DNA of 59,121 nucleotides, from assembly GCA_020073005.1 (NCBI GenBank), contig JAIQFX010000076.1, positions 1 through 59,121 of the forward strand, given 5' to 3'. The DNA comes from Terriglobia bacterium (GTDB lineage: Bacteria; Acidobacteriota; Vicinamibacteria; Vicinamibacterales; CAVVIG01). Both the position numbers and the translations under genes were made by a program. Under the pieces are notes generated by a model. That model ran no database searches. It was not told where the DNA came from and saw nothing but the letters and a program-made list of their open reading frames with translations. Below, piece by piece: positions 1-59,121 of this stretch; position 1 is the stretch's first letter; each line of letters starts with the position of its first letter.

Positions 1-968
1 GGCGCGCCGTAGTTGCAGATCTGAAACACGACCGAGAACGGATCGTCCGGCGTGAACGCGCGCGTGATCCTCGGCGTCATCTCGGTGAGGCCCAGCGTGT
101 ACGGATGCTCTTCCTGCTCGTCAGTCTTCAGAGGCGACCTCCGCACCTCCACGCCGCTGACCAGCATGAGACCGCTCACGGTCAGTCGATCGTTCCAGAA
201 GTCGGGCACGGTCACCGTGTGCTTCGTCACGACGGGGCTGCTGGTCTTGGCGCGCGCGCGATCGAGCAACCCGACGTAGATGTCGTACTCGCCGGGCGGC
301 AAGGCCAGCGCCCGCTCGACGATGCGCGGCTCGCTCGCCCGGGCGGACTTCACGTCGAAGAAGTAGTACTCCTCGAAAGGGAACAGAAACGGGTCGTGCC
401 GCTTCGCCTCCGCCTTCTTCCTCGCGTCTTCCTGAGCCGCCTTCTGCTTTTCGAATTCCCGTTGCTGCAACGTCAGCACAATCGAGCTCTCCGCCGGCGC
501 CTGATTCGACCGCCGCGCCGAAGACGAAGCCGGACCGCCGACGGGCATTTCGCCCGCGCCGACCCACACCGTCTCGGTCCGGGGCGGCGGCGGATCGCCG
601 CGCACCAGCCGCTCGCGCATCGACGAATGCTCGTCGGCCGAGCGGACGCTGTCGTGCCGGGACACGGCGCGCACGTACATCGCGGCGGACTTGAACGTGT
701 CCGGAAGATCGTTCAGCTCGAGGAGAAACGGTACGTACGCGGTGTCGTTCGCCGACTTCAACACGTGACTTTCCCACGGGAGACTGCCGCCGGAAAGGAC
801 ATCTGTCTCCTGCGCCAGATCCACAGCCTTCAGCAGCGACAGCAGTCCCGCGCGGTCGACGGCGTTGAGCGGTTTGCGGGCTGGTGGTCCTGCCGCCGTG
901 ACGCGCGGCGCGGAAGAGGACGCAAGGATCGCCAGGGCGACGAGAGCGGCGTGGGGTCGACGACGCAT
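1..968 (-). CDS. Unknown exported protein, C-terminal part outside the window
   Basis: An open frame from ATG at 968 runs off the left edge, so about 322 N-terminal residues are visible. An Arg-rich start (MRRR) followed by a hydrophobic stretch and an Ala-rich end looks like a Sec signal peptide over roughly residues 1-27. A Pro/Arg-rich linker, a highly charged Gln/Lys/Glu helix (about residues 165-190) and then a region rich in Tyr/Phe and beta-type motifs (PPGEYDIYVGLLDR) follow. The visible part gives no recognisable enzyme motif. It lies 32 bases downstream of surE on the same strand and may be co-transcribed with it. The frame is clearly coding in composition although strong antisense frames also exist. 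I do not recognise the family. Confidence 0.7.
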   Translation of the reverse strand, partial: MRRRPHAALVALAILASSSAPRVTAAGPPARKPLNAVDRAGLLSLLKAVDLAQETDVLSGGSLPWESHVLKSANDTAYVPFLLELNDLPDTFKSAAMYVRAVSRHDSVRSADEHSSMRERLVRGDPPPPRTETVWVGAGEMPVGGPASSSARRSNQAPAESSIVLTLQQREFEKQKAAQEDARKKAEAKRHDPFLFPFEEYYFFDVKSARASEPRIVERALALPPGEYDIYVGLLDRARAKTSSPVVTKHTVTVPDFWNDRLTVSGLMLVSGVEVRRSPLKTDEQEEHPYTLGLTEMTPRITRAFTPDDPFSVVFQICNYGA

Positions 969-1000
969 GCGACGCGCCCTCCTTGCTGCGGAACCTTACT

Positions 1001-1780
1001 TCACTTCGTGACTTCGTTCGCCGGGACGAGATTCTCGAACGCCAGCCCTTCGACTGCGCTCAGGGCCGCGTGCGCCGTCAGATCCGGATGCAGCGGCGTC
1101 ACGGACACGTAGCCGTCGCGCACGGCCTGGTAGTCGGAGCGATCGTGCGGCTCCCACTCGTTCTGCCCTTCTTCGATCCAGTAGTACGCGCGACCCTTCG
1201 GATCGTGGCGCTCGGCGACCGACGTCACGTGATTCCGCTTCGCCTGCACGGTGACGCGATAGCCCTTCGGCAGTCCTTTCGGCACGTTGAGATTCAGAAA
1301 CGTCCGGCCCGGCAGCGGCGTCCGCAGGATCGCCTCGGCCATCGTCGTCGCCGCGCGGGCGGCGTAGCTGAAGTCGTACGCTCCCTTCGTCTGGCGGAGC
1401 GACACGGCCACGGCGGGAATCCCGAGCAGCGCGCCTTCGAGGGCGCCGGCGACCGTGCCGGAATACGTAATGTCGTCGCCCAGGTTCCATCCTTTATTAA
1501 TGCCGGAGACGACCAGGTCCGGCAGGCCCTTGAAGAGATGGGCGACGGCGACGTTGACGCAGTCGGTGGGCGTCCCGTCGACCCCGAAGGTGAACTCGCC
1601 CATCTCGTCGATCTTTTCCAGGCGCAACGGGTGCCGGAGCGTCAGCGCGTGGCCGATCGCGCTCGCTTCCTGCGTCGGGGCCACGATGGTGACCGCGCCG
1701 AGCTGGCGCAGCTCGCGCGCGAGCGCATGAATGCCCGCTGACCGATAGCCGTCGTCGTTGGTGACGAGAATACGTCGCAT
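1001..1780 (-). CDS. surE: 5'/3'-nucleotidase SurE
   Basis: A 259-residue protein of the usual SurE length. The N-terminal MRRILVTNDDGYRSAGI carries the metal-binding Asp9-Asp10 pair. VAPTQEASAIGHALTL supplies the conserved Ser/Gly nucleotide loop, SGINKGWNLGDDITYSGT the Asn-containing active-site block, and VSVTPLHPDLTAH the C-terminal family signature. The enzyme dephosphorylates nucleoside monophosphates in the cytoplasm. The last residues (ALSAVEGLAFEN) are encoded by a CCCTTCGACTGCGCTCAGGG-type repeat, so the tail seems repeat-derived. The ATG at 1780 sits 9 bases after a perfect TATAAT on the minus strand. It is divergent from the radical-SAM gene at 1841 and upstream of the unknown exported protein. 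Confidence 0.96.
   Translation of the reverse strand: MRRILVTNDDGYRSAGIHALARELRQLGAVTIVAPTQEASAIGHALTLRHPLRLEKIDEMGEFTFGVDGTPTDCVNVAVAHLFKGLPDLVVSGINKGWNLGDDITYSGTVAGALEGALLGIPAVAVSLRQTKGAYDFSYAARAATTMAEAILRTPLPGRTFLNLNVPKGLPKGYRVTVQAKRNHVTSVAERHDPKGRAYYWIEEGQNEWEPHDRSDYQAVRDGYVSVTPLHPDLTAHAALSAVEGLAFENLVPANEVTK
1046..1065. repeat. PFDxAQGR-type repeat fragment inside surE
   Basis: CCCTTCGACTGCGCTCAGGG matches the start of the copy at 11586 in 16-17 positions. Read on the plus strand it gives the peptide PFDCAQGR, a hallmark I associate with short interspersed repeats of environmental bacteria (recollection, not searched). Here it encodes part of the SurE C-terminal tail on the minus strand. 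Confidence 0.45.
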
Positions 1781-1789
1781 TGGACTTCA

Positions 1790-1795
1790 ATTATA
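1790..1795 (-). promoter_or_regulatory. -10 element of surE, near-leaderless geometry
   Basis: On the minus strand TATAAT is followed by nine bases and then the surE ATG. A transcript starting 6-9 bases after the hexamer would have a leader of 0-3 bases and no room for a ribosome-binding site. Confidence 0.6.
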
Positions 1796-1796
1796 C

Positions 1797-1816
1797 GGTC
1801 CGGCTGAAGCCGGACG
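1797..1816. repeat. REP-like palindrome, family 1 (intergenic copy)
   Basis: GTCCGGC-TGAA-GCCGGAC is a perfect 7-bp stem with a 4-base loop, lying between the divergent surE and radical-SAM promoters. The same stem-loop design recurs at 50762-50781 and 53158-53177. Confidence 0.6.
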
Positions 1817-1823
1817 CCACGAG

Positions 1824-1829
1824 TACAAT
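1824..1829 (+). promoter_or_regulatory. -10 element of the radical-SAM gene
   Basis: TACAAT lies 11 bases before the ATG at 1841. The gap contains AAGGTGAG, which could also serve as a weak ribosome-binding site, so this leader may be short rather than absent. Confidence 0.45.
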
Positions 1830-1840
1830 GAAGGTGAGCC

Positions 1841-2944
1841 ATGTCCACGCTCGCTGACGTCCTCTCGCGAGAGACGCGCGAGGGCGAGTTGTACGACGTG
1901 CTGCCGGACGGCCGGCTCCGCTGCTACGCGTGCGGCCACTGCTGTCCCCTTCCCGAGGGCGCGGTCGGCGTCTGCAAGGTACGCTTCAACGAGGGCGGGA
2001 AACTGCGCGTGCCGTGGGGCTACGTGGGCGGCGTGCAGTGCGATCCGATCGAGAAGAAGCCGTTCTTCCACGCGCATCCCGGCGCGCTCGCGTACAGCTT
2101 CGGGATGCTCGGCTGCGATCTTCACTGCGCGTACTGCCAGAACTGGGTGACGTCGCAGGCGCTGCGCGATCCTGCCGCGGTCGCGCCGCCGCTTCGCACG
2201 TCGCCAGAGGATCTCGTCCTGGATGCGCTGCGGCATCAGGCGCGCGTCATCGTCAGCACGTACAACGAGCCGCTCATCACGAGCGAATGGGCCGTCGCGG
2301 TCTTCAAGGTCGCCCGGGCGGCCGGACTGGCGACGGCGTACGTGTCCAACGGGAACGGAACGCCGCAAGTGCTGGAATATCTGCGCCCGTGGATCGATTT
2401 CTACAAAGTCGACCTCAAGAGTTTCGACGATCGCCACTATCGTCAGCTTGGCGGGCGCATCGAGCCGATTCTGGACACAATCCGCCGTCTGCACGCGATG
2501 GGCGTCTGGCTGGAGATCGTCACGCTGCTGATTCCGGGCTTCAACGATTCGCGCGACGAGCTGACGCGGCTGACGTCGTTCGTGGCCGGCGTGTCCCCGG
2601 ACATTCCCTGGCACGTGACCGCGTTCCACGGCGACTACAAGATGACGGACCCGGAGGACACGACCGTCGACATGCTGCTCGAGGCGGCCGACCTCGCGCG
2701 ATCGAGCGGCCTGCGATACGTCTACGCCGGCAACATTCCGGGCGCGGTCGGCGATCTCGAGAACACACGGTGCGGCTCGTGCGGTGAGACCGTGATCGCG
2801 CGCCGCGGCTACCACATCCGCGAGTACCGCCTGTTGCCCGGCGGACGATGTCCATCCTGCGCCGCCACGGTTCCTGGACGCTGGAGCGACAGGTTCGAGC
2901 CCCAGATCGCGTCCGCACCCATCCGCATCGCGCGCCCGATATAA
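1841..2944 (+). CDS. amrS: AmmeMemoRadiSam system radical SAM enzyme
   Basis: A 367-residue protein. The radical SAM cluster motif is GCDLHCAYCQN (CxxxCxxC, around residues 92-99) and is preceded by a Cys-rich N-terminal segment (CYACGHCCPL...GVCKVRF) typical of the AmmeMemoRadiSam branch related to pyruvate-formate-lyase activases. Further family blocks are IVSTYNEPLITSEWA, YVSNGNGTP and the C-terminal CGSCGETVIARRGY Cys pair. The family is named for its genomic association with AMMECR1 and MEMO1 proteins; neither partner is in this window. The substrate is not known to me. The gene ends at 2944 and its stop overlaps the -10 element of moaA. Confidence 0.9.
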   Translation: MSTLADVLSRETREGELYDVLPDGRLRCYACGHCCPLPEGAVGVCKVRFNEGGKLRVPWGYVGGVQCDPIEKKPFFHAHPGALAYSFGMLGCDLHCAYCQNWVTSQALRDPAAVAPPLRTSPEDLVLDALRHQARVIVSTYNEPLITSEWAVAVFKVARAAGLATAYVSNGNGTPQVLEYLRPWIDFYKVDLKSFDDRHYRQLGGRIEPILDTIRRLHAMGVWLEIVTLLIPGFNDSRDELTRLTSFVAGVSPDIPWHVTAFHGDYKMTDPEDTTVDMLLEAADLARSSGLRYVYAGNIPGAVGDLENTRCGSCGETVIARRGYHIREYRLLPGGRCPSCAATVPGRWSDRFEPQIASAPIRIARPI

Positions 2945-2945
2945 T
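2940..2945 (+). promoter_or_regulatory. -10 element of moaA overlapping the upstream stop codon
   Basis: TATAAT at 2940-2945 contains the TAA stop of the preceding gene and lies six bases before the GTG start of moaA at 2952, a spacing that would place the transcript start at or next to the GTG. Confidence 0.6.
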
Positions 2946-2951
2946 CGGCCC

Positions 2952-3908
2952 GTGGCCTTGCTCGACGCCTTCGCTCGTCCGCTGCGCAACCTGCGGCTGT
3001 CGGTCACCGACCGCTGCAATCTGCGCTGCGAGTACTGCATGCCGGAGGACGACTACGTCTGGCTGCCGCGCGAAGACGTGCTGCACTTCGAGGAGACGAG
3101 CGCGCTGGTCGACGTCTCGGCGCTCGTGAAGATGATCGCCGCCAAGCCCGGGCTGAAGGATCTGGCGCTCACGACCAACGGCGTGCTGCTCGCCGATCAA
3201 ATCGACGCGCTCAAGGCCGCCGGGCTCGGCCGCGTCACCGTCAGCCTCGACACGCTGCGCCCGGACCGGTTCGTCACGCTGACGCGCTTCGACCAGTTGG
3301 ACGCCGTGCATGCCGGCATCGCCTCCGCGCGGCGCGTCTTCGGCCGGCTGAAGCTGGACACGGTCGTGATCCGCGGCGTCAACGACGACGAACTGGTCGA
3401 TCTGATCGAGTACGGGCGCGCGGTGCACGGCGAAGTACGGTTCATCGAGTACATGGACGTCGGCGGCGCCAGCCGCTGGTCGCCCGACCGCGTCGTGTCG
3501 CGGCGCGAGATGCTCGAAGGGCTGACGCGACGCTACGGACCAGTCACGCCAATTGTCCACGAGAGTTCCGCGCCGGCCGAGCAGTTCACGCTGAGCGACG
3601 GCACGGTGTTCGGCATCATCGCGTCGACGACCGAGCCGTTCTGCCGCTCGTGCGACCGCAGTCGCCTGACCGCCGACGGCATGTGGTACCTGTGCCTCTA
3701 CGCGATGCGCGGCCTCGATCTGCGCGCGCCACTACGACAAGGAGCGTCGGTCGACGCGTTGAAGGAGCTCGTCGCGAGCGGCTGGCAGGCGCGCGACGAT
3801 CGAGGCGCGGAGAACCGTCTGGCGCTCGGACCGCAGCGCGCGTTCGTGCCGGTGCAGGATCTCCTGAGGAAGGATCCTCACCTGGAGATGCACACGCGCG
3901 GCGGATAA
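2952..3908 (+). CDS. moaA: GTP 3',8-cyclase MoaA with in-frame loss of the GGEP region
   Basis: MoaA starts molybdopterin synthesis by converting GTP to 3',8-cyclo-GTP. The 318-residue product has the N-terminal 4Fe-4S motif CNLRCEYC (Cys22, 26, 29), the ALTTNG and VSLDTL blocks, the C-terminal cluster (FCRSCDRSRLTADG...C, CxxC-x13-C) and the terminal Gly-Gly. The segment that should lie between the first helix and the TTNG strand is shortened: ETSALVDV is joined directly to SALVKMIAAKPGLKD near residue 55. In homologues about 22 residues containing LTGGEP, the SAM-binding motif, occupy this place. The frame is kept, so this is an in-frame deletion around 3108-3116, and the protein is probably inactive. 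It starts at GTG 2952. It is convergent with the receiver gene at 3913. Confidence 0.88.
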   Translation: MALLDAFARPLRNLRLSVTDRCNLRCEYCMPEDDYVWLPREDVLHFEETSALVDVSALVKMIAAKPGLKDLALTTNGVLLADQIDALKAAGLGRVTVSLDTLRPDRFVTLTRFDQLDAVHAGIASARRVFGRLKLDTVVIRGVNDDELVDLIEYGRAVHGEVRFIEYMDVGGASRWSPDRVVSRREMLEGLTRRYGPVTPIVHESSAPAEQFTLSDGTVFGIIASTTEPFCRSCDRSRLTADGMWYLCLYAMRGLDLRAPLRQGASVDALKELVASGWQARDDRGAENRLALGPQRAFVPVQDLLRKDPHLEMHTRGG

Positions 3909-3912
3909 GTCT

Positions 3913-4323
3913 TCAGGGCGTCGGCAGGCCGGCGCTCACGCGGCCGAACAGCAGCAGCGAGACGGCCTCGAGCAGACCTTTGACGCTGCACGGCTTGTCC
4001 AGAAACGCTTCGTCCTGCCAGAGCGTGACCTTCTCTTTGAAAAGCCGATCGCTGAACCCGGTGAGATACAGGACCTTCAGCCCAGGCTCGCTCTGCCGCA
4101 GCCGCCGCGCGAGCTCGTCGCCGGTCATCTTCGGCATCATCACGTCCGTCACGAGAATGTCGAAGCTGGTCAGCTTCGAGGCAACATCCATCGCTTCCGG
4201 ACCGTCCGACGCCACGGCCGTCTGATACCCCGCCTCCCGGAGCGTCCGCTCGACGAACCGGCGCACTGATTCTTCATCGTCGACCACGAGTGCGTTCATG
4301 ATCCGGCGCGGCGTGCCTGTCAT
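3913..4323 (-). CDS. Single-domain response regulator (CheY-like receiver)
   Basis: A 136-residue receiver domain with no output domain. The acidic pair is in ALVVDDEESVRRFV, the phospho-acceptor Asp in ILVTDVMMPKMTG, the Thr in LYLTGFSD and the Lys in FLDKPCS. The start at 4323 overlaps the stop of the hybrid kinase by ATGA, indicating translational coupling; an internal ATG nine residues in (MNALVVDDEE) is an alternative start. As the third gene of the 7288-to-3913 operon it is a plausible phosphorelay intermediate or second target of the kinase. Confidence 0.9.
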   Translation of the reverse strand: MTGTPRRIMNALVVDDEESVRRFVERTLREAGYQTAVASDGPEAMDVASKLTSFDILVTDVMMPKMTGDELARRLRQSEPGLKVLYLTGFSDRLFKEKVTLWQDEAFLDKPCSVKGLLEAVSLLLFGRVSAGLPTP

Positions 4324-5858
4324 CGCTGTGCCTCCACGCGGTCGTGGCGCGCGAGCATCTGCCGCACGCGCTGGACGAGCATCGACGCCTGAAACGGCTT
4401 GCTGAGAAAACCGACGTGCCGGTGATCGGGCCCGGGCGACGTGGATTGATCGGCGTAGCCGGAAATAAACAGCACGCGCAGTTCCGGCCGCGCGGCGATG
4501 AGCCGCTGCGCCAGCGCCGGGCCGTTCATCTCCGGCATGATCACGTCCGTCAACAGCAGGTCGATCTCGGCCGACTGCCGCTCGAAGATCTCGCCCGCGG
4601 CGCCCGCCGTCGACGCTTCCAGCACGCGGAAGCCTTCCCGCTGCAGGACCGCGCTGATGATCAGCCGGACGGCCTCATCGTCTTCGACCAGCAGAACCGT
4701 CGCCGTTTCATTGGAAGTCTCGGCGAGCGTCCGTGGCACATCCGCCGCCGAGTCCGACACAGCGACGGCCGGGAAGTACATCGTGAACATGCTGCCCGCG
4801 GCCGGCTCACTGTCCACGACGATGAACCCGTTGCTCTGCCGGACGATGCCGTAGACCGAGGCGAGCCCGAGTCCGGTTCCCTTCCCGAGCGTCTTGGTCG
4901 TGAAGAACGGCTCGAAGAGATGCTTGCGCGCGTCGGCGGAAAAGCCGACGCCGTTGTCGATGACGCGCAGGCGAATGCATTCGCCCGACAGAGGCGCGGG
5001 CTCGATGCCGGTCTCCAGACGCGGAGGATTCACGCGCGCGACGTCGAGGCGGATGAAGCCGCCGCCTGGCAGCGCATCGCGCGCGTTCAGCACCAGATTG
5101 AGGATCGCCTGCTCGATCTGCACGGGGTCGACGCGCACGATCGCGGGCTCGGGCGCCGGAACGCAGGTCAGCGTGATGTCCTCCCGGATGAGGCGCGCCA
5201 ACATGCTCTGCAGGCCGGCGACCGTCTCGTTGAGGTCGACGTCCTTGGGGAGGAGCATCTGCTTGCGGCTGAAGGCGAGCAACTGCTGCGTGAGTGCCGC
5301 CGCACGCTGGCCGGCCTTCTGAATCTCGACAAGATCCGGCCGATCCGGATCGCCGTCCCCGTGGCGATCGAGCAGCAGCTCCGCGTATCCAAGAATCGCC
5401 GTCAGCAGATTGTTGAAGTCGTGCGCGATGCCGCCCGCGAGCCGGCCGACGCTCTCGATCTTTTCCGACTGGATCAGCCGCTCTTCGAGCACTCGCCGGC
5501 CGGTGACGTCGCGGACGATGCACAGGTGCAGATCCCCGTGGACCCGCGCGCGGACGGTGCACTCGAGAACGCTGGTTTGATCGCCCGCGAGCTGCACGCG
5601 ATGCTCGAAGGTCGCCTGGCCGAGCGCCTGAAGCTCCCGCCACGCCGCCACCAGGTCGTCGGCCGCATCGACGACGAGGTCATCGAGCGACTCGCTGACG
5701 ATGGTCTCGGGCGAGACGCCAAACAGGGTGCAGGCGGCGGCGTTCGCGTCGACGATCGCACGGCGATCGTCGACGATGAGCATGGCATCGGCCGCATCCG
5801 CGAAAACTGCGTGAAACTGCCGCGCGATCGAGCCCGAGGCGGCGAGCGAGTCGGTCAT
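4320..5858 (-). CDS. Cytoplasmic PAS hybrid histidine kinase with C-terminal receiver
   Basis: 512 residues from ATG at 5858, chosen because it overlaps the upstream stop by ATGA; a longer frame to 6155 lies inside the neighbour and is a shadow. Order of domains: PAS (about residues 15-120), HisKA with the phospho-accepting His146 in AGGIAHDFNNLLTA, HATPase with N box (LNLVLNARDALPGGG), G1 (VIDNGVGF) and G2 (GKGTGLGLASV) boxes, then a receiver from about residue 385 (VLLVEDDEAVR, LLLTDVIMPEMNG, FLSKPF). No membrane segment is present, so sensing is intracellular through the PAS domain. It is the natural partner of the upstream NtrC-type regulator and the downstream receiver. Confidence 0.93.
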   Translation of the reverse strand: MTDSLAASGSIARQFHAVFADAADAMLIVDDRRAIVDANAAACTLFGVSPETIVSESLDDLVVDAADDLVAAWRELQALGQATFEHRVQLAGDQTSVLECTVRARVHGDLHLCIVRDVTGRRVLEERLIQSEKIESVGRLAGGIAHDFNNLLTAILGYAELLLDRHGDGDPDRPDLVEIQKAGQRAAALTQQLLAFSRKQMLLPKDVDLNETVAGLQSMLARLIREDITLTCVPAPEPAIVRVDPVQIEQAILNLVLNARDALPGGGFIRLDVARVNPPRLETGIEPAPLSGECIRLRVIDNGVGFSADARKHLFEPFFTTKTLGKGTGLGLASVYGIVRQSNGFIVVDSEPAAGSMFTMYFPAVAVSDSAADVPRTLAETSNETATVLLVEDDEAVRLIISAVLQREGFRVLEASTAGAAGEIFERQSAEIDLLLTDVIMPEMNGPALAQRLIAARPELRVLFISGYADQSTSPGPDHRHVGFLSKPFQASMLVQRVRQMLARHDRVEAQR

Positions 5859-7288
5859 GAGGGGCGCCTGGCGAAGGAGGGACGGGGCGCTTCGTCGAGC
5901 AGCCGATGGCGATCGAGCCGCCGGTACAACGCGCGCCGGCTGATGCCCAGCACCTTGGCCGCCGCCATCCGATTGCCGTTGACCTGCCGCAGGACTTCGA
6001 GGATGTGCCCGCGCTCGACGGTTTCGAGCGGCGCGGTGTCGCCGTTGCCGCGGACGGGCGCGGCCGGACTGCGCGGCCACGAGGTCGGTGCCTCCGGACC
6101 GAAGGCGCCCATCAACTCGCGGTCCGACACCAGCGTGCCGTCCGTCAGCATGCACGCGCGCTCGATCACGTTCTTCAGCTCGCGAACGTTCCCGTCCCAG
6201 CGCGCCGTCAGCAGCGCGCGCTCGGCCGCGGGCGTGAGACCGTTGAGCGGCTTGCCCATGCGCTGCGACGCATCGCGCATGAACGCCGCGGTCAGATACG
6301 GAATGTCCTCGCGGCGATCGCGCAGCGGCGGGAGCGCGACTTCGACGACGTTCAGACGGTAGAAGAGATCCCCGCGGAACCTGCCGGCCGCGACTTCGGC
6401 GCGCAGATCCCGATTCGTCGCCGCGATCACGCTGACGTCGACGCGCTTGGCCTGCAGCGACCCGACGCGCTGCACTTCGCCGAGCTCGAGCGCGCGCAGC
6501 AGCTTCGCCTGCACTGACAGCGGCAATTCGCCGACTTCATCGAGGAACAGCATGCCGCCATGCGCGGCTTCGAACAGGCCCGGTTTGGATTCGACGGCGC
6601 CCGTGAACGCACCGCGCACGTGGCCGAACAGCTCGCTTTCGAACAGCGTGTCGACGACCGCGGAACAGTTAATCGTCACGAACGGGCGATTGCGGCGCGG
6701 GCCGGCCTGATGGAACGCGCGCGCGGCGAGCTCCTTGCCGGTCCCGGTTTCGCCGCTGATCAGCACGATCTTGGCGTGCGGCGCCAGACGCTGAATGAGG
6801 CTGAACACTTCCTGCATCAGCGGGCTGCGGCCGAGCATGCCGCAGAACTCGAGCTGGCGCGCGACCTGGCTCTCGAGCGCCACGATGTGCGCGCGACGCT
6901 CGAGCTCGAGCCGGATGTTCACCAGCAGCTCGCGCAGGCGATCGAAGTCGAACGGCTTGGTGAGGTATTCCCGCGCGCCCAGCTTGATCGCCTCGACGGC
7001 GCTGTCGACCGCGGCGTAGCCGGTCATCAGGATCACTTCGCAGCCCGGCACGCTCCGCCGAATCTGCCGCAGCAACTCGAGTCCGTTGACGTCGGGCATG
7101 CGCAGGTCGACCATCGCGAGGTCCGCCGGCCGGCGCATGAGCGTGCGAAGCGCTTCCGCGCCGCTGGCGCAGGTGACGACGTCGAAGCCCGCTTTCCCGG
7201 CGAGACGTTCGATGATTTTCAGGATCGCCGGCTCATCGTCGACGACGAGCAGGAGCGGACGAACGGTCGAAGGCTTGAGTCCGGACAT
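5855..7288 (-). CDS. Sigma-54-dependent NtrC-type response regulator
   Basis: 477 residues from ATG at 7288 (MSGLKPSTVR...); the longer frame to 7375 adds a Cys-rich stretch unlike any regulator. Receiver: LLVVDDEPA, phospho-Asp61 in MVDLRMPD, Thr in LMTGYA, Lys in LTKPFD. The central AAA+ domain has Walker A GETGTGKE, the intact sigma-54 contact loop GAFTGA and Walker B MLFLDEVGE. The C-terminal Fis-type helix-turn-helix is NRMAAAKVLGISRRALYRR. It activates sigma-54 promoters; the intergenic region upstream (7289-7600) holds several palindromes and a sigma-54 promoter match, which suggests it acts on its own region. First gene of a coupled operon with the hybrid kinase and receiver. Confidence 0.95.
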   Translation of the reverse strand: MSGLKPSTVRPLLLVVDDEPAILKIIERLAGKAGFDVVTCASGAEALRTLMRRPADLAMVDLRMPDVNGLELLRQIRRSVPGCEVILMTGYAAVDSAVEAIKLGAREYLTKPFDFDRLRELLVNIRLELERRAHIVALESQVARQLEFCGMLGRSPLMQEVFSLIQRLAPHAKIVLISGETGTGKELAARAFHQAGPRRNRPFVTINCSAVVDTLFESELFGHVRGAFTGAVESKPGLFEAAHGGMLFLDEVGELPLSVQAKLLRALELGEVQRVGSLQAKRVDVSVIAATNRDLRAEVAAGRFRGDLFYRLNVVEVALPPLRDRREDIPYLTAAFMRDASQRMGKPLNGLTPAAERALLTARWDGNVRELKNVIERACMLTDGTLVSDRELMGAFGPEAPTSWPRSPAAPVRGNGDTAPLETVERGHILEVLRQVNGNRMAAAKVLGISRRALYRRLDRHRLLDEAPRPSFARRPS

Positions 7289-7497
7289 GGCGGTCGGCAC
7301 CACCCCACAGTGGGGACATCGGGGAGCGGAAACCTCGCCGTTCCACTCCGCAGCCGCGTCAACCGACTCGCGCATTCTTGAACTCCGTCCCGGGAGGATG
7401 GTCCAAGAACTGTGCCCGGAGGATCCGGTGCGAGCCTGCGAGATCGCACCTCGATTCGAGGATCGTGTGCGTCCGCGACCGCAATAGTGTGCGCCAC

Positions 7498-7513
7498 TGT
7501 GCGGAATCGCACA
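7498..7513. promoter_or_regulatory. Candidate activator site, 6-4-6 palindrome
   Basis: TGTGCG-GAAT-CGCACA is a perfect inverted repeat about 65-80 bases upstream of the sigma-54 promoter match at 7564. Enhancers of NtrC-type proteins are often dyads of this size at such distances. Confidence 0.4.
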
Positions 7514-7562
7514 AGTAGAATCTCACGCTGCCGCCGCCCGCGTGGATCCGTTGGACGCCCCC

Positions 7563-7580
7563 TTGGCAATGAATTTGCCA
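7563..7580 (+). promoter_or_regulatory. Sigma-54 promoter match upstream of the receiver-HD gene
   Basis: TTGGCAATGAATTTGCC has GG at 7565-7566 and GC at 7577-7578 with exactly ten bases between them, the required -24/-12 spacing (consensus TGGCAC-N5-TTGCW). Transcription would start near 7590, about 11 bases before the ATG. The core is also a perfect TGGCAA-N5-TTGCCA palindrome, so it reads as a promoter on either strand and could equally be an operator. Confidence 0.6.
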
Positions 7581-7600
7581 CGCATCCGGGTCGGTGATCC

Positions 7601-8620
7601 ATGACTCCCCTTAACTCGGTCCTCATCGTCGATGACGAGCCGGCGGTTCGCGACATCATGGCGCGCTGGGTGTCATCGCTCGGCCTGCGCCCGGCGACGG
7701 CGGCCAACGCCGACGAGGCGCTCGCGACGATGCGCACGCATCACTACGACCTCGCGGTCATCGACGTGATGATGCCCGGCCACGACGGCCTGTGGCTGGC
7801 GACCGAACTCCAGCGGGATCATCCGCACACGGCGGTCGTCATCGCCACGGCCTACACGGCGCTCCTGGACGACGACGCGCAGCAGCGCCCGGTGGCCGAT
7901 TTCCTGATCAAGCCGTTTCAGCGCGAGCGGTTCGCGCTCGCCGTCGATCGGGGACGGCAGTGGCGTCAACGCGCCATTGAAGAAGTCGAGTGGCACGCGC
8001 GGCTCGCGACGGAGCTCCAGGATCGGACCGCGCAGGTCATCGCCACGCTCGGCGAGCGCGCGACCGGCGGAGAGTCCGAAGAGCGCGCGCTGACGGCCCT
8101 GTGTCTCGAGCGTGCGCCCGAGATGGCCGCCCACGGCGAACGCGTCGCCCGATACGCGCGATCGCTCGCCCGCGAGCTCGGCGTCGACGACGAGCTCGGC
8201 TCCGCGCTCGAAACCGCCGCGCGGCTGCACGACGTCGGCAAGATTGCGATGCCCGAAGCTCTGCTCACCAAGCCGTCCCCGTTCACGGCCGGCGAGATGG
8301 CGATCATGCGGCGGCACGTCAACGTCGGCGCCGAGATCCTCCAGTCGACGCACACGCTGGGTGCCGCCGCTTCCGCCGTTCTGGCATCGCACGAGTGGTT
8401 CAGCGGCGGCGGTTATCCGCTCAGGCTCGCCGGGTCCGACATCCCGCTGAGCAGCCGGATTATCGCCGTGGTCGACGCCTACGACGCGATGACGCAGGAT
8501 CGCGTGTATCGCGTGCGGCTCGACTCCGCCGACGCCGTCGCTGAGCTGCTCCGCTGCCGCCGTTCCCAGTTCGACCCTGACGTCGTCGCGGGCTTCCTGG
8601 CCACCATCGGCCGGCACTAA
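7601..8620 (+). CDS. Response regulator with HD-GYP-like output domain
   Basis: 339 residues. N-terminal receiver (VLIVDDEPAVR, phospho-Asp55 in VIDVMMPGHDG, Thr in IATAYT, Lys in LIKPFQ), a coiled linker, then an HD-GYP-type phosphohydrolase domain: HGERVARYA, RLHDVGKIAMPEALL, MRRHVNVGAEIL, SHEWFSGGGYP and VVDAYDAMTQDR. HD-GYP proteins hydrolyse cyclic di-GMP. The HHE-GxGYP signature is altered here to SHE-GGGYP, so the first His of the pair is Ser, and activity needs caution. It is divergent from the NtrC-type operon and has a sigma-54 promoter match directly upstream, which suggests that the neighbouring regulator controls it. Confidence 0.9.
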   Translation: MTPLNSVLIVDDEPAVRDIMARWVSSLGLRPATAANADEALATMRTHHYDLAVIDVMMPGHDGLWLATELQRDHPHTAVVIATAYTALLDDDAQQRPVADFLIKPFQRERFALAVDRGRQWRQRAIEEVEWHARLATELQDRTAQVIATLGERATGGESEERALTALCLERAPEMAAHGERVARYARSLARELGVDDELGSALETAARLHDVGKIAMPEALLTKPSPFTAGEMAIMRRHVNVGAEILQSTHTLGAAASAVLASHEWFSGGGYPLRLAGSDIPLSSRIIAVVDAYDAMTQDRVYRVRLDSADAVAELLRCRRSQFDPDVVAGFLATIGRH

Positions 8621-8629
8621 GCGCGTCAG

Positions 8630-8647
8630 TGGGACCGGGCCGTCCCA
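8630..8647 (+). terminator. Short hairpin after the receiver-HD gene
   Basis: TGGGAC-CGGGCC-GTCCCA begins ten bases after the stop codon. A six-base stem without a following T-run is a weak terminator at best. Confidence 0.3.
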
Positions 8648-8705
8648 GATCCGGTCACTTTTCCATGCAACCCAAGCGGGCGGGCTTACATCTAACCGTC
8701 AGCTA

Positions 8706-8748
8706 TATAATGGTTTACGAAGCGCGTTGAGTCTGGCCCGGCGTTTGC
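8706..8748 (+). promoter_or_regulatory. Sigma-54 promoter match (8734-8748) with an upstream TATAAT, ahead of the HlyD operon
   Basis: TGGCCCGGCGTTTGCC has GG at 8735-8736 and GC at 8747-8748 with exactly ten bases between, fitting a -24/-12 sigma-54 promoter with a start near 8760 and a leader of about 47 bases to the ATG at 8807. A TATAAT at 8706-8711 lies upstream and could be a separate sigma-70-type -10, though I see no good -35. The operon that follows encodes its own sigma-54 activator and kinase. Confidence 0.55.
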
Positions 8749-8806
8749 CCTGCGGCGATCAACGATCGTTTTCACTTTTGAACCCGTCTAACCACAGACA
8801 ACAACC

Positions 8807-10060
8807 ATGGATATCGCGCGTCCGTCCAATGCCAGGAAGAAGAGGATCAAGCAGGCCGTCTATGCCGGCGTCGGTCTTCTTGCCGTTGTCCTCGTCAGCG
8901 TCGGCCTGTCGCGGCTGCGACCGGCGGCTCCCACCGTTGAACGCGCGGTGGTCTGGCCCGACACCGTGAAACGCGGGCCGATGGTGCGGCAGGTCCGCGG
9001 GCTCGGCACCCTGACGCCGGAAGACATCCGGTGGATTCCGGCGACCACGCAGGGCCGGGTCGAGAAGATCGTGCTGAGGCCCGGCACGACGGTGAAACGC
9101 GGAGACGTGATTCTCGAACTGAGCAACCCGACGCTCGAGCAGCAACTGCAGGACGCCGAACTGAAGCTGGCGGCGGCCGAAGCGGGCCTCGCCAACCTGC
9201 GCGTCCAGCTGCAGAACGATCTGCTGCAGCAACGCGCGGCGTCGGCGAACATCGAAGCGGACTACAACAAAGCCAAGATGCAGGCCCAGATGAACGAGGC
9301 GCTCGCCAAGGATCAGCTGGTCTCGGAGCTGGTCCTGAAGCAGTCCCAGGTGGACGCCGACTCGCTTGGCGTTCGCAATCAGATTTCCAGAGATCAGCTC
9401 GCGAGCAAGGCCGACTCGATGCGCGCGCAGCTCGCCGTCCAGCAGTCCTCCGTCGATCAGGCGCGGGCGCTGCTCCAGTTGACGCGCCAGCAGCGCGACG
9501 AACTGCGCGTTCGCGCCGGCCTCGACGGTGTGCTGCAGCTCGTCCCGGTCGAAGAAGGTCAGCAGGTCGCGCCCGGCACGAACCTCGCGCGCGTGGCCAA
9601 TCCGAAGCGCCTGAAGGCCGAGATCAAGATCGCAGAAACGCAGGCCAAGGACATTCAGCTCGGCCAGAAGGCCGAAGTCGACACGCGCAACGGCGTCGTT
9701 CAGGGCCTCGTCGCGCGGATCGATCCGTCGGTCATCAACGGCACGCGCACTGTGGACGTGACGCTGCCCGGCGAGCTGCCGAAAGGCGCCGTGCCCGATT
9801 TGAGCGTCGACGGCACGATCGAGCTCGAGCGGCTGAATGACGTCCTCTTCATGGGCCGTCCGGCGTTCGGTCAGGAGCAGAGCGTCGTCGGCCTTTTCAA
9901 GATTCTGAGCGATGGCGTCAACGCCGAACGCGTGCAGGTGAAGCTGGGCCGCAGTTCGGTGAACACGATGGAGATCCTGTCGGGGCTCAAGGTCGGCGAA
10001 CAGGTGATCCTGTCCGACATGTCGGCCTACGACGCGTACGATCGGATCAGGTTGAAGTAG
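8807..10060 (+). CDS. HlyD/MacA-type periplasmic adaptor of an ABC efflux system
   Basis: 417 residues. One N-terminal membrane anchor (about residues 16-38, AVYAGVGLLAVVLVSVGL), a barrel-sandwich half (GRVEKIVLRPGTTVKRGDVIL), a long Gln/Leu/Ala-rich coiled hairpin (about 110-235), the second barrel half (GLDGVLQLVPVEEGQQVAPG) and a beta-barrel/membrane-proximal end. Such adaptors link an inner-membrane transporter to an outer-membrane channel. First gene of an apparent operon: adaptor, two ATPases, sigma-54 regulator, kinase. No permease or TolC-like gene is in the window. No clear ribosome-binding site precedes the ATG. Confidence 0.9.
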   Translation: MDIARPSNARKKRIKQAVYAGVGLLAVVLVSVGLSRLRPAAPTVERAVVWPDTVKRGPMVRQVRGLGTLTPEDIRWIPATTQGRVEKIVLRPGTTVKRGDVILELSNPTLEQQLQDAELKLAAAEAGLANLRVQLQNDLLQQRAASANIEADYNKAKMQAQMNEALAKDQLVSELVLKQSQVDADSLGVRNQISRDQLASKADSMRAQLAVQQSSVDQARALLQLTRQQRDELRVRAGLDGVLQLVPVEEGQQVAPGTNLARVANPKRLKAEIKIAETQAKDIQLGQKAEVDTRNGVVQGLVARIDPSVINGTRTVDVTLPGELPKGAVPDLSVDGTIELERLNDVLFMGRPAFGQEQSVVGLFKILSDGVNAERVQVKLGRSSVNTMEILSGLKVGEQVILSDMSAYDAYDRIRLK

Positions 10061-10085
10061 GGCGCGCTTTCAACAGGAGATGACG

Positions 10086-10796
10086 ATGGCTGAGAACGGT
10101 CAGGCACTGATCAAGCTGGACGGCGTCACGAAAGTCTTCTTTACGGACGAAGTCGAGACGCACGCCCTGTCCGGCATTCACATGGAGATCGGCAAGGGCG
10201 AGTACGTGTCGATTGCCGGGCCGTCGGGCTGCGGCAAGTCCACGCTCCTGTCGATTCTCGGCCTGCTCGACTCGCCCACCGAGGGTCAGTATCTGCTGAA
10301 CAATCGCCCCGTCGCGGAGCTGCCCGCCTCGGAGCGCGCGCGCGTGCGGAACCGCGAAATCGGGTTCATCTTCCAGAGCTTCAACCTGATCGGCGACCTG
10401 ACGGTCTTCGAGAACGTCGAGCTGCCGCTCACCTACCGCGGCATGAAGGCCGCCGAGCGCAAGCAGCGCGTCGAAGCGGCGCTCGAACGCGTGGGCATGG
10501 CCCATCGCGCGAAGCATCTCCCCAGCCAGCTCTCGGGCGGTCAGCAGCAGCGCGTGGCCGTCGCGCGCGCGGTCGCCGGCGAGCCGCTGATCCTTCTCGC
10601 GGACGAGCCGACCGGCAACCTCGATTCGCGCAGCGGCGAAGCCGTCATGGATCTGTTGCGCGAGCTGCACAAGGCCGGCGCGACCATCTGCATGGTGACC
10701 CACGATCCGCGCTACGCGCGGCACGCGGACCGGAGCATCCACCTCTTCGACGGCCGCGTCGTCGAGGAGCGAATGGAGATGGCCGTCACCGAGTAG
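10086..10796 (+). CDS. MacB/LolD-type ABC transporter ATPase
   Basis: 236 residues from ATG at 10086, which has AGGAG six bases upstream; an ATG at 10080 abuts the same AGGAG and is less likely. Walker A GPSGCGKST, Q loop IFQSFNLI, signature LSGGQQQRVAVARA, Walker B LILLADEPTGNLDS and the switch His in MVTHD are all intact. This subfamily powers FtsX/MacB-type permeases rather than classical importers. It follows the adaptor by 25 bases and is followed by a strong hairpin before the second ATPase. Confidence 0.94.
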   Translation: MAENGQALIKLDGVTKVFFTDEVETHALSGIHMEIGKGEYVSIAGPSGCGKSTLLSILGLLDSPTEGQYLLNNRPVAELPASERARVRNREIGFIFQSFNLIGDLTVFENVELPLTYRGMKAAERKQRVEAALERVGMAHRAKHLPSQLSGGQQQRVAVARAVAGEPLILLADEPTGNLDSRSGEAVMDLLRELHKAGATICMVTHDPRYARHADRSIHLFDGRVVEERMEMAVTE

Positions 10797-10806
10797 CACA
10801 CGTCAA

Positions 10807-10831
10807 GGCGCGCCCTCGCCGAGGGCGCGCC
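10807..10831 (+). terminator. Perfect 12-bp GC hairpin between the two ATPase genes
   Basis: GGCGCGCCCTCG and its exact complement flank a single central base, giving a 25-base perfect inverted repeat ten bases after the first ATPase stop. No T-run follows (GTTAACCG), so it may be a partial terminator or an mRNA-processing or stability element rather than a strict stop. Confidence 0.5.
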
Positions 10832-10861
10832 GTTAACCGTAAGGCCTCCTGCAGCGTATCA

Positions 10862-11530
10862 ATGCTTATCTCCCTTCGCGGCGTCGAAAAGTCCTACCCC
10901 CACGGTGTCGGCCGCACGTATGTCATGCGTCGCGTGAACGTGGATATCAAGGAAGGCGAATTCGTCTCGATCATGGGGCCGTCCGGCGCCGGCAAGTCCA
11001 CGCTGCTCCACATTCTCGGGATGCACGACAGCGCGTGGTCCGGCGAGTACTACTTCATGGATCAGCCGGTCCATCGTCTCACTCCGAAACAGCGTTCGGA
11101 ACTGCACAAGAAGCACATCGGCTTTGTCTTTCAGAGCTATCACCTGCTCGACAACCTGACGGTGTACGAGAATCTGGAGATTCCGCTCTCGTACCGCAAC
11201 GTGAGTCGTAAGGATCGTCAAAGCATGGTGGCCGACATCCTGGACCGTTTTCAGATCGTCGGAAAGAAAGATCTCTATCCCAATCAGCTGTCCGGCGGTC
11301 AGCAGCAGCTCGTGGGCGTCGCGCGCGCGGTGATTGCGAATCCGCAGGTCGTGCTCGCCGACGAACCGACGGGAAATCTGCACTCCGCGCAGGGAAAAGA
11401 GATCATGGAGCTGTTCCGCTCGCTGAACGAGGGCGGCGCGACCATCGTCCAAGTAACGCACTCCGAGGTCAACGCGTCTTATGGGACGCGCATCATTCAG
11501 TTGCGCGACGGCTGGGTCGTGGACGACTAG
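10862..11530 (+). CDS. Second MacB-type ABC ATPase with altered signature and D loop
   Basis: 222 residues. Walker A GPSGAGKST, Q loop VFQSYHLL, Walker B VVLADEPTG and the switch His in VTHSE are present. The signature reads LSGGQQQLVGVARA, with Leu and Gly replacing the usual Arg and Ala, and the D loop is GNLHS instead of GNLDS. These replacements lie at the dimer interface, so this subunit may be catalytically weak and pair with the intact ATPase encoded upstream as an asymmetric heterodimer (inference). No permease gene follows; the next genes are the regulator and kinase. Confidence 0.9.
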   Translation: MLISLRGVEKSYPHGVGRTYVMRRVNVDIKEGEFVSIMGPSGAGKSTLLHILGMHDSAWSGEYYFMDQPVHRLTPKQRSELHKKHIGFVFQSYHLLDNLTVYENLEIPLSYRNVSRKDRQSMVADILDRFQIVGKKDLYPNQLSGGQQQLVGVARAVIANPQVVLADEPTGNLHSAQGKEIMELFRSLNEGGATIVQVTHSEVNASYGTRIIQLRDGWVVDD

Positions 11531-11585
11531 CGCCAGCCGTCCAACCAAAGGTCGCGCGTCGGCGTCTAAACGGCGGCCGTTTTCG

Positions 11586-11622
11586 CCCTTCGACATGGCT
11601 CAGGTCGAGCGTGCCGAAGGTC
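11586..11622. repeat. PFDxAQGR-type interspersed repeat
   Basis: CCCTTCGACATGGCTCAGG followed by TCGAGCGTGCCGAAGG; the outer CCTTCG and CGAAGG pair as a hairpin. A related fragment lies inside surE at 1046-1065. It fills the gap between the second ATPase and the regulator, where permease genes would be expected. Confidence 0.45.
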
Positions 11623-11679
11623 GTGGAGAGCGAAGTGGCATTTGCACACCGATGGCCTGTAGAGTCCGCAGAATCGACG

Positions 11680-13080
11680 ATGGCGCCGACTGATCGCGCG
11701 GAGCCGCCGTCGCCGCGGCCCGAACTCGCGATGCCGCGCGTGCTGATCGCGGACGATCAGCCCGACGTCCTCGAAGCGCTGCGCCTGCTCCTCAAAGGCG
11801 AGGGCTACAAGATCGAATCAGCCGGATCGCCGGCCGCCATCCTCGAAGCCACGGACGTCAGCGAATTCGACGCCGTGCTGATGGACCTCAACTACGCGCG
11901 CGACACCACGTCGGGCCAGGAAGGGCTCGACCTCCTGTCGCAGCTGCGCTCGCACGATCCCACGCTTCCCGTCGTCGTGATGACGGCGTGGGGCAGCGTG
12001 GAGGTGGCGGTCGAAGCCATGCGGCGCGGCGCGCGCGACTTCGTGCAGAAGCCCTGGGAGAACGCGCGGCTCCTCACCATCCTGCGCACGCAGATCGAGC
12101 TGGCGCGCGCCCTGCGCCGCCAGCAGCGCCTCGAGGCGGAAAACCGATCGCTCAAACCCGACGGCCGGCCGCTGCTCATCGCCGAGGCGCCGTCGATGCG
12201 GCCGGTGCTCGAGCTGATCGCGCGCGTCGGCCCCTCGGAAGCGAACATCCTCGTCACCGGCGAGAACGGCACGGGCAAGGGCACCGTCGCGCAGGCGGTC
12301 CACGCCGTGTCGGGCCGCGCGGGCCGGGGTCTCGTCACCGTGAACGCGGGCGGCTTGTCCGACGGCGTCTTCGAAAGCGAGCTCTTCGGCCACGTGAAGG
12401 GCGCGTTCACCGACGCCAAGACCGATCGCGTCGGACGCTTCGAGCTCGCCGACGGCGGCACGCTGTTCCTCGACGAGATCGCCAACGTGCCCCTCAATCT
12501 GCAGCCCAAGCTGCTGCGCGTTCTCGAGACCGGCGACTTCGAGCGCGTCGGATCGTCGCGCACGCGTCACGTCAACGTCCGGATCGTCTCGGCCACCAAC
12601 TCGACGCTGAGCGATGAAGTCGCGTCGGGACGGTTCCGTCAGGATCTGCTCTTCCGGCTGAACACGATCGAGATTCACCTGCCGCCGCTGCGGGATCGGC
12701 GCGAGGACATTCCCGCGCTCGCGACGCATTTCCTGCGGCAGCACGCGCAGCGCTATCGCAAGTCGATCACGGGCTTCGAGCCCATCGCCCTGCAGGCCCT
12801 GCTCGACCATCCGTGGCCGGGCAACATCCGCGAGCTCGACCACGCCGTGGAACGCGGCGTGCTGATGGCCCAGGCGTCCACGATCCGCGCCGGCGAGCTC
12901 GGCCTCCGCATCGATCGCGACGCCACGTCCCGCATCGAGGACATGAGCCTCGAGGATGTCGAGGGGTTCCTCATCAAGAAGGCCATGGCGCGATTCGACG
13001 GCAACGTCAGCCAGGCCGCCAAGGCCCTCGGCCTCAGCCGCAGCGCGCTTTACCGCCGGCTGCAGCGCTACGGGCTCTAG
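11680..13080 (+). CDS. Sigma-54-dependent response regulator (GAFTDA variant)
   Basis: 466 residues from ATG 11680; MPRVLIADD at 11731 is an alternative start, and the longer frame to 11611 reads through the repeat. Receiver: [10 protein letters not shown], phospho-Asp69 in LMDLNYARD, Lys in FVQKPW. AAA+ domain: Walker [23 protein letters not shown] in the sigma-54 contact loop, Walker B LFLDEIAN, and a Fis-type C-terminal helix-turn-helix ([19 protein letters not shown]). The contact loop is GAFTDA rather than GAFTGA, a naturally occurring variant. With the kinase at 13171 it forms a two-component pair, probably controlling the export operon in which it sits. Confidence 0.92.
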
Positions 13081-13100
13081 GTAAGCTGAATCTGGTCACT

Positions 13101-13169
13101 GAGTCATCTGGTAATCTGGTCATTTGAAAATCAATCTCCCAATTCAATGACTAGATGACCAGATGACTC
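13101..13169. repeat. Octamer-periodic inverted repeat ending at the kinase start codon
   Basis: Left arm 13101-13124 (GAGTCATCTGGTAATCTGGT...) and right arm 13146-13169 (AATGACTAGATGACCAGATG...) pair over 24 bases with two mismatches across a 21-base AT-rich loop. Each arm is built of an 8-base repeat (ATGACTAG, ATGACCAG, ATGACTCG). The right arm ends one base before the ATG at 13171. Confidence 0.65.
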
Positions 13170-13170
13170 G

Positions 13171-14568
13171 ATGACCAAGTTGGCCGTTCCGTCCCCCGAC
13201 GTCATCGCGGCTGGATTCGAAACGCGGCCTGGCCGGTCCCGGCTGCGCCTTCGATTCGATCAGCGCCTGCTGCTGTTGGCGCTCGCGGCCGGTTTCCCCG
13301 CCGCGCTCGTGGCGCTCATCCTGCTCTGGACCGGCGATCTCACGCCCAAGGTCCAGTGGACGCTGACCGTGCTCGTCGTCGGCGTCTGGGCCGGCTGCTC
13401 CTTCAGCGTGCGCCACCGCGTCGTCCAGCCGTTGCAGACCCTGTCGAACCTGCTCGCCGCGCTGCGCGAGAGCGACTTTTCGATTCGCGCGCGGGCCGCG
13501 CGCGTCCCGGGCGCGCCCACCGATGATCCGCTCGACGCCGTGATGATGGAGGTCAACGTCCTCGCATCGACGCTGCACGATCAGCGGCTCGGCGCGCTCG
13601 AAGCCGGCGCGCTGCTGCGGACCGTGATGGTCGAAATCGACGTCGCGGTCTTCACCTTCGACGGCGCGCTCATGCTGCGCCTCGTGAACAAGGCCGGCGA
13701 ACGGCTCCTCGCGCAGTCAGCCGAACAGCTCCTGGGGCGCACTGCGAGCGCCATCGGTCTCAGCGCGTGCCTCGACGGCGTCTCGCCCCGAATCGCCGAC
13801 GTCACCTTCCCCGGCGGAGCGGGCCGCTTCGAGCTGCGCCGGACGACGTTCCGGCAGGAAGGCCGGCCGCATCAGCTGCTCGTGCTCGCCGACGTCAGCC
13901 GCCCGCTGCGCGACGAAGAGCGTCAGGCGTGGCAGCGGCTGATCCGCGTCATCGGCCACGAGATCAACAATTCGCTCGCGCCGATCAAGTCGATCGCGGG
14001 CAGCCTCGAATCGATGCTCGCCGCCGACGCCATGCCGGACGACTGGACCGACGACATGCGCCGCGGCCTCGCGGTCATCGCCGCGCGATCCGATTCCCTC
14101 AGCCGCTTCACGACGGCGTACGCGCGGCTGGCGAAGCTGCCGGCGCCGCGGCTCGATTCGGTCGCGGTCGCGCTCCTTGTTCACCGGGTTGCCGGGATCG
14201 AGACGCGCCTCGGCGTCCGCATCGAAGCCGGTCCGGACCTCACGCTTCGCGCGGATCCCGATCAGCTCGAGCAGCTGCTCATCAATCTCGTGCACAACGC
14301 GTGCGACGCGGCGCTGCAGACCGGCGGCAGCGTGACCGTAGGATGGCGGCGCGAGGGCGCGACGCTGGAGCTCTGGGTCGACGATGAGGGCGCGGGTCTG
14401 ACGAACGCGTCGAACCTGTTCGTGCCGTTCTTCACGACGAAGCCGGGCGGATCCGGCATCGGCCTCGTCCTCAGCCGGCAGATCGCCGAGGCGCACGGCG
14501 GCTCGCTCACGCTCGACAACCGCACGGACCGCCGCGGCTGCCGCGCCTACCTGCGCCTGCCTCTCTAG
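13171..14568 (+). CDS. NtrY-like membrane sensor histidine kinase
   Basis: 465 residues. Two membrane helices (about 33-53 and 62-80) with almost no periplasmic loop, a HAMP-like segment, a PAS-like region (about 145-245), then a HisKA block with His263 in VIGHEINNSLAPIKS, the N box LLINLVHNACDAAL, DDEGAGL and GSGIGLVLSRQIAEAHGG. The HEINNSL motif is typical of the NtrB/NtrY group that partners sigma-54 regulators, matching the gene just upstream. The ATG at 13171 directly follows a long inverted repeat. Its stop is three bases from the convergent csaA gene. Confidence 0.92.
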   Translation: MTKLAVPSPDVIAAGFETRPGRSRLRLRFDQRLLLLALAAGFPAALVALILLWTGDLTPKVQWTLTVLVVGVWAGCSFSVRHRVVQPLQTLSNLLAALRESDFSIRARAARVPGAPTDDPLDAVMMEVNVLASTLHDQRLGALEAGALLRTVMVEIDVAVFTFDGALMLRLVNKAGERLLAQSAEQLLGRTASAIGLSACLDGVSPRIADVTFPGGAGRFELRRTTFRQEGRPHQLLVLADVSRPLRDEERQAWQRLIRVIGHEINNSLAPIKSIAGSLESMLAADAMPDDWTDDMRRGLAVIAARSDSLSRFTTAYARLAKLPAPRLDSVAVALLVHRVAGIETRLGVRIEAGPDLTLRADPDQLEQLLINLVHNACDAALQTGGSVTVGWRREGATLELWVDDEGAGLTNASNLFVPFFTTKPGGSGIGLVLSRQIAEAHGGSLTLDNRTDRRGCRAYLRLPL

Positions 14569-14571
14569 CCG

Positions 14572-14928
14572 TCAGAACATCCGGCCGCCGAGCGGGACAT
14601 CGCGCTCGGGTGCGAGCAGCACGACCTGTCCCTCCGCGTCGGGCACGCCGAGCGTCAGAACTTCCGACATGAACGGCCCGATCTGACGCGGCGGAAAATT
14701 CACGACGGCGACGACGAGCCGATTGATCAGATCCTCCTTGCGGTAGTACTTCGTCACCTGAGCCGACGACTTCTTCACGCCCAGGGCCTCGCCGAAATCG
14801 ATGCGGAGTTTGTAGGCAGGCTTGCGCGCTTCCGGAAAATCCTGCACGTCGATGATGCGGCCGACGCGCACGTCGACGCGCCCGAACTCAGCGAAGGACA
14901 GCGGCGAGCCGGCGTTGGTCGCGGTCAC
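14572..14928 (-). CDS. csaA: CsaA-like tRNA-binding protein
   Basis: 118 residues, one EMAP/Trbp-type OB-fold as in CsaA and the C-terminal domain of methionyl-tRNA synthetase. Seen motifs: FGRVDVRVGRIIDVQDFPEA, KLRIDFGE, SSAQVTKYY and VVNFPPRQIGPFMSEVL, which carries the NxxPRxIGxxxSE family signature. CsaA proteins bind tRNA and have been reported to act as chaperones; the exact role here is unknown. The start is GTG at 14928. Confidence 0.9.
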   Translation of the reverse strand: MTATNAGSPLSFAEFGRVDVRVGRIIDVQDFPEARKPAYKLRIDFGEALGVKKSSAQVTKYYRKEDLINRLVVAVVNFPPRQIGPFMSEVLTLGVPDAEGQVVLLAPERDVPLGGRMF

Positions 14929-14952
14929 ACAGGAAAGGCGCGGAGCGTTTGA

Positions 14953-15189
14953 TCAGGGACGGCCGCCGGCGACGGCTTGACGGACCGCCGACGCCAGCAC
15001 GGCGCCGAGCGCGGCGGAGGCGAGGAGGAGTGCGTCCGCCGGACGATCCTGTGAGGCGTAACAGAGGACGATGCCGACGAGTCCGCCGACCATGACCGTG
15101 ACCAGCGCGTCGAAGAGGCGATGGAACGGACCACGGGGACACTTGTGATTCTCCCCGAGGAACCCCATGCACTTTGGACAAGTGGCCAT
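14953..15189 (-). CDS. Small zinc-ribbon membrane protein
   Basis: 78 residues from ATG 15189 (the frame can extend to a TTG at 15216). The N-terminus MATCPKCMGFLGENHKCPRG has a CPKC pair and a third Cys, a likely partial zinc ribbon. It is followed by two hydrophobic segments (ALVTVMVGGLVGIVLCYA and ADALLLASAALGAVLASAV). Function unknown. It lies in the 300-base gap between csaA and the flavoprotein, on the same strand as both. Confidence 0.65.
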   Translation of the reverse strand: MATCPKCMGFLGENHKCPRGPFHRLFDALVTVMVGGLVGIVLCYASQDRPADALLLASAALGAVLASAVRQAVAGGRP

Positions 15190-15245
15190 CGTCGAGTGTT
15201 GAAGATCGTAACACAACTATCACGACGCGACCCCGTCTGTGCCAA

Positions 15246-16433
15246 TTAAGTACGAACGCCGGCGCGGCCGGGCGATCGCATCGCCGAGAACAGTTCGATG
15301 TGGCCGTCGACCACGCGCTTGCGCTCGGCCTCGTTCGGCTCCATGGACGTCACGCCACGCTCGGACGTGCCGCCGAGGATGATGCCGTCGCGGCGCGGCA
15401 TCATGTGGAGCCCCAGGGCGCCCGGCGGCAGCGGCTCATTGCGCACGCCGCCGTTCGTCTGATAGTTCACTTCCGGCTGCGGCACCATCACCGTCAGCTG
15501 ACCTTTGAGCGGCACGAGCTCCTGATCGCCGAACAACTCACGCGCGCCGAGACCCGTGCAGTTGATCACGACCGGCTCGGAGAGCGACATGAGATCCCGC
15601 GCCGTATCGAACTTGCGCATGATGATGCGGCCGCCGAACATCAACACGTCGCGGACGAGCGCGTCGAGATAGATCGACGGCTCGATGCGGATGCCGGCCC
15701 GGCGGATCGCATACTTCGTCGGGAACGGGTGTTCGCCCGGCTGCAGGATCTCGGATCCGATGATGAGCCCGTTCTGGAGATTCGGGCGCGCCGGCGGAGT
15801 CTGCGGCGGGCGCGGCAGCTCGTCGGTCGGCTGATACGAATCCACCCACGACACGCCGTACGGCGCCTCCCCCGTCAGCAGCTGCAGCTGACGGTAGGCG
15901 ATGCCGGCCGCGCGCGTGAACTGCGCGTCCCACTCGGGCGTGCGGCGATCCTCCATGACGAGACCGGAGTACGGCGTGAATCCCGCGAGCGACATGTTCG
16001 ACGTCACGTTCGGCGGCACGGCGAGCGCGTAGATTGTGACGTCGAAGCCGCGCCGCTGCAGCTGACGCGCCGTCGTGAGGCCGACCGCGCCGCAGCCGAT
16101 CACCGCCGCGCGACGGCCCGGCTGCTGGCTCGCGAACTCCGCCGCCATCAGGCCCGTGCCCCACGAGATCGACATGCCCGCGCCGCCGTGCCCGTAGTTG
16201 TGCACCAGCAGCTTGTCGTCGAGCGTGTCGGCTTTGAGCACGAAGCCCGCGTCGCGATGCGGACGCAGGCCGACCGTCGTGCGGATGATCCGATCCCACG
16301 ACGCATCGACCGGCGTCAGCGTGACCCGGGGCCGGGACGGCGCGAGACCAGGCTTGGGATTTGAGGCGCACGCGCCGAAGCCGACGCCAAGCGCGGCCAT
16401 GCCGCCAGTGGTGAGAAACGAACGTCGATTCAT
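15246..16433 (-). CDS. Tat-exported FAD-dependent oxidase, circularly permuted D-amino-acid-oxidase fold
   Basis: 395 residues from ATG 16433, whose codon overlaps the upstream TGA by one base. The N-terminus has a twin-Arg motif (NRRSFL) and a Cys22 that could be lipidated. Motifs of the D-amino-acid oxidase family are all present but in a rotated order: GLRPHR (residues 55-60, matching GFRPVR of animal DAAO) and VHNYGHGGAGMSISWG (77-92) come first, and the dinucleotide motif AAVIGCGAVGLTTARQL (109 on), normally the N-terminus, follows. VINCTGLGARELFGD and GIILGG come later. In classical DAAO the NYGHGG block is C-terminal. The position of the catalytic Tyr of animal DAAO appears to be His here (GLHMMP). 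It probably oxidises an amine or amino-acid-like substrate outside the cytoplasm. Confidence 0.85.
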   Translation of the reverse strand: MNRRSFLTTGGMAALGVGFGACASNPKPGLAPSRPRVTLTPVDASWDRIIRTTVGLRPHRDAGFVLKADTLDDKLLVHNYGHGGAGMSISWGTGLMAAEFASQQPGRRAAVIGCGAVGLTTARQLQRRGFDVTIYALAVPPNVTSNMSLAGFTPYSGLVMEDRRTPEWDAQFTRAAGIAYRQLQLLTGEAPYGVSWVDSYQPTDELPRPPQTPPARPNLQNGLIIGSEILQPGEHPFPTKYAIRRAGIRIEPSIYLDALVRDVLMFGGRIIMRKFDTARDLMSLSEPVVINCTGLGARELFGDQELVPLKGQLTVMVPQPEVNYQTNGGVRNEPLPPGALGLHMMPRRDGIILGGTSERGVTSMEPNEAERKRVVDGHIELFSAMRSPGRAGVRT

Positions 16434-18361
16434 CACGATTGCCTCTTGACTCCTCGCGCCACGGAGAACGCATCGACCCACGTCGACGCCGCGCCGCCGT
16501 AGCGTCTGACGATCCTGACGTCGACGACGTACGGCCGGCCCGAGGCGGTCGTCTTGAAGCAGCGTTCGAGCGCCGCTGCGAGCTTCGCGGGATCGTCGAC
16601 GCGTTCCGCCTCGACGCCGTAGCCTTTCGCGATCGCCACGTGATCGATCGACGGATGATCGATCGAGCAGCCCGGATACCGGCCCGTCGCCGCCGCGCGC
16701 CCGCCGTAGGCGTGCAGGAACTTGCGATTCGCCTGATAGGCGCCGTTGTTCCAAATGACGACGGCAATCGGCACTTCATAGCGAACGGCGGTCCAGAGCG
16801 CCTGCACGCCGAACTGGAAGCTGCCGTCGCCGACCAGCGCGACGACCTGCCGCCCGGGCTGCGCGATCTTCGCGCCGATCGCGTTCGGCACGCCCCAACC
16901 GAGACAGCCGCCGCCCGTCGTAAAGTGCCGGCGGCCCTGCGCGCTTCGATTGAGCTCGAAGTACGGGTCCGCGGCTTGTTCCTCGCTGATCAGTTCGGTG
17001 ACGACGATCGCGCCGGGATCGATCAGCCGGTTGAGCTCGCTCGAGAGCCGCTCGATCGAAATCGGCGAATCGTTCCAGACCGTCTTCGCCTGATCGTCGA
17101 GCACCTGCCGCCGCTCGCGCGCGTAGCGTTCCGTCGCGCGGCGGCGATCCGCGACAGCCGTCGCCGCCGGCGGACGTCTGCGTAGCTCCTCGAGGACTGC
17201 CTTCGCCGCCAGATCGACGCGCGCCATCATCGGCACGTCCGCCGGGTACGTGCGCCCGAGCTCGCTCGTGTCGATGCTGGTGTGAATCACCTTCACGGGC
17301 CGCGGCACGATCGGCCGCGCGGATGCGCCTGCCGCCGTGAACATCGTCCCGCCGACGCTCCAGAAGACGTCGTAGTCCTTCGGGTACTTGTCGTCTTCCG
17401 CAAAGAAGCCGGAGAAATGCGGATGGAACGACGGGAACGTAATCGGACTGTGGCTCGCGAACAGATCCGCGAAGACCGGCGCGCCCAGCAGCTCCGCGAT
17501 CTCGCGGATGGACGCTGCCCCGCCGTACGGGTTCACTTCGCGTCCGGACACGATGACCGGGAACTGCGCCTGGCGCAGCAGATCGGCCGCGCGGACGACG
17601 GCATCAGGATCGGGATGCAGCGCTTCGTCCGGCTGGGATCGCGAGCGCGGCAGGATCTCTGCGCGCGAGAGCTTCTGCTCCCACAGATCCTTCGAGAACG
17701 TCACGAACGTCGGTCCGCCGGGCGGGACCCGCGCGAACAGAAACGCGCGGCGCAGGACCTCCGGAATCGTCTCGACGTTGAGCACGTCCCACGTCCAGCG
17801 CGTGTAGTCGCGCGGCAGCTGCGCCAGATTCGGCGCCTCGAGGAAGACGTTCTCGCCGCGCGCCAGCGTCGACTGCCCGCCCGCGGTGATGACGACAGGA
17901 ATGCGATCGCGGAACGCGTTCGCGATCTGCCCGAGGGCATACGCGGTGCCCGCGTCCGAGTGCACGTTCACGAACGCCGTCTGCCCCGATGCGCGCGCGT
18001 AGCCGTCGGCCATCGCCATGACGGAGCTCTCGTGCAGACCTTGAACGTATTGCAGCTGGACGCGATCGACGAGCGCGTCGAGGAAGCCGACTTCCTCGGA
18101 GCCGGCGAGGCCGAAGATGTAGGGAACGTTCCACTCGATCAGGAACTCCGCCATCGCCTCGCCGCCCGTGACGTTCTGGAGGACGCGGCTTGGCGCGACG
18201 CCTGCCGACACGGCGGGCTGCGGCGCTTGCGCGTCGAGCGTGCGCGACAGGCCGGCCGCAGCGGTGGTCGCCACCCCGGCCTGCGTGAGCCGCGACACGA
18301 ACGTGCGGCGGCTCATCCGCCGATCGAGGAACCGCCGCGCAGCGTCCTTCATATCTCTCAC
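16433..18361 (-). CDS. Tat-exported thiamine-diphosphate enzyme (acetolactate-synthase-like)
   Basis: 642 residues from GTG 18361. Residues 1-46 are a Tat signal (RRMSRRTFVSRL and a hydrophobic Ala-rich core). Pyr domain: GLAGSEE, VQGLHESSVMAMADGYAR with the cofactor-activating Glu111, and SDAGTAYALG. A central domain follows, then the PP domain with GCLGWGVPNAIGA and GDGSFQFG...VIWNN, the ThDP/Mg motif, near residue 511. The family includes acetolactate synthase and benzoylformate decarboxylase; substrate unknown. Export of a folded ThDP enzyme is unusual. It is translationally coupled to the flavoprotein gene downstream, which is the best hint to its job. Its promoter is TATAAT eight bases before the GTG. 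Confidence 0.9.
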   Translation of the reverse strand: MRDMKDAARRFLDRRMSRRTFVSRLTQAGVATTAAAGLSRTLDAQAPQPAVSAGVAPSRVLQNVTGGEAMAEFLIEWNVPYIFGLAGSEEVGFLDALVDRVQLQYVQGLHESSVMAMADGYARASGQTAFVNVHSDAGTAYALGQIANAFRDRIPVVITAGGQSTLARGENVFLEAPNLAQLPRDYTRWTWDVLNVETIPEVLRRAFLFARVPPGGPTFVTFSKDLWEQKLSRAEILPRSRSQPDEALHPDPDAVVRAADLLRQAQFPVIVSGREVNPYGGAASIREIAELLGAPVFADLFASHSPITFPSFHPHFSGFFAEDDKYPKDYDVFWSVGGTMFTAAGASARPIVPRPVKVIHTSIDTSELGRTYPADVPMMARVDLAAKAVLEELRRRPPAATAVADRRRATERYARERRQVLDDQAKTVWNDSPISIERLSSELNRLIDPGAIVVTELISEEQAADPYFELNRSAQGRRHFTTGGGCLGWGVPNAIGAKIAQPGRQVVALVGDGSFQFGVQALWTAVRYEVPIAVVIWNNGAYQANRKFLHAYGGRAAATGRYPGCSIDHPSIDHVAIAKGYGVEAERVDDPAKLAAALERCFKTTASGRPYVVDVRIVRRYGGAASTWVDAFSVARGVKRQS

Positions 18362-18369
18362 GCGGCCAA

Positions 18370-18375
18370 ATTATA
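18370..18375 (-). promoter_or_regulatory. -10 element of the ThDP enzyme gene, leaderless geometry
   Basis: On the minus strand TATAAT is followed by eight bases and then the GTG at 18361, supporting that GTG rather than the ATG three codons later as the start. Confidence 0.6.
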
Positions 18376-18394
18376 CGCTCCCGCCCAGCGGATG

Positions 18395-18418
18395 TAGCGC
18401 GAGCCTTTCAGGCGAGCG
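18395..18418. repeat. REP-like repeat, family 2
   Basis: TAGCGCGAGCCTTTCAGGCG-AGCG contains a GCCT/AGGC stem and is closely similar to 42570-42592. It ends at the stop codon of the prolyl oligopeptidase gene. Confidence 0.45.
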
Positions 18419-20557
18419 TTATCGCGCTTTCATGTTCGCGAGCGCGAACGCCCACTCGTCGGCCAGCTCGGCGATCCGCTTGTCGGTCGGCCGGTAGCCG
18501 TGCGACCCTTGCGTCTCGACGCGGATGACGACCGGCTTGTCGCAGCCCTGCGCCTGCTGCATCGTCGCCGTGAACTTGAACGAGTGGCTCGGGACGACGC
18601 GGTCGTCGTGATCCGCCGTCGTGACGAGCGTCGCGGGGTAGCACGCGCCCGCCTTGATGTTGTGCAGCGGCGAGTACTTGTAGAGGTACGCGAACGCCGT
18701 CGGATCGTCAGCCGATCCGTACTCCGTCGCCCACGCCGAGCCGCCCGTGAACTTGTGATACCGCAGCATGTCCATCACGCCGACCGCCGGGAGCGCGACG
18801 GCGAACAGATCGGGACGCTGCTCTTCGACCGCGCCGACGAGCAGCCCGCCGTTCGATCCGCCCATGATGCCCAGCGTCTGCGGCGACGCGTACTTCTCAC
18901 GCACGAGGTACTCGGCCGCGGCGATGAAGTCGTCGAAGACGTGCTGCTTCTTCTCGTGCATGCCCGCTTCGTGCCACGCCTCGCCGTACTCGCTCCCGCC
19001 GCGCATGTTCGCCGTCGCCCACACGCCGCCGCGCTCGAGCCACGCCGGGATATCGCTCCGGTAGGTCGGCAGCGTCGCGATGTCGAACCCGCCGTACCCG
19101 TACAGCATCGCCGGGTTCATGCCGTCCTTCTTCAGGTCCTTCTTGCGCGTGATGAACATCGGCACGCGCGTGCCGTCCTTCGAGGTGAAGAAGACGCGCT
19201 CGGTCGTGTAGGGCGCGGGATCGAACGCCAGCTTCCGCGTCTCGAACTGCGTGCTCTTCCCGCTCGTCATGTCGAACGCGAACACCGTGGAGGGAAACAG
19301 CGGCGACGTGAACGCGTAGAACAGCTCGGGACGATCGAAGCGGCCGGACAGGCCCGTCACGCTGCCGAGGCCGGGCAGCGCGATCGTGCCCGCGGCCGTC
19401 CCATCGAGCTGATAGAGCCGCATCACGCTCGCGACGTCTTCGAGCCGGCTGACCACGAGCTTGCCCGCGACGAGCGACGCGAAATCGATCGCGTTCGGGC
19501 CGGCCGGGACGATCGGCGTCCAATTCGCGGCGGCAGGCCGATCGATGGGCGCGGCGACGATCTTCTTCGTCGGCGCGTCGAGATCCGTCTGCAGGTACAG
19601 CGTGCCGTTGACGACGCCGAGCGGCTGGTACGCGGCGGTGTGGCCAGGATAGAGCGCGCGCACCGGCGCGTCCATGTTCGGCGCCATCGGGTTCCCGAGA
19701 TCCTTCACGAACAGCTCGTTCTTGTTGCTCGTGCCCTTGTTCGTGGCGAACCAGACGTAGCGCCCGGTCTCATCGATGTCGACGTCGATGAACAGCGAGG
19801 GATCGTCAATCCGCTCGTAGATCAGCCGATCCGCGGACTGCGCGGTGCCGAGCACGTGATAGAAGATCTTCTTGTCGCTGATCGCCGCTTCGAGCGCCTT
19901 CCCCGGCGGCGGCTCCGGGTAGCGCCCGTAGAAGAAGCCCTTGCCGTCCTCCGTCCATGCGATCGAGCTGAACTTCACCCACTTGATCGCGTCCGGCAGC
20001 TGCTTGCCCGTCGTCAGCTCGCGGACGTAGAACGTCGACCAGTCCGAGCCGCCCTCCGACTGTCCGTAGGCGAAGTGCCGGCCATCGGGCGCCGGATCGA
20101 AGCTCGACAGCGCGATCGAGCCGTCAGGCGAGAGCACGTTCGGATCGATCGCGACCGACTCCGTGCCTTTCAGCGTCTCGCGCGTGAAGACCACCGACTG
20201 CCGCTGCAGACCGGTGTTGCGTGAATAGAACCAGCGGCGTCCGCGGTAGTACGGCACGCTGACGCGCGGATAGCTATACAGCTCGGTAATGCGTTTCTTC
20301 AGCTGGTCGCGCACGGACAGCGCGTCCAGGTACTTGAACGTGATCACATTCTCGGCGTCGATCCACTGCTTGAGCTCTGGAGCGTTGAGATCCTCCATCC
20401 ACCGGTACGGATCGGCGACCTTCGTGCCGGCGTACGTGTCGACGACGTCGCCTTTGCGTGGCTGCGGGTACGTGAGCGAAGACTGCGCCACCAGCGCCGT
20501 GACCGCCGCGACAACCAGCACGACGCGCAGAACCGATCCAAAGCGAGGGCGATCCAT
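18419..20557 (-). CDS. Prolyl oligopeptidase family serine peptidase (S9A)
   Basis: 712 residues from ATG 20557, chosen for its GGAGGAG ribosome-binding site and the signal peptide that follows (VLRVVLVVAAVTALVAQS). The N-terminal block KGDVVDTYAGTKVADPYRWMED and the seven-bladed propeller are typical of prolyl oligopeptidase. The catalytic triad is visible: Ser in GIMGGSNGGLLVGA, Asp in TADHDDRVVPSHS and His in TQGSHGY. The signal peptide predicts a periplasmic enzyme cleaving short Pro-containing peptides. It is followed on the same strand by the Tat ThDP gene 57 bases away. Confidence 0.95.
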   Translation of the reverse strand: MDRPRFGSVLRVVLVVAAVTALVAQSSLTYPQPRKGDVVDTYAGTKVADPYRWMEDLNAPELKQWIDAENVITFKYLDALSVRDQLKKRITELYSYPRVSVPYYRGRRWFYSRNTGLQRQSVVFTRETLKGTESVAIDPNVLSPDGSIALSSFDPAPDGRHFAYGQSEGGSDWSTFYVRELTTGKQLPDAIKWVKFSSIAWTEDGKGFFYGRYPEPPPGKALEAAISDKKIFYHVLGTAQSADRLIYERIDDPSLFIDVDIDETGRYVWFATNKGTSNKNELFVKDLGNPMAPNMDAPVRALYPGHTAAYQPLGVVNGTLYLQTDLDAPTKKIVAAPIDRPAAANWTPIVPAGPNAIDFASLVAGKLVVSRLEDVASVMRLYQLDGTAAGTIALPGLGSVTGLSGRFDRPELFYAFTSPLFPSTVFAFDMTSGKSTQFETRKLAFDPAPYTTERVFFTSKDGTRVPMFITRKKDLKKDGMNPAMLYGYGGFDIATLPTYRSDIPAWLERGGVWATANMRGGSEYGEAWHEAGMHEKKQHVFDDFIAAAEYLVREKYASPQTLGIMGGSNGGLLVGAVEEQRPDLFAVALPAVGVMDMLRYHKFTGGSAWATEYGSADDPTAFAYLYKYSPLHNIKAGACYPATLVTTADHDDRVVPSHSFKFTATMQQAQGCDKPVVIRVETQGSHGYRPTDKRIAELADEWAFALANMKAR

Positions 20558-20599
20558 ATGACTCCTCCGGGCGGGGCACGCTCCGCCCCTACGCACAAG

Positions 20600-20704
20600 G
20601 ACGAACGACGAACGACGAACGACGAACGACGAACGACGAACGACGAACGACGAACGACGAACGACGAACGACTAACGACTATCGACTACTGACTCCCGAC
20701 TGCT
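20600..20704. repeat. Heptanucleotide array 1: 15 GACnnnn units
   Basis: Ten perfect GACGAAC units (20600-20669), then GACTAAC, GACTATC, GACTACT, GACTCCC and GACTGCT, 105 bases in all. The divergent units encode the last residues and the stop codon of the GGDEF gene on the minus strand. A second 15-unit array of the same GACnnAC type lies at 53751-53855. Confidence 0.9.
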
Positions 20705-22744
20705 TTCCGTCAGCACCACCCCCTCGCCTATCCATCGTTCGAGGCTGTTGCTGCTGCGCTTCCGCAGCGCCTCTTCGGTGGCCGAGGGTGACGCCGATAC
20801 GCCGACCCACGCGTTCGCGCCGGTGCGCTTGGCGATGTACAGCGCGTCGTCGGCCACGGCGACGATCTGCTCCCACGAGAGCGCGTCGGGAGCGGCGAGC
20901 GAAAACGGGTAGCTCGCGAAGCCGATCGAGCACGTGCGATGAATCGTCCGGCCGTCGCCGATGCTGAACGCCTCGCGCTCGATTTCGGAGCGAACGCGCT
21001 CGGCGAACGCCGACGCGCGCCGGCGGTCCGCGAACCGCGAGACGATCAGAAATTCCTCGCCGCCCCACCGCACCAGCGTGTCCGACGCGCGGCAGATCTC
21101 GCGAAGGATGGCGGCGATCTGCGTCAGCACCGCGTCGCCGGCGCGATGACCGAACTCGTCGTTGACGGACTTGAACCGATCGATGTCGATGAGCAGGAAC
21201 ACCAGGTCGGCGTCGGCCGCATCCGCCGGCAGCGCGCCGCGGCGGCGGCGCTGAATGGCCGCCAGGTCCGCGCCGATCGTCTGCATCACGTACCGGCGGT
21301 TCTTCAGGCCCGTCAGCGAGTCGGTGATGCTCAACTGCTCCGCGATCCGCGCCGACTCCACGCGCCGGCGATACACGCCGAATCCGATGACGCCGAGCAG
21401 GACGGTCGCGCCGATCGTCACGTTGAGCTGGAGCTGGTGCCGGTCTGCGTCGAGTGCGCGCTCCGCCTCCGCGCCTTTCAGACGCTCGATCTCCGCCTCG
21501 CGTTTCTCGAGCTCGTACCGCTGCTCCACGTTCTCGAGCCGTTTCGATTTCTCCTCGTCGAAAATCCGGTCGTTCTCTTCCTTGAATGTCTTGAACGACG
21601 CCAGCGCCCCGGCGGCGTCGCCGGCTTTTTCCTGCGCCGCCGACAGCGCTTCGAGCGCCCGCCGGTAAACGTCACGCAGCGACGTCTGCTGCGCGAGGCC
21701 CGTGGCGCGCGTCGCGAGCTGCACGGCCTCGCGCGCACGGTTCTGACGCAGCGCGACTTCGGACAAGCCCAGCAGCGTGTTCGCGATGGTGTTCTTGTCG
21801 CCCGTCTTCTCCGCGGCCGCCAGCGCCTCGTCCAGGTCCTGGCGCGCCAGGTCGTACCGCCCCATCCGCGTGTAGACCTTGCCGAGACGCGACAGCGAGA
21901 ACGCCGTGCCCTCCGGATCGCCGACCTGCCGGCGCAACGCCAGCGCCTGCTGCTGCGCATCGAGCGCCTTCTGGAGATCGCCTTTCTCGAGGTAGACGTC
22001 GCCGAGGTTCGTGAGCGTGGCCGCAATCCGGTTCTGCGCGTTGGTGCCCTTCCGCAGCTCCAGCGACTGCCGGAAGCACTCAATCGCCTTGTCGAAATCG
22101 CCCGTGCGGTCGTAGATGATGCCGATGTTGTTCATCGACAGCGCGATCGCGTTCTCGTCGCCCAGCGCTTCTCGAATCTTGAGCGCTTCGAGCTGATACG
22201 CGAGCGCCCGGTCGTAATCCGCGAGCATCGATGACGCGACGAAGCCGAGGTTGTTGAGCTCGGCCGCGATTTCCAGCTGCAGCCCGGCCTGGCGGTAGAG
22301 GCGGAGCGACGCCTCGAACAGCGTCATCGCGCCGGGGCCGTCGCCGCGCCGCTGGTCGATGACGCCGAGATTGTTCAGCGCGCGGGCCAGGCCTTTAATA
22401 TCGCCGACCTTCTCGGCGAGATCGCGCCCCTTGGTCGCGCTCGCGGATGCGTTCGCGTAGTCGCTGACGATCATGTACGCCCACGCGATCTCGTCGAGCG
22501 TCCGCACCTGGTACGCCGGCTCCGGATGCGTCGCGTAGAACGCCAGCGCTTCCGTGCCGTACTCGATCGCCTTGCGCGGGCTGTCGTTCTTGAGCTGATC
22601 GGTGAGCTCGGTGAGCGCGTGGGCGCGCGCCGCGCCGGCGAGCGACGGCAGTTGAGCCTCCAGGGCGCCGGTGCCCGTTTGCGCCCGGAGCGACGCAGTC
22701 GTGCAGAGCAGCAGGAGGCCTGCCGCGCGCGCGCGGCGGATCAT
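20672..22744 (-). CDS. TPR-repeat membrane diguanylate cyclase
   Basis: 690 residues from ATG 22744, which overlaps the upstream stop by ATGA; the longer frame is a shadow. Signal peptide (GLLLLCTTASLRAQ), about eight tetratricopeptide repeats (residues 40-380), a charged coiled coil, one membrane helix (VTIGATVLLGVIGFGVY) and a GGDEF domain from about residue 500: SLTGLKNRRY, LLIDIDRFKSVNDEFGH, and RWGGEEFLIV with an RxxD inhibitory site (RASD) five residues before it. It should make cyclic di-GMP in response to periplasmic ligands bound by the TPRs. The last eight or so residues (ESVVDSR) are encoded by degenerate heptamers, and the stop lies in the heptamer array. Confidence 0.93.
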   Translation of the reverse strand: MIRRARAAGLLLLCTTASLRAQTGTGALEAQLPSLAGAARAHALTELTDQLKNDSPRKAIEYGTEALAFYATHPEPAYQVRTLDEIAWAYMIVSDYANASASATKGRDLAEKVGDIKGLARALNNLGVIDQRRGDGPGAMTLFEASLRLYRQAGLQLEIAAELNNLGFVASSMLADYDRALAYQLEALKIREALGDENAIALSMNNIGIIYDRTGDFDKAIECFRQSLELRKGTNAQNRIAATLTNLGDVYLEKGDLQKALDAQQQALALRRQVGDPEGTAFSLSRLGKVYTRMGRYDLARQDLDEALAAAEKTGDKNTIANTLLGLSEVALRQNRAREAVQLATRATGLAQQTSLRDVYRRALEALSAAQEKAGDAAGALASFKTFKEENDRIFDEEKSKRLENVEQRYELEKREAEIERLKGAEAERALDADRHQLQLNVTIGATVLLGVIGFGVYRRRVESARIAEQLSITDSLTGLKNRRYVMQTIGADLAAIQRRRRGALPADAADADLVFLLIDIDRFKSVNDEFGHRAGDAVLTQIAAILREICRASDTLVRWGGEEFLIVSRFADRRRASAFAERVRSEIEREAFSIGDGRTIHRTCSIGFASYPFSLAAPDALSWEQIVAVADDALYIAKRTGANAWVGVSASPSATEEALRKRSSNSLERWIGEGVVLTESSRESVVDSR

Positions 22745-24009
22745 TTGAATACGGTCAGATCGATCGCGCGGCTCATGGCCTGGTAGCCCGCATCGTTGGG
22801 ATGCAGATGGTCGCGGTTCTCGAACTGCGGCTGGAACTTCGTCGGCTGACGCGGATCGCGGACCGCGGCGTCGAAATCGATCACGCCGTCGTACGCCTTG
22901 CCCGTCCGGATCCACGTATTGAGGGCCGTCCTCTTGGCCTCGCCGGTCTGTGTGAAATACGCGGCGCCCTCGAACGGCGTCAGCGTCGCGCCGATCACCT
23001 TGAGTCCGCGCGCATGGGCGCGCTCGATGACCTGCTGCTGCGCCGCGATGAGATCCGCGGCGCTCGGCGTCGCGTTGTCGCGCGCGAGACCGATGTCGTT
23101 GATGCCGATCATCACGACGAGGCGCGTCGCGCCCGTGAGCGCGAGGACGTCGCGATCGAGCCGCGCCAGAATATTGATCCCGAAGTTCGGCGCGGCTTCG
23201 CTGAGAAGACGATTGCCGGCGATGCCGGCGTTGAGGATGGCCGTCGTCACGCCGCCCCTCTGCTCCGCGAGACGACGGGCCAGCAGATCGGGCCAGCGGC
23301 TGTTTGCGTCGAGCGTCGACCCGGTACCGTCGGTGATCGAATCACCAAGCGTGACGATTGCCTCTGTTGGCGCCGCCGTGCGTACTTCGACGCGCGACAG
23401 GTAGTACCACGACGTCGTCGTCGACGGCGCGGGCAGCTCGTGCTCGCCCGCGTGGCTGCCGGCCGACACATAGCTCGTCTGATACGCGCCCGAATGAACC
23501 GTCACGGGCATCGTCGACATGTCGTTGGGCAGGAACACGTCGATGGCGAGATCGGCGAACGCCGGCACGGTCCACGTCACGGGATCGCTGATCATCACCG
23601 CGCCGGCCGGAATCGTCGTCGACGGCGTGCCGCCGAACGTCACCGCATGCGTCGTCGACGTGACGATCGCCGAGCCGTTCTCGCGCAATGCGACGGACGC
23701 GGCGCCGACCTGCAGCGGCGCGGTGCCGAAGCTGTTGGCGAGCACGATGCGGACCGCGTCCCCGCCGATGCTCGTATGCACGACCTGACGGAGCGTCTGG
23801 TTGTTGGGCACCAGCGGCGCGGGCGCGTTGCCCCGGCCGGCTGGCGCCGCCGGCGCGCCCGCGGGAGGCGGAGCCGGCGCCGGCGCCCGCCCGACGGGCG
23901 ATGTCGCCCACGTGCCCACCCAGTGCGCGGCCGGCCCGCTCTGGCCGGAGACTCCGGGCACGACGATCAACAGGGCCCACGCCAGAACGACGAATGCCGG
24001 GCGTTTCAT
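22741..24009 (-). CDS. Secreted SGNH/GDSL hydrolase
   Basis: 422 residues from ATG 24009. Signal peptide (FVVLAWALLIVVPGVSG), a Pro/Ala-rich linker, an N-terminal beta domain and a C-terminal SGNH esterase domain. Block I is VTLGDSITDGTGS with the nucleophile Ser, block II has a Gly in NAGIAGNRLL, block III is MIGINDIG with the Asn, and block V is DHLHPND with the catalytic Asp and His. It probably deacylates polysaccharides or lipids in the envelope. TAGAAT lies seven bases before the ATG. It is translationally coupled (ATGA) to the TPR-GGDEF gene and divergent from padR. Confidence 0.93.
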   Translation of the reverse strand: MKRPAFVVLAWALLIVVPGVSGQSGPAAHWVGTWATSPVGRAPAPAPPPAGAPAAPAGRGNAPAPLVPNNQTLRQVVHTSIGGDAVRIVLANSFGTAPLQVGAASVALRENGSAIVTSTTHAVTFGGTPSTTIPAGAVMISDPVTWTVPAFADLAIDVFLPNDMSTMPVTVHSGAYQTSYVSAGSHAGEHELPAPSTTTSWYYLSRVEVRTAAPTEAIVTLGDSITDGTGSTLDANSRWPDLLARRLAEQRGGVTTAILNAGIAGNRLLSEAAPNFGINILARLDRDVLALTGATRLVVMIGINDIGLARDNATPSAADLIAAQQQVIERAHARGLKVIGATLTPFEGAAYFTQTGEAKRTALNTWIRTGKAYDGVIDFDAAVRDPRQPTKFQPQFENRDHLHPNDAGYQAMSRAIDLTVFK

Positions 24010-24016
24010 GCGGCGT

Positions 24017-24022
24017 ATTCTA
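24017..24022 (-). promoter_or_regulatory. -10 element of the SGNH hydrolase gene
   Basis: On the minus strand TAGAAT is followed by seven bases and the ATG at 24009, again without room for a ribosome-binding site. The large inverted repeat at 24034-24085 begins 11 bases upstream. Confidence 0.55.
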
Positions 24023-24033
24023 GAGCAGCTTCT

Positions 24034-24085
24034 CCTATTGCATTCCCATAGAAGTCGTGCGACGCTGATATGGGATTCCAATAGG
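24034..24085. promoter_or_regulatory. Candidate PadR operator, long inverted repeat
   Basis: CCTATTGCATTCCCATA (24034-24050) and TATGGGATTCCAATAGG (24069-24085) are inverted copies with three mismatches, separated by 18 bases. The element lies between the SGNH hydrolase promoter and padR, where an autoregulatory PadR site is expected. AT content is higher than in the surroundings. Confidence 0.6.
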
Positions 24086-24100
24086 TGGCTGGTGAAGACC

Positions 24101-24445
24101 ATGGCTGAAAAAGCTGACGTGTGGCAAGGCACGCTGGCGCTGATGATTCTGAAGACGCTCGAGACGCTCGGGCCGCTGCACGGCTACGGAATCGCCCGGC
24201 GCATCGAACAGACCAGCGCGAATCACCTGTCCGTGAACTACGGCACCCTCTACCCTTCCCTGCTCAAGCTCGAGCAGGAGGGCTACATCGCCTCGGAGTG
24301 GGGCGTGTCGGAGAACAACCGCAAGGCGAAGTTCTACCGGCTGACGCGCGCGGGCCGCAAGCAGGTCGAAAAGGAAGCCCGCGAGTGGGAGCGGACCACG
24401 GCGATCGTCGCGCGGTTCCTCTGGCCGGGCGAGCCGTCGCGATGA
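24101..24445 (+). CDS. PadR-family transcriptional regulator
   Basis: 114 residues from ATG 24101. The winged-helix signature is clear: LALMILKTLETLGPLHGYGIARRI, SVNYGTLYPSLLKLEQEGYI and the wing KFYRLTRAGRKQVEKEAREW. The last bases overlap the ATG of the permease by ATGA. PadR genes of this short type are characteristically paired with ADOP permeases in Acidobacteriota and presumably repress them. The inverted repeat just upstream is the likely operator. Confidence 0.95.
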   Translation: MAEKADVWQGTLALMILKTLETLGPLHGYGIARRIEQTSANHLSVNYGTLYPSLLKLEQEGYIASEWGVSENNRKAKFYRLTRAGRKQVEKEAREWERTTAIVARFLWPGEPSR

Positions 24446-27126
24446 GAGCCCTGCGCGCGTTCGCGCTTCGGCTTGGCGGGCTGTTCGCTGGATCCCGGCG
24501 CGACCGCGAGATCGCCGACGAGCTCGCGAGCCACCTCCAGCTGCACATCGACGACAACATCCGCGCCGGCATGTCGCCGGACGCCGCGCGCCGCGACGCG
24601 CTGATCGCACTCGGCGGCGTCGAGGCGACGAAGGAACGCTATCGCGATCAGCGCGGGCTGCCGATGCTCGACACGCTGCGTCAGGATCTCGTCTACGCCG
24701 CCCGCGTCCTGCGCAGGAATCCCGGCTTCACGTGCACGGCGATCCTGACGCTGGCGCTCGGCGTCGGCGTGAACACGGCGATCTTCAGCGTGGTCGACGC
24801 GGTGCTCCTGCGCCCCCTGCCCTTCCCCGCCGCCGATCGTCTCGTGATGATCTTCGCGACCAACATCAAGAGCGGCGATACGACCGACGTGGCGTCGCAT
24901 CCCGATTACCTGGACTGGTCGAAGGCCCGCGGCTTCGAGCGCATGGGAGCGTTCGCCGGCGGCGGCATGACGGTCACCGGAACCGGCGACGCCGAGTTCG
25001 TGTCCGGACTCCGCGTCTCGCCGACGCTCTTCGACACTGTCGGCGTCAATCCCGCGCTCGGCCGCGGCTTCACGCTCGACGAGCAGAATCCGGGCGCGCC
25101 GCGCGTCGTCGTGCTGAGCGACGGCTTCTGGAAGCGGCAGTACGGCGGCGCCGCCGGCGCCATCGGCCGCGAGCTGCGCGTCAACGACGCTCCGTACACC
25201 ATCGTCGGCGTCATGCCGCCCGGCTTTCACGTGTCCTCGAATGCGGCCGAGCAGCTCTACATCCCGTTGACGATCGATCCGAGCCGCAACCACGGATTCC
25301 TGCGCGTCATCGGGCGGCTGCGGCCGGGCGTCACGACAGCGGAAGCGCAGGCGGAGATGCAGGTCGTCACCGGGCAGATCGCCAGGGCGTTCCCGAAGTC
25401 GAACGAGAACGTGCGCGCCACCGTGATACCGCTGCTCGACGCGATGGCGGCCACCGTCAGAACCGGGCTCTTCATTCTCATCGGCGTGGTCGCGCTCGTG
25501 CTGCTCATCGCGTGCACGAACGTGGCGAGCCTGACGCTGGCGCGCGGCGCCGCCCGGCAACGCGAGCTGGCCGTGCGCGCGGCCCTCGGCGCCGGGCGCG
25601 GCCGGATCGCGCGCCAGCTGCTGACTGAGAGCCTTCTCCTCGCGCTCGCCGGCGGCGGCGTGGGGCTCGTCGTCGGCAGCTGGACCGCCCGCGGCCTCGT
25701 CGCGATCCTGTCGACGAGTTTCCCGGTGCCACGCATCGACGGCACGCACACGGACGCATGGGTGCTCGGCTTCACGCTCGTGCTGGCGCTCGCGACCGGC
25801 GTGATCTTCGGCGTCGTGCCCGCGCTGTCGTCGGCGTCGCCCGACCTGACCGACGCGATGCGCGAAGCCAGCCGATCGACGACGGGCGCGCGCGCGCCAC
25901 GGCTGCGCAGCGGTCTGGTCATTCTCGAAACGGCGCTCGCGCTCGTGCTCCTCGCCGGCGCGGGCGTCCTGCTCAAGACGTTTGCCACGCTGCGGTCCAC
26001 GCCGCCTGGATTTCAGTCCGATCATCTCCTCGCCGCGGATCTGCGGCTGCCGCAACCTCGCTTCGCCCTGCAGGCCGATCGCGAGCGCTTCTACGACGCC
26101 GTGCTCAGCCGGTTGCGTGGCACTCCCGGCGTACGGTCAGCCGCGTTCGTCGCCGACCTTCCGCTCAACGGCGGATCCGACGGTCTCGGCTTTCACATCG
26201 TCGGCCGGCCGGATCCCGCGCCAGGGAAATCCTTCGAGGCGGGATTCAACGTCGCGTCCGCCGACTATTTCCGGACGATGGAGATTCCCGTCCGCGCAGG
26301 GCGCGAGTTCACTGATGCCGATCGCGCCGGCACGCCCGGCGTCATCGTCGTCAACGAGACCGCGGCGAAGCGCTTCTGGCCCGGCCAGTCGCCGCTCGGC
26401 CAGCGGATCGCCCTGCCGAGGGAGACGCGTGTCCCGACCGCCAATCACGAGCGCGACGGCGACTCGGACGCCGACGCGGTGATCCTGACCGTCGTGGGCG
26501 TCACCGGCGACGTGCGCCACGAGGGCCTCGCGGTCCCGCCGCGTCCGGAGATTTTCGTGAACGCGATGCAGTCGGAGCTGCCGTGGCCCTGGAGCGTCCT
26601 CGCGGTGCGCACGGTTGCGGATCCCGAGTCGCTGATCGCGACGGTAAAGGAGACGGCGCGAGCGGCAGACCGGAACGTGCCGCTGATCCGAATCAACACG
26701 ATGGACAGGATCCTCACCCGCGCGACGGCCGCGCCTCGCGTGTACGCGACACTGCTTGGCGCGTTCGCGTCGCTCGCCCTGGCGCTCGCCGCCGTCGGGC
26801 TGTACGGCCTGGTGTCGTACACGGTGTCGCAGCGCACGCACGAGATGGGAATCCGCCTGGCGCTCGGCGCCGAACGAACCGAGATCGTCCAGCTCGTCCT
26901 CAGAGGCGGTCTCGCGCTCGCCGGAATCGGCGCCGTCATCGGCGTCGCCGTGGCGTTCGCGACGACGCGACTTCTCTCGGGGCTGACGGCCGGCGTCCAG
27001 CCGTCCGATCCGCTGACGTTCGCGATCGTGACGGTCGTGCTGATGGCGGCGGCGATGATTGCCAGCTATCTGCCCGCCCGCCGCGCCGCGCGCGTCGATC
27101 CGATGACCGCCCTCCGCACGGAATAA
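24442..27126 (+). CDS. ADOP-type MacB/FtsX permease
   Basis: 894 residues from ATG 24442; longer frames upstream run over padR. Residues 1-85 are the soluble domain found in PadR-linked ADOPs (GSRRDREIADELASHLQLHI...). A membrane helix near 96-118, a MacB periplasmic core, an FtsX three-helix block (LIGVVALVLLIACTNVASLT; REL-AVRAALGAGRGRIARQL), another membrane region, a second core domain and a second FtsX block (GLYGLVSYTVSQRTHEMGI; RRAARVDPMTALRTE) follow. These acidobacterial duplicated orphan permeases lack their own ATPase. The substrate is unknown; an envelope stress or export role is usually supposed. Confidence 0.95.
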   Translation: MRALRAFALRLGGLFAGSRRDREIADELASHLQLHIDDNIRAGMSPDAARRDALIALGGVEATKERYRDQRGLPMLDTLRQDLVYAARVLRRNPGFTCTAILTLALGVGVNTAIFSVVDAVLLRPLPFPAADRLVMIFATNIKSGDTTDVASHPDYLDWSKARGFERMGAFAGGGMTVTGTGDAEFVSGLRVSPTLFDTVGVNPALGRGFTLDEQNPGAPRVVVLSDGFWKRQYGGAAGAIGRELRVNDAPYTIVGVMPPGFHVSSNAAEQLYIPLTIDPSRNHGFLRVIGRLRPGVTTAEAQAEMQVVTGQIARAFPKSNENVRATVIPLLDAMAATVRTGLFILIGVVALVLLIACTNVASLTLARGAARQRELAVRAALGAGRGRIARQLLTESLLLALAGGGVGLVVGSWTARGLVAILSTSFPVPRIDGTHTDAWVLGFTLVLALATGVIFGVVPALSSASPDLTDAMREASRSTTGARAPRLRSGLVILETALALVLLAGAGVLLKTFATLRSTPPGFQSDHLLAADLRLPQPRFALQADRERFYDAVLSRLRGTPGVRSAAFVADLPLNGGSDGLGFHIVGRPDPAPGKSFEAGFNVASADYFRTMEIPVRAGREFTDADRAGTPGVIVVNETAAKRFWPGQSPLGQRIALPRETRVPTANHERDGDSDADAVILTVVGVTGDVRHEGLAVPPRPEIFVNAMQSELPWPWSVLAVRTVADPESLIATVKETARAADRNVPLIRINTMDRILTRATAAPRVYATLLGAFASLALALAAVGLYGLVSYTVSQRTHEMGIRLALGAERTEIVQLVLRGGLALAGIGAVIGVAVAFATTRLLSGLTAGVQPSDPLTFAIVTVVLMAAAMIASYLPARRAARVDPMTALRTE

Positions 27127-27248
27127 TCCTCTTCGGCTGTTTGCCAGACCCGCTCGACGATGCTAGCGTCGTCGAGTCGGCACGCCGTTCGCACTTGTCC
27201 GTTCGCGACTCGCAAGCGCCTTCACACATCTGAGGCGTAAATCGAGCC

Positions 27249-27557
27249 GTGAATGGAGGCGACGTGCAGCCGCAACCGCTTGATAGACGGGTAGAAAGGC
27301 TGGAACAGCGTGTGACCGCGCTCGAACAACTTCCATCTCGAATTGATGATCTCACGTTGCAGATAGTGCAACTCCGCGAGGAGATGCACCTGGCAATTTC
27401 TGCAAGCGAGACGTCCCTTCGAGCCGAGATTCGCGCCGGCGATGAAGAAACTCGCCGCGTCGTTCTGGTGAAGACTGACGAGATTCTTGGCCAGGCGAAG
27501 ATGCTCTATGAGGACATGAAGGCAACCCTGGCCCTGCTGAGAGAAGGCTGGAACTAG
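27249..27557 (+). CDS. Small coiled-coil protein
   Basis: 102 residues from GTG 27249. Mostly helical with heptad spacing of Leu/Ile/Val (RRVERLEQRVTALEQLPSRI, LTLQIVQLREEMHLAI) and no membrane segment or signal. Base composition is lower in GC than its neighbours. It may be a small accessory protein; the function is not recognisable. The frame stops just before the -10 element of the M14 peptidase gene. Confidence 0.65.
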   Translation: MNGGDVQPQPLDRRVERLEQRVTALEQLPSRIDDLTLQIVQLREEMHLAISASETSLRAEIRAGDEETRRVVLVKTDEILGQAKMLYEDMKATLALLREGWN

Positions 27558-27563
27558 TAGAAT
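27558..27563 (+). promoter_or_regulatory. -10 element of the M14 peptidase gene, leaderless geometry
   Basis: TAGAAT lies exactly eight bases before the ATG at 27572. Confidence 0.55.
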
Positions 27564-27571
27564 CCGAGTCC

Positions 27572-30147
27572 ATGTGGACTCGCGCTCGCTTTCTTCTCGT
27601 CGTCGCCCTCGTCGCACCGCTGGCCGCCGCGGGACTGCCGACGCCTGAATCTGTACTCGGCTTCCGGCCCGGCGCGGACTACAAGCTCGCGACGTACGAG
27701 CAATCCCTCGACTACTTCAAGAAGCTCGCGGCGACGACGAAGCACATGAAGCTGGTCGAGGCCGGCAAGACGAGCCAGGGCCGGCCGATGACCTTCGCGC
27801 TGATCTCGTCGCCGGACAACCTGGCGAAGATCGATCACTATCGCGAGATCGCGCGGCGGCTCGCGCATCCGCAGGGCCTGACCGACGCCGAGGCGCACCG
27901 TCTCGCCCGCGAGGGCCGGGCGTTCGTCCACATCGACGGCGGCCTTCACTCGACGGAAGTCGCGGGCGCGCAGCACACGCCGCAGCTGGCGTACGACCTC
28001 GTTTCGCGCACGAGCGATCCCGACGTCAAAGCGATCCTCGACAACGTCGTCCTGATGCTCTGGCCGACGATCAACCCGGACGGCCAGCAGATCGTCGCCG
28101 AGTGGTACATGAAGAACGTCGGCACGCCGTACGAGCTGTCCGGATTGCCGCGGCTGTACCAGGAGTACGTCGGGCACGACAACAATCGCGACGCCTACAT
28201 GCTGAACATGGTCGAGTCGCGCGTCCTCGAGCACACGTGGCGGCAATGGGAGCCGCAGATCATCTACGTCCACCATCAGTCGGGCCCCTTCCCCACGCGC
28301 ATCTGGCTGCCGCCGTTCTCCGAGCCGGTCGGCATCGAAGCGCCGTACGTCATCTCGCGCGAAGTGAACATGATCGGGATGGCGATCGCGAAAGGACTCG
28401 AGGAGCACGGGCAGGTCGGCGCGACGCACATGGGCACCGCGTTCGACGCGTGGTATCCCGGCTACGTCGACTACGCGCCGAACTTCAAGAACATCGCGGC
28501 GTTCTGGACGGAGACCGCGCTCTTCCAGTACGCGACGCCGCACACGTACACGATCGACGACTTCCCGCAGAACATGCGCGACCTGCGCGAGCAGAGCCTG
28601 TACTCGAGCCCGTGGCCGCCGGGACTCTGGCGCTTGCGCGACGCTGTCGATTACATGGAGACCGCGTCGCTGTCGGTCCTCGAGTTCGCGGCAAAGTACA
28701 AGGAGTCGCTGCTCTACGATCGCTATCAGTCCGGCCGCGATCAGATCGCGCTCGGCCAGAAGAAAGCGCCGTACGCGTACATCGTGCCGCGCGAGCAGCG
28801 CGATCCGGTCGCGTGATCGGCGCCGAGACCTTCCCCGCCGGCACCTGGGTGATTCCGACCGATCAGGAATTCGCCGCGATGGCGCGCGAGGTCCTCGACA
28901 TTCAGCGTTATCCGGACCTGCGCCAGTATCCGGGCGGACCGCCCGAGCGGCCGTACGACGCCGCCGGCTGGTCGCTGCCGCTGCAGATGGGCGTGCGCGT
29001 TGTCGCGGCAACCACGCCGCTCAGCGAACAGGCGCGCGGCGCCATGAAGCTGATCGGCTCGATGCCGGCGCCGGTCGTCAAGCCGGGGCCGTACGACTCC
29101 TCTATTAGTAAGGATGCGGCCGCGTTCGACAGCCTTCCCGGCGCGGGCTTCGACACGGACCCGGCCGCGGCGGCCATCGTTCCGCCCGCCGGCCGGATCA
29201 CGGGATCCGGTCCGCTGCTGATGCTCGATCCCGCGCAGAACAACACGTTCCGCGCGCTCAACCGCGCGTGGGCGCAGGGCGCGACGGTGCAGCTCGTCAA
29301 CGGTCAGTACGCGATCGCCGGACTGCCCGACGCGGCGCAGAACGATCTCGTCAGCGCGCTCGCGCTGCAGGCGACGCGCGCGCCGGGCGCGGCGGGCCAG
29401 AACGTGCGCGCGGTGAGGAAGCCGCGCATCGGTCTGTATCAGCCGTGGACCGGCAGCATGGACGAGGGCTGGTCGCGCTGGGTGCTCGAACAGTACGGCT
29501 TCCCGCTCGTCACGCTGCACCCGGAGGATTTCAAGTCGCCGCTGTCGGAAAAGGTTGACGTCGTGATCGTCGCCGACGATGCGCGCGTGCCTGTTGAAGG
29601 TGCACAGGCTAACGGACGCGGCGGTCGAGGCGGACGTGGCGCGACGGCCCGACCGGAGTACGCGTATCAGCTGACGCCGGCGGATCTGCAGGCCTTCGAG
29701 CTGTTCATCCGCAGCGGCGGCACGCTCGTCTGCCTGAGCAGCGCGAGCACGTTCGCGATTCAGCAGTTCAAGCTGCCCGTGCGCAACGTCGTCGCCGGCC
29801 TGCGGCCCGAAGAATTCTTCCTGCGCGGGTCGATCGTCGAGGTCACGCCGGATCGCGCGCATCCCGTCATGGCCGGCATGCCCGAGAAGGCGGCGGTGTT
29901 CGTGGACGGCAGTCCTGTCTTCGAAACGCTCGACGGATTCAAAGGCAGCGTGATCGCGAAGTATCAGGACACCGGATCGCCGCTGCTCTCCGGCTACCTG
30001 ATCGGCGAGAAGTATCTGCAGGGCAAGGCCGCGGCGCTCGACGTCCAGCTCGACGCCGGTCACGTCATTCTGATCGGCTTCCGTCCCGAGTGGCGCGGTC
30101 AGCCGTTCGGCACGTTCAAGGTCCTGTTCAACGCCGCGCTGTTCTAA
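27572..30147 (+). pseudogene. Secreted M14 zinc carboxypeptidase, broken by a frame-changing internal deletion
   Basis: First part, 27572-28816 (414 residues): signal peptide (ARFLLVVALVAPLAAAG), then the carboxypeptidase domain with zinc ligands in DGGLHSTEVAGAQ (His and Glu), INPDGQ, a His in YVHHQSGPFP and the catalytic-type Glu in FWTETALFQ. It stops at 28814-28816 after EQRDPVA. The rest continues in another frame from about 28817 (VIGAETFPAGTWVIPTDQE) to 30147, giving the C-terminal GATase-like domain (VVIVADDAR, GGTLVCLSS). Homologues, as I recall them, have about 25 more residues at this junction, so this looks like a deletion rather than a single-base error. The catalytic domain itself is complete. 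Confidence 0.8.
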
Positions 30148-30198
30148 GAAGTCTGTAACGCGTAACGCTCGAAATGCGCTTGAAGGCCTTCCCGCCCG

Positions 30199-30204
30199 TA
30201 TAAT
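30199..30204 (+). promoter_or_regulatory. -10 element of the first kinase gene
   Basis: TATAAT lies 13 bases before the GTG at 30218, so the leader would be about 5-7 bases and no ribosome-binding site is visible. No -35 at proper spacing is evident. Confidence 0.5.
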
Positions 30205-30217
30205 CCACGCAAATCCC

Positions 30218-32839
30218 GTGGCCCTCGTCGCCGGCACCCGGCTCGGCCCGTACGAAATCCTGTCCGCCCTCGGCGCGGGCGGCATGGGTGAGGTCTACCG
30301 CGCGCGCGACACCCGGCTCGGCCGCACGGTGGCCGTCAAGGTTCTCCCGCGCGACCGAATGGTCGACGCCGAACGCCGACAGCGCTTTCTGCAGGAAGCC
30401 CGATCCGCCTCCGCGCTGAATCATCCCAACATCATCACGCTCCATGACATCGCGCGCGACGGCGAGACCGACTTCCTGGTCATGGAGTACGTGCCCGGTC
30501 AGTCGCTCGACGGGCTGATGTCACAACGGAGGCTGACACCCATCGAGACTCGACAGTATGCGGCGGAGATCGCAAGCGCCCTCGCGGCCGCGCACGGCGC
30601 CGGAATTGTCCACCGCGACATCAAGCCGGCGAACATCATGATTCAGGTCGAGTCCGACACCGTTCGCGTGAAGGTGCTGGACTTCGGGCTGGCGAAGCTC
30701 GTCGACTCCGCCGTTGGGCCTGACAAGGAGACGCGCGAACGAGAGGCGGCCCTGACGAAACCCGGCGCGGTCATGGGCACACTCGCCTACATGTCGCCGG
30801 AGCAGGCGCGCGGCGAGACGCTCGATGCGAGAACGGATCTATTCTCGTTCGGCGCAGTCCTGTTTGAAATGGCGACAGGCCGCCAGGCCTTCCCGACGGC
30901 GTTCGACTGGACGCCGCCGCCCGTGCAGGAGTTGCCGCCGCCGCTGCGGCCGATCGTCCTGAAGCTGCTCGAACCGGATCGCGAGCTGCGCTATCAGACG
31001 GCCGCTGACGTCTCAGCGGATCTCAAGCGGCTGCAACGCTCGACAGAAGCGCCAGGCACGACACGGCGCTGGTGGATCGCGGCTGCGGCAGCGGCGACCG
31101 TTGTCGCGCTTGCTGCAGCAGGGGTTGTCCTCTTGCGGCCTCGCCCGCCGGCCCGTCCCGACCAGTGGGTACGGCTGACGAACTTCCCCGATTCGGTCAG
31201 TCAGCCGGCGTTGTCGCCCGACGGCCGGATGCTCGCGTTCGTACGCGGTCCCGATACGTTCGCCGCCGAGGGAGAAATCTACGTCAAGATCCTGCCGGAC
31301 GGCGAGGCCGTTCAAGTGACCCGCGACGGTCTCCGCAAGATGAGCCCGACGTTCTCCGCCGATGGCTCCCAGATCGCGTACACCGTCAACGACCCTTTCC
31401 TGAACTGGGACACCTGGGTCGTGCCAGTGCCCGGCGGCCAGCCCCGATTGTGGATGCGCAACGCGTCCGGTCTCACGTGGTTCGGAAAGCAAGGCCGGAT
31501 CGCTTTTTCGGAAGTCAAAGACGCGGACATTCACATGGGCATCGTCACGTCGCAGGAAAGCAGGAGCGACGCGCGGGACGTGTACGTCCCCTCGGGTGTC
31601 CGCGACATGGCGCATCGCTCGTATCCGTCGCCCGATGGTAAGTCGATGCTGGTCGTCGAGATGGCGCGGGGTGATTGGCAGCCGTGCCGTCTGGTGTCGC
31701 TCGACGGCGGCCCGGCATCCAGGCAGGTTGGACCGTCAAGCGCCGCGTGCACGTCGGCCGCGTGGTCACCGGACGGCAAGTCGATGTACCTCACGACAAA
31801 CGCAAGTGGGAGTTTCCAGATCTGGCGCCAACCGTTCCCCCACGGTCAGCCTCAACAAGTGACGTCAGGCCCGACAGAAGCTGAAGGCATCGCCATGGCG
31901 CCGGACGGCCGATCCCTCATCACGGCCGTCGCGCAGCGGCAGAGCGTCGTCTGGCTGCACGAATCGAAAGGCGATCGTCAGATTTCCTCGGAAGGCTACA
32001 GCTTTGATCCGAAATTCACTCCCGATGGCAGATCGCTGATCTATCGGATTCTCAAAGGCACCCTGGCGGCATCGGATTCGAGCGAACTCCGCCTTGTTGA
32101 TCTGGAATCAGGACGCAGCGAGCGCCTGCTCTCCGAGATACCGGCGGCCGGCCTATTGTCGCTGGCGTACGACATCTCGTCCGACGCTCAGCACCTGGTC
32201 ATTGCCACCGACAACGACCGCGGCCCGCTGTGGCTTGCCGCGCTCGACCGGCGGTCGCCGCCGCACCTGATTCCCGGTGTGCAAGGGGGCCATCCGTTAT
32301 TCGGCGCGGGTGGCGACATCCTCTTCAACATTCGCGAGGGGGCCTCCAGGTTTGCCTACCGGATGAAGCAGGATGGCAGCGGACGCGAAAAGGTGCTCGA
32401 GCGACCCATTGCCGGAGTCCGTGGCATGTCTCCGGATGGCCAATGGCTGATCGTCCGGGCGCCCGAGGGTCGAGGCACCGTGGCGCTCGCTGTCCCGACG
32501 ACCGGAGGCGACCCGATTCCGATTCTCGCGGCAGCGTCCCCCGATAACGTCGACGCTGCGCAACTCCGGTGGCCGGCCGACGGGCGCCAGTTGTTCGTGT
32601 CGTTCCCGACGACCCAGAGCCTCTCGACTTCCGGACACACGTATATCGTCGAGTTGCGGCGCGGACAGATGTTCCCGGACATCCCGGCTGGCGGATTCAA
32701 GTCGGAGGCGGAGATCGCCGCGTTGCCTGGCACACGGCGCATCGAAGTGTTCGACGTCGCCCCCGGACCTTCACCAGACACTTACGCATTCTCGCAGGGG
32801 ACGACGCAGCGCAACCTGTATCGCATTCCACTGCCGTGA
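30218..32839 (+). CDS. Ser/Thr protein kinase with extracytoplasmic PD40/TolB-like propeller
   Basis: 873 residues from GTG 30218. Kinase domain, residues about 12-270: glycine loop LGAGGMGEVY, Lys41, catalytic HRDIKPANI (Asp134), DFGLAKL and MSPEQARG. One membrane helix follows (about 285-308), then a periplasmic propeller of PD40-type blades (LSPDGRMLAFVRG, FSADGSQIAYTV, PDGKSM repeats). Such proteins are thought to sense an extracytoplasmic ligand or polymer. It resembles the kinase at 34992 in layout, but that one lacks the membrane helix. Confidence 0.94.
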   Translation: MALVAGTRLGPYEILSALGAGGMGEVYRARDTRLGRTVAVKVLPRDRMVDAERRQRFLQEARSASALNHPNIITLHDIARDGETDFLVMEYVPGQSLDGLMSQRRLTPIETRQYAAEIASALAAAHGAGIVHRDIKPANIMIQVESDTVRVKVLDFGLAKLVDSAVGPDKETREREAALTKPGAVMGTLAYMSPEQARGETLDARTDLFSFGAVLFEMATGRQAFPTAFDWTPPPVQELPPPLRPIVLKLLEPDRELRYQTAADVSADLKRLQRSTEAPGTTRRWWIAAAAAATVVALAAAGVVLLRPRPPARPDQWVRLTNFPDSVSQPALSPDGRMLAFVRGPDTFAAEGEIYVKILPDGEAVQVTRDGLRKMSPTFSADGSQIAYTVNDPFLNWDTWVVPVPGGQPRLWMRNASGLTWFGKQGRIAFSEVKDADIHMGIVTSQESRSDARDVYVPSGVRDMAHRSYPSPDGKSMLVVEMARGDWQPCRLVSLDGGPASRQVGPSSAACTSAAWSPDGKSMYLTTNASGSFQIWRQPFPHGQPQQVTSGPTEAEGIAMAPDGRSLITAVAQRQSVVWLHESKGDRQISSEGYSFDPKFTPDGRSLIYRILKGTLAASDSSELRLVDLESGRSERLLSEIPAAGLLSLAYDISSDAQHLVIATDNDRGPLWLAALDRRSPPHLIPGVQGGHPLFGAGGDILFNIREGASRFAYRMKQDGSGREKVLERPIAGVRGMSPDGQWLIVRAPEGRGTVALAVPTTGGDPIPILAAASPDNVDAAQLRWPADGRQLFVSFPTTQSLSTSGHTYIVELRRGQMFPDIPAGGFKSEAEIAALPGTRRIEVFDVAPGPSPDTYAFSQGTTQRNLYRIPLP

Positions 32840-33101
32840 TCATCGATCGCGTGTCACGCGCAGCCGCACGTAGACGAACGAGTGCACAGCGCCACGCGGC
32901 GTGATGTTCGGAAGACCGCTGCACATCGTCGGTCCATCCTCGGCAAAGGTCTCCATGGCGCAATTACTCAGCTGTCAGCGCCGACACCGCACGCGTCGAT
33001 CAAACGCAACGAAAGCGTCGGGGCCGTTTGAAACCAACTCACTTCGTCCGAGCGTTTCGTCTTCTGTTCACGCGCGCGCCCGAAGCGGATGACGCCGTAA
33101 T
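32840..33101. other. 262-base intergenic region without a convincing gene
   Basis: Between the first kinase and the convergent VWFA gene. A 63-codon frame (32901-33092, plus) is Arg/Ser-rich with no domain or start signal. On the minus strand a short remnant-like reading (SFVYVRLRV...) ends near 32840. It may be debris of an older gene. Confidence 0.4.
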
Positions 33102-34949
33102 TCAACGCGACGCTGCCTTGAGGCGCTCGATGGCCTGCCTGGCCTGATCAACGTAGGGCCCGCCGAGCGCGATGTAGCGCTCGTAGGTCCTGATCGCCTC
33201 GTCGCGATCGCGGTCGTTCCCCAAATACCGTTTCGCGTCGGCGTTGTACCGCCGCTGCGACGTGTACTTGAGATCGAGCGCCGCGGCGAGGTTCAAGTAC
33301 GTTGTCGGCTCGTTCGGCGCCACCTGCGTCCCTTCCTGAAACGTGCGAATCGCCTCGTCGGTCGCGCCGGCCGCCGCCTGAACAGTGCCGAGGTCGTTGT
33401 ACACCTCCGCGTCGAGCGGCCAGCGCTCTTTCGCCGCGCGCAGCACGGCGATCGCCTTCGCGCGATCCTTCAATTGCACGTAGGCGTCGGCGAGATCGAA
33501 ATACACGGGCGCGTATTCCGGATGCCGCGTGCGCACGGTCTCCCAGTCGGCCGCCGCCTCGCTGAAGCGGCCCAGCGCGTAGTTCGACGTGCCGAGCGCG
33601 TAGCGCACCCAGGTGAGCGCGCCCGGCCGCATGGCCGCGGCCGAGAGGGCCGTCCGCGCCGTCTCGAGATCGCCGCGCTGGTAGGCCTGCCAGCCCGCCT
33701 CCGCGTTCGTGTCGGTCCAGCCGCCACTGTCCACGCGATCGGCGCTGCGCGCCGCCATCGGACGCAGGCGCATCGCGGGACTCGCTGACGGCGCGGCAGG
33801 CACGACGACGCCCGCGGCGATCGGAACGTCCGGGGCCGCTGCCGCCTCCGCAGGCGCAGCAGTCTCGACGACGACCGGCTTCGCACGCATGGCTTCCCAG
33901 CGGATCGCGCCCGCCGGCAACGCGACGGCCGGCGTCCTGGCCGTATCGAGCACGTGCCGCATCCTGACGGTCGCGCCCGCGCGGCGCGTCTTCACCGTCA
34001 CGCGCTGCGCGCCGTCCGCGTCGCGATCGGGACGGAATCCCAGCACGTAGTACGCATCGGCGTCCCGCGCCACTTGCTCCGTCGCGGCGTCGAACGATCC
34101 GGCGCCGCGCGCGACGAAGCCGCCGGTCTCGCTGGCGAGCCGATCGGCCTCGCCGTTGGTGGCGTTCGAGGCGCCGAGGTCGAAGACGTAGAGTCGCGCG
34201 TCCGCGCGCGATGCGGCGTCGAGCGTGTCGTCGAGGAGCCGCGCCGATCCGCCCGGCGCCGGAGCTTCGGAGAGCAGCAGCACGGCCTTCGGTCCGACGA
34301 CGCGCGTCAAGCTGCCGATCAGCGCCGGAAGCACAGCCGTCGCGCGTCCCGCGGCCCGGGCGTCGTCGGCCATCGCCGCGTTCGCCTGAAATCGATCGCC
34401 CGTGGGCGCGCAGTCGGCCGGATGATCCGGATCGCACGCGGGTCGAAACGGCTCGAGCAACGGGGCGTCGTCGGCTCGCGGCGCCACACGCGCGCGCTTG
34501 ATCGCCCGGGCGAGCGCGTCCTTGTCCGTCAACAGGCGATTGCCGACGAGCTGGCCATCCGCGTAGACGCCACCGAGGTCGCCCGTGCGAAACTGTTTCG
34601 CGATCAGCGCGTTCGCGGCGCTCTGCGCGCGCTTGAGACTCGCGGGCGTCAGATGCGGTTCATCGAACACGATGACGAACGTGCGTGAGAGACGGGAACG
34701 CGCGGCCGTCAGGTCCACGAACGCGACGCGATCGATCCGCTGAACCCGGCCGCCCAGCTCGAGCTCGAACTCGTCGGGCTCCACGTCCGTCAGGAGACGT
34801 CCGCTTCGATCCTGGATGATGACCCGCAGCTCGACGAGGGGGCGCTCGGGAGAATCGGCTGTGGGAACTTGCGGCATCCGGCCGGCGGGACCGGCCTGCA
34901 GGGTCACGAGGAATGCGAACGGCCAGCCAGACGCCAGCACCCGCTTCAT
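33102..34949 (-). CDS. Acidobacterial-type VWFA protein with C-terminal TPRs
   Basis: 615 residues from ATG 34949; MPGV at 34961 is an alternative, and the much longer frame to 36449 is a shadow of the second kinase. A signal peptide (VLASGWPFAFLVTLQAG) is followed by the pattern of the VWFA-related acidobacterial domain (LVELRVIIQDRSGRLLTDVEPDEFEL, FVIVFDEPHLT, AVLLLSEAPAPGG, YVLGFRPDRDADG), an Ala/Pro linker and five or so tetratricopeptide repeats (EAGWQAYQRGDLETA, YALGTSNYALGRFSEA, AEVYNDLGTVQAA). Likely periplasmic, for protein interaction. It is divergent from the second kinase gene, with only 42 bases between the starts. Confidence 0.9.
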   Translation of the reverse strand: MKRVLASGWPFAFLVTLQAGPAGRMPQVPTADSPERPLVELRVIIQDRSGRLLTDVEPDEFELELGGRVQRIDRVAFVDLTAARSRLSRTFVIVFDEPHLTPASLKRAQSAANALIAKQFRTGDLGGVYADGQLVGNRLLTDKDALARAIKRARVAPRADDAPLLEPFRPACDPDHPADCAPTGDRFQANAAMADDARAAGRATAVLPALIGSLTRVVGPKAVLLLSEAPAPGGSARLLDDTLDAASRADARLYVFDLGASNATNGEADRLASETGGFVARGAGSFDAATEQVARDADAYYVLGFRPDRDADGAQRVTVKTRRAGATVRMRHVLDTARTPAVALPAGAIRWEAMRAKPVVVETAAPAEAAAAPDVPIAAGVVVPAAPSASPAMRLRPMAARSADRVDSGGWTDTNAEAGWQAYQRGDLETARTALSAAAMRPGALTWVRYALGTSNYALGRFSEAAADWETVRTRHPEYAPVYFDLADAYVQLKDRAKAIAVLRAAKERWPLDAEVYNDLGTVQAAAGATDEAIRTFQEGTQVAPNEPTTYLNLAAALDLKYTSQRRYNADAKRYLGNDRDRDEAIRTYERYIALGGPYVDQARQAIERLKAASR

Positions 34950-34960
34950 GACACCGGGCA

Positions 34961-34968
34961 TGCTAGCA
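34961..34968. promoter_or_regulatory. Shared palindrome in the 42-base divergent promoter
   Basis: TGCTAGCA is a perfect 8-bp palindrome. Extended, it reads TATGCT on the minus strand and TAGCAT on the plus strand, so the two -10-like hexamers overlap and the VWFA and kinase promoters would compete. Confidence 0.35.
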
Positions 34969-34991
34969 TAGGCGGCTCGCTGCACTCCCCA

Positions 34992-37547
34992 ATGGTGCTC
35001 GCCGCCGGCGCGTCGCTCGGCCCGTACAGGATCGTCTCGCTGCTCGGCGCGGGCGGGATGGGCGAAGTCTACAAGGCGACCGACACCCGACTGGATCGCC
35101 TCGTCGCGATCAAGGTTCTCCCGTCCGCTGACAGCGAGCTGCGCGCCCGTTTCGAGCGCGAGGCGCGCGCCATCGCGGCGCTGACCCATCCGCACATCTG
35201 CACGCTGCACGACGTCGGCCGGCAGGACGAGGTCGACTATCTCGTGATGGAGTACCTCGAGGGCGAGACGCTGGCCGATCGCCTCGGCAAAGACAAAGAC
35301 GACCCGCTGCCGCTCGATCAGGCGCTCGTCTGCGCCATCGAAGTCGCCGAAGCGCTCGACAAGGCGCACCGCGCCGGCATCGTCCATCGCGATCTGAAAC
35401 CCGGCAACATCATGCTCACGAAGGCCGGCGCCAAGCTGCTCGACTTCGGTCTCGCGAAGCTCCGGCCGTCGACACCAGGCGTCGTGACCGGAATGAGCGC
35501 GATGGCGACGACGGCCGCGCCGCTCACCGGACAGGGCGCGATCCTCGGCACGCTGCACTACATGTCGCCCGAGCAGCTCGACGGCCAGGACGCCGACGCG
35601 CGCTCCGACATCTTCTCGTTCGGCGCCGTGATCTACGAGATGGTCACCGGCAAGAAAGCGTTCGAAGGCAAGAGCCAGGCGAGTCTGATCGGCGCGATCA
35701 TGTCGCCCAATCCGCGCCCGATGACGACGCTGCAGCCGTCGGCGCCGCCCGCGCTCGATCGCATCGTCCGCAAGTGCGTCGCGAAGGAACCCGAAGATCG
35801 CTGGCAGACGATGGAGGACGTGATCCGCGAGCTGCGGTGGACCGCGGAACCGGCGCGGCCGGTGACGCGCTTCGCGATCGCGCTGGGTCCGCGCGATCAG
35901 TTCTCTGGAACGGGCCGCCACATCGTCGCGCTCTCGCCTGACGGTACGCGGCTCGCGTACGTCGCCAACGATCGGCTGTACCTGCGCGAGCTGCACGAGC
36001 TCGAGCCGGCGGCGATTCCCGGCACTGAAGGCGCGGGCTACGGACGCAACCCGTTCTTCTCGCCGGACGGCAAATGGATCGGCTTCTGGCAGGACGGCTC
36101 GCTGAAAAAGATCCCGACCCACGGCGGCGAGGCGGTCACGATCTGCAAGACGCAGATGCCGTGGGGCGCCGACTGGAGCGAGGACGGAACGATCGTGTTC
36201 GGCCTGGGATCCGAGGGCGTGTGGCGCGTCTCCGACGGCGGCGGCGCGGCCGACTGCCTCGTGCGTCTGCGCGACGGCGCGGCGCACGGCCCGCACCTGC
36301 TGCCGGGCGGCACCGCCGTGCTGTTCACGCTGCATATGGGGCTGGGCGGCTGGGACAACGCGCAGATCGTCGTGCAGCCGCTCGACGGCAGCCCGCGTCA
36401 GACGGTGATCCAGAGCGGCACCGACGCGCGGTACGTGCCGACGGGACACATCCTCTACGTGCGCGCGGGCACGCTCTTCGCGGCCGGATTCGATGCCGCG
36501 ACGCGCACGCTCACCGCCGTTCCGGCCCCGATGCTGGAAGGCATCTCGCAGGCGACGACGCAGGCGACGGGCGCCGCGCAGTTCAGCATCGCGCGGCAGG
36601 GCTCGCTGGCCTACGTGCCGGCCAGCGCGCAGGTCGCGGCGAAGCGCGCGCTCGTCTGGGTCGATCGGCAGGGCCGCGAGGAACCGATCAACGCGCCGGC
36701 GCGCGCGTATCAGTACGCGCGGCTCTCGCCGGACGGATCGCGCATCGCGCTCGACATCCGCGATCAGGACGACGACATCTGGATCTGGGACGTCGGCCGC
36801 GACGCGATCACGCGCGTCACGTTCGACAAGGCGGCCGATCGCTATCCCGTCTGGTCGTCTGACGGCCGCCGGCTGGTGTTTTCGTCGGCGCGCGCGGGCG
36901 GCGCGAATCTCTTCTGGCAGACCGCCGACGGCACCGGCACGGTCGCGCGGCTGGCCGAGAGTCCCAACGCGCAGTTCCCCACCGCCACGTCGCCCGACGG
37001 GATCTGGCTGTTGTACGAAGAGCAGACGCCGGCCGCTTCGTACATGAAGATGCTCGCGCTCGACGACGACCGCCAGGGCCTGCCGCTCGTGAAGAGTCTG
37101 TTCGCGGGACAGAACGCGGAGATGTCGCCCGACGGACGCTGGCTGATTTATCAGTCCAGTGAGTCGGGGAAAGACGAGATCTACGCGCGGCCGTTCCCCG
37201 ACGTGATGCGCGGCTGCTGGCAGGTGTCCAAGAACGGCGGACTGCAGCCGCTCTGGGCGCGCAGCGGGACGGAGCTCTTCTACCTCTCGCCCGCTGGCGC
37301 CATCATGAGCGTGAGAATCGCGAAGGGTAACGAGTGGACGAGCACGGCGCCGGTGAAGCTGTTCGAAGGCAAGTACTACTTCGGCGGCGCCGGCGTCGGG
37401 CGGACCTACGACGTGTCACCCGACGGCCAGCGCTTCCTGATGATCAAGCCAACGGGCGCGGCCGAACAAACGGCCACGCCCTCGACCATTGTCGTCGTGC
37501 AGAACTGGTTCGAAGAGTTGAAGAACCTCGCGCTCGCCGGCCCCTAG
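34992..37547 (+). CDS. Ser/Thr protein kinase with PD40/TolB-like propeller, no membrane helix
   Basis: 851 residues from ATG 34992. Kinase domain: LGAGGMGEVY, Lys41, HRDLKPGNI (Asp134), DFGLAKLRP, MSPEQLDG and the C-lobe end DVIRELRWTAEP. The propeller begins at once (RHIVALSPDGTRLAYVAN, LSPDGSRIALDI, WSSDGRRLVFSS, MSPDGRWLIYQS). The membrane helix usually found between the two parts in this kind of protein is missing, so the propeller would stay in the cytoplasm unless this is another deletion. It is divergent from the VWFA protein, a possible partner or substrate. Confidence 0.93.
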   Translation: MVLAAGASLGPYRIVSLLGAGGMGEVYKATDTRLDRLVAIKVLPSADSELRARFEREARAIAALTHPHICTLHDVGRQDEVDYLVMEYLEGETLADRLGKDKDDPLPLDQALVCAIEVAEALDKAHRAGIVHRDLKPGNIMLTKAGAKLLDFGLAKLRPSTPGVVTGMSAMATTAAPLTGQGAILGTLHYMSPEQLDGQDADARSDIFSFGAVIYEMVTGKKAFEGKSQASLIGAIMSPNPRPMTTLQPSAPPALDRIVRKCVAKEPEDRWQTMEDVIRELRWTAEPARPVTRFAIALGPRDQFSGTGRHIVALSPDGTRLAYVANDRLYLRELHELEPAAIPGTEGAGYGRNPFFSPDGKWIGFWQDGSLKKIPTHGGEAVTICKTQMPWGADWSEDGTIVFGLGSEGVWRVSDGGGAADCLVRLRDGAAHGPHLLPGGTAVLFTLHMGLGGWDNAQIVVQPLDGSPRQTVIQSGTDARYVPTGHILYVRAGTLFAAGFDAATRTLTAVPAPMLEGISQATTQATGAAQFSIARQGSLAYVPASAQVAAKRALVWVDRQGREEPINAPARAYQYARLSPDGSRIALDIRDQDDDIWIWDVGRDAITRVTFDKAADRYPVWSSDGRRLVFSSARAGGANLFWQTADGTGTVARLAESPNAQFPTATSPDGIWLLYEEQTPAASYMKMLALDDDRQGLPLVKSLFAGQNAEMSPDGRWLIYQSSESGKDEIYARPFPDVMRGCWQVSKNGGLQPLWARSGTELFYLSPAGAIMSVRIAKGNEWTSTAPVKLFEGKYYFGGAGVGRTYDVSPDGQRFLMIKPTGAAEQTATPSTIVVVQNWFEELKNLALAGP

Positions 37548-37557
37548 CCGACGAACG

Positions 37558-38889
37558 TCAACGCGGCGACGACAAATAGCTGAAACTCGACGGATCGCTA
37601 TCAGGGTCCAGATTCCCGCGGGGCCGGAGGTACATGATGGCGCTATGAAACCGTTCCAGCGCCGAGAAGTGAACCACATCACAGCTCGCGCCAAGGCCGC
37701 CGCCCATGATGTTTGGACTGTCCACATCTGAAGGAATGTGAAAGAGACCGAGCGCATGGCCTGTCTCATGGAAGATCAGCCCTTGACCGATTCCTGAAGC
37801 ACAGTAGTACCCATTCGGTGGGCTCGTATAGACGCCCACAAGCACGGTTCCCGCCACGCCGCCGCCAATGCTCGCATTGCCGCCGATCCCCGAATAGGCC
37901 TGCGGATTCGTGCCGCGATCAAAAAACTGAATCACAATCCATCCGGGCTCACTTTGATGGCGTAAGTCAGTCCCCATCTCGATGCTTCCGGGTTGCAGGC
38001 GACCCGCTGTCACCTCCGAGACGATGACTGGAATGCCGGAGACTGTGAGATCGATGGCATGTCCTGGAACAGGTCTACCCGTATCGCTGAAATTCTGGCC
38101 GGGATCAACAAGCTCGGTTCGAATGTAGAAACTCGGATTTCCAGGCCAGACTACCAACCCACGAGGGTCAAACGATCCGTTCAGGTCTTTGGCGTTACGC
38201 GCAAGTTGCCGATAGAACGTCGGGTCGAATGGTGGCGCCAGGGAGATCAGATCAATCGTCACGCCGTGAGTGCTTCTCGCGATTCGAGTCAGACGAGTCG
38301 CGTGACCCGCCGCCTGCACCGTGACCTGGAATGAGGCCGGCCCCTCATATTGAAAGGAGAAGGCCCCGGAGCTGTCAGTGGTGGCAAGCGTCCCGCCCCG
38401 AGTCGAGTCGACGATTTGAGCGCCTGCAATTGGATTCCCGCTGGGGTTCGAAAGGAGCCGGCCTGAAATCGTGGCCGTCCCGACAGTGAGGGTCGCTGTC
38501 GCAGAATTGACGGCGCCGGCAGGATTCGACACGCGCACCCAGTAGGCGGTCGTGGTCGTCAACGCCGGCGTTGTGTAATTGCTCGCGGTCGCGCTCGCCA
38601 CGAGGCTCGCGGTGTTGCCACTGGTGCCTGCAAACCACTGATAGCTGAGCGGCGCGGTGCCGCTGGCTCCCACCGTCAGCGTGGCTGTTTGTCCAGGCGC
38701 AATCGACTGGCTCTGTGGTTGAGTCGTAATCGTGGGCGCGCCGTTGGTCGGCCCGGTGGTTACAGTGCTGGTAGGCGTGGCTGGCGCGCTCGACGACCCG
38801 CAGGCCTGAAAGAAGAGCGCGACCAGGAATGCCTGCGCCAACGCGCCCAGGCGTCGAAACGCGTGGGGGACGCGCGGCCACTTCCTCAT
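37558..38889 (-). CDS. Exported matrixin-like metalloprotease with Ig-like and carboxypeptidase-regulatory domains
   Basis: 443 residues from ATG 38889; GTG 38907 is an alternative. Signal region with a Cys soon after the hydrophobic core (LVALFFQACGSSS) suggests a lipoprotein. A Thr/Pro linker, an Ig-like domain (ITTQPQSQSIAPGQTATLTV...YWVRVSNPAGAVNSA), a carboxypeptidase-regulatory-like domain (SGRLLSNPSGNPIAGAQIVD) and a C-terminal metzincin domain with HETGHALGLFH (HExxHxxGxxH) follow, with IMGGGL as a possible Met-turn. This indicates a secreted or surface zinc endopeptidase. First member of a cluster of four exported proteins. Its end is ten bases from the second kinase stop. Confidence 0.85.
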   Translation of the reverse strand: MRKWPRVPHAFRRLGALAQAFLVALFFQACGSSSAPATPTSTVTTGPTNGAPTITTQPQSQSIAPGQTATLTVGASGTAPLSYQWFAGTSGNTASLVASATASNYTTPALTTTTAYWVRVSNPAGAVNSATATLTVGTATISGRLLSNPSGNPIAGAQIVDSTRGGTLATTDSSGAFSFQYEGPASFQVTVQAAGHATRLTRIARSTHGVTIDLISLAPPFDPTFYRQLARNAKDLNGSFDPRGLVVWPGNPSFYIRTELVDPGQNFSDTGRPVPGHAIDLTVSGIPVIVSEVTAGRLQPGSIEMGTDLRHQSEPGWIVIQFFDRGTNPQAYSGIGGNASIGGGVAGTVLVGVYTSPPNGYYCASGIGQGLIFHETGHALGLFHIPSDVDSPNIMGGGLGASCDVVHFSALERFHSAIMYLRPRGNLDPDSDPSSFSYLSSPR

Positions 38890-38957
38890 CCGCTGTAAAG
38901 GATACACCTGACTGCGCCCCCGCGCGGCTGCGCTTGTGGTAAGGTCTGCGCCAAGAC

Positions 38958-40550
38958 GTGAAAGGCCGGCGACTCCTTCGACGCGTCATCTCCGCCGGTT
39001 TCGTCGCCGCCCTTCTCCACGCGCGACCGCTGGAAGCCATAGACACCGTCGGGTGTTACGCGGCGGTCGACCCGGCCACATTCAATCACGCCGGCCTGAC
39101 ACAACTCACCTGGGCCGCGGATATCCTCGAGTACGACTCCGTTCCTGCCAATCCCAATCCATTTCGGCTCCGCATCGATTTCATGGACGTCGGTTTCATG
39201 GGAAGGGGATTCGGCGCAAGCGACCCGTATCCGTTCATGTCGATCACGACAGCTATCCAGAATGTGGGTCACACGTTCACCGATGATTCGGCCGCGGACG
39301 TTGGCACCTTTCCCGGTCTCGGGCTGTACCTGTCGTCGCTGCAGGCGGGACTTGGGGACAATCAGCATGGAGTCGCGCTGCGCGCTGACCCTCAGGCGTT
39401 TCCACGTTTCGGCAGGGTCTTCCAGAACGTCGATGGCGGCGGATTCAGTGGCAAGAACATTTATTCACGTCAGACCATCGGCGTGCCGTCGGCCGCGCGG
39501 CCAATCAGCGTTCGCTGGACGGTGCAGAAGGTCGGCACGGCAACGAACCCGCCGCTGAGTCTCTCCAAGGACATTCTCGGCCGTTGGGTTCCCCTGTCAG
39601 GGACGTTCGTGATCTGGCATTTTCAAGTGGCGATCAACGGCGTCACCACGGACGTCTCCGACTACTACCTGCCGATCGAGAAGGCCGAGTACATCTGGTC
39701 TTACGCTCCCCTGACCTTCGTTCCCGAGCAGTTCGGCTCGGCCTCGCAGATTCTCCAGGCGCAGAAGAGCACCGTCCGGTTCAGCGACATGCGCGCGTCT
39801 GATGGAACGGCTGTGTATCCCATCCTGGACTGGTTTCTTTCCTATTGCATCGACGACCAGGCCGGCAACCGCGATCCGCATTACGGTTGGCGAACGGACG
39901 GCGTCTCCTTGACGGATTCGGTCGGGCACGCCGACGATCCGACCGCGAGCACCCGGACCGTAGGGACAAGGTTCGCGCTTGGAGTTCCGTCCGTGCCGGA
40001 ACCAGCCTCGGGATTGCAGGCACGCGTGACCGACTCGACAGTCTTGCTGAAATGGGTCTCCCCAACGTCTGGGAGTCCGCCGACCTCGTACGTTATTCAG
40101 GCAGGATCGCGCGTCGGCACAAGTAATCTTGCGAACGTCTCGACGAACACCACGCTGACCAGTTACACGGCCAATGACGTTCCCGACGGCACGTACTTCG
40201 TACGTGTGCTTGCGTCGAACGCGGTCGGCGCCAGCCTTCCGTCCAACGAAATTGCCGTCAGTGTACTTGCCGGATGCGTTGCCCCGCCCGTCGCGCCGGC
40301 CAATCTGACCTTCACCCTCAACGGATCAACAGTCAACCTCGCATGGAATGCGAGCGCCGGAGCGTCATCATATGTCGTTCAAGCGGGCACTACCTTCGGC
40401 ACGAGCAACATCGCCGCGATCGATACCGGAAACGCGCTGCCCTCGCTGTCCGCTGTCAACGTCCCGAGCGCAACCTACTACGTTCGCGTCCTCGCTAAGA
40501 ATTCGTGCGGACTGAGCCCGCCGTCCAACGAGATTGTCTTCAGTCGCTGA
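38958..40550 (+). CDS. Exported protein of unknown function with two FN3-like C-terminal modules
   Basis: 530 residues from GTG 38958. Signal peptide (ISAGFVAALLHARPLEA), then about 330 residues without recognisable motifs, rich in beta-type sequence. Two FN3-like modules end the protein; each carries the pattern AGS/AGTxxGTSNxA followed by TYFVRVLASN or TYYVRVLAKNSCGLSPPSNE. The same paired modules end the two metalloproteases downstream. The N-terminal domain may be an adhesin or binding domain; I do not recognise it. It is divergent from the matrixin-like gene. Confidence 0.85.
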   Translation: MKGRRLLRRVISAGFVAALLHARPLEAIDTVGCYAAVDPATFNHAGLTQLTWAADILEYDSVPANPNPFRLRIDFMDVGFMGRGFGASDPYPFMSITTAIQNVGHTFTDDSAADVGTFPGLGLYLSSLQAGLGDNQHGVALRADPQAFPRFGRVFQNVDGGGFSGKNIYSRQTIGVPSAARPISVRWTVQKVGTATNPPLSLSKDILGRWVPLSGTFVIWHFQVAINGVTTDVSDYYLPIEKAEYIWSYAPLTFVPEQFGSASQILQAQKSTVRFSDMRASDGTAVYPILDWFLSYCIDDQAGNRDPHYGWRTDGVSLTDSVGHADDPTASTRTVGTRFALGVPSVPEPASGLQARVTDSTVLLKWVSPTSGSPPTSYVIQAGSRVGTSNLANVSTNTTLTSYTANDVPDGTYFVRVLASNAVGASLPSNEIAVSVLAGCVAPPVAPANLTFTLNGSTVNLAWNASAGASSYVVQAGTTFGTSNIAAIDTGNALPSLSAVNVPSATYYVRVLAKNSCGLSPPSNEIVFSR

Positions 40551-40566
40551 AGCGTACGACGTCTGA

Positions 40567-40584
40567 GCCGCGTCGCGACGCGGC
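40567..40584. terminator. Perfect 18-bp palindrome between convergent genes
   Basis: GCCGCGTCGCGACGCGGC lies 17 bases after one stop and nine before the stop of the convergent gene, a position suited to a bidirectional terminator. There is no T-run and the uninterrupted symmetry leaves no natural loop. Confidence 0.35.
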
Positions 40585-40592
40585 GTTCCTGT

Positions 40593-42491
40593 CTACTTGA
40601 CTACGACGACCGTCTCGTTGGATGGTCCGCTGAGACCACAGCCGTTCTTGCTTCGCAGACGCACGTAATACGTGCCGGCCCCAATCCCCGGCGCGACCAG
40701 ACCAACCTGGTTCGAGTTTCCGATAGGGGCGAACGGACTGATGAAGCCCTGGAACGACGTCATCGAATTCGTGATGTCGCTGACCGCAAGGTTCGCCAGG
40801 CCCGATGCACTCCCCGCCTCAAGCACGTAGCCGGTTGCCCGCGCGCCGGAAGTCCACCGCAGAATGACGGTAGAACCGAGCGCGATGTTGACGACGTTTG
40901 TCGGGGCGACAGGAGCCGCGGAACAGGGTCCGACTTGCAGGACACTCTCATTCGACTCGCCACTCGTCGTCACGCCGTCTGTCGCCATGACCCGAATGTA
41001 GTAGAGGCCATTCGCGATGCCATCGGCCGACAACGTCGTCGCGGACGATCCAGTGTTGAACAGGGCGACATCGGATGCGCCGGTCACCGAACCCACGGCG
41101 ATCACATAGCCTGTGATCGCGCCCGTCCCAGCGCCCCAGCTGAGGGAGACACTCGAGCCGGACGACGAGACCGTGAGGTCCGTCGGCGCACCGAGTGACG
41201 GCCTCAGTGATTGCCGGTAATTCGCGACCGTCGTCCGCGTAGTGGAGATTGCGCGCGCGCAATCCTGAGTTGCAGTCCCGGTGGGATGGCCTTGATATGT
41301 ATTGTTGGGACTTGAGTACTGCAACAGATAGTTACATCCGCTGCTGCAGTCCAGGCCGGTGCCGTACGACATGATGTCTTTGAACTTGTTCGTGAAATCC
41401 GTGAACCCCTGGGCGTAGAACAGGGGGCCGAGGTTGCCACCGTTGTTCGCGGGATCGTGAAGACAGCCCATGTTGTGACCGAGCTCGTGCGGCAGCGGGC
41501 CGAAGTACGGCTGCGGAAAGGTATTGGTGCCGGTTTGGTACGCGATCGCGCTGAACGCCTGACTCTGAGAACTCGGATCGACGTTCGTCAGCAGGTACGC
41601 GATGCCGGAGATGGTCGGGTCATGACTGACGATGATCGTCACGAGATCCGCGCCAAGACGATCCCGATCCTTCTGGACCGCAGGATTCTGCGCGAGCGCG
41701 CTCAACGCGTTCCCCGCGCTGTCAGACTCGGCATAGGCCATCTCGATCGCGCCCACCAGGCGAAACCGCGTCGGGATTCCGCTCGAAAGGTACGCCGAGT
41801 TGATCAACGCGATAGTGGCCGTCACTCGTGAGTTCACGGCGGCGAGCCCGCCCATCGCGTTCTTGGCCGCGGTGGTGTAGTACAAGAGCAGATCGAGCGT
41901 ATCCCCCGAATCCGCACCAGTTGCGCCGACTGCGGGCACAGCGTCCACGGGCGCTCCGGAAACGAGTGGCTCGACGCCTGGAAGCATCGCGTCAGGAGCG
42001 AGATCAGCGATCGTGTAGCTGCCGTCAGACTGCCAGGTCGCCGAATAGAAGTGTCCGGGAACCGAAATCGCCGCGGATAGCACGCCGCCCGCGACCGAGA
42101 GAATCACCTGACTTGCCTCGACGCCGGAAACCGTTCCCACCCACGCGGTACCGTTCGTGGCGGCCACGCGCTCGAGTCGATCGAACTGCGCGACCAGATT
42201 CACGTCGGTGAACAGATTCAGGTTCACGCTGCGCGCCGGCGACGGCGCCCGCGACGCCCAGCCTGACGGCGCCGGCCCCGGAGCCGTCAGCATCTCCAGA
42301 TGCACGGCAGTCGTTCGGCTCCGGCGCACGATCGATCCTCGCATCACCGAGGACGCAGCGATGCGTCGACCCCCTTCGTCGGTGAACAACGCGTTCGGCG
42401 TCTGCGCGAACGCTGCCACCGGCCTCCCAATCACGATCAGCGCGGCCAGCGTCAGCCAGCCCTGGCGCAACAACCGACGCCGTGCCTGCAT
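40593..42491 (-). CDS. Exported M12-like (reprolysin-type) metalloprotease with FN3-like modules
   Basis: 632 residues from ATG 42491, preceded by AGGACAGGG. Signal peptide (WLTLAALIVIGRPVAAFAQ), a propeptide-like domain (NLNLFTDVNLVAQFDRLE), then a peptidase domain beginning DTLDLLLYYTTAAK with the zinc site LPHELGHNMGCLHD (HExxHxxGxxH) and Met-turn DIMSYG. Two FN3-like modules follow, ending in TYYVRLRSKNGCGLSGPSNE. The family cleaves proteins outside the cell; the target is unknown. It is a tandem paralogue of the next gene (about half identical by eye). Confidence 0.92.
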   Translation of the reverse strand: MQARRRLLRQGWLTLAALIVIGRPVAAFAQTPNALFTDEGGRRIAASSVMRGSIVRRSRTTAVHLEMLTAPGPAPSGWASRAPSPARSVNLNLFTDVNLVAQFDRLERVAATNGTAWVGTVSGVEASQVILSVAGGVLSAAISVPGHFYSATWQSDGSYTIADLAPDAMLPGVEPLVSGAPVDAVPAVGATGADSGDTLDLLLYYTTAAKNAMGGLAAVNSRVTATIALINSAYLSSGIPTRFRLVGAIEMAYAESDSAGNALSALAQNPAVQKDRDRLGADLVTIIVSHDPTISGIAYLLTNVDPSSQSQAFSAIAYQTGTNTFPQPYFGPLPHELGHNMGCLHDPANNGGNLGPLFYAQGFTDFTNKFKDIMSYGTGLDCSSGCNYLLQYSSPNNTYQGHPTGTATQDCARAISTTRTTVANYRQSLRPSLGAPTDLTVSSSGSSVSLSWGAGTGAITGYVIAVGSVTGASDVALFNTGSSATTLSADGIANGLYYIRVMATDGVTTSGESNESVLQVGPCSAAPVAPTNVVNIALGSTVILRWTSGARATGYVLEAGSASGLANLAVSDITNSMTSFQGFISPFAPIGNSNQVGLVAPGIGAGTYYVRLRSKNGCGLSGPSNETVVVVK

Positions 42492-42569
42492 ACCCTGTCC
42501 TTTTGCCAGGTAGATCTCGACAGCCGGCGCGCTGAAGCGCTCGCGCTTTCCGGTCATTGAACGCGGAGG

Positions 42570-42592
42570 TAGCGCGAGGCTTCAGCCGAGCG
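42570..42592. repeat. REP-like repeat, family 2
   Basis: TAGCGCGAGGCTTCAGCCGA-GCG has a GGCT/AGCC stem and nearly repeats 18395-18418. It lies between the two tandem metalloprotease genes, just after the stop of the upstream copy. Confidence 0.45.
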
Positions 42593-42597
42593 ACTGT

Positions 42598-44502
42598 CTA
42601 TCGGAACTGTGCCACGGCTTCGTTCGACGCGCCGCTCGTCCCGCAGCCGTTCCTCCCTTTGACGCGCAGGTAGTACGGGCCGCCGCCCAGTGGACCGTAG
42701 CTCCAGCTCAGCTGGTTCGGGAAGCCGCCCACCTGGGTGCCGCCCGGCACCGCGACGGTCGCACTCGTGATGTCGAGCACCGCGAGATTCGACGCTCCGG
42801 ACACGGACCCGGCTTCCAGGATGTAGCTGGTCGCGCGCGCGCTCGGGTTCCACGCGATGACGAGCGTGCTGCCGGTGATGTTGACGTTCAGGTTTGCCGG
42901 CGCCGACGGAGCCAACGAGCACCCGCCCACCTGAAGCACCGCCTCGTTCGACGGCGATCCCGTCGTCCCTCCGGACGTCGGCGACACGCGCACGTAGTAC
43001 AGCCCGTTGGCAATCCCGCCCGCCGAGAACGTCGTCGACGCGTTGCCCGTGTTGAGACTCGCGAGGTCCGCCTTGCCGCTCGACGAGCCGGCTTCGATCA
43101 AGTATCCGGTGGGTGAGCCGCTCCCCGCGGTCCACGTGAGCGTGATGTTGGATCCCGACGAGGACGCGGCCAGATTCGTCGGCGCGCCGAGCGCGCCGCT
43201 GACCGACTGGCGGAAGTTCGCCACGACACTCCGCGTGTTGTTGATCGTGCGCGCGTTGTCCTGCGTCGCGGTCCCCGATGGGAAGCCGTTGTACGTGTTC
43301 GTCGCGCTCGAGAACTGGGTCATCTGCTGGCAACCTGTGCAGTTGTTCCCGTACGACATCACGTCGTAGAACTTGTGCGTGAAGTCCGTGTAGCCGAGCG
43401 AGTACGAATACGCGCCGCCCGAATCGCTGCTGCCGTTGTTGCCCGGCTCGTGCAGGCAGCCCATGTTGTGCCCCATCTCGTGGGCGAGTGCGAAGATGTA
43501 GCCGGTGAAGCTGTAGTAGACGACAACGTTATATGCGCTGCCTTCGAAGCTCTGATTGATGCTGCCACTGCTCATGATGTAACCAAGACCGCTGTTGCTC
43601 GAGTTCTTGCTCACGAGCAGCGAGACGATATCCGCGCCCAGCCGATTGCGATCAGCCTGCGCCGTCGCGTTCGCGCGAATCGCGGGCAGGTCGGTGAAGA
43701 GATCGCCGGTCTCCGCGTAGTTCATCTCGAACGCGCCGACGAGGCGCACCTGCGTGCCGATTCCGCTCGCCTTGTAGACGGCATTCGTCTCCGCGATCGT
43801 GGCGGTGATCAACGCGTTGACCGCCGCTGCGCCGCTGGCCGCGTTCTTGGTTGTGGTCGTGTAGTACAGGAGCAGGTCGAACGTGTCGCCGCTGTCCGCC
43901 CCGGCGGTCGGCGGGACGTCCGCCGCGGGCGCGTCCAGTGCCGGCGCGAGCGGCTCGGCACCCTGCGGGATCGCGCTCGGGTTCACCTCGGCGATCGTGT
44001 ACGCGCCGTCAGCTTCTCGCCTCACGGAATAGAGACGGCCCGCCGCGCTCACGCTCGCGCTGAGGACGCCGTCGGACACGGCGAGAATCACCTGGCTGTC
44101 CTCATCACCCGCGACCTTCCCCACCCACGCGGACCCGTTCGCCGCCGGCACGATCTCCAGATGATCGAAGAAGGCGACCAGGTTCACGTCGCTGAACAGA
44201 TTGAGATCGATGCTCCGCGCGGCTGACGGCGCGGCTGCCGCGGCCCAGCCTGACAGAGCCGGGGCCGGCGCCGGCGCGCTCAGCATCTGCAGGTTGACTG
44301 TCGTGGTCCGGCTGCGGCGCACCATCGAAGGGCCGCTCGCCCCTCCCGGCGCGGCGGCGAGGCCCGCGGCTGCCGGCCGCTCGTCGGAGAACAAGGCGTT
44401 CGTCTGAGCGAACGCAAGCGAGGGATGCCAGGCGGACGCGATCACTGCCAGCACGGACCAGCCGACGAAACGCCGCAGACGCACGCAGAGAGACAGAGCC
44501 AT
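42598..44502 (-). CDS. Exported M12-like (reprolysin-type) metalloprotease with FN3-like modules, paralogue
   Basis: 634 residues from ATG 44502, with GGAGG seven bases upstream (the GTG at 44505 is an alternative). Signal peptide (LAVIASAWHPSLAFAQ), propeptide-like domain (DLNLFSDVNLVAFFDHLE), peptidase domain (DTFDLLLYYTTTTK), zinc site LAHEMGHNMGCLHE, Met-turn DVMSYG and two FN3-like modules (ATSYILEAGSVSGASNLAV, YYLRVKGRNGCGTSGASNE). Two Cys in NNCTGCQ correspond to similar Cys in the paralogue and may form a disulfide. Clear tandem duplication with the preceding entry. It probably shares a promoter with the DinB-like gene, four bases upstream. Confidence 0.93.
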   Translation of the reverse strand: MALSLCVRLRRFVGWSVLAVIASAWHPSLAFAQTNALFSDERPAAAGLAAAPGGASGPSMVRRSRTTTVNLQMLSAPAPAPALSGWAAAAAPSAARSIDLNLFSDVNLVAFFDHLEIVPAANGSAWVGKVAGDEDSQVILAVSDGVLSASVSAAGRLYSVRREADGAYTIAEVNPSAIPQGAEPLAPALDAPAADVPPTAGADSGDTFDLLLYYTTTTKNAASGAAAVNALITATIAETNAVYKASGIGTQVRLVGAFEMNYAETGDLFTDLPAIRANATAQADRNRLGADIVSLLVSKNSSNSGLGYIMSSGSINQSFEGSAYNVVVYYSFTGYIFALAHEMGHNMGCLHEPGNNGSSDSGGAYSYSLGYTDFTHKFYDVMSYGNNCTGCQQMTQFSSATNTYNGFPSGTATQDNARTINNTRSVVANFRQSVSGALGAPTNLAASSSGSNITLTWTAGSGSPTGYLIEAGSSSGKADLASLNTGNASTTFSAGGIANGLYYVRVSPTSGGTTGSPSNEAVLQVGGCSLAPSAPANLNVNITGSTLVIAWNPSARATSYILEAGSVSGASNLAVLDITSATVAVPGGTQVGGFPNQLSWSYGPLGGGPYYLRVKGRNGCGTSGASNEAVAQFR

Positions 44503-44505
44503 CAC

Positions 44506-44955
44506 CTATCCTCCAAATTGACCCAAATGGTAGTCCATATGCCGGTACATCAACCGGCCCCATTGCCGCCCGTCGATCCTGCCGAACGCGACGTGCTCGG
44601 CCCACGGTCCGTCGATGTCGCGGGCGACGAAGCGCGTCATCGCGGACCTCAGCGTCGCCAGTTCAGTCGTCCATTCCAGCGGATTCCGGCTCAACAGCTC
44701 GGGCGCCGTCGGCACGCCCCTCGGCCACGGCATGTAGAACATCACGAGCGTGTTGACCGGCCAGAACCTCAGCGGGCTCGGCTTCGGGGCCGGCGTCAGT
44801 TCGCCGTAACTGGATCGCAGCGCGTCGGTGACGTGGGTCACCATCCGTGGCGCGTCCAGCCGGCCCCACTTCGGCGTTGCGCTGGGCGACAGGGATTCGA
44901 ACCGGCCGAGAAGGTCGTCTCGATCCATGCTGCTCCACAGCGTATGCCTCGCCAC
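44506..44955 (-). CDS. DinB-like protein (DUF1569 type)
   Basis: 149 residues from GTG 44955, with AGGAGG upstream; ATG 44928 is an alternative. A four-helix DinB-type fold is suggested by RMVTHVTDALRSSYGEL and the C-terminal MYRHMDYHLGQFGG, which supply the His residues of the usual metal triad. Such proteins are often thiol or small-molecule transferases, but no substrate can be assigned. It is just upstream of the reprolysin-type protease gene on the same strand. Confidence 0.85.
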   Translation of the reverse strand: MARHTLWSSMDRDDLLGRFESLSPSATPKWGRLDAPRMVTHVTDALRSSYGELTPAPKPSPLRFWPVNTLVMFYMPWPRGVPTAPELLSRNPLEWTTELATLRSAMTRFVARDIDGPWAEHVAFGRIDGRQWGRLMYRHMDYHLGQFGG

Positions 44956-45007
44956 CCCGGCGCCTCCTGGTGCATTCTAGTATCGGTTCGCGCCGGTAAA
45001 CCCTCCC

Positions 45008-45193
45008 ATGAGCGATCACTTTTTTGTCACGTGTCCATATTGCGGCGAGCAGGTCGAGGTCTACCTGGAACCGGACGTCAAAGGGAGCTTTGTTCAAGAC
45101 TGTGAGGTCTGCTGCAATCCCTGGCGCGTGCGGGTCCGCGGCCGCGGCGACGAGCGCACGGTCGACGTCGGCCGCGCGGACGGATCGGAGTAA
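45008..45193 (+). CDS. CPXCG-motif small cysteine-rich protein
   Basis: 61 residues. TCPYCGEQVEVYLEP and DCEVCCNPWRV form the two Cys pairs of a zinc ribbon in the Cys-rich CPXCG family. The small size and position match the family. The function is unknown. It directly precedes the MetX-like gene (two bases apart). Confidence 0.85.
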   Translation: MSDHFFVTCPYCGEQVEVYLEPDVKGSFVQDCEVCCNPWRVRVRGRGDERTVDVGRADGSE

Positions 45194-45195
45194 GC

Positions 45196-46206
45196 ATGGC
45201 CGATTTCGACGTCTTCGGTCTCGGCGACGTCGTCCTGCACTGCGGCGTAACGCTGCGACAGGCGACGCTCGCGTACAAGACGTACGGCACGTTGAACGCC
45301 GCGCGCGACAACGTGGTCGTGATCCCGACCTTCTACGCCGGCCATCACACCGACGTCGAGGTGATGCTGGCGCCGGGCCGCGCCCTCGACCCCGCGAAGT
45401 ACTTCATCGTCGTGCCGAACATGTTCGGCAACGGTCTGTCCTCGTCGCCGAGCAACACGCCGCCGCCGAACGATCGCGCGGCGTTTCCCGCGGTCACCGT
45501 CTACGACAACGTCGTCTGCCAGCATCGGCTGCTCGCCGGGAAGCTCGGCGTCTCGCGCGTGAAGCTGGTCGCCGGCTTCTCGATGGGCGCGCAGCAGGCG
45601 TTTCAGTGGGGCGCGCTGTTTCCGGACATCGTCCAGGCGATCGCGCCGATCTGCGGGACTGCGCGCACGTCGCCGCACAACTTCGTCTTCCTCGAAGGGC
45701 TGAAAGCGGCGCTCACCGCCGACGCGGCGTTTCAGGACGGCTGGTACGACGACGGCTCGCCGCCGACGAAGGGCCTGATCGCCTTCAGCCGTGTCTACGC
45801 CGGCTGGGTGTACTCGCAGGACTTCTATCGCGAGCAGGAGTACCTCAAGATGGGCCTCGCGTCGATCGAGGACGTGCTCCGCTTTTCGGAAGCGCGCTAC
45901 CGATCGCGCGACGCCAACGATCTGCTCGCCATGCTCTCGACGTGGCAGCACGCCGACATCGGCGCCAACCCGCGGTTCGGCGGCGATTTCGTGGCCGCGC
46001 TGAGGTCGATCACCGCGAAAGCGATCGTGATGCCGAGTGCGACGGACCTGTACTTCCGCGTGCGGGACAACGAGATCGACGTCACGCACATGCCCAACGC
46101 CGAGCTGCGGCCCATCCCGTCCATCTGGGGACATGCGGCCGGGCGCGGCGGCAATCCCGTGGATAATGACTTCATCGACCGTGCCCTCAAGGAGCTGCTG
46201 ACATGA
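45196..46206 (+). CDS. Alpha/beta hydrolase of the homoserine O-acetyltransferase (MetX-like) family
   Basis: 336 residues with GGAG before the ATG. Nucleophile elbow GFSMGAQQAFQWG (Ser), Asp in MPSATDLYF and His in SIWGHAAGRGG near the end make the triad; VVIPTFYAGHHTD and FIVVPNMFGNGLSSSPS are typical of this family. True MetX enzymes acetylate homoserine, but many relatives in such operons are hydrolases of unknown substrate, and the substrate signature is not clear, so no symbol is given. First large gene in an operon with the NTF2-like and PQQ genes; the stop overlaps the next start by ATGA. Confidence 0.88.
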   Translation: MADFDVFGLGDVVLHCGVTLRQATLAYKTYGTLNAARDNVVVIPTFYAGHHTDVEVMLAPGRALDPAKYFIVVPNMFGNGLSSSPSNTPPPNDRAAFPAVTVYDNVVCQHRLLAGKLGVSRVKLVAGFSMGAQQAFQWGALFPDIVQAIAPICGTARTSPHNFVFLEGLKAALTADAAFQDGWYDDGSPPTKGLIAFSRVYAGWVYSQDFYREQEYLKMGLASIEDVLRFSEARYRSRDANDLLAMLSTWQHADIGANPRFGGDFVAALRSITAKAIVMPSATDLYFRVRDNEIDVTHMPNAELRPIPSIWGHAAGRGGNPVDNDFIDRALKELLT

Positions 46207-46567
46207 CGACGGTGACGACTCCGGATCTCGACGTCCTGCGGACGTTGAACCAGGCCTATCTCGACAACGTGCTTCACGGGGACGTCGACGGCTTCAGGCG
46301 CATCCTCGCCGACGACTTCCTCGCGTCGATGCCCGACGGCGCGCTCCTGACGAAGGATGTGTTCCTGGCGCGGACGGGCGGTCCGCGCACGCTGTCGCGC
46401 CTGACGGCTGACGATGTGCGCATCCGCATCCTCGGACCAGTCGCGATCATCCACGCCGAGACGCGCTTCACGACGCTCGGCGGCCAGGAAGGACGCGGCC
46501 GCTACACGGACATCTGGGAGAAGCGCGGCGCGAACTGGCTCGCCGTCGCCGCGCACGTGACGCGCCT

Positions 46568-46571
<4 letters not shown>
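46203..46571 (+). CDS. NTF2-like / SnoaL-type small protein
   Basis: 122 residues. Cone-fold pattern: helical start (LNQAYLDNVLHGDVDGFRRI), LADDFLASMPDG, VRIRILGPVAIIHAETRFT and the end GRYTDIWEKRGANWLAVAAH. DUF4440-like proteins of this type may bind small ligands or act as isomerases. Translationally coupled at both ends (ATGA with the hydrolase, GTGA with the dehydrogenase), so it is likely functionally tied to them. Confidence 0.87.
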
Positions 46572-48635
<2,064 letters not shown>

Positions 48636-48637
<2 letters not shown>

Positions 48638-48733
48638 AATTAGGAATTAGGGATTAAGGAATTAGGAATGACGGAATTCCAAACGACCTGAGACTCTCTC
48701 ATTCTTAATTCCTAATTCTCAATTCTTAATTTC
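48636..48733. repeat. AT-rich inverted repeat built of heptamers, between convergent genes
   Basis: Left arm 48636-48671 (runs of GAATTAG-like heptamers) and right arm 48699-48733 (AATTCTT, AATTCCT, AATTCTC units) are imperfect inverted copies of about 35 bases. They start at the stop codon of the PQQ gene and end at the stop of the permease remnant. Strikingly AT-rich in a GC-rich region; it could serve as a bidirectional terminator. Confidence 0.7.
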
Positions 48734-49785
48734 CTACTCAGCTCTCAGCGCAGTGATTGGGTCGACGGCTAGCGCGCGCAGCGCCGGCATGAGCGAACCC
48801 GCAATCGTCATCACGACCGCGAGCGCGCCGACGGCGGCGAACGTCGCCGATGCGCACAAGCGGCGCCATGCCGAACCCGACGCCCGTGATCACGGTGAGC
48901 GCGATCGCGAACGACAGCACGCGGGAATCGACGGTCGGCGCGCTCGCCATCGGGACAACGGCGGGCACGAGCCGGTTCAGCAGCGGCACGGCCGCATACG
49001 CGAGGCCGACGCCGATGGCGCCGCCGAGGGCGGCGAGCACCAGGCTCTCGGTCAGCAGTTGCCGGATCATCCGCGCGCGCCCGGCGCCGATCGCGGCGCG
49101 GACCGCGAGCTCGCGCCGGCGCGAAGACGCCCGACGGGGTAATGCCAATTGTTGTTGCGATCGGAGTACTCCTGCTCGGGAAACCGGGTCGCCGTCCAGT
49201 ACAGCGCATCGGCGGTCGGAAAGCGGAACGCCTGCGGCATGACGCCGATGATCGTGTACGACTCGGAGTCGAGGCGCACCGGCTTCCCGATCACGCCGGC
49301 GTCGCCGCCGAATTCGTCTGCCACAGCCGGTAGCTGAGAACGATCGTCCCGGGCGCGCCGGCGCGGTCATCCCCGGCGGCGAACAGGCGTCCGATCAGCG
49401 GCTGCACGCGCAGCGTCGGAAACAGATCCGCCGAGACGGCGGCACCTTCGACACGCAACGGTTCCGTCGGCCCGATCAGATTGCCGATCGCAAGATGATA
49501 GAGACCGAGGCTTTCGAAGACCGTGCTCGCCTGCTTCCAGTCGCGATAGTTCGCGGCCGAGAGTTCCATCCGGCTGTAGCCGGCCGTCCGCTCGTACATC
49601 CTCACGAGCCGTTCAGGCTCGGGGAACGGCAGCGGACGGATGAGCACGAAGTCCGTCACGGAGAACGCGGCGGTCGTGGCGCCGATGCCGATGGCGAGGA
49701 TGGCGACTGCCGTGACCGCGAAGCCCGGCGCACGGCGCATCGTCCGCATCGCGTAAGTCAGATCCTGCCGGAGGCTGTCCCACAT
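48734..49785 (-). pseudogene. Decayed ADOP/MacB-type permease
   Basis: ATG 49785 begins a normal MacB N-terminus (YAMRTMRRAPGFAVTAVAIL, DFVLIRPLPFPEPERL) up to LSYRLWQT near 49325, where a frameshift occurs. The next frame continues EFGGDAGVIGKPVRLDSE to NWHYPVGRLRAG (about 49140), and then jumps to RRRELAVRAAIGAGRARMI in a third frame, losing roughly 130 residues. A last jump leads to the C-terminal IAGSLMPALRALAVDPITAL and stop at 48734. Only about 1.05 kb of an expected 2.4 kb remains. It has no PadR neighbour. Confidence 0.85.
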
Positions 49786-49830
49786 GTACGTATGGCTCCC
49801 CTTGGTCCGGCTATAGGACGGGGCGCAGAC

Positions 49831-49836
49831 TAGAAT
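49831..49836 (+). promoter_or_regulatory. -10 element of the DUF423 gene, leaderless geometry
   Basis: TAGAAT lies exactly eight bases before ATG 49845, which supports that ATG over the TTG at 49839. Confidence 0.55.
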
Positions 49837-49844
49837 GGTTGGCC

Positions 49845-50210
49845 ATGGACAAGACGTTTCTGCTGATCGCCGGCGTCGCCGGATTCATCGGCGTCGGATT
49901 CGGCGCCTTCGGCGCCCACGGGCTGCGCGGACGCCTGACGCCGGAGATGCTGGCCGTGTTCGAAACGGGCGTCCGGTATCAGATGTACCACGCGTTCGCG
50001 ATCCTCGCGGTCGCGCTGGCGCTGGCGCGCGGCGACGGCTCGCTCGTCCGGATCGCCGGCTGGCTCTTCACCGCCGGCATCGTGTTGTTCTCGGGCAGCC
50101 TTTACTTGCTCGCGCTCACCGGCGTCACGATCCTCGGTGCGATTACGCCGCTCGGCGGCCTCGCGTTCCTGGCCGGCTGGGGATGTCTGATCGTCGTGGC
50201 CCTCAGATAG
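49845..50210 (+). CDS. DUF423 family membrane protein
   Basis: 121 residues with four membrane helices: FLLIAGVAGFIGVGFGAF, a second near AFAILAVALALA, a third WLFTAGIVLFSGSLYLLALT and a fourth ITPLGGLAFLAGWGCLIVVA. GAFGAHGLRGRL and YQMYHAFAI are the conserved signatures of the family. The function is unknown. It is followed by arfB after a short heptamer array. Confidence 0.92.
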   Translation: MDKTFLLIAGVAGFIGVGFGAFGAHGLRGRLTPEMLAVFETGVRYQMYHAFAILAVALALARGDGSLVRIAGWLFTAGIVLFSGSLYLLALTGVTILGAITPLGGLAFLAGWGCLIVVALR

Positions 50211-50237
50211 AATTCAGATTTCAGATTTCAGATTGAC
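50211..50237. repeat. Short heptamer array before arfB
   Basis: Three tandem TTCAGAT units (with AATTCAG before), then TGACGTGA and a fourth TTCAGAT inside the arfB start. Period seven, AT-rich, filling the whole gap between the DUF423 stop and the arfB GTG. Confidence 0.65.
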
Positions 50238-50660
50238 GTGATTCAGATCACACGCGCCATCGCCATCGACGACAGCGAGCTCGAGGAGCGCTTCGTGCGC
50301 GCGTCGGGACCGGGCGGACAGAACGTCAACAAGGTCTCGACGGCGGTCGAGCTGCGATTCGACGTCGGCGCGTCGTCTCTCCCGCAGGATATGAAAGATC
50401 GTGTGGTCGCGCTCGCCGGCCATCGCATGACGGCCGGCGGCGTGCTGCTGATCGACAGTCGCGAGCATCGCACGCAGGCCATGAATCGCGAGGCCGCGCG
50501 CGCGCGTCTGGTCGCGCTGCTGCAGGCCGCCGCGCACCGGCCCAAGACGCGGCGCAAGACGCGCCCTGGCAAGGCGTCTCGCGAGCGTCGGCTCGAAACG
50601 AAAAAGAGGCGGAGCGAAGTAAAGTCGTTGCGGAGCCGCGGCCGACAGGGCGAAGATTAG
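50238..50660 (+). CDS. arfB: Alternative ribosome-rescue factor ArfB
   Basis: 140 residues from GTG 50238. The release-factor catalytic motif GPGGQNVNKVSTAVELRFD (GGQ at 26-28) sits in an N-terminal domain without the codon-recognition domain of true release factors. The C-terminus is a Lys/Arg-rich tail (KTRRKTRPGKASRERRLETK) that in this family enters the empty mRNA channel. It rescues stalled ribosomes by hydrolysing peptidyl-tRNA. The heptamer array occupies the region where a ribosome-binding site would be. Confidence 0.94.
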   Translation: MIQITRAIAIDDSELEERFVRASGPGGQNVNKVSTAVELRFDVGASSLPQDMKDRVVALAGHRMTAGGVLLIDSREHRTQAMNREAARARLVALLQAAAHRPKTRRKTRPGKASRERRLETKKRRSEVKSLRSRGRQGED

Positions 50661-50665
50661 GTCCG

Positions 50666-51778
50666 ATGAATCGCCGCGAGTTCCTCCGGCGTGCCGGCGT
50701 CGCGTCCACCGGATTGGCGCTGACCGACCCGTCGCGGCTGTTCGCGCAATCCTCCACCAGTGGTCCGCCTGAAGGCGGACCCCACGCGCTTACCGAGCGC
50801 TGGCGCACGTTCGAAATCACGACGCGCATCGAAGTCCTGCAGCCGGCGGGTCCGACGCGCGTCTGGCTGCCCACGCCGCTCGCCGCGGCGCCGTACCAGA
50901 AAACCTTCGGCGACAACTACCGCGCCGAGGGCGGCAGCACGACGATGGTCGAGAAGGACGAGCTCGACATGCTCGTCGCCGAGTGGCCGGACGGTGTGAC
51001 GCCGCTGCTGAAGATCGTCAGCCGCGTCGCGACGAAGGATCACGCCGCGGACCTGACGAAGCCGACCGTGCCGCCGCCGGCCGACATGGCCACGTTCGCG
51101 CCGTTTCTCCGGCCCACCCGCCTGCTGCCGACCGACGGCATCGTCAAGTCGACGGCCAACGAGATTACGCGCGGCAAAGGCACGGACTTCGACAAGGCCC
51201 GCGCGATCTACGAGTGGATCGTCGAGAACACGTTCCGCGATCCGAAGACGCCTGGCTGCGGCCTCGGCGACATCCGCTTCATGCTCGAGACGAAGAACCT
51301 GAGCGGCAAGTGCGCGGACATCAACGGGCTGTTCGTCGGCCTCGCGCGCGCGGCGGGCCTGCCCGCGCGCGACCTCTACGGCCTGCGCGTCGCAAAGTCC
51401 GATCGCGGCTACAACAGCCTCGGCCTCTCGTCGGAGAACGCGAGCAAGGCGCAACACTGCCGCGCCGAGGTCTACCTCGTCGGCTACGGCTGGGTCCCGG
51501 TCGATCCCGCCGACGTCAGAAAGGTCGCGCTCGAGGAGCCGCCCGGCAATCTGCCGCTCGAGCACGAGAAAGTGCAAGCAGCGCGCGAGCAGCTCTTCGG
51601 ATCGTGGGAGATGAACTGGATCGCGTACAACTACGCGAACGACGTGACGCTGCCCGGATCGAAAGGCCGGCCGATCGGCTACTTCATGTACCCGCAAGGC
51701 CAGACCGCCAACGGCCGTCTCGACAGCCTCGATCCCGACGCGTTCCGCTACGAAATCATCGTGAAGGAAGCTCCGTAG
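50666..51778 (+). CDS. Tat-exported transglutaminase-like protein
   Basis: 370 residues from ATG 50666. Twin-Arg signal (MNRREFLRRAGVASTGLAL). Residues 32-39 (SGPPEGGP) are encoded by a REP-like palindrome that sits inside the frame. A beta domain precedes the transglutaminase core: RAIYEWIVENTFRD, the catalytic Cys in LSGKCADINGLFVGLARAAG, His in AQHCRAEVYLVGYGW and Asp in VPVDPADV. The relatives act as proteases or amidases rather than cross-linking enzymes, so the reaction is uncertain. It follows arfB by five bases. Confidence 0.9.
   Translation: MNRREFLRRAGVASTGLALTDPSRLFAQSSTSGPPEGGPHALTERWRTFEITTRIEVLQPAGPTRVWLPTPLAAAPYQKTFGDNYRAEGGSTTMVEKDELDMLVAEWPDGVTPLLKIVSRVATKDHAADLTKPTVPPPADMATFAPFLRPTRLLPTDGIVKSTANEITRGKGTDFDKARAIYEWIVENTFRDPKTPGCGLGDIRFMLETKNLSGKCADINGLFVGLARAAGLPARDLYGLRVAKSDRGYNSLGLSSENASKAQHCRAEVYLVGYGWVPVDPADVRKVALEEPPGNLPLEHEKVQAAREQLFGSWEMNWIAYNYANDVTLPGSKGRPIGYFMYPQGQTANGRLDSLDPDAFRYEIIVKEAP
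50762..50781. repeat. REP-like palindrome, family 1 (in-frame copy)
   Basis: GGTCCGCC-TGAA-GGCGGACC, a perfect 8-bp stem with a 4-base loop, lies inside the transglutaminase gene just after the signal peptide and encodes SGPPEGGP. Same loop and stem design as 1797-1816. Confidence 0.65.
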
Positions 51779-51913
51779 GGGCGGACCCGGAGGAACGGAA
51801 GTGCGCCAGACGATTCGGCGGGTCGGCGTGCGTAGCAGGCCGCCATCAGCCGCTTCGCGGCGCCCGCATTTTCTTTCCGCGGTTCTTCGGTAGCGGTCAG
51901 TGCCGACCCCGCG

Positions 51914-52774
51914 TCAACGCCGCGTCAGGATCAGCCGATGATTCTTCGCCGCGCACTGCGCGTGCACGACGGCCACGTCTGGAGTGCAGTTGTAGTGTGA
52001 GCCGTCTTCCAGCTCGGATTTCATGACGCAGTAGTCGAACGTGCCCTGGAACGACGCGGAGATCGTGGACGCGCCCGAGGTCCCGGCGGACCCCCCGCCC
52101 ACGCCACCGATCGCGAAGTAGGCCTCGTCCGCCACCTCCTCCAGCAGATAGTTGTCGCTGAGGTCGAACGACAGGTAATCGCCGGCGACGGCAATCGACA
52201 TCATGTGGTAGTAGGAGTCAAACGACGGACCGCTGAGCATCGCGGCGAACCGGGTGTTGCCTGGACGGTTGAGCGGGTGTTGCGGCACTATCGTCGCCGG
52301 GTACGTCCGCGTCCGCATTTCGCTCGGGAGCTGATCGGCGCACGCGCTGTCCGCGATAAACGTCAGCGTGTAGTCGCCCGCGATGTTCACGGGAGCGGCG
52401 AGCGCCTCCATCACGAAGAGGATGCTGACACCGTAAGCGGGGGCCACATTGATAGCTTGGGTTGCGGCGGCGTAGCCTTCCTTGGACACGCGGAATCGGG
52501 TTGTCCCGTCAAAGATCCCGGTCAACGAGAACTTGCCCGCGGAGTCGGAGGTCGTCGATGTGCCGGCCTGCGGACCGGAGAGGACCTCCACGCCGGCGCC
52601 GGCGACCGATCGGTTCGCGGTATCCATCACGAGGCCCGTCAACTGACTGACGGTCGGTTGCACGACCGGCTGCTGGACTTGTGTTGGCACAGACGGCGCT
52701 GATGGTGACCCGCCGCCACAACCGACAAGTCCCTGGGCGAGCACGACGACGACGGCTCCTCGGAAGATCCTCAT
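51914..52774 (-). CDS. Lipoprotein with a carboxypeptidase-regulatory-like domain
   Basis: 286 residues from ATG 52774. Lipobox in VLAQGLVGCGGGS (Cys19), a Pro/Gln-rich tether, a carboxypeptidase-regulatory-like domain (LTGLVMDTANRSVAGAGVEVL, FSLTGIFDGTTRFRVSKEGY) and a C-terminal domain of about 160 residues with conserved Cys residues and no recognisable motif (TLTFIADSACADQLPS, FDYCVMKSELEDG). Likely anchored to the outer membrane and ligand-binding. The 135 bases between this stop and the transglutaminase stop hold nothing obvious. Confidence 0.85.
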   Translation of the reverse strand: MRIFRGAVVVVLAQGLVGCGGGSPSAPSVPTQVQQPVVQPTVSQLTGLVMDTANRSVAGAGVEVLSGPQAGTSTTSDSAGKFSLTGIFDGTTRFRVSKEGYAAATQAINVAPAYGVSILFVMEALAAPVNIAGDYTLTFIADSACADQLPSEMRTRTYPATIVPQHPLNRPGNTRFAAMLSGPSFDSYYHMMSIAVAGDYLSFDLSDNYLLEEVADEAYFAIGGVGGGSAGTSGASTISASFQGTFDYCVMKSELEDGSHYNCTPDVAVVHAQCAAKNHRLILTRR

Positions 52775-52780
52775 GATTTT

Positions 52781-52801
52781 CTCAGTTCTCAGTTGTCAGT
52801 T
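52781..52801. repeat. Three-unit heptamer array upstream of the lipoprotein gene
   Basis: CTCAGTT, CTCAGTT, GTCAGTT. It lies between the start of the lipoprotein gene (52774) and the stop of the PhzF remnant (52803). Confidence 0.6.
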
Positions 52802-52802
52802 C

Positions 52803-53734
52803 CTACGCCGTCATCGCTCCTTCTCCGACCACGACAGCGGGACCGCCAACCTTCACGCTCGTCACGTCCGTGCCCGCCATGCCGATGCGGACGTACAGCC
52901 GGCTCGGACGGCCGACCTTCACCCCCTGAAGGAAGACGATCGATCCCGCGCGATCCGGCGGAACGAAGCCGTACTTCGCGGCAAACGCGCCGGCGGGCCC
53001 CGCCGCCGATCCCGTCGCCGGATCTTCGGTCGCGCCCGTGCCGACGAGCCGCGTGTACGCCGTCACATCGTCACGGCGGCGTCGACAGCCTGGCGCGTCG
53101 CCAGCGGGACGATGAAGAAGTTCGATCCGCAGTTGACTTCCTGGCCCGCCGGGATCAGGTCCGGCTTCAGCCGGACCGCGGCAGCGTCAAGCCCGAGCGC
53201 TGCAGCAAGCGCGGGCGCGTCCGTCACAGCCTTGCCGAACGTCGGCTTGAGCTGCGTCATCCACGCGAAAACGAGCTTCCCGTCCTTCCATTCGAGATCG
53301 ATCGCGGTCGGCCCCACGCCGAGGCCGAACGTCGTCTTGGCCGTGCCCGGCTTCAGCGCGCCGGTGTGCGCCAGCGCGAACGCGGTCCCGATCGTCGGAT
53401 GTCCCGCGAACGGCGTTTCCGCGGTCCGCGTGAAGATGCGCACGCGATAGTCCGTCCCCGCTTGTTCCGGCGGCAACACGAACGTGCACTCCGAGTAGTT
53501 CGACTCTTTCGTCATCGACTGCATCATCTCAGTGTCGAGCCCGGCCGGGTCGGTGAAGACGAGGAGTTGATTGCCCTGATAGCGGCGGTCGGTGAACACG
53601 TCGAGATGGACGTACTTATACGCGCGGCCGGCGCGAGCCGATTGCGCGCGCGACGGCTGGCTTCTCGCGACCATCAGCCCTGCCAGTCCCGCGATTCCCG
53701 TCCGCCCAAATGTTCGCCGACTGATTGTCGCCAT
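52803..53734 (-). pseudogene. Tat-type PhzF-family isomerase, broken by an internal frame-changing deletion
   Basis: ATG 53734 (GGGAGGGG upstream) starts a protein with a Tat signal (ISRRTFGRTGIAGL). The first PhzF half is normal (HLDVFTDRRYQGNQLLVF, TRTAETPFAGHPTIGTAFAL, with the Glu of the family's active site possibly in KESNYSECTF). It stops after LATRQAVDAAVTM at 53063. The second half begins in another frame with TAYTRLVGTG and holds the family signature TEDPATGSAAGP, ending at 52803. Homologues, as I recall them, have about 30 more residues between these two points. REP-derived VRLKPD is encoded near 53170. Exported PhzF homologues are uncommon. Confidence 0.82.
53158..53177. repeat. 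REP-like palindrome, family 1 (in-frame copy)
   Basis: GGTCCGGC-TTCA-GCCGGACC, a perfect 8-bp stem with the complementary loop of the other copies. It lies inside the PhzF gene and encodes VRLKPD on the minus strand. Confidence 0.6.
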
Positions 53735-53750
53735 CACGCCCCTCCCAAAC

Positions 53751-53855
53751 GACCCACGACCCACGACCAACGACCCACGACTAACGACCCACGACTAACG
53801 ACCCACGACTAACGACCCACGACTAACGACTAACGACTAACGACTAACGACTAAA
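53751..53855. repeat. Heptanucleotide array 2: 15 GACnnAC units
   Basis: Units in order alternate GACCCAC and GACTAAC (with one GACCAAC), ending in four GACTAAC and a GACTAAA: 15 units, 105 bases, the same unit type and number as array 1 at 20600-20704. It lies in the divergent gap between the PhzF remnant and the membrane protein at 53879, ending ten bases before a -10 element. Confidence 0.9.
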
Positions 53856-53864
53856 GCCGGGCAC

Positions 53865-53870
53865 TACAAT
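53865..53870 (+). promoter_or_regulatory. -10 element of the 53879 gene, leaderless geometry
   Basis: TACAAT lies exactly eight bases before GTG 53879, directly after the heptamer array. Confidence 0.55.
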
Positions 53871-53878
53871 ACTCCGCA

Positions 53879-54337
53879 GTGTATCCGGCCGTTCTCACAA
53901 TTCATTCCTGGCTGCGGTGGGTGGCGCTGCTGCTGGGCGCGGCCGCGACGCTCAACGCGTTCCGCCATCGCGCCGACACGTCCGAGCGCCCGCGCGGCCG
54001 GTGGTGGGACACGTTCTTCATGCTCGCGCTGGATCTGCAGGTCCTGTTCGGCCTGCTGCTCTACCTGGGCTTGAGTCCGTTCACGCGCGAGGCGATGAAC
54101 AACGTCGGCGCCGCGCTGCGCGATCCCGCGCTGCGCTTCTGGGCGGTCACGCACGTCGCGATGATGGTCGTCGCCCTCGTCGCCGTGCGCGCCGGCCGCG
54201 TGTTCGCGATGGGCGAGAAGACGTCTGTCGCCCGGCGCAACGGACGCTACATTTGTTTTGGAATCTCAGTGCTGGCGATGGCGATCGGCGTGCCGTGGCC
54301 CGGCCTGGCGAACGGCCGGCCGTTGTTCAGATTCTGA
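53879..54337 (+). CDS. Four-helix membrane protein, cytochrome-b561-like layout
   Basis: 152 residues from GTG 53879. Helices at about residues 9-26 (SWLRWVALLLGAAATL), 46-64, 88-106 (HVAMMVVALVAVRAG) and 122-140. A His in the first helix (TIHSWLRW) and another in the third (WAVTHVAMM) could bind heme, but a formal cytochrome signature is not present. The function is unknown. Confidence 0.75.
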   Translation: MYPAVLTIHSWLRWVALLLGAAATLNAFRHRADTSERPRGRWWDTFFMLALDLQVLFGLLLYLGLSPFTREAMNNVGAALRDPALRFWAVTHVAMMVVALVAVRAGRVFAMGEKTSVARRNGRYICFGISVLAMAIGVPWPGLANGRPLFRF

Positions 54338-54373
54338 TCGGCAGCTAACGCTCGTCGTCACTCGCGGCGCCGT

Positions 54374-54856
54374 TCACGCCATCTCCGGGCTCACGTTGAA
54401 GTGCTCCACGCAGTAATGGATGTAGCGTCCGTCGTTCAGGAAATCCTGGAGGATGTCGTGCGCCAGATGAACGGCTTTTCGTACGCCGTAGCTGACATCC
54501 CGGGTCTTGAACGAACACGTCACCGACGCGGCGCCTCCCCGATTGATCACTTTCACGGCGACCCGGCGCGGGTCGACACGTCGATGCTCGGGCACCGCCA
54601 GGCTGGCGTGTAACTTCACGAACGCGCGAAGGCTCCGGTCCATCTCCGAGCGCGGCGCGATCGCGGGAAGCATGTCGACGAACGTGAGCGTGCGACGCGC
54701 GGGATCGAAGACGACGCGGAATGCGACGTCGCGAAGCCAAATGAACCGGAGTTCGGTCTTTGACGCTGCACTGACGGCGGTCAGACTTCGAAAACTGCCG
54801 CGCGCGGCATAGTGTTGAAACGCGTCGAGCACGACCGCTGTCTCGTCGGACTTCAC
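54374..54856 (-). CDS. Conserved-looking unknown protein
   Basis: 160 residues from ATG 54856. No signal peptide or membrane helix. Beta-rich first half (SKTELRFIWLRDVAFRVVFDPARRTLTFVDM), a middle helical run and an end with several aromatic residues (LNDGRYIHYCVEHFNVS). I do not recognise the family. It lies 22 bases downstream of the exported ThDP enzyme and may be the last gene of that operon. Confidence 0.7.
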   Translation of the reverse strand: MKSDETAVVLDAFQHYAARGSFRSLTAVSAASKTELRFIWLRDVAFRVVFDPARRTLTFVDMLPAIAPRSEMDRSLRAFVKLHASLAVPEHRRVDPRRVAVKVINRGGAASVTCSFKTRDVSYGVRKAVHLAHDILQDFLNDGRYIHYCVEHFNVSPEMA

Positions 54857-54878
54857 TGAATGTTTGTGCCTTGCGGGC

Positions 54879-56834
54879 TCAGTGCATGTACGCCGTCACG
54901 CCCGGCTCGAGGTTCCGCGGCGTTCCGGGCGGGAACGTCTGGGTCGACAGGAAGTCGCGGCTCGACTGCACGTTGATGAGCGTCGAGATCTTCTCGCGCG
55001 TCGCCGCCTGGTAGGCGCGACCGAGCGCCGCCTTGTACTGGTCCGGCGTCGTGACGTATTCGCCGCGCGCGCCGAGCGCTTCGGCAATCCTGTCGTACCG
55101 CAGGTGCTCCTGGAACAGGTACATGTGGTGCGAGCGCGGTCCCTGCGCCGCCGTGATCATGCCCCACGCGTTGTTGTTGTAGACCGTCATGATCGCGGGG
55201 ATCTTGTACTTCGTCAGCGTGTCGAACTCCATCACGGAGTACGCGATGCCGGCGTCACCGGTGAAGCCGAAGACGGGCGCGCCCTGGTAGGCCTTCTGCG
55301 GTCCGACGCCAAGCTGCATCGCCGCGCCGGCGCCGAGCAGATGACCGACGTCCGGCCCGATCGGGTAGTACTGGTACGGACAGTTGTTCATCTGTCCCGG
55401 CCGGTACGCCCGCAGCCACCTGCGCGTCCACGATGCGCCCGTCCACCCGCCTTGCGCGAACGTGGTCTGCTCTTTCGGAATGTCGCCCCTGTACAGGAAG
55501 TCGGCGAGCACCTTGCCGATCACAGCCGGGTGCACGACGCCTGTCTGCTGGCTGTACTTCACGCCGAGGGCGTAGTACTCGTCGTTCAGGCTTTCGAATT
55601 TCTTCCGCGCTGCCGCGAGTTCGGCCACCCACGCGGCCCGCTGACGCTTCGGCAGCGCGTCGGCCAGGGCTTCGAGCGCCGCCTTCTCGTCGGACACCAG
55701 GCCGAGATCGAGCGGCCAGTTGCGTCCGAGATCCTCGGCGACCGGATGCACGCGGATCGCCTTCACGTCGGGATTGAAGCGGTACTCGCCGACGTTCGGC
55801 ATCAAGTACTGGCCCACGAAGATCACGAGGTCGGCGCTCCCGAGCGCGTCCGACGCCAGGTTGGCCGACAGGCGGTGTTCGTCGCCGAAGTGGCCGCGGA
55901 CCGGACCGGATTCGACGACCGCGATGTCGTTCATCTCAGCGACGCGCTTCAGGGCGTCCCATCCCTTGTGCAGGAACACACCCTGGCCGGCCACGATCAT
56001 CGGGCGCTCCGACTTCTGAATCAGGTCGACCGCCTTCGCGATGTCCTTGGGCGAGGGGTGCGCCACGCACTCGGTGCGGTATTTCGAGGCCTCCCAGAAG
56101 TCTTTCAGCTCCGACGGGTCCTTGAACCGCGCGCCGTGCACCTCGGACGGGAAGTCCAGGTGCACGACTCCGGGCACGCCGCTCTTCAGCTCGCGAAACG
56201 CATGCTGCGCGTACTCGTGGATGCGATTGGGAATCGTGATGCGCTTGCCGTACTTCTTGATGCCTTCGGTGATCGGCTGTTGATACATCTGCTGGATGCC
56301 GCCGATCCGATCCTCGTTGGCCATGGCCATGTTGCTGGCCAGCACGAGCAGCGGCGTGTGCGCCCGCTGCGCGCTGGCGATCGACATGATCATGTTCGTG
56401 AAGCCGGGGCCTTCCGTGCCGGAGGTCGCCGCCACTTCGCCCGTCACGCGGGAGAAGCCGTCGGCGGCCGCGCACATGATGTCTTCGATGCGTCCGCCGT
56501 ACGCGGGGATGCCCGTGGCGGAGATCGCGTTGATCATCGTGTAGTTGCCCGGGCAGCAGAACAGCGCGGCGAGTCCCTCCGCCTTGCAGACGCGCGCGAA
56601 CACTTCCGCGCCCGTGAGCCCGTTCGGGCCGAAGTCGAACGAGACGGGCGCTTCGCCGATCGACTTCGTGAACTGGTCCGCCACGCGGATGGGAGCCATG
56701 TTCGGCGCGGCGTCCGTGGCGGCGGCGCGCGAAACGCTGGTCGCCGTGAGCGCGGCTGCCGCGCCCGCCCCGCGGGCCGAACGCGCCAGAAAGTCCCGTC
56801 GCGACACGCTCCGTGGTTTTTTCGGTTCGCCCAT
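54879..56834 (-). CDS. Second Tat-exported thiamine-diphosphate enzyme
   Basis: 651 residues from ATG 56834 with AAGGAG upstream. Tat signal (SVSRRDFLARSARGAG). Pyr domain: GLAALFCCPGNYTMI and AYGGRIEDIMCAAADGFSR with the activating Glu117, GTEGPGFTNMIMSIASAQR. Central domain: RPMIVAGQGVFLHKGWD. PP domain: GPDVGHLLGAGAAMQLG and GFTGDAGIAYS...TVYNNNAWG, where the usual GDG is GDA, a known variation in some ThDP enzymes. The substrate is unknown; an oxidative decarboxylase or ligase is possible. It follows a cytochrome c gene by 27 bases, suggesting the pair passes electrons together. It is only distantly similar to the first exported ThDP enzyme. Confidence 0.9.
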   Translation of the reverse strand: MGEPKKPRSVSRRDFLARSARGAGAAAALTATSVSRAAATDAAPNMAPIRVADQFTKSIGEAPVSFDFGPNGLTGAEVFARVCKAEGLAALFCCPGNYTMINAISATGIPAYGGRIEDIMCAAADGFSRVTGEVAATSGTEGPGFTNMIMSIASAQRAHTPLLVLASNMAMANEDRIGGIQQMYQQPITEGIKKYGKRITIPNRIHEYAQHAFRELKSGVPGVVHLDFPSEVHGARFKDPSELKDFWEASKYRTECVAHPSPKDIAKAVDLIQKSERPMIVAGQGVFLHKGWDALKRVAEMNDIAVVESGPVRGHFGDEHRLSANLASDALGSADLVIFVGQYLMPNVGEYRFNPDVKAIRVHPVAEDLGRNWPLDLGLVSDEKAALEALADALPKRQRAAWVAELAAARKKFESLNDEYYALGVKYSQQTGVVHPAVIGKVLADFLYRGDIPKEQTTFAQGGWTGASWTRRWLRAYRPGQMNNCPYQYYPIGPDVGHLLGAGAAMQLGVGPQKAYQGAPVFGFTGDAGIAYSVMEFDTLTKYKIPAIMTVYNNNAWGMITAAQGPRSHHMYLFQEHLRYDRIAEALGARGEYVTTPDQYKAALGRAYQAATREKISTLINVQSSRDFLSTQTFPPGTPRNLEPGVTAYMH

Positions 56835-56861
56835 TGACAGGCTCCTTGGGGACGGCCGACG

Positions 56862-57260
56862 CTACTGCGGCCGGTTGGCGGCGGGCCCGATGCTGCGGAT
56901 GAAGTTGACGACGTCCCAGATCTGATCGTCCTTGAGGTCCGTGTCGAACGGCGGCATGGCCTCGCCCGCGCCGTTCTTGATCGTCTTGAAGAGCGGCGCG
57001 TCGCCGGTCCCGAACTTCCAGCGCGACGGATCGGTCAGGTCAGCGGCAATCGCGACGGCGGCCGAGCGTCCGCGTCCGTCCTCGTCGTGGCACGACTGGC
57101 AGTTCTGCAGGAAGAAACTCCTGCCCCGCGCGACCGACGCCGGTGCGTACGGCACGGGATTGCGTTCGGGCACCGACGATTGACCGATCACTGCGACAGC
57201 GCCGGCGGTCGTCGCGAGCACGAGGACCGAGGCCACGAACGATGGCTGCCGTGGGCTCAT
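56862..57260 (-). CDS. Small periplasmic cytochrome c
   Basis: 132 residues from ATG 57260 (GTG 57278 is an alternative). Signal peptide (ASVLVLATTAGAVAVIG). The heme motif is CQSCH (Cys54, Cys57, His58) and the axial Met lies in GEAMPPFDTDL, with IWDVVNFIRSIG as the C-terminal helix. One heme, class I type. It lies between the amidohydrolase and ThDP genes on the same strand, so it is probably the electron acceptor of one of them. Confidence 0.92.
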   Translation of the reverse strand: MSPRQPSFVASVLVLATTAGAVAVIGQSSVPERNPVPYAPASVARGRSFFLQNCQSCHDEDGRGRSAAVAIAADLTDPSRWKFGTGDAPLFKTIKNGAGEAMPPFDTDLKDDQIWDVVNFIRSIGPAANRPQ

Positions 57261-57269
57261 CAGGCGAAG

Positions 57270-57275
57270 AGTGTA
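57270..57275 (-). promoter_or_regulatory. Weak -10 candidate for the cytochrome c gene
   Basis: On the minus strand TACACT lies nine bases before ATG 57260. The match is poorer than the other cases and read-through from upstream genes is as likely. Confidence 0.3.
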
Positions 57276-57283
57276 CACCTTTG

Positions 57284-58474
57284 CTATGCACGCCGGATGC
57301 GCTTGCCGGCGAGCACGGTGGCGCTCGGGAAGAGCCGCTGGCGTCCCGCGATCGTGTTCTTGAAATTGTCGAGGAACTCGAACTGCCCTTCCCGCAGTTC
57401 GAGCAGCGCCACGTCGGCTGGCGCGCCCACGTTGAGCGTGCCGCGGTCGCTGAACAACGGGAAGACGCGCGAAGGATTGACCGTCGCCCGCGCGATCGCT
57501 TCAGTGAGCGTCATCCCGTAGCCAAACAGCTTCGACATGCAGTTGGGCAAGTCGATCACCCCCGTCGTGCGGCTGTTCGCGGTCCAGTCCGTGGAGAACG
57601 TATCCGGCCAGAAGCCGGTGCGCATGATCGCCTCGACGGTGTCCCATCGCATGTGGCCGGTCTGCCCGTTGCCGACGTCGAACCAGACGCCGCGCCGCCT
57701 CGCCGCGAGCACCGCGGGCAGGATGTGGCCGCTGTCGTCGATGATGCTGTTGGGCGGCGGCGCAAACATGTGCGTGACGATGTCGCCCGGCTTCAGCAGG
57801 TCCACGAGCCGGGAGAATGGTGAGATCGTCTGCCCCATGTGAATCATGACGGGCAGACCGAAGGAGGTCGCTACGTCCTGCGCGCGCCGGAGCACTTCGT
57901 AATCGTTCGCGCCCGCGACTTCTCGCGACAGCCGCGCCTTCACGCCGGCGATCCACTCGCGGTTCTTCGCGATCGCGTCGCGCGCCGCGCCCACGTCGGC
58001 GTGGGCCAGATCCATCGTGTCGCCTTCAGGCAGAAGGCCGGCGCGCCCGATATTGATGAGGACGCGTCCGGGCTGCGGCGCCGATCGCGCGGCGGCAATC
58101 ACGTCGGCGATGTGGTCGGCGCCGACCGAGCCCGCATCGATCCATCCCGTCACGCCGTCCTGCAGCACGAGCCCGGGTCCCTCGGTGGTGCGCGCGACGT
58201 GCGTGTGGATGTCGATCAACCCGGGCACGACCAGCTTGCCGCGCGCATCGATGGTGTCGGTCGCGTCGGCAGTGATGTTGGCTTCGACGGCGGCGATGCG
58301 TCCGCCTGCGATCGCCACATCGCGGATCGCGTCGAGCCGGACGGAGGGATCGATGACGCGGCCGCCCCTGATGATCAGGTCATGCGCCGCCGGTTGCCCC
58401 GCGAATCCTCGCGGCGCGCGCGTCAACATCGCCGCACCTGCGGCTGCCGAAAGAAACTCGCGCCGGCTCACCAT
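57284..58474 (-). CDS. Tat-exported dihydroorotase-like amidohydrolase
   Basis: 396 residues from ATG 58474 with GGAGG upstream. Tat signal (SRREFLSAAAGAAML). Metal site: GLIDIHTHVAR (His90, His92), a carbamylated-Lys candidate in WIAGVKARLS, His in VMIHMGQTIS, His in IVTHMFAPP and Asp in FSTDWTAN. The layout matches the amidohydrolase/deacetylase branch of the family (relatives remove acyl groups from D-amino acids or open cyclic amides). In the periplasm it could work on cell-wall or peptide amides. It is followed by cytochrome c and ThDP genes in the same direction. Confidence 0.9.
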   Translation of the reverse strand: MVSRREFLSAAAGAAMLTRAPRGFAGQPAAHDLIIRGGRVIDPSVRLDAIRDVAIAGGRIAAVEANITADATDTIDARGKLVVPGLIDIHTHVARTTEGPGLVLQDGVTGWIDAGSVGADHIADVIAAARSAPQPGRVLINIGRAGLLPEGDTMDLAHADVGAARDAIAKNREWIAGVKARLSREVAGANDYEVLRRAQDVATSFGLPVMIHMGQTISPFSRLVDLLKPGDIVTHMFAPPPNSIIDDSGHILPAVLAARRRGVWFDVGNGQTGHMRWDTVEAIMRTGFWPDTFSTDWTANSRTTGVIDLPNCMSKLFGYGMTLTEAIARATVNPSRVFPLFSDRGTLNVGAPADVALLELREGQFEFLDNFKNTIAGRQRLFPSATVLAGKRIRRA

Positions 58475-58495
58475 TGTCGCCTCCAGAGCCGCGTG

Positions 58496-59121
58496 TTATG
58501 CCGCCTTACCCGTCAGCACGATGGGTGTCCCGCGAGTAATCACCAACTCGTGATGGGCTGACAGGCTGCCGTCACGCGTGCGCAGGGCCCAGCCGTCCGA
58601 ACTCTGAACCACGCGGGCTGAGCCGGCGCTGATCATCGGCTCAATCGTCAGCACCAGACCCTCTGTCAGCACGTCCCGTTGAAATGGATCGTAGCGATTC
58701 GGCACGGTCGGTTCTTCGTGAATCGTGCGACCCACCCCGTGTCCTGAAAGACCCTCGACCACCGAGAACCCCCGACGACGTACTTCGCCTTCGACGGCAC
58801 GCCGGATCTCATTGACACGCACGCCCGCGCGCGCCACGGCGAGGGCCGCCTGAAACGCAGCCGTCGCGCAGGCGACCAATCGATGGGCGATCGGGTTCCC
58901 CGGCTCGACGACGATGCTGCGCGCCGCGTCTGCCACGTACGCATCTTTTTCCACCGTGACGTCGATTTTGACGATGTCGCCACCGCTGATGCGACGAGCG
59001 CCGGGAATCCCGTGAACGATCTCGTCGTTCACGCTGATCAGGACGGTGCCCGGGAAGCCATAGACCAACGCGGGAGCCGAGCGCGCGCGATGCGCTGCGA
59101 ACACCTGCGCCGCCAGCGCGT
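58496..59121 (-). CDS. map: Type I methionine aminopeptidase, N-terminus outside the window
   Basis: About 208 C-terminal residues; the frame runs off the right edge, so the true start is not visible. Metal ligands: IVKIDVTV (Asp), DAYVADAARS (Asp), LSGHGVGRTIHEEP (His), LTIEPMIS (Glu) and SAHHELVIT (Glu). VYGFPGTVLISVNDEIVHGIP is the N-terminal substrate block. It removes initiator Met in the cytoplasm. It lies 21 bases upstream of the amidohydrolase on the same strand; a housekeeping gene beginning an otherwise exported-enzyme cluster is a curious arrangement. Confidence 0.93.
   Translation of the reverse strand, partial: ALAAQVFAAHRARSAPALVYGFPGTVLISVNDEIVHGIPGARRISGGDIVKIDVTVEKDAYVADAARSIVVEPGNPIAHRLVACATAAFQAALAVARAGVRVNEIRRAVEGEVRRRGFSVVEGLSGHGVGRTIHEEPTVPNRYDPFQRDVLTEGLVLTIEPMISAGSARVVQSSDGWALRTRDGSLSAHHELVITRGTPIVLTGKAA

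Follow-up and report, generated by a model that had tools for sequence, protein, structure and literature searches.

A bacterial relative of D-amino-acid oxidase with a natural circular permutation, and its family

The protein P0001, encoded in the window (the whole stretch of 59,121 nucleotides that was analysed), belongs to the D-amino-acid oxidase (DAAO) superfamily of flavoproteins and is a natural circular permutant. DAAO is among the most studied flavoenzymes, and to our knowledge such oxidases are thought to be rare in bacteria. We consider it rather probable that P0001 is a permuted, membrane-anchored periplasmic oxidase of alpha-amino acids, whose order goes back to one founding event; its activity, substrate and electron acceptor are those that we infer. 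The gene lies on the minus strand, a point that the initial annotation had left out, and runs from an ATG at 16433 to a stop codon that ends at 15246. The features to which we refer are the following.

15246 to 16433, minus strand: gene of the permuted DAAO-like flavoprotein P0001, 395 residues (Pfam DAO, phmmer against the PDB, rotation scan, AlphaFold2).
16368 to 16433, minus strand: putative twin-arginine signal with a lipobox-like Cys22, residues 1-22, MNRRSFLTTGGMAALGVGFGAC (conservation of R3, R4 and C22; RR-plus-lipobox pattern).
16125 to 16304, minus strand: transposed block, residues 44-103, the predicted equivalent of the classical DAAO C-terminus (three strands and a helix).
16254 to 16271, minus strand: GLRPHR, residues 55-60, with Arg57 aligned to pig Arg283.
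16176 to 16202, minus strand: HNYGHGGAG, residues 78-86, the YGHGGxG block of bacterial DAAO (alignment; block as named in PMC9844085).
15264 to 16118, minus strand: FAD-binding and substrate domains, residues 106-390, equivalent to DAAO residues 1 to about 272.
16080 to 16097, minus strand: dinucleotide-binding motif GCGAVG, residues 113-118, N-terminal in classical enzymes.
15405 to 15407, minus strand: His343, at the position of pig Tyr228 (alignment).
16433 to 18361, minus strand: gene of the thiamine-diphosphate (ThDP) enzyme P0002, 642 residues with a Tat-type signal, overlapping the oxidase start.
18419 to 20596, minus strand: prolyl oligopeptidase (S9A) gene, 57 bp upstream of the ThDP gene.

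The start codon of P0001 shares one base with the stop codon of the gene upstream (TGATG), and a stretch AGAGG stands immediately ahead. One promoter-like site was counted, against 0.5 in shuffled sequences, and no terminator-like site, against 2.8. Downstream of the oxidase, a small tRNA-binding-domain protein is encoded on the same strand (window 14572-14928), and the 87-residue frame between the two genes has no Pfam match.

Classical enzymes carry the dinucleotide-binding GxGxxG at the N-terminus, and GxRPxR, with its carboxylate-binding arginine, and YGHGGxG at the C-terminus. All three are present in P0001 in the reversed order, as the initial annotation had noticed: GLRPHR (55-60) and HNYGHGGAG (78-86, the block proper being YGHGGAG at 80-86) precede GCGAVG (113-118). 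The Pfam DAO model (PF01266) matches the protein in two swapped pieces, model positions 2-312 to residues 109-395 (78.7 bits, E 1.1e-21) and 301-352 to residues 47-99 (26.4 bits, E 1.6e-5), while five higher-scoring DAO proteins of the same genome match in one piece, from model position 1 to 350-353. The same pattern was obtained with phmmer against the PDB. In the Rasamsonia structure 7ct4, residues 108-390 align to chain positions 25-313 (i-E 3e-5) and residues 49-102 to positions 320-373 (i-E 4.3e-6), and swapped pieces were also found against human D-aspartate oxidase (DASPO) and against fungal and mammalian D-amino-acid oxidases. According to these matches, P0001 ends where the C-terminal blocks of a classical enzyme begin, which is what had been claimed from the sequence.

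Rotating the chain restores a continuous match. With residues 106-390 placed before 44-105, the Pfam DAO model gave one match covering positions 2-352 of 353 and a score of 113.5 bits, against 102.1 in the two native pieces, and the match to human DASPO (6rkf) rose from 74.7 to 79.8 bits in a single stretch (chain 14-335). The core of the protein (44-390) was also rotated at every position and scored with a profile of 11 classical bacterial oxidases. The best start fell at 104-106, with 164.6 bits over profile positions 3-304, compared with 114.0 for the native order. In 103 of 109 permuted sequences the best start lay no more than 10 residues from the first FAD-domain strand, and in six it lay elsewhere; the gain over the native order had a median of 57 bits and a minimum of 1.6. 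As the best of all rotations can hardly lose, it is the size and the place of the gain that are informative. When the 11 classical oxidases were treated as controls, each being excluded from its own profile, nine scored best unrotated and two within 3 residues, with a gain of at most 0.2 bits. The scan and its controls support the proposal of a permuted DAAO. The finding that had been named as speaking against it, a second copy of the N-terminal block at the C-terminus, is absent from all 161 fetched reading frames that hold both blocks, and no intermediate with this block at both ends was seen among the fetched frames. Swapped segments, single copies and a continuous match after rotation are all found in P0001.

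The structure of P0001 was predicted with AlphaFold2 from 81 sequences (P0001 and 80 of 91 representatives, five plasmid homologues and six others being left out), giving a pLDDT of 90.1 and a pTM of 0.88; a first model, from 19 sequences, had reached 81.2 and 0.81. Classical enzymes top the lists of the structure searches, led by human DASPO and DAAO. Model residues 105-383 superpose on 6rkf_B 2-263 with a Z-score of 22.0 and an rmsd of 2.6 Å over 252 aligned residues, at 20-25% identity to classical DAAO/DASPO in the aligned part, and Foldseek gave the first model an E-value of 2.1e-14 to its best match among human DASPO and DAAO. The Z-score to the glycine oxidase 4ysh_B was 16.9, and in a viral structure library FAD proteins appeared at low TM-score only. 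The DAAO-like fold foreseen by the initial annotation is thus what the model predicts. Sequential aligners leave residues 44-103 unaligned, so that we infer the position of this block in the fold from its sequence and from its order of strands (49-60, 65-71, 74-80) followed by a helix (83-101). The equivalent segments are positions 301-352 of the Pfam DAO model, 320-373 of 7ct4 and 280-336 of 6rkf; together with the secondary structure, they suggest that the block takes the place of the DAAO C-terminus. The DAAO fold and the frame of the active site are retained, as the sequence, the rotation scan and the model all indicate. In the rearrangement that we envisage, the old C-terminal block (GLRPxR and HNYGHGGxG) would have moved to the front and been joined by a short linker to the FAD-binding Rossmann domain, and the new chain ends would lie in the loop ahead of the GLRP strand. 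Such a rotation would need only that the old ends be joined by a few residues and that the loop before GLRP be opened.

We then asked which residues of the active site are kept. In the alignment with pig DAAO, Arg57 corresponds to Arg283, which we take to be the arginine that binds the substrate carboxylate, His78 to His307, Gly84 to Gly313 and His343 to Tyr228, a known active-site position. Arg57, Pro58, Arg60, His78, Gly81, Gly84 and Trp91 are invariant in 109 of 109 permuted sequences, Arg347 has one exception, and the YGHGGxG block as a whole is nearly invariant. The carboxylate-binding arginine is likewise present in 11 of 11 classical sequences. A stretch HPF (235-237) marks the permuted sequences, in which its three positions are conserved in 95, 100 and 108 of 109, compared with 0, 6 and 0 of the 11 classical ones. 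The change from tyrosine to histidine reported by the initial annotation holds for P0001, where Tyr at pig position 228 is replaced by His343. It does not hold as a trait of the family: position 343 is Tyr in 52 of the 109 permuted sequences, His in 38, Ser in 11, Gly in 4 and another residue in 4, and Tyr in 10 of 11 classical ones. Histidine is therefore mainly a feature of the clade of the window gene and no mark of the permutation. Its presence at the Tyr228 position suggests that substrate recognition may differ from that of known DAAO. In a 2022 survey of bacterial DAAO (PMC9844085), the arginine is described as conserved among these enzymes and the tyrosine as not conserved.

P0001 begins with a twin-arginine motif, a hydrophobic stretch and a lipobox cysteine, and R3, R4 and C22 are nearly invariant across the close alignment. 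With such a signal the protein should leave the cytoplasm through the Tat system, folded with its FAD, and be anchored by a lipid at the membrane, facing the periplasm, as far as this pattern indicates. The Tat-plus-lipobox pattern occurs in 87 of 110 distinct members, compared with 2.3 on average and at most 7 when the prefixes were shuffled 200 times; at least one of the 87 is false, since in L174 the pattern lies upstream of the annotated start. Most of the permuted branch is thus apparently exported from the cytoplasm. A clade made of rhizobia and Nonomuraea has no Tat-lipobox signal at annotated or likely starts, and so the periplasmic location stated in the initial annotation is supported by the signal pattern for P0001 and for many relatives, and does not extend to all members.

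The reaction that we propose is the following. Arg57 would hold the alpha-carboxylate of an alpha-amino acid, probably the D-isomer, and the alpha-hydrogen would pass to FAD as a hydride. Hydrolysis of the imino acid would then give a 2-oxo acid and ammonia, and oxygen or the respiratory chain may reoxidise the flavin. The 2-oxo acid could in this strain be decarboxylated by the overlapping gene product P0002, presumably exported and similar to benzoylformate decarboxylase, and the presence of a prolyl oligopeptidase gene nearby suggests peptide-derived amino acids as the source. A D-amino acid appears the likeliest substrate because GxRPxR and YGHGGxG mark bacterial D-amino-acid oxidases. Some glycine oxidases also carry these blocks, according to PMC9844085, and the change at the Tyr228 position calls for caution on this point.

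Alternatively, the permuted DAAO fold may serve a changed chemistry, P0001 being an exported dehydrogenase, or an oxidase of alpha-carboxylates other than amino acids, that passes its electrons to a c-type cytochrome or a cupredoxin and not to oxygen. We regard this as rather unlikely. In 53 of 109 permuted sequences, His, Ser or Gly stands at the Tyr228 position. In Kozakia baliensis (L175, 4914-6574) only 5 bp separate the permuted oxidase gene from a cytochrome c gene downstream. A few other members have a CxxCH-type frame in the first 1 kb downstream (6 raw matches among 110 genes, the one at L058 not being cytochrome-like), and a cupredoxin is encoded near a Rhizobium homologue. Such cytochrome c genes or CxxCH frames, seen downstream in a few members, make a dehydrogenase possible. 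However, cytochrome neighbours are a small minority, the carboxylate-binding arginine never varies and the YGHGGxG block hardly does, and the tyrosine is not conserved even in bacterial DAAO, as stated in PMC9844085.

The oxidation of alpha-amino acids in the periplasm, which we favour, can also be considered in the light of the gene neighbourhood. A prolyl oligopeptidase related to that of the window stands beside permuted-oxidase orthologues in seven other genomes, i.e. in 8 of the 45 distinct close orthologues (identity at least 53%) when the window is included. It is directly upstream of the oxidase in three further genomes (76-79% identity) and upstream in a congener (88%), where a class-V aminotransferase gene sits between peptidase and oxidase; it is downstream and convergent in three more (54-57%). 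The aminotransferase of the congener (L120, 2057-3460, minus strand) has a Tat-like signal. By identity, the peptidase accompanies 5 of the 10 orthologues at 69% or more and 3 of the 35 below. No such gene was found beside 37 of the 45, some of which have short flanks; among the orthologues with at least 2.5 kb on both sides it is present in 5 of 31 and missing in 26, and three with 70-71% identity and about 6 kb on each side (L121, L123 and L126) have no adjoining peptidase. Taken together, these counts make the peptidase a recurrent and not a constant neighbour of the oxidase. A related peptidase also adjoins a broken copy of the oxidase in G012 (L036). A Pfam scan of the immediate same-strand neighbours covered 35 of 41 upstream and 35 of 47 downstream genes. 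S9 peptidases account for 4 of the 35 upstream neighbours, two of them being the same gene in two records, and besides S9 peptidases and HslV/HslU no Pfam family occurred in more than two of the scanned neighbours. The HslV/HslU genes, which recur in sphingomonads, were read as a matter of location only.

The ThDP enzyme follows a different pattern. Among solved proteins the nearest to P0002 is benzoylformate decarboxylase. Twelve stretches of 9-16 kb around P0002 homologues (11 in relatives and one in the same genome) contained neither the oxidase nor a related peptidase at E 1e-5, and on this ground we dropped the idea that the ThDP gene is a partner conserved in the exported clade; beside an oxidase of that clade, it was seen in this genome only. 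P0002 homologues in other relatives align from about residue 4, which suggests that an exported ThDP family may exist. In the signal-less clade, each of the four plasmid loci that were read has the gene of a different ThDP enzyme immediately downstream of the permuted oxidase, which is broken in one of them. This ThDP enzyme shares 24-26% identity with P0002 (two compared), and its position supports a 2-oxo acid as the product in that clade. Loci L172, L173, L174 and L177 are of this kind, on plasmids of nodule bacteria and, for the pair of oxidase and ThDP enzyme, also in Nonomuraea. In L173 (3363-7690) and L174 (3476-7702), a berberine-bridge-like oxidase, the signal-less permuted oxidase and the ThDP enzyme stand in a row, which looks like a small biosynthetic or catabolic cassette.

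Concerning the spread of the permuted form, a scan of genome contigs returned at least 558 relatives, of which the best 80, from separate public assemblies, were fetched; all 80 are permuted. Frames with both blocks number 161, of which 148 (110 distinct) are permuted and 13 (11 distinct, L147-L152 and L158-L162) classical, a split that says nothing on the frequency of the classical form since the loci were mostly fetched with permuted queries. In 40 related genomes, the source genome included, 21 gave a match: the permuted homologue is complete or almost complete in 15 and a fragment in one, and five weak matches concern the dinucleotide motif alone. An even draw of 119 genomes from the phylum of the window found permuted copies in nine and classical ones in five others. 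Six of 114 genomes from the class of a Sphingopyxis (itself included) match, each with one piece in the permuted order. In a draw of 99 genomes from the phylum of an Aureivirga, the permuted form was seen in this organism only; ten other genomes match, and the five of them that were read are all classical. Plasmid records add permuted oxidases in Rhizobium, Bradyrhizobium, Kozakia, Niveispirillum and the actinobacterium Nonomuraea, and a cultured Sphingomonas (NZ_CP115960) has a homologue as well (L097). The permuted branch covers Acidobacteriota, Gemmatimonadota, Pseudomonadota, Bacteroidota and Actinomycetota. One contig titled Acidimicrobiia (L047) groups with the phylum of the window in the genome search, and its title may be wrong.

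Broken homologues were met in a few places. G019 (L033) and G012 (L036) each have a second copy whose parts do not share one frame, and a Mesorhizobium copy (L177, 4001-5064), annotated as two genes, carries a frameshift inside the FAD motif. This location led us to reject the split gene as a fission intermediate. One could imagine from these cases that P0001 itself is a decaying or regulatory copy that has lost its enzyme function. This is very unlikely, given that the window gene is intact, as are 148 frames with both blocks, and that the active-site residues are invariant across phyla.

Trees were computed on de-permuted alignments. In the first, with 50 permuted and 10 classical rows, the two groups are separated by one branch with a support of 100/100; in the second, with 31 permuted and 10 classical rows and the plasmid clades added, again by one branch, with 100/99. 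Frames with incomplete ends had been dropped, leaving 104 of 105 distinct permuted sequences in one alignment and 109 of 110 for the second tree, the rotation scan and the residue counts. The trees are unrooted, and the classical sample is a small one of 10 rows, two of them on long branches. Within these bounds they support one permutation event as the founding of a large bacterial branch. Export and neighbours are not the same in the exported clades and in the signal-less one, made of rhizobia and Nonomuraea, as several independent permutations at the same place might predict, but such a history is very improbable, all permuted rows lying on one side of the separating branch in both trees, with 200 of 200 bootstrap trees each. 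Finally, a rotated order due to chance motifs, to the fusion of two genes or to a truncated tandem of classical oxidases is refuted by the profile, rotation and many-genome tests and can be given practically no weight, as the best 80 of at least 558 loci share the order without a second N-terminal block, rotation restores one continuous match, and the gap between the N-terminal block and the C-terminal part, set by profile boundaries, is of 2-18 residues, most commonly 3.

P0001 has in common with the classical enzymes (6rkf, 7ct4 and pig 1an9/1kif) the FAD-binding and substrate domains, the GxGxxG motif, the two signature blocks and the carboxylate-binding arginine, and differs from them by the rotation at the GLRP strand, the Tat signal and the His at the Tyr228 position. 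Compared with the bacterial DAAO of PMC9844085, it shares both blocks and the Arg-Pro pair, whereas the survey requires an N-terminal GxGxxG and that of P0001 starts at residue 113. We have therefore placed P0001 in a permuted sister branch and not among classical DAAO. The glycine oxidase ThiO (TIGR02352; 4ysh, 1ryi) shares the DAO superfamily fold, in relation to which P0001 is again rotated. No NCBIfam family scored above its cut-off, the best being ThiO with 36.4 bits against a required 250.8 and a best stretch of 27 residues. A profile search of the PDB gave no solved permuted homologue among 35 matched sequences, the top 17 being DAAO/DASPO chains, each matched in two stretches, and the remaining 18 aligning at the dinucleotide motif. 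Annotated plasmid homologues are labelled FAD-dependent oxidoreductase, and no description of a permuted D-amino-acid oxidase was found in searches that covered openly available papers. With no NCBIfam family and no such description, we call P0001 a new variety of DAAO-type enzyme; within the same scope, this is in line with the undescribed subfamily suspected at first. The permuted branch, large and present in several bacterial phyla, is apparently unnamed. A circular permutation also separates the proline dehydrogenase domain of PutA from MTHFR, two flavoenzyme families, according to PMC3779223; that case concerns a beta/alpha barrel, unlike the DAAO fold of P0001.

One might go further and speculate that the single ancient permutation founded a separate family, largely periplasmic, with its own substrate range and gene partners and a route from D-amino acids to 2-oxo acids, a tentative view in which our confidence is less than even. 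Its partners would then be the prolyl oligopeptidase, for some of the exported clade, and the ThDP decarboxylase-like enzyme, for the signal-less clade; the route would run in the periplasm and yield 2-oxo acids from the D-amino acids of peptides or cell walls. PMC9844085 counts just over ten bacterial DAAO genes identified, and permuted members may escape searches that demand an N-terminal GxGxxG, as that survey does. If active, these proteins would be exported bacterial D-amino-acid oxidases and a source of new biocatalysts, and nature would have tried out in them how well a flavoenzyme of two domains copes with new chain ends.

The genome that provided the window encodes a second permuted protein (G000:C20:32638-33897; L007, L130), for which the Pfam DAO match is likewise swapped. 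Its gene is followed by that of a 238-residue protein with a Tat-like start and without a Pfam match. This paralogue has a glycine-rich insert, and HNYGYAG stands in it in place of HNYGHGG.
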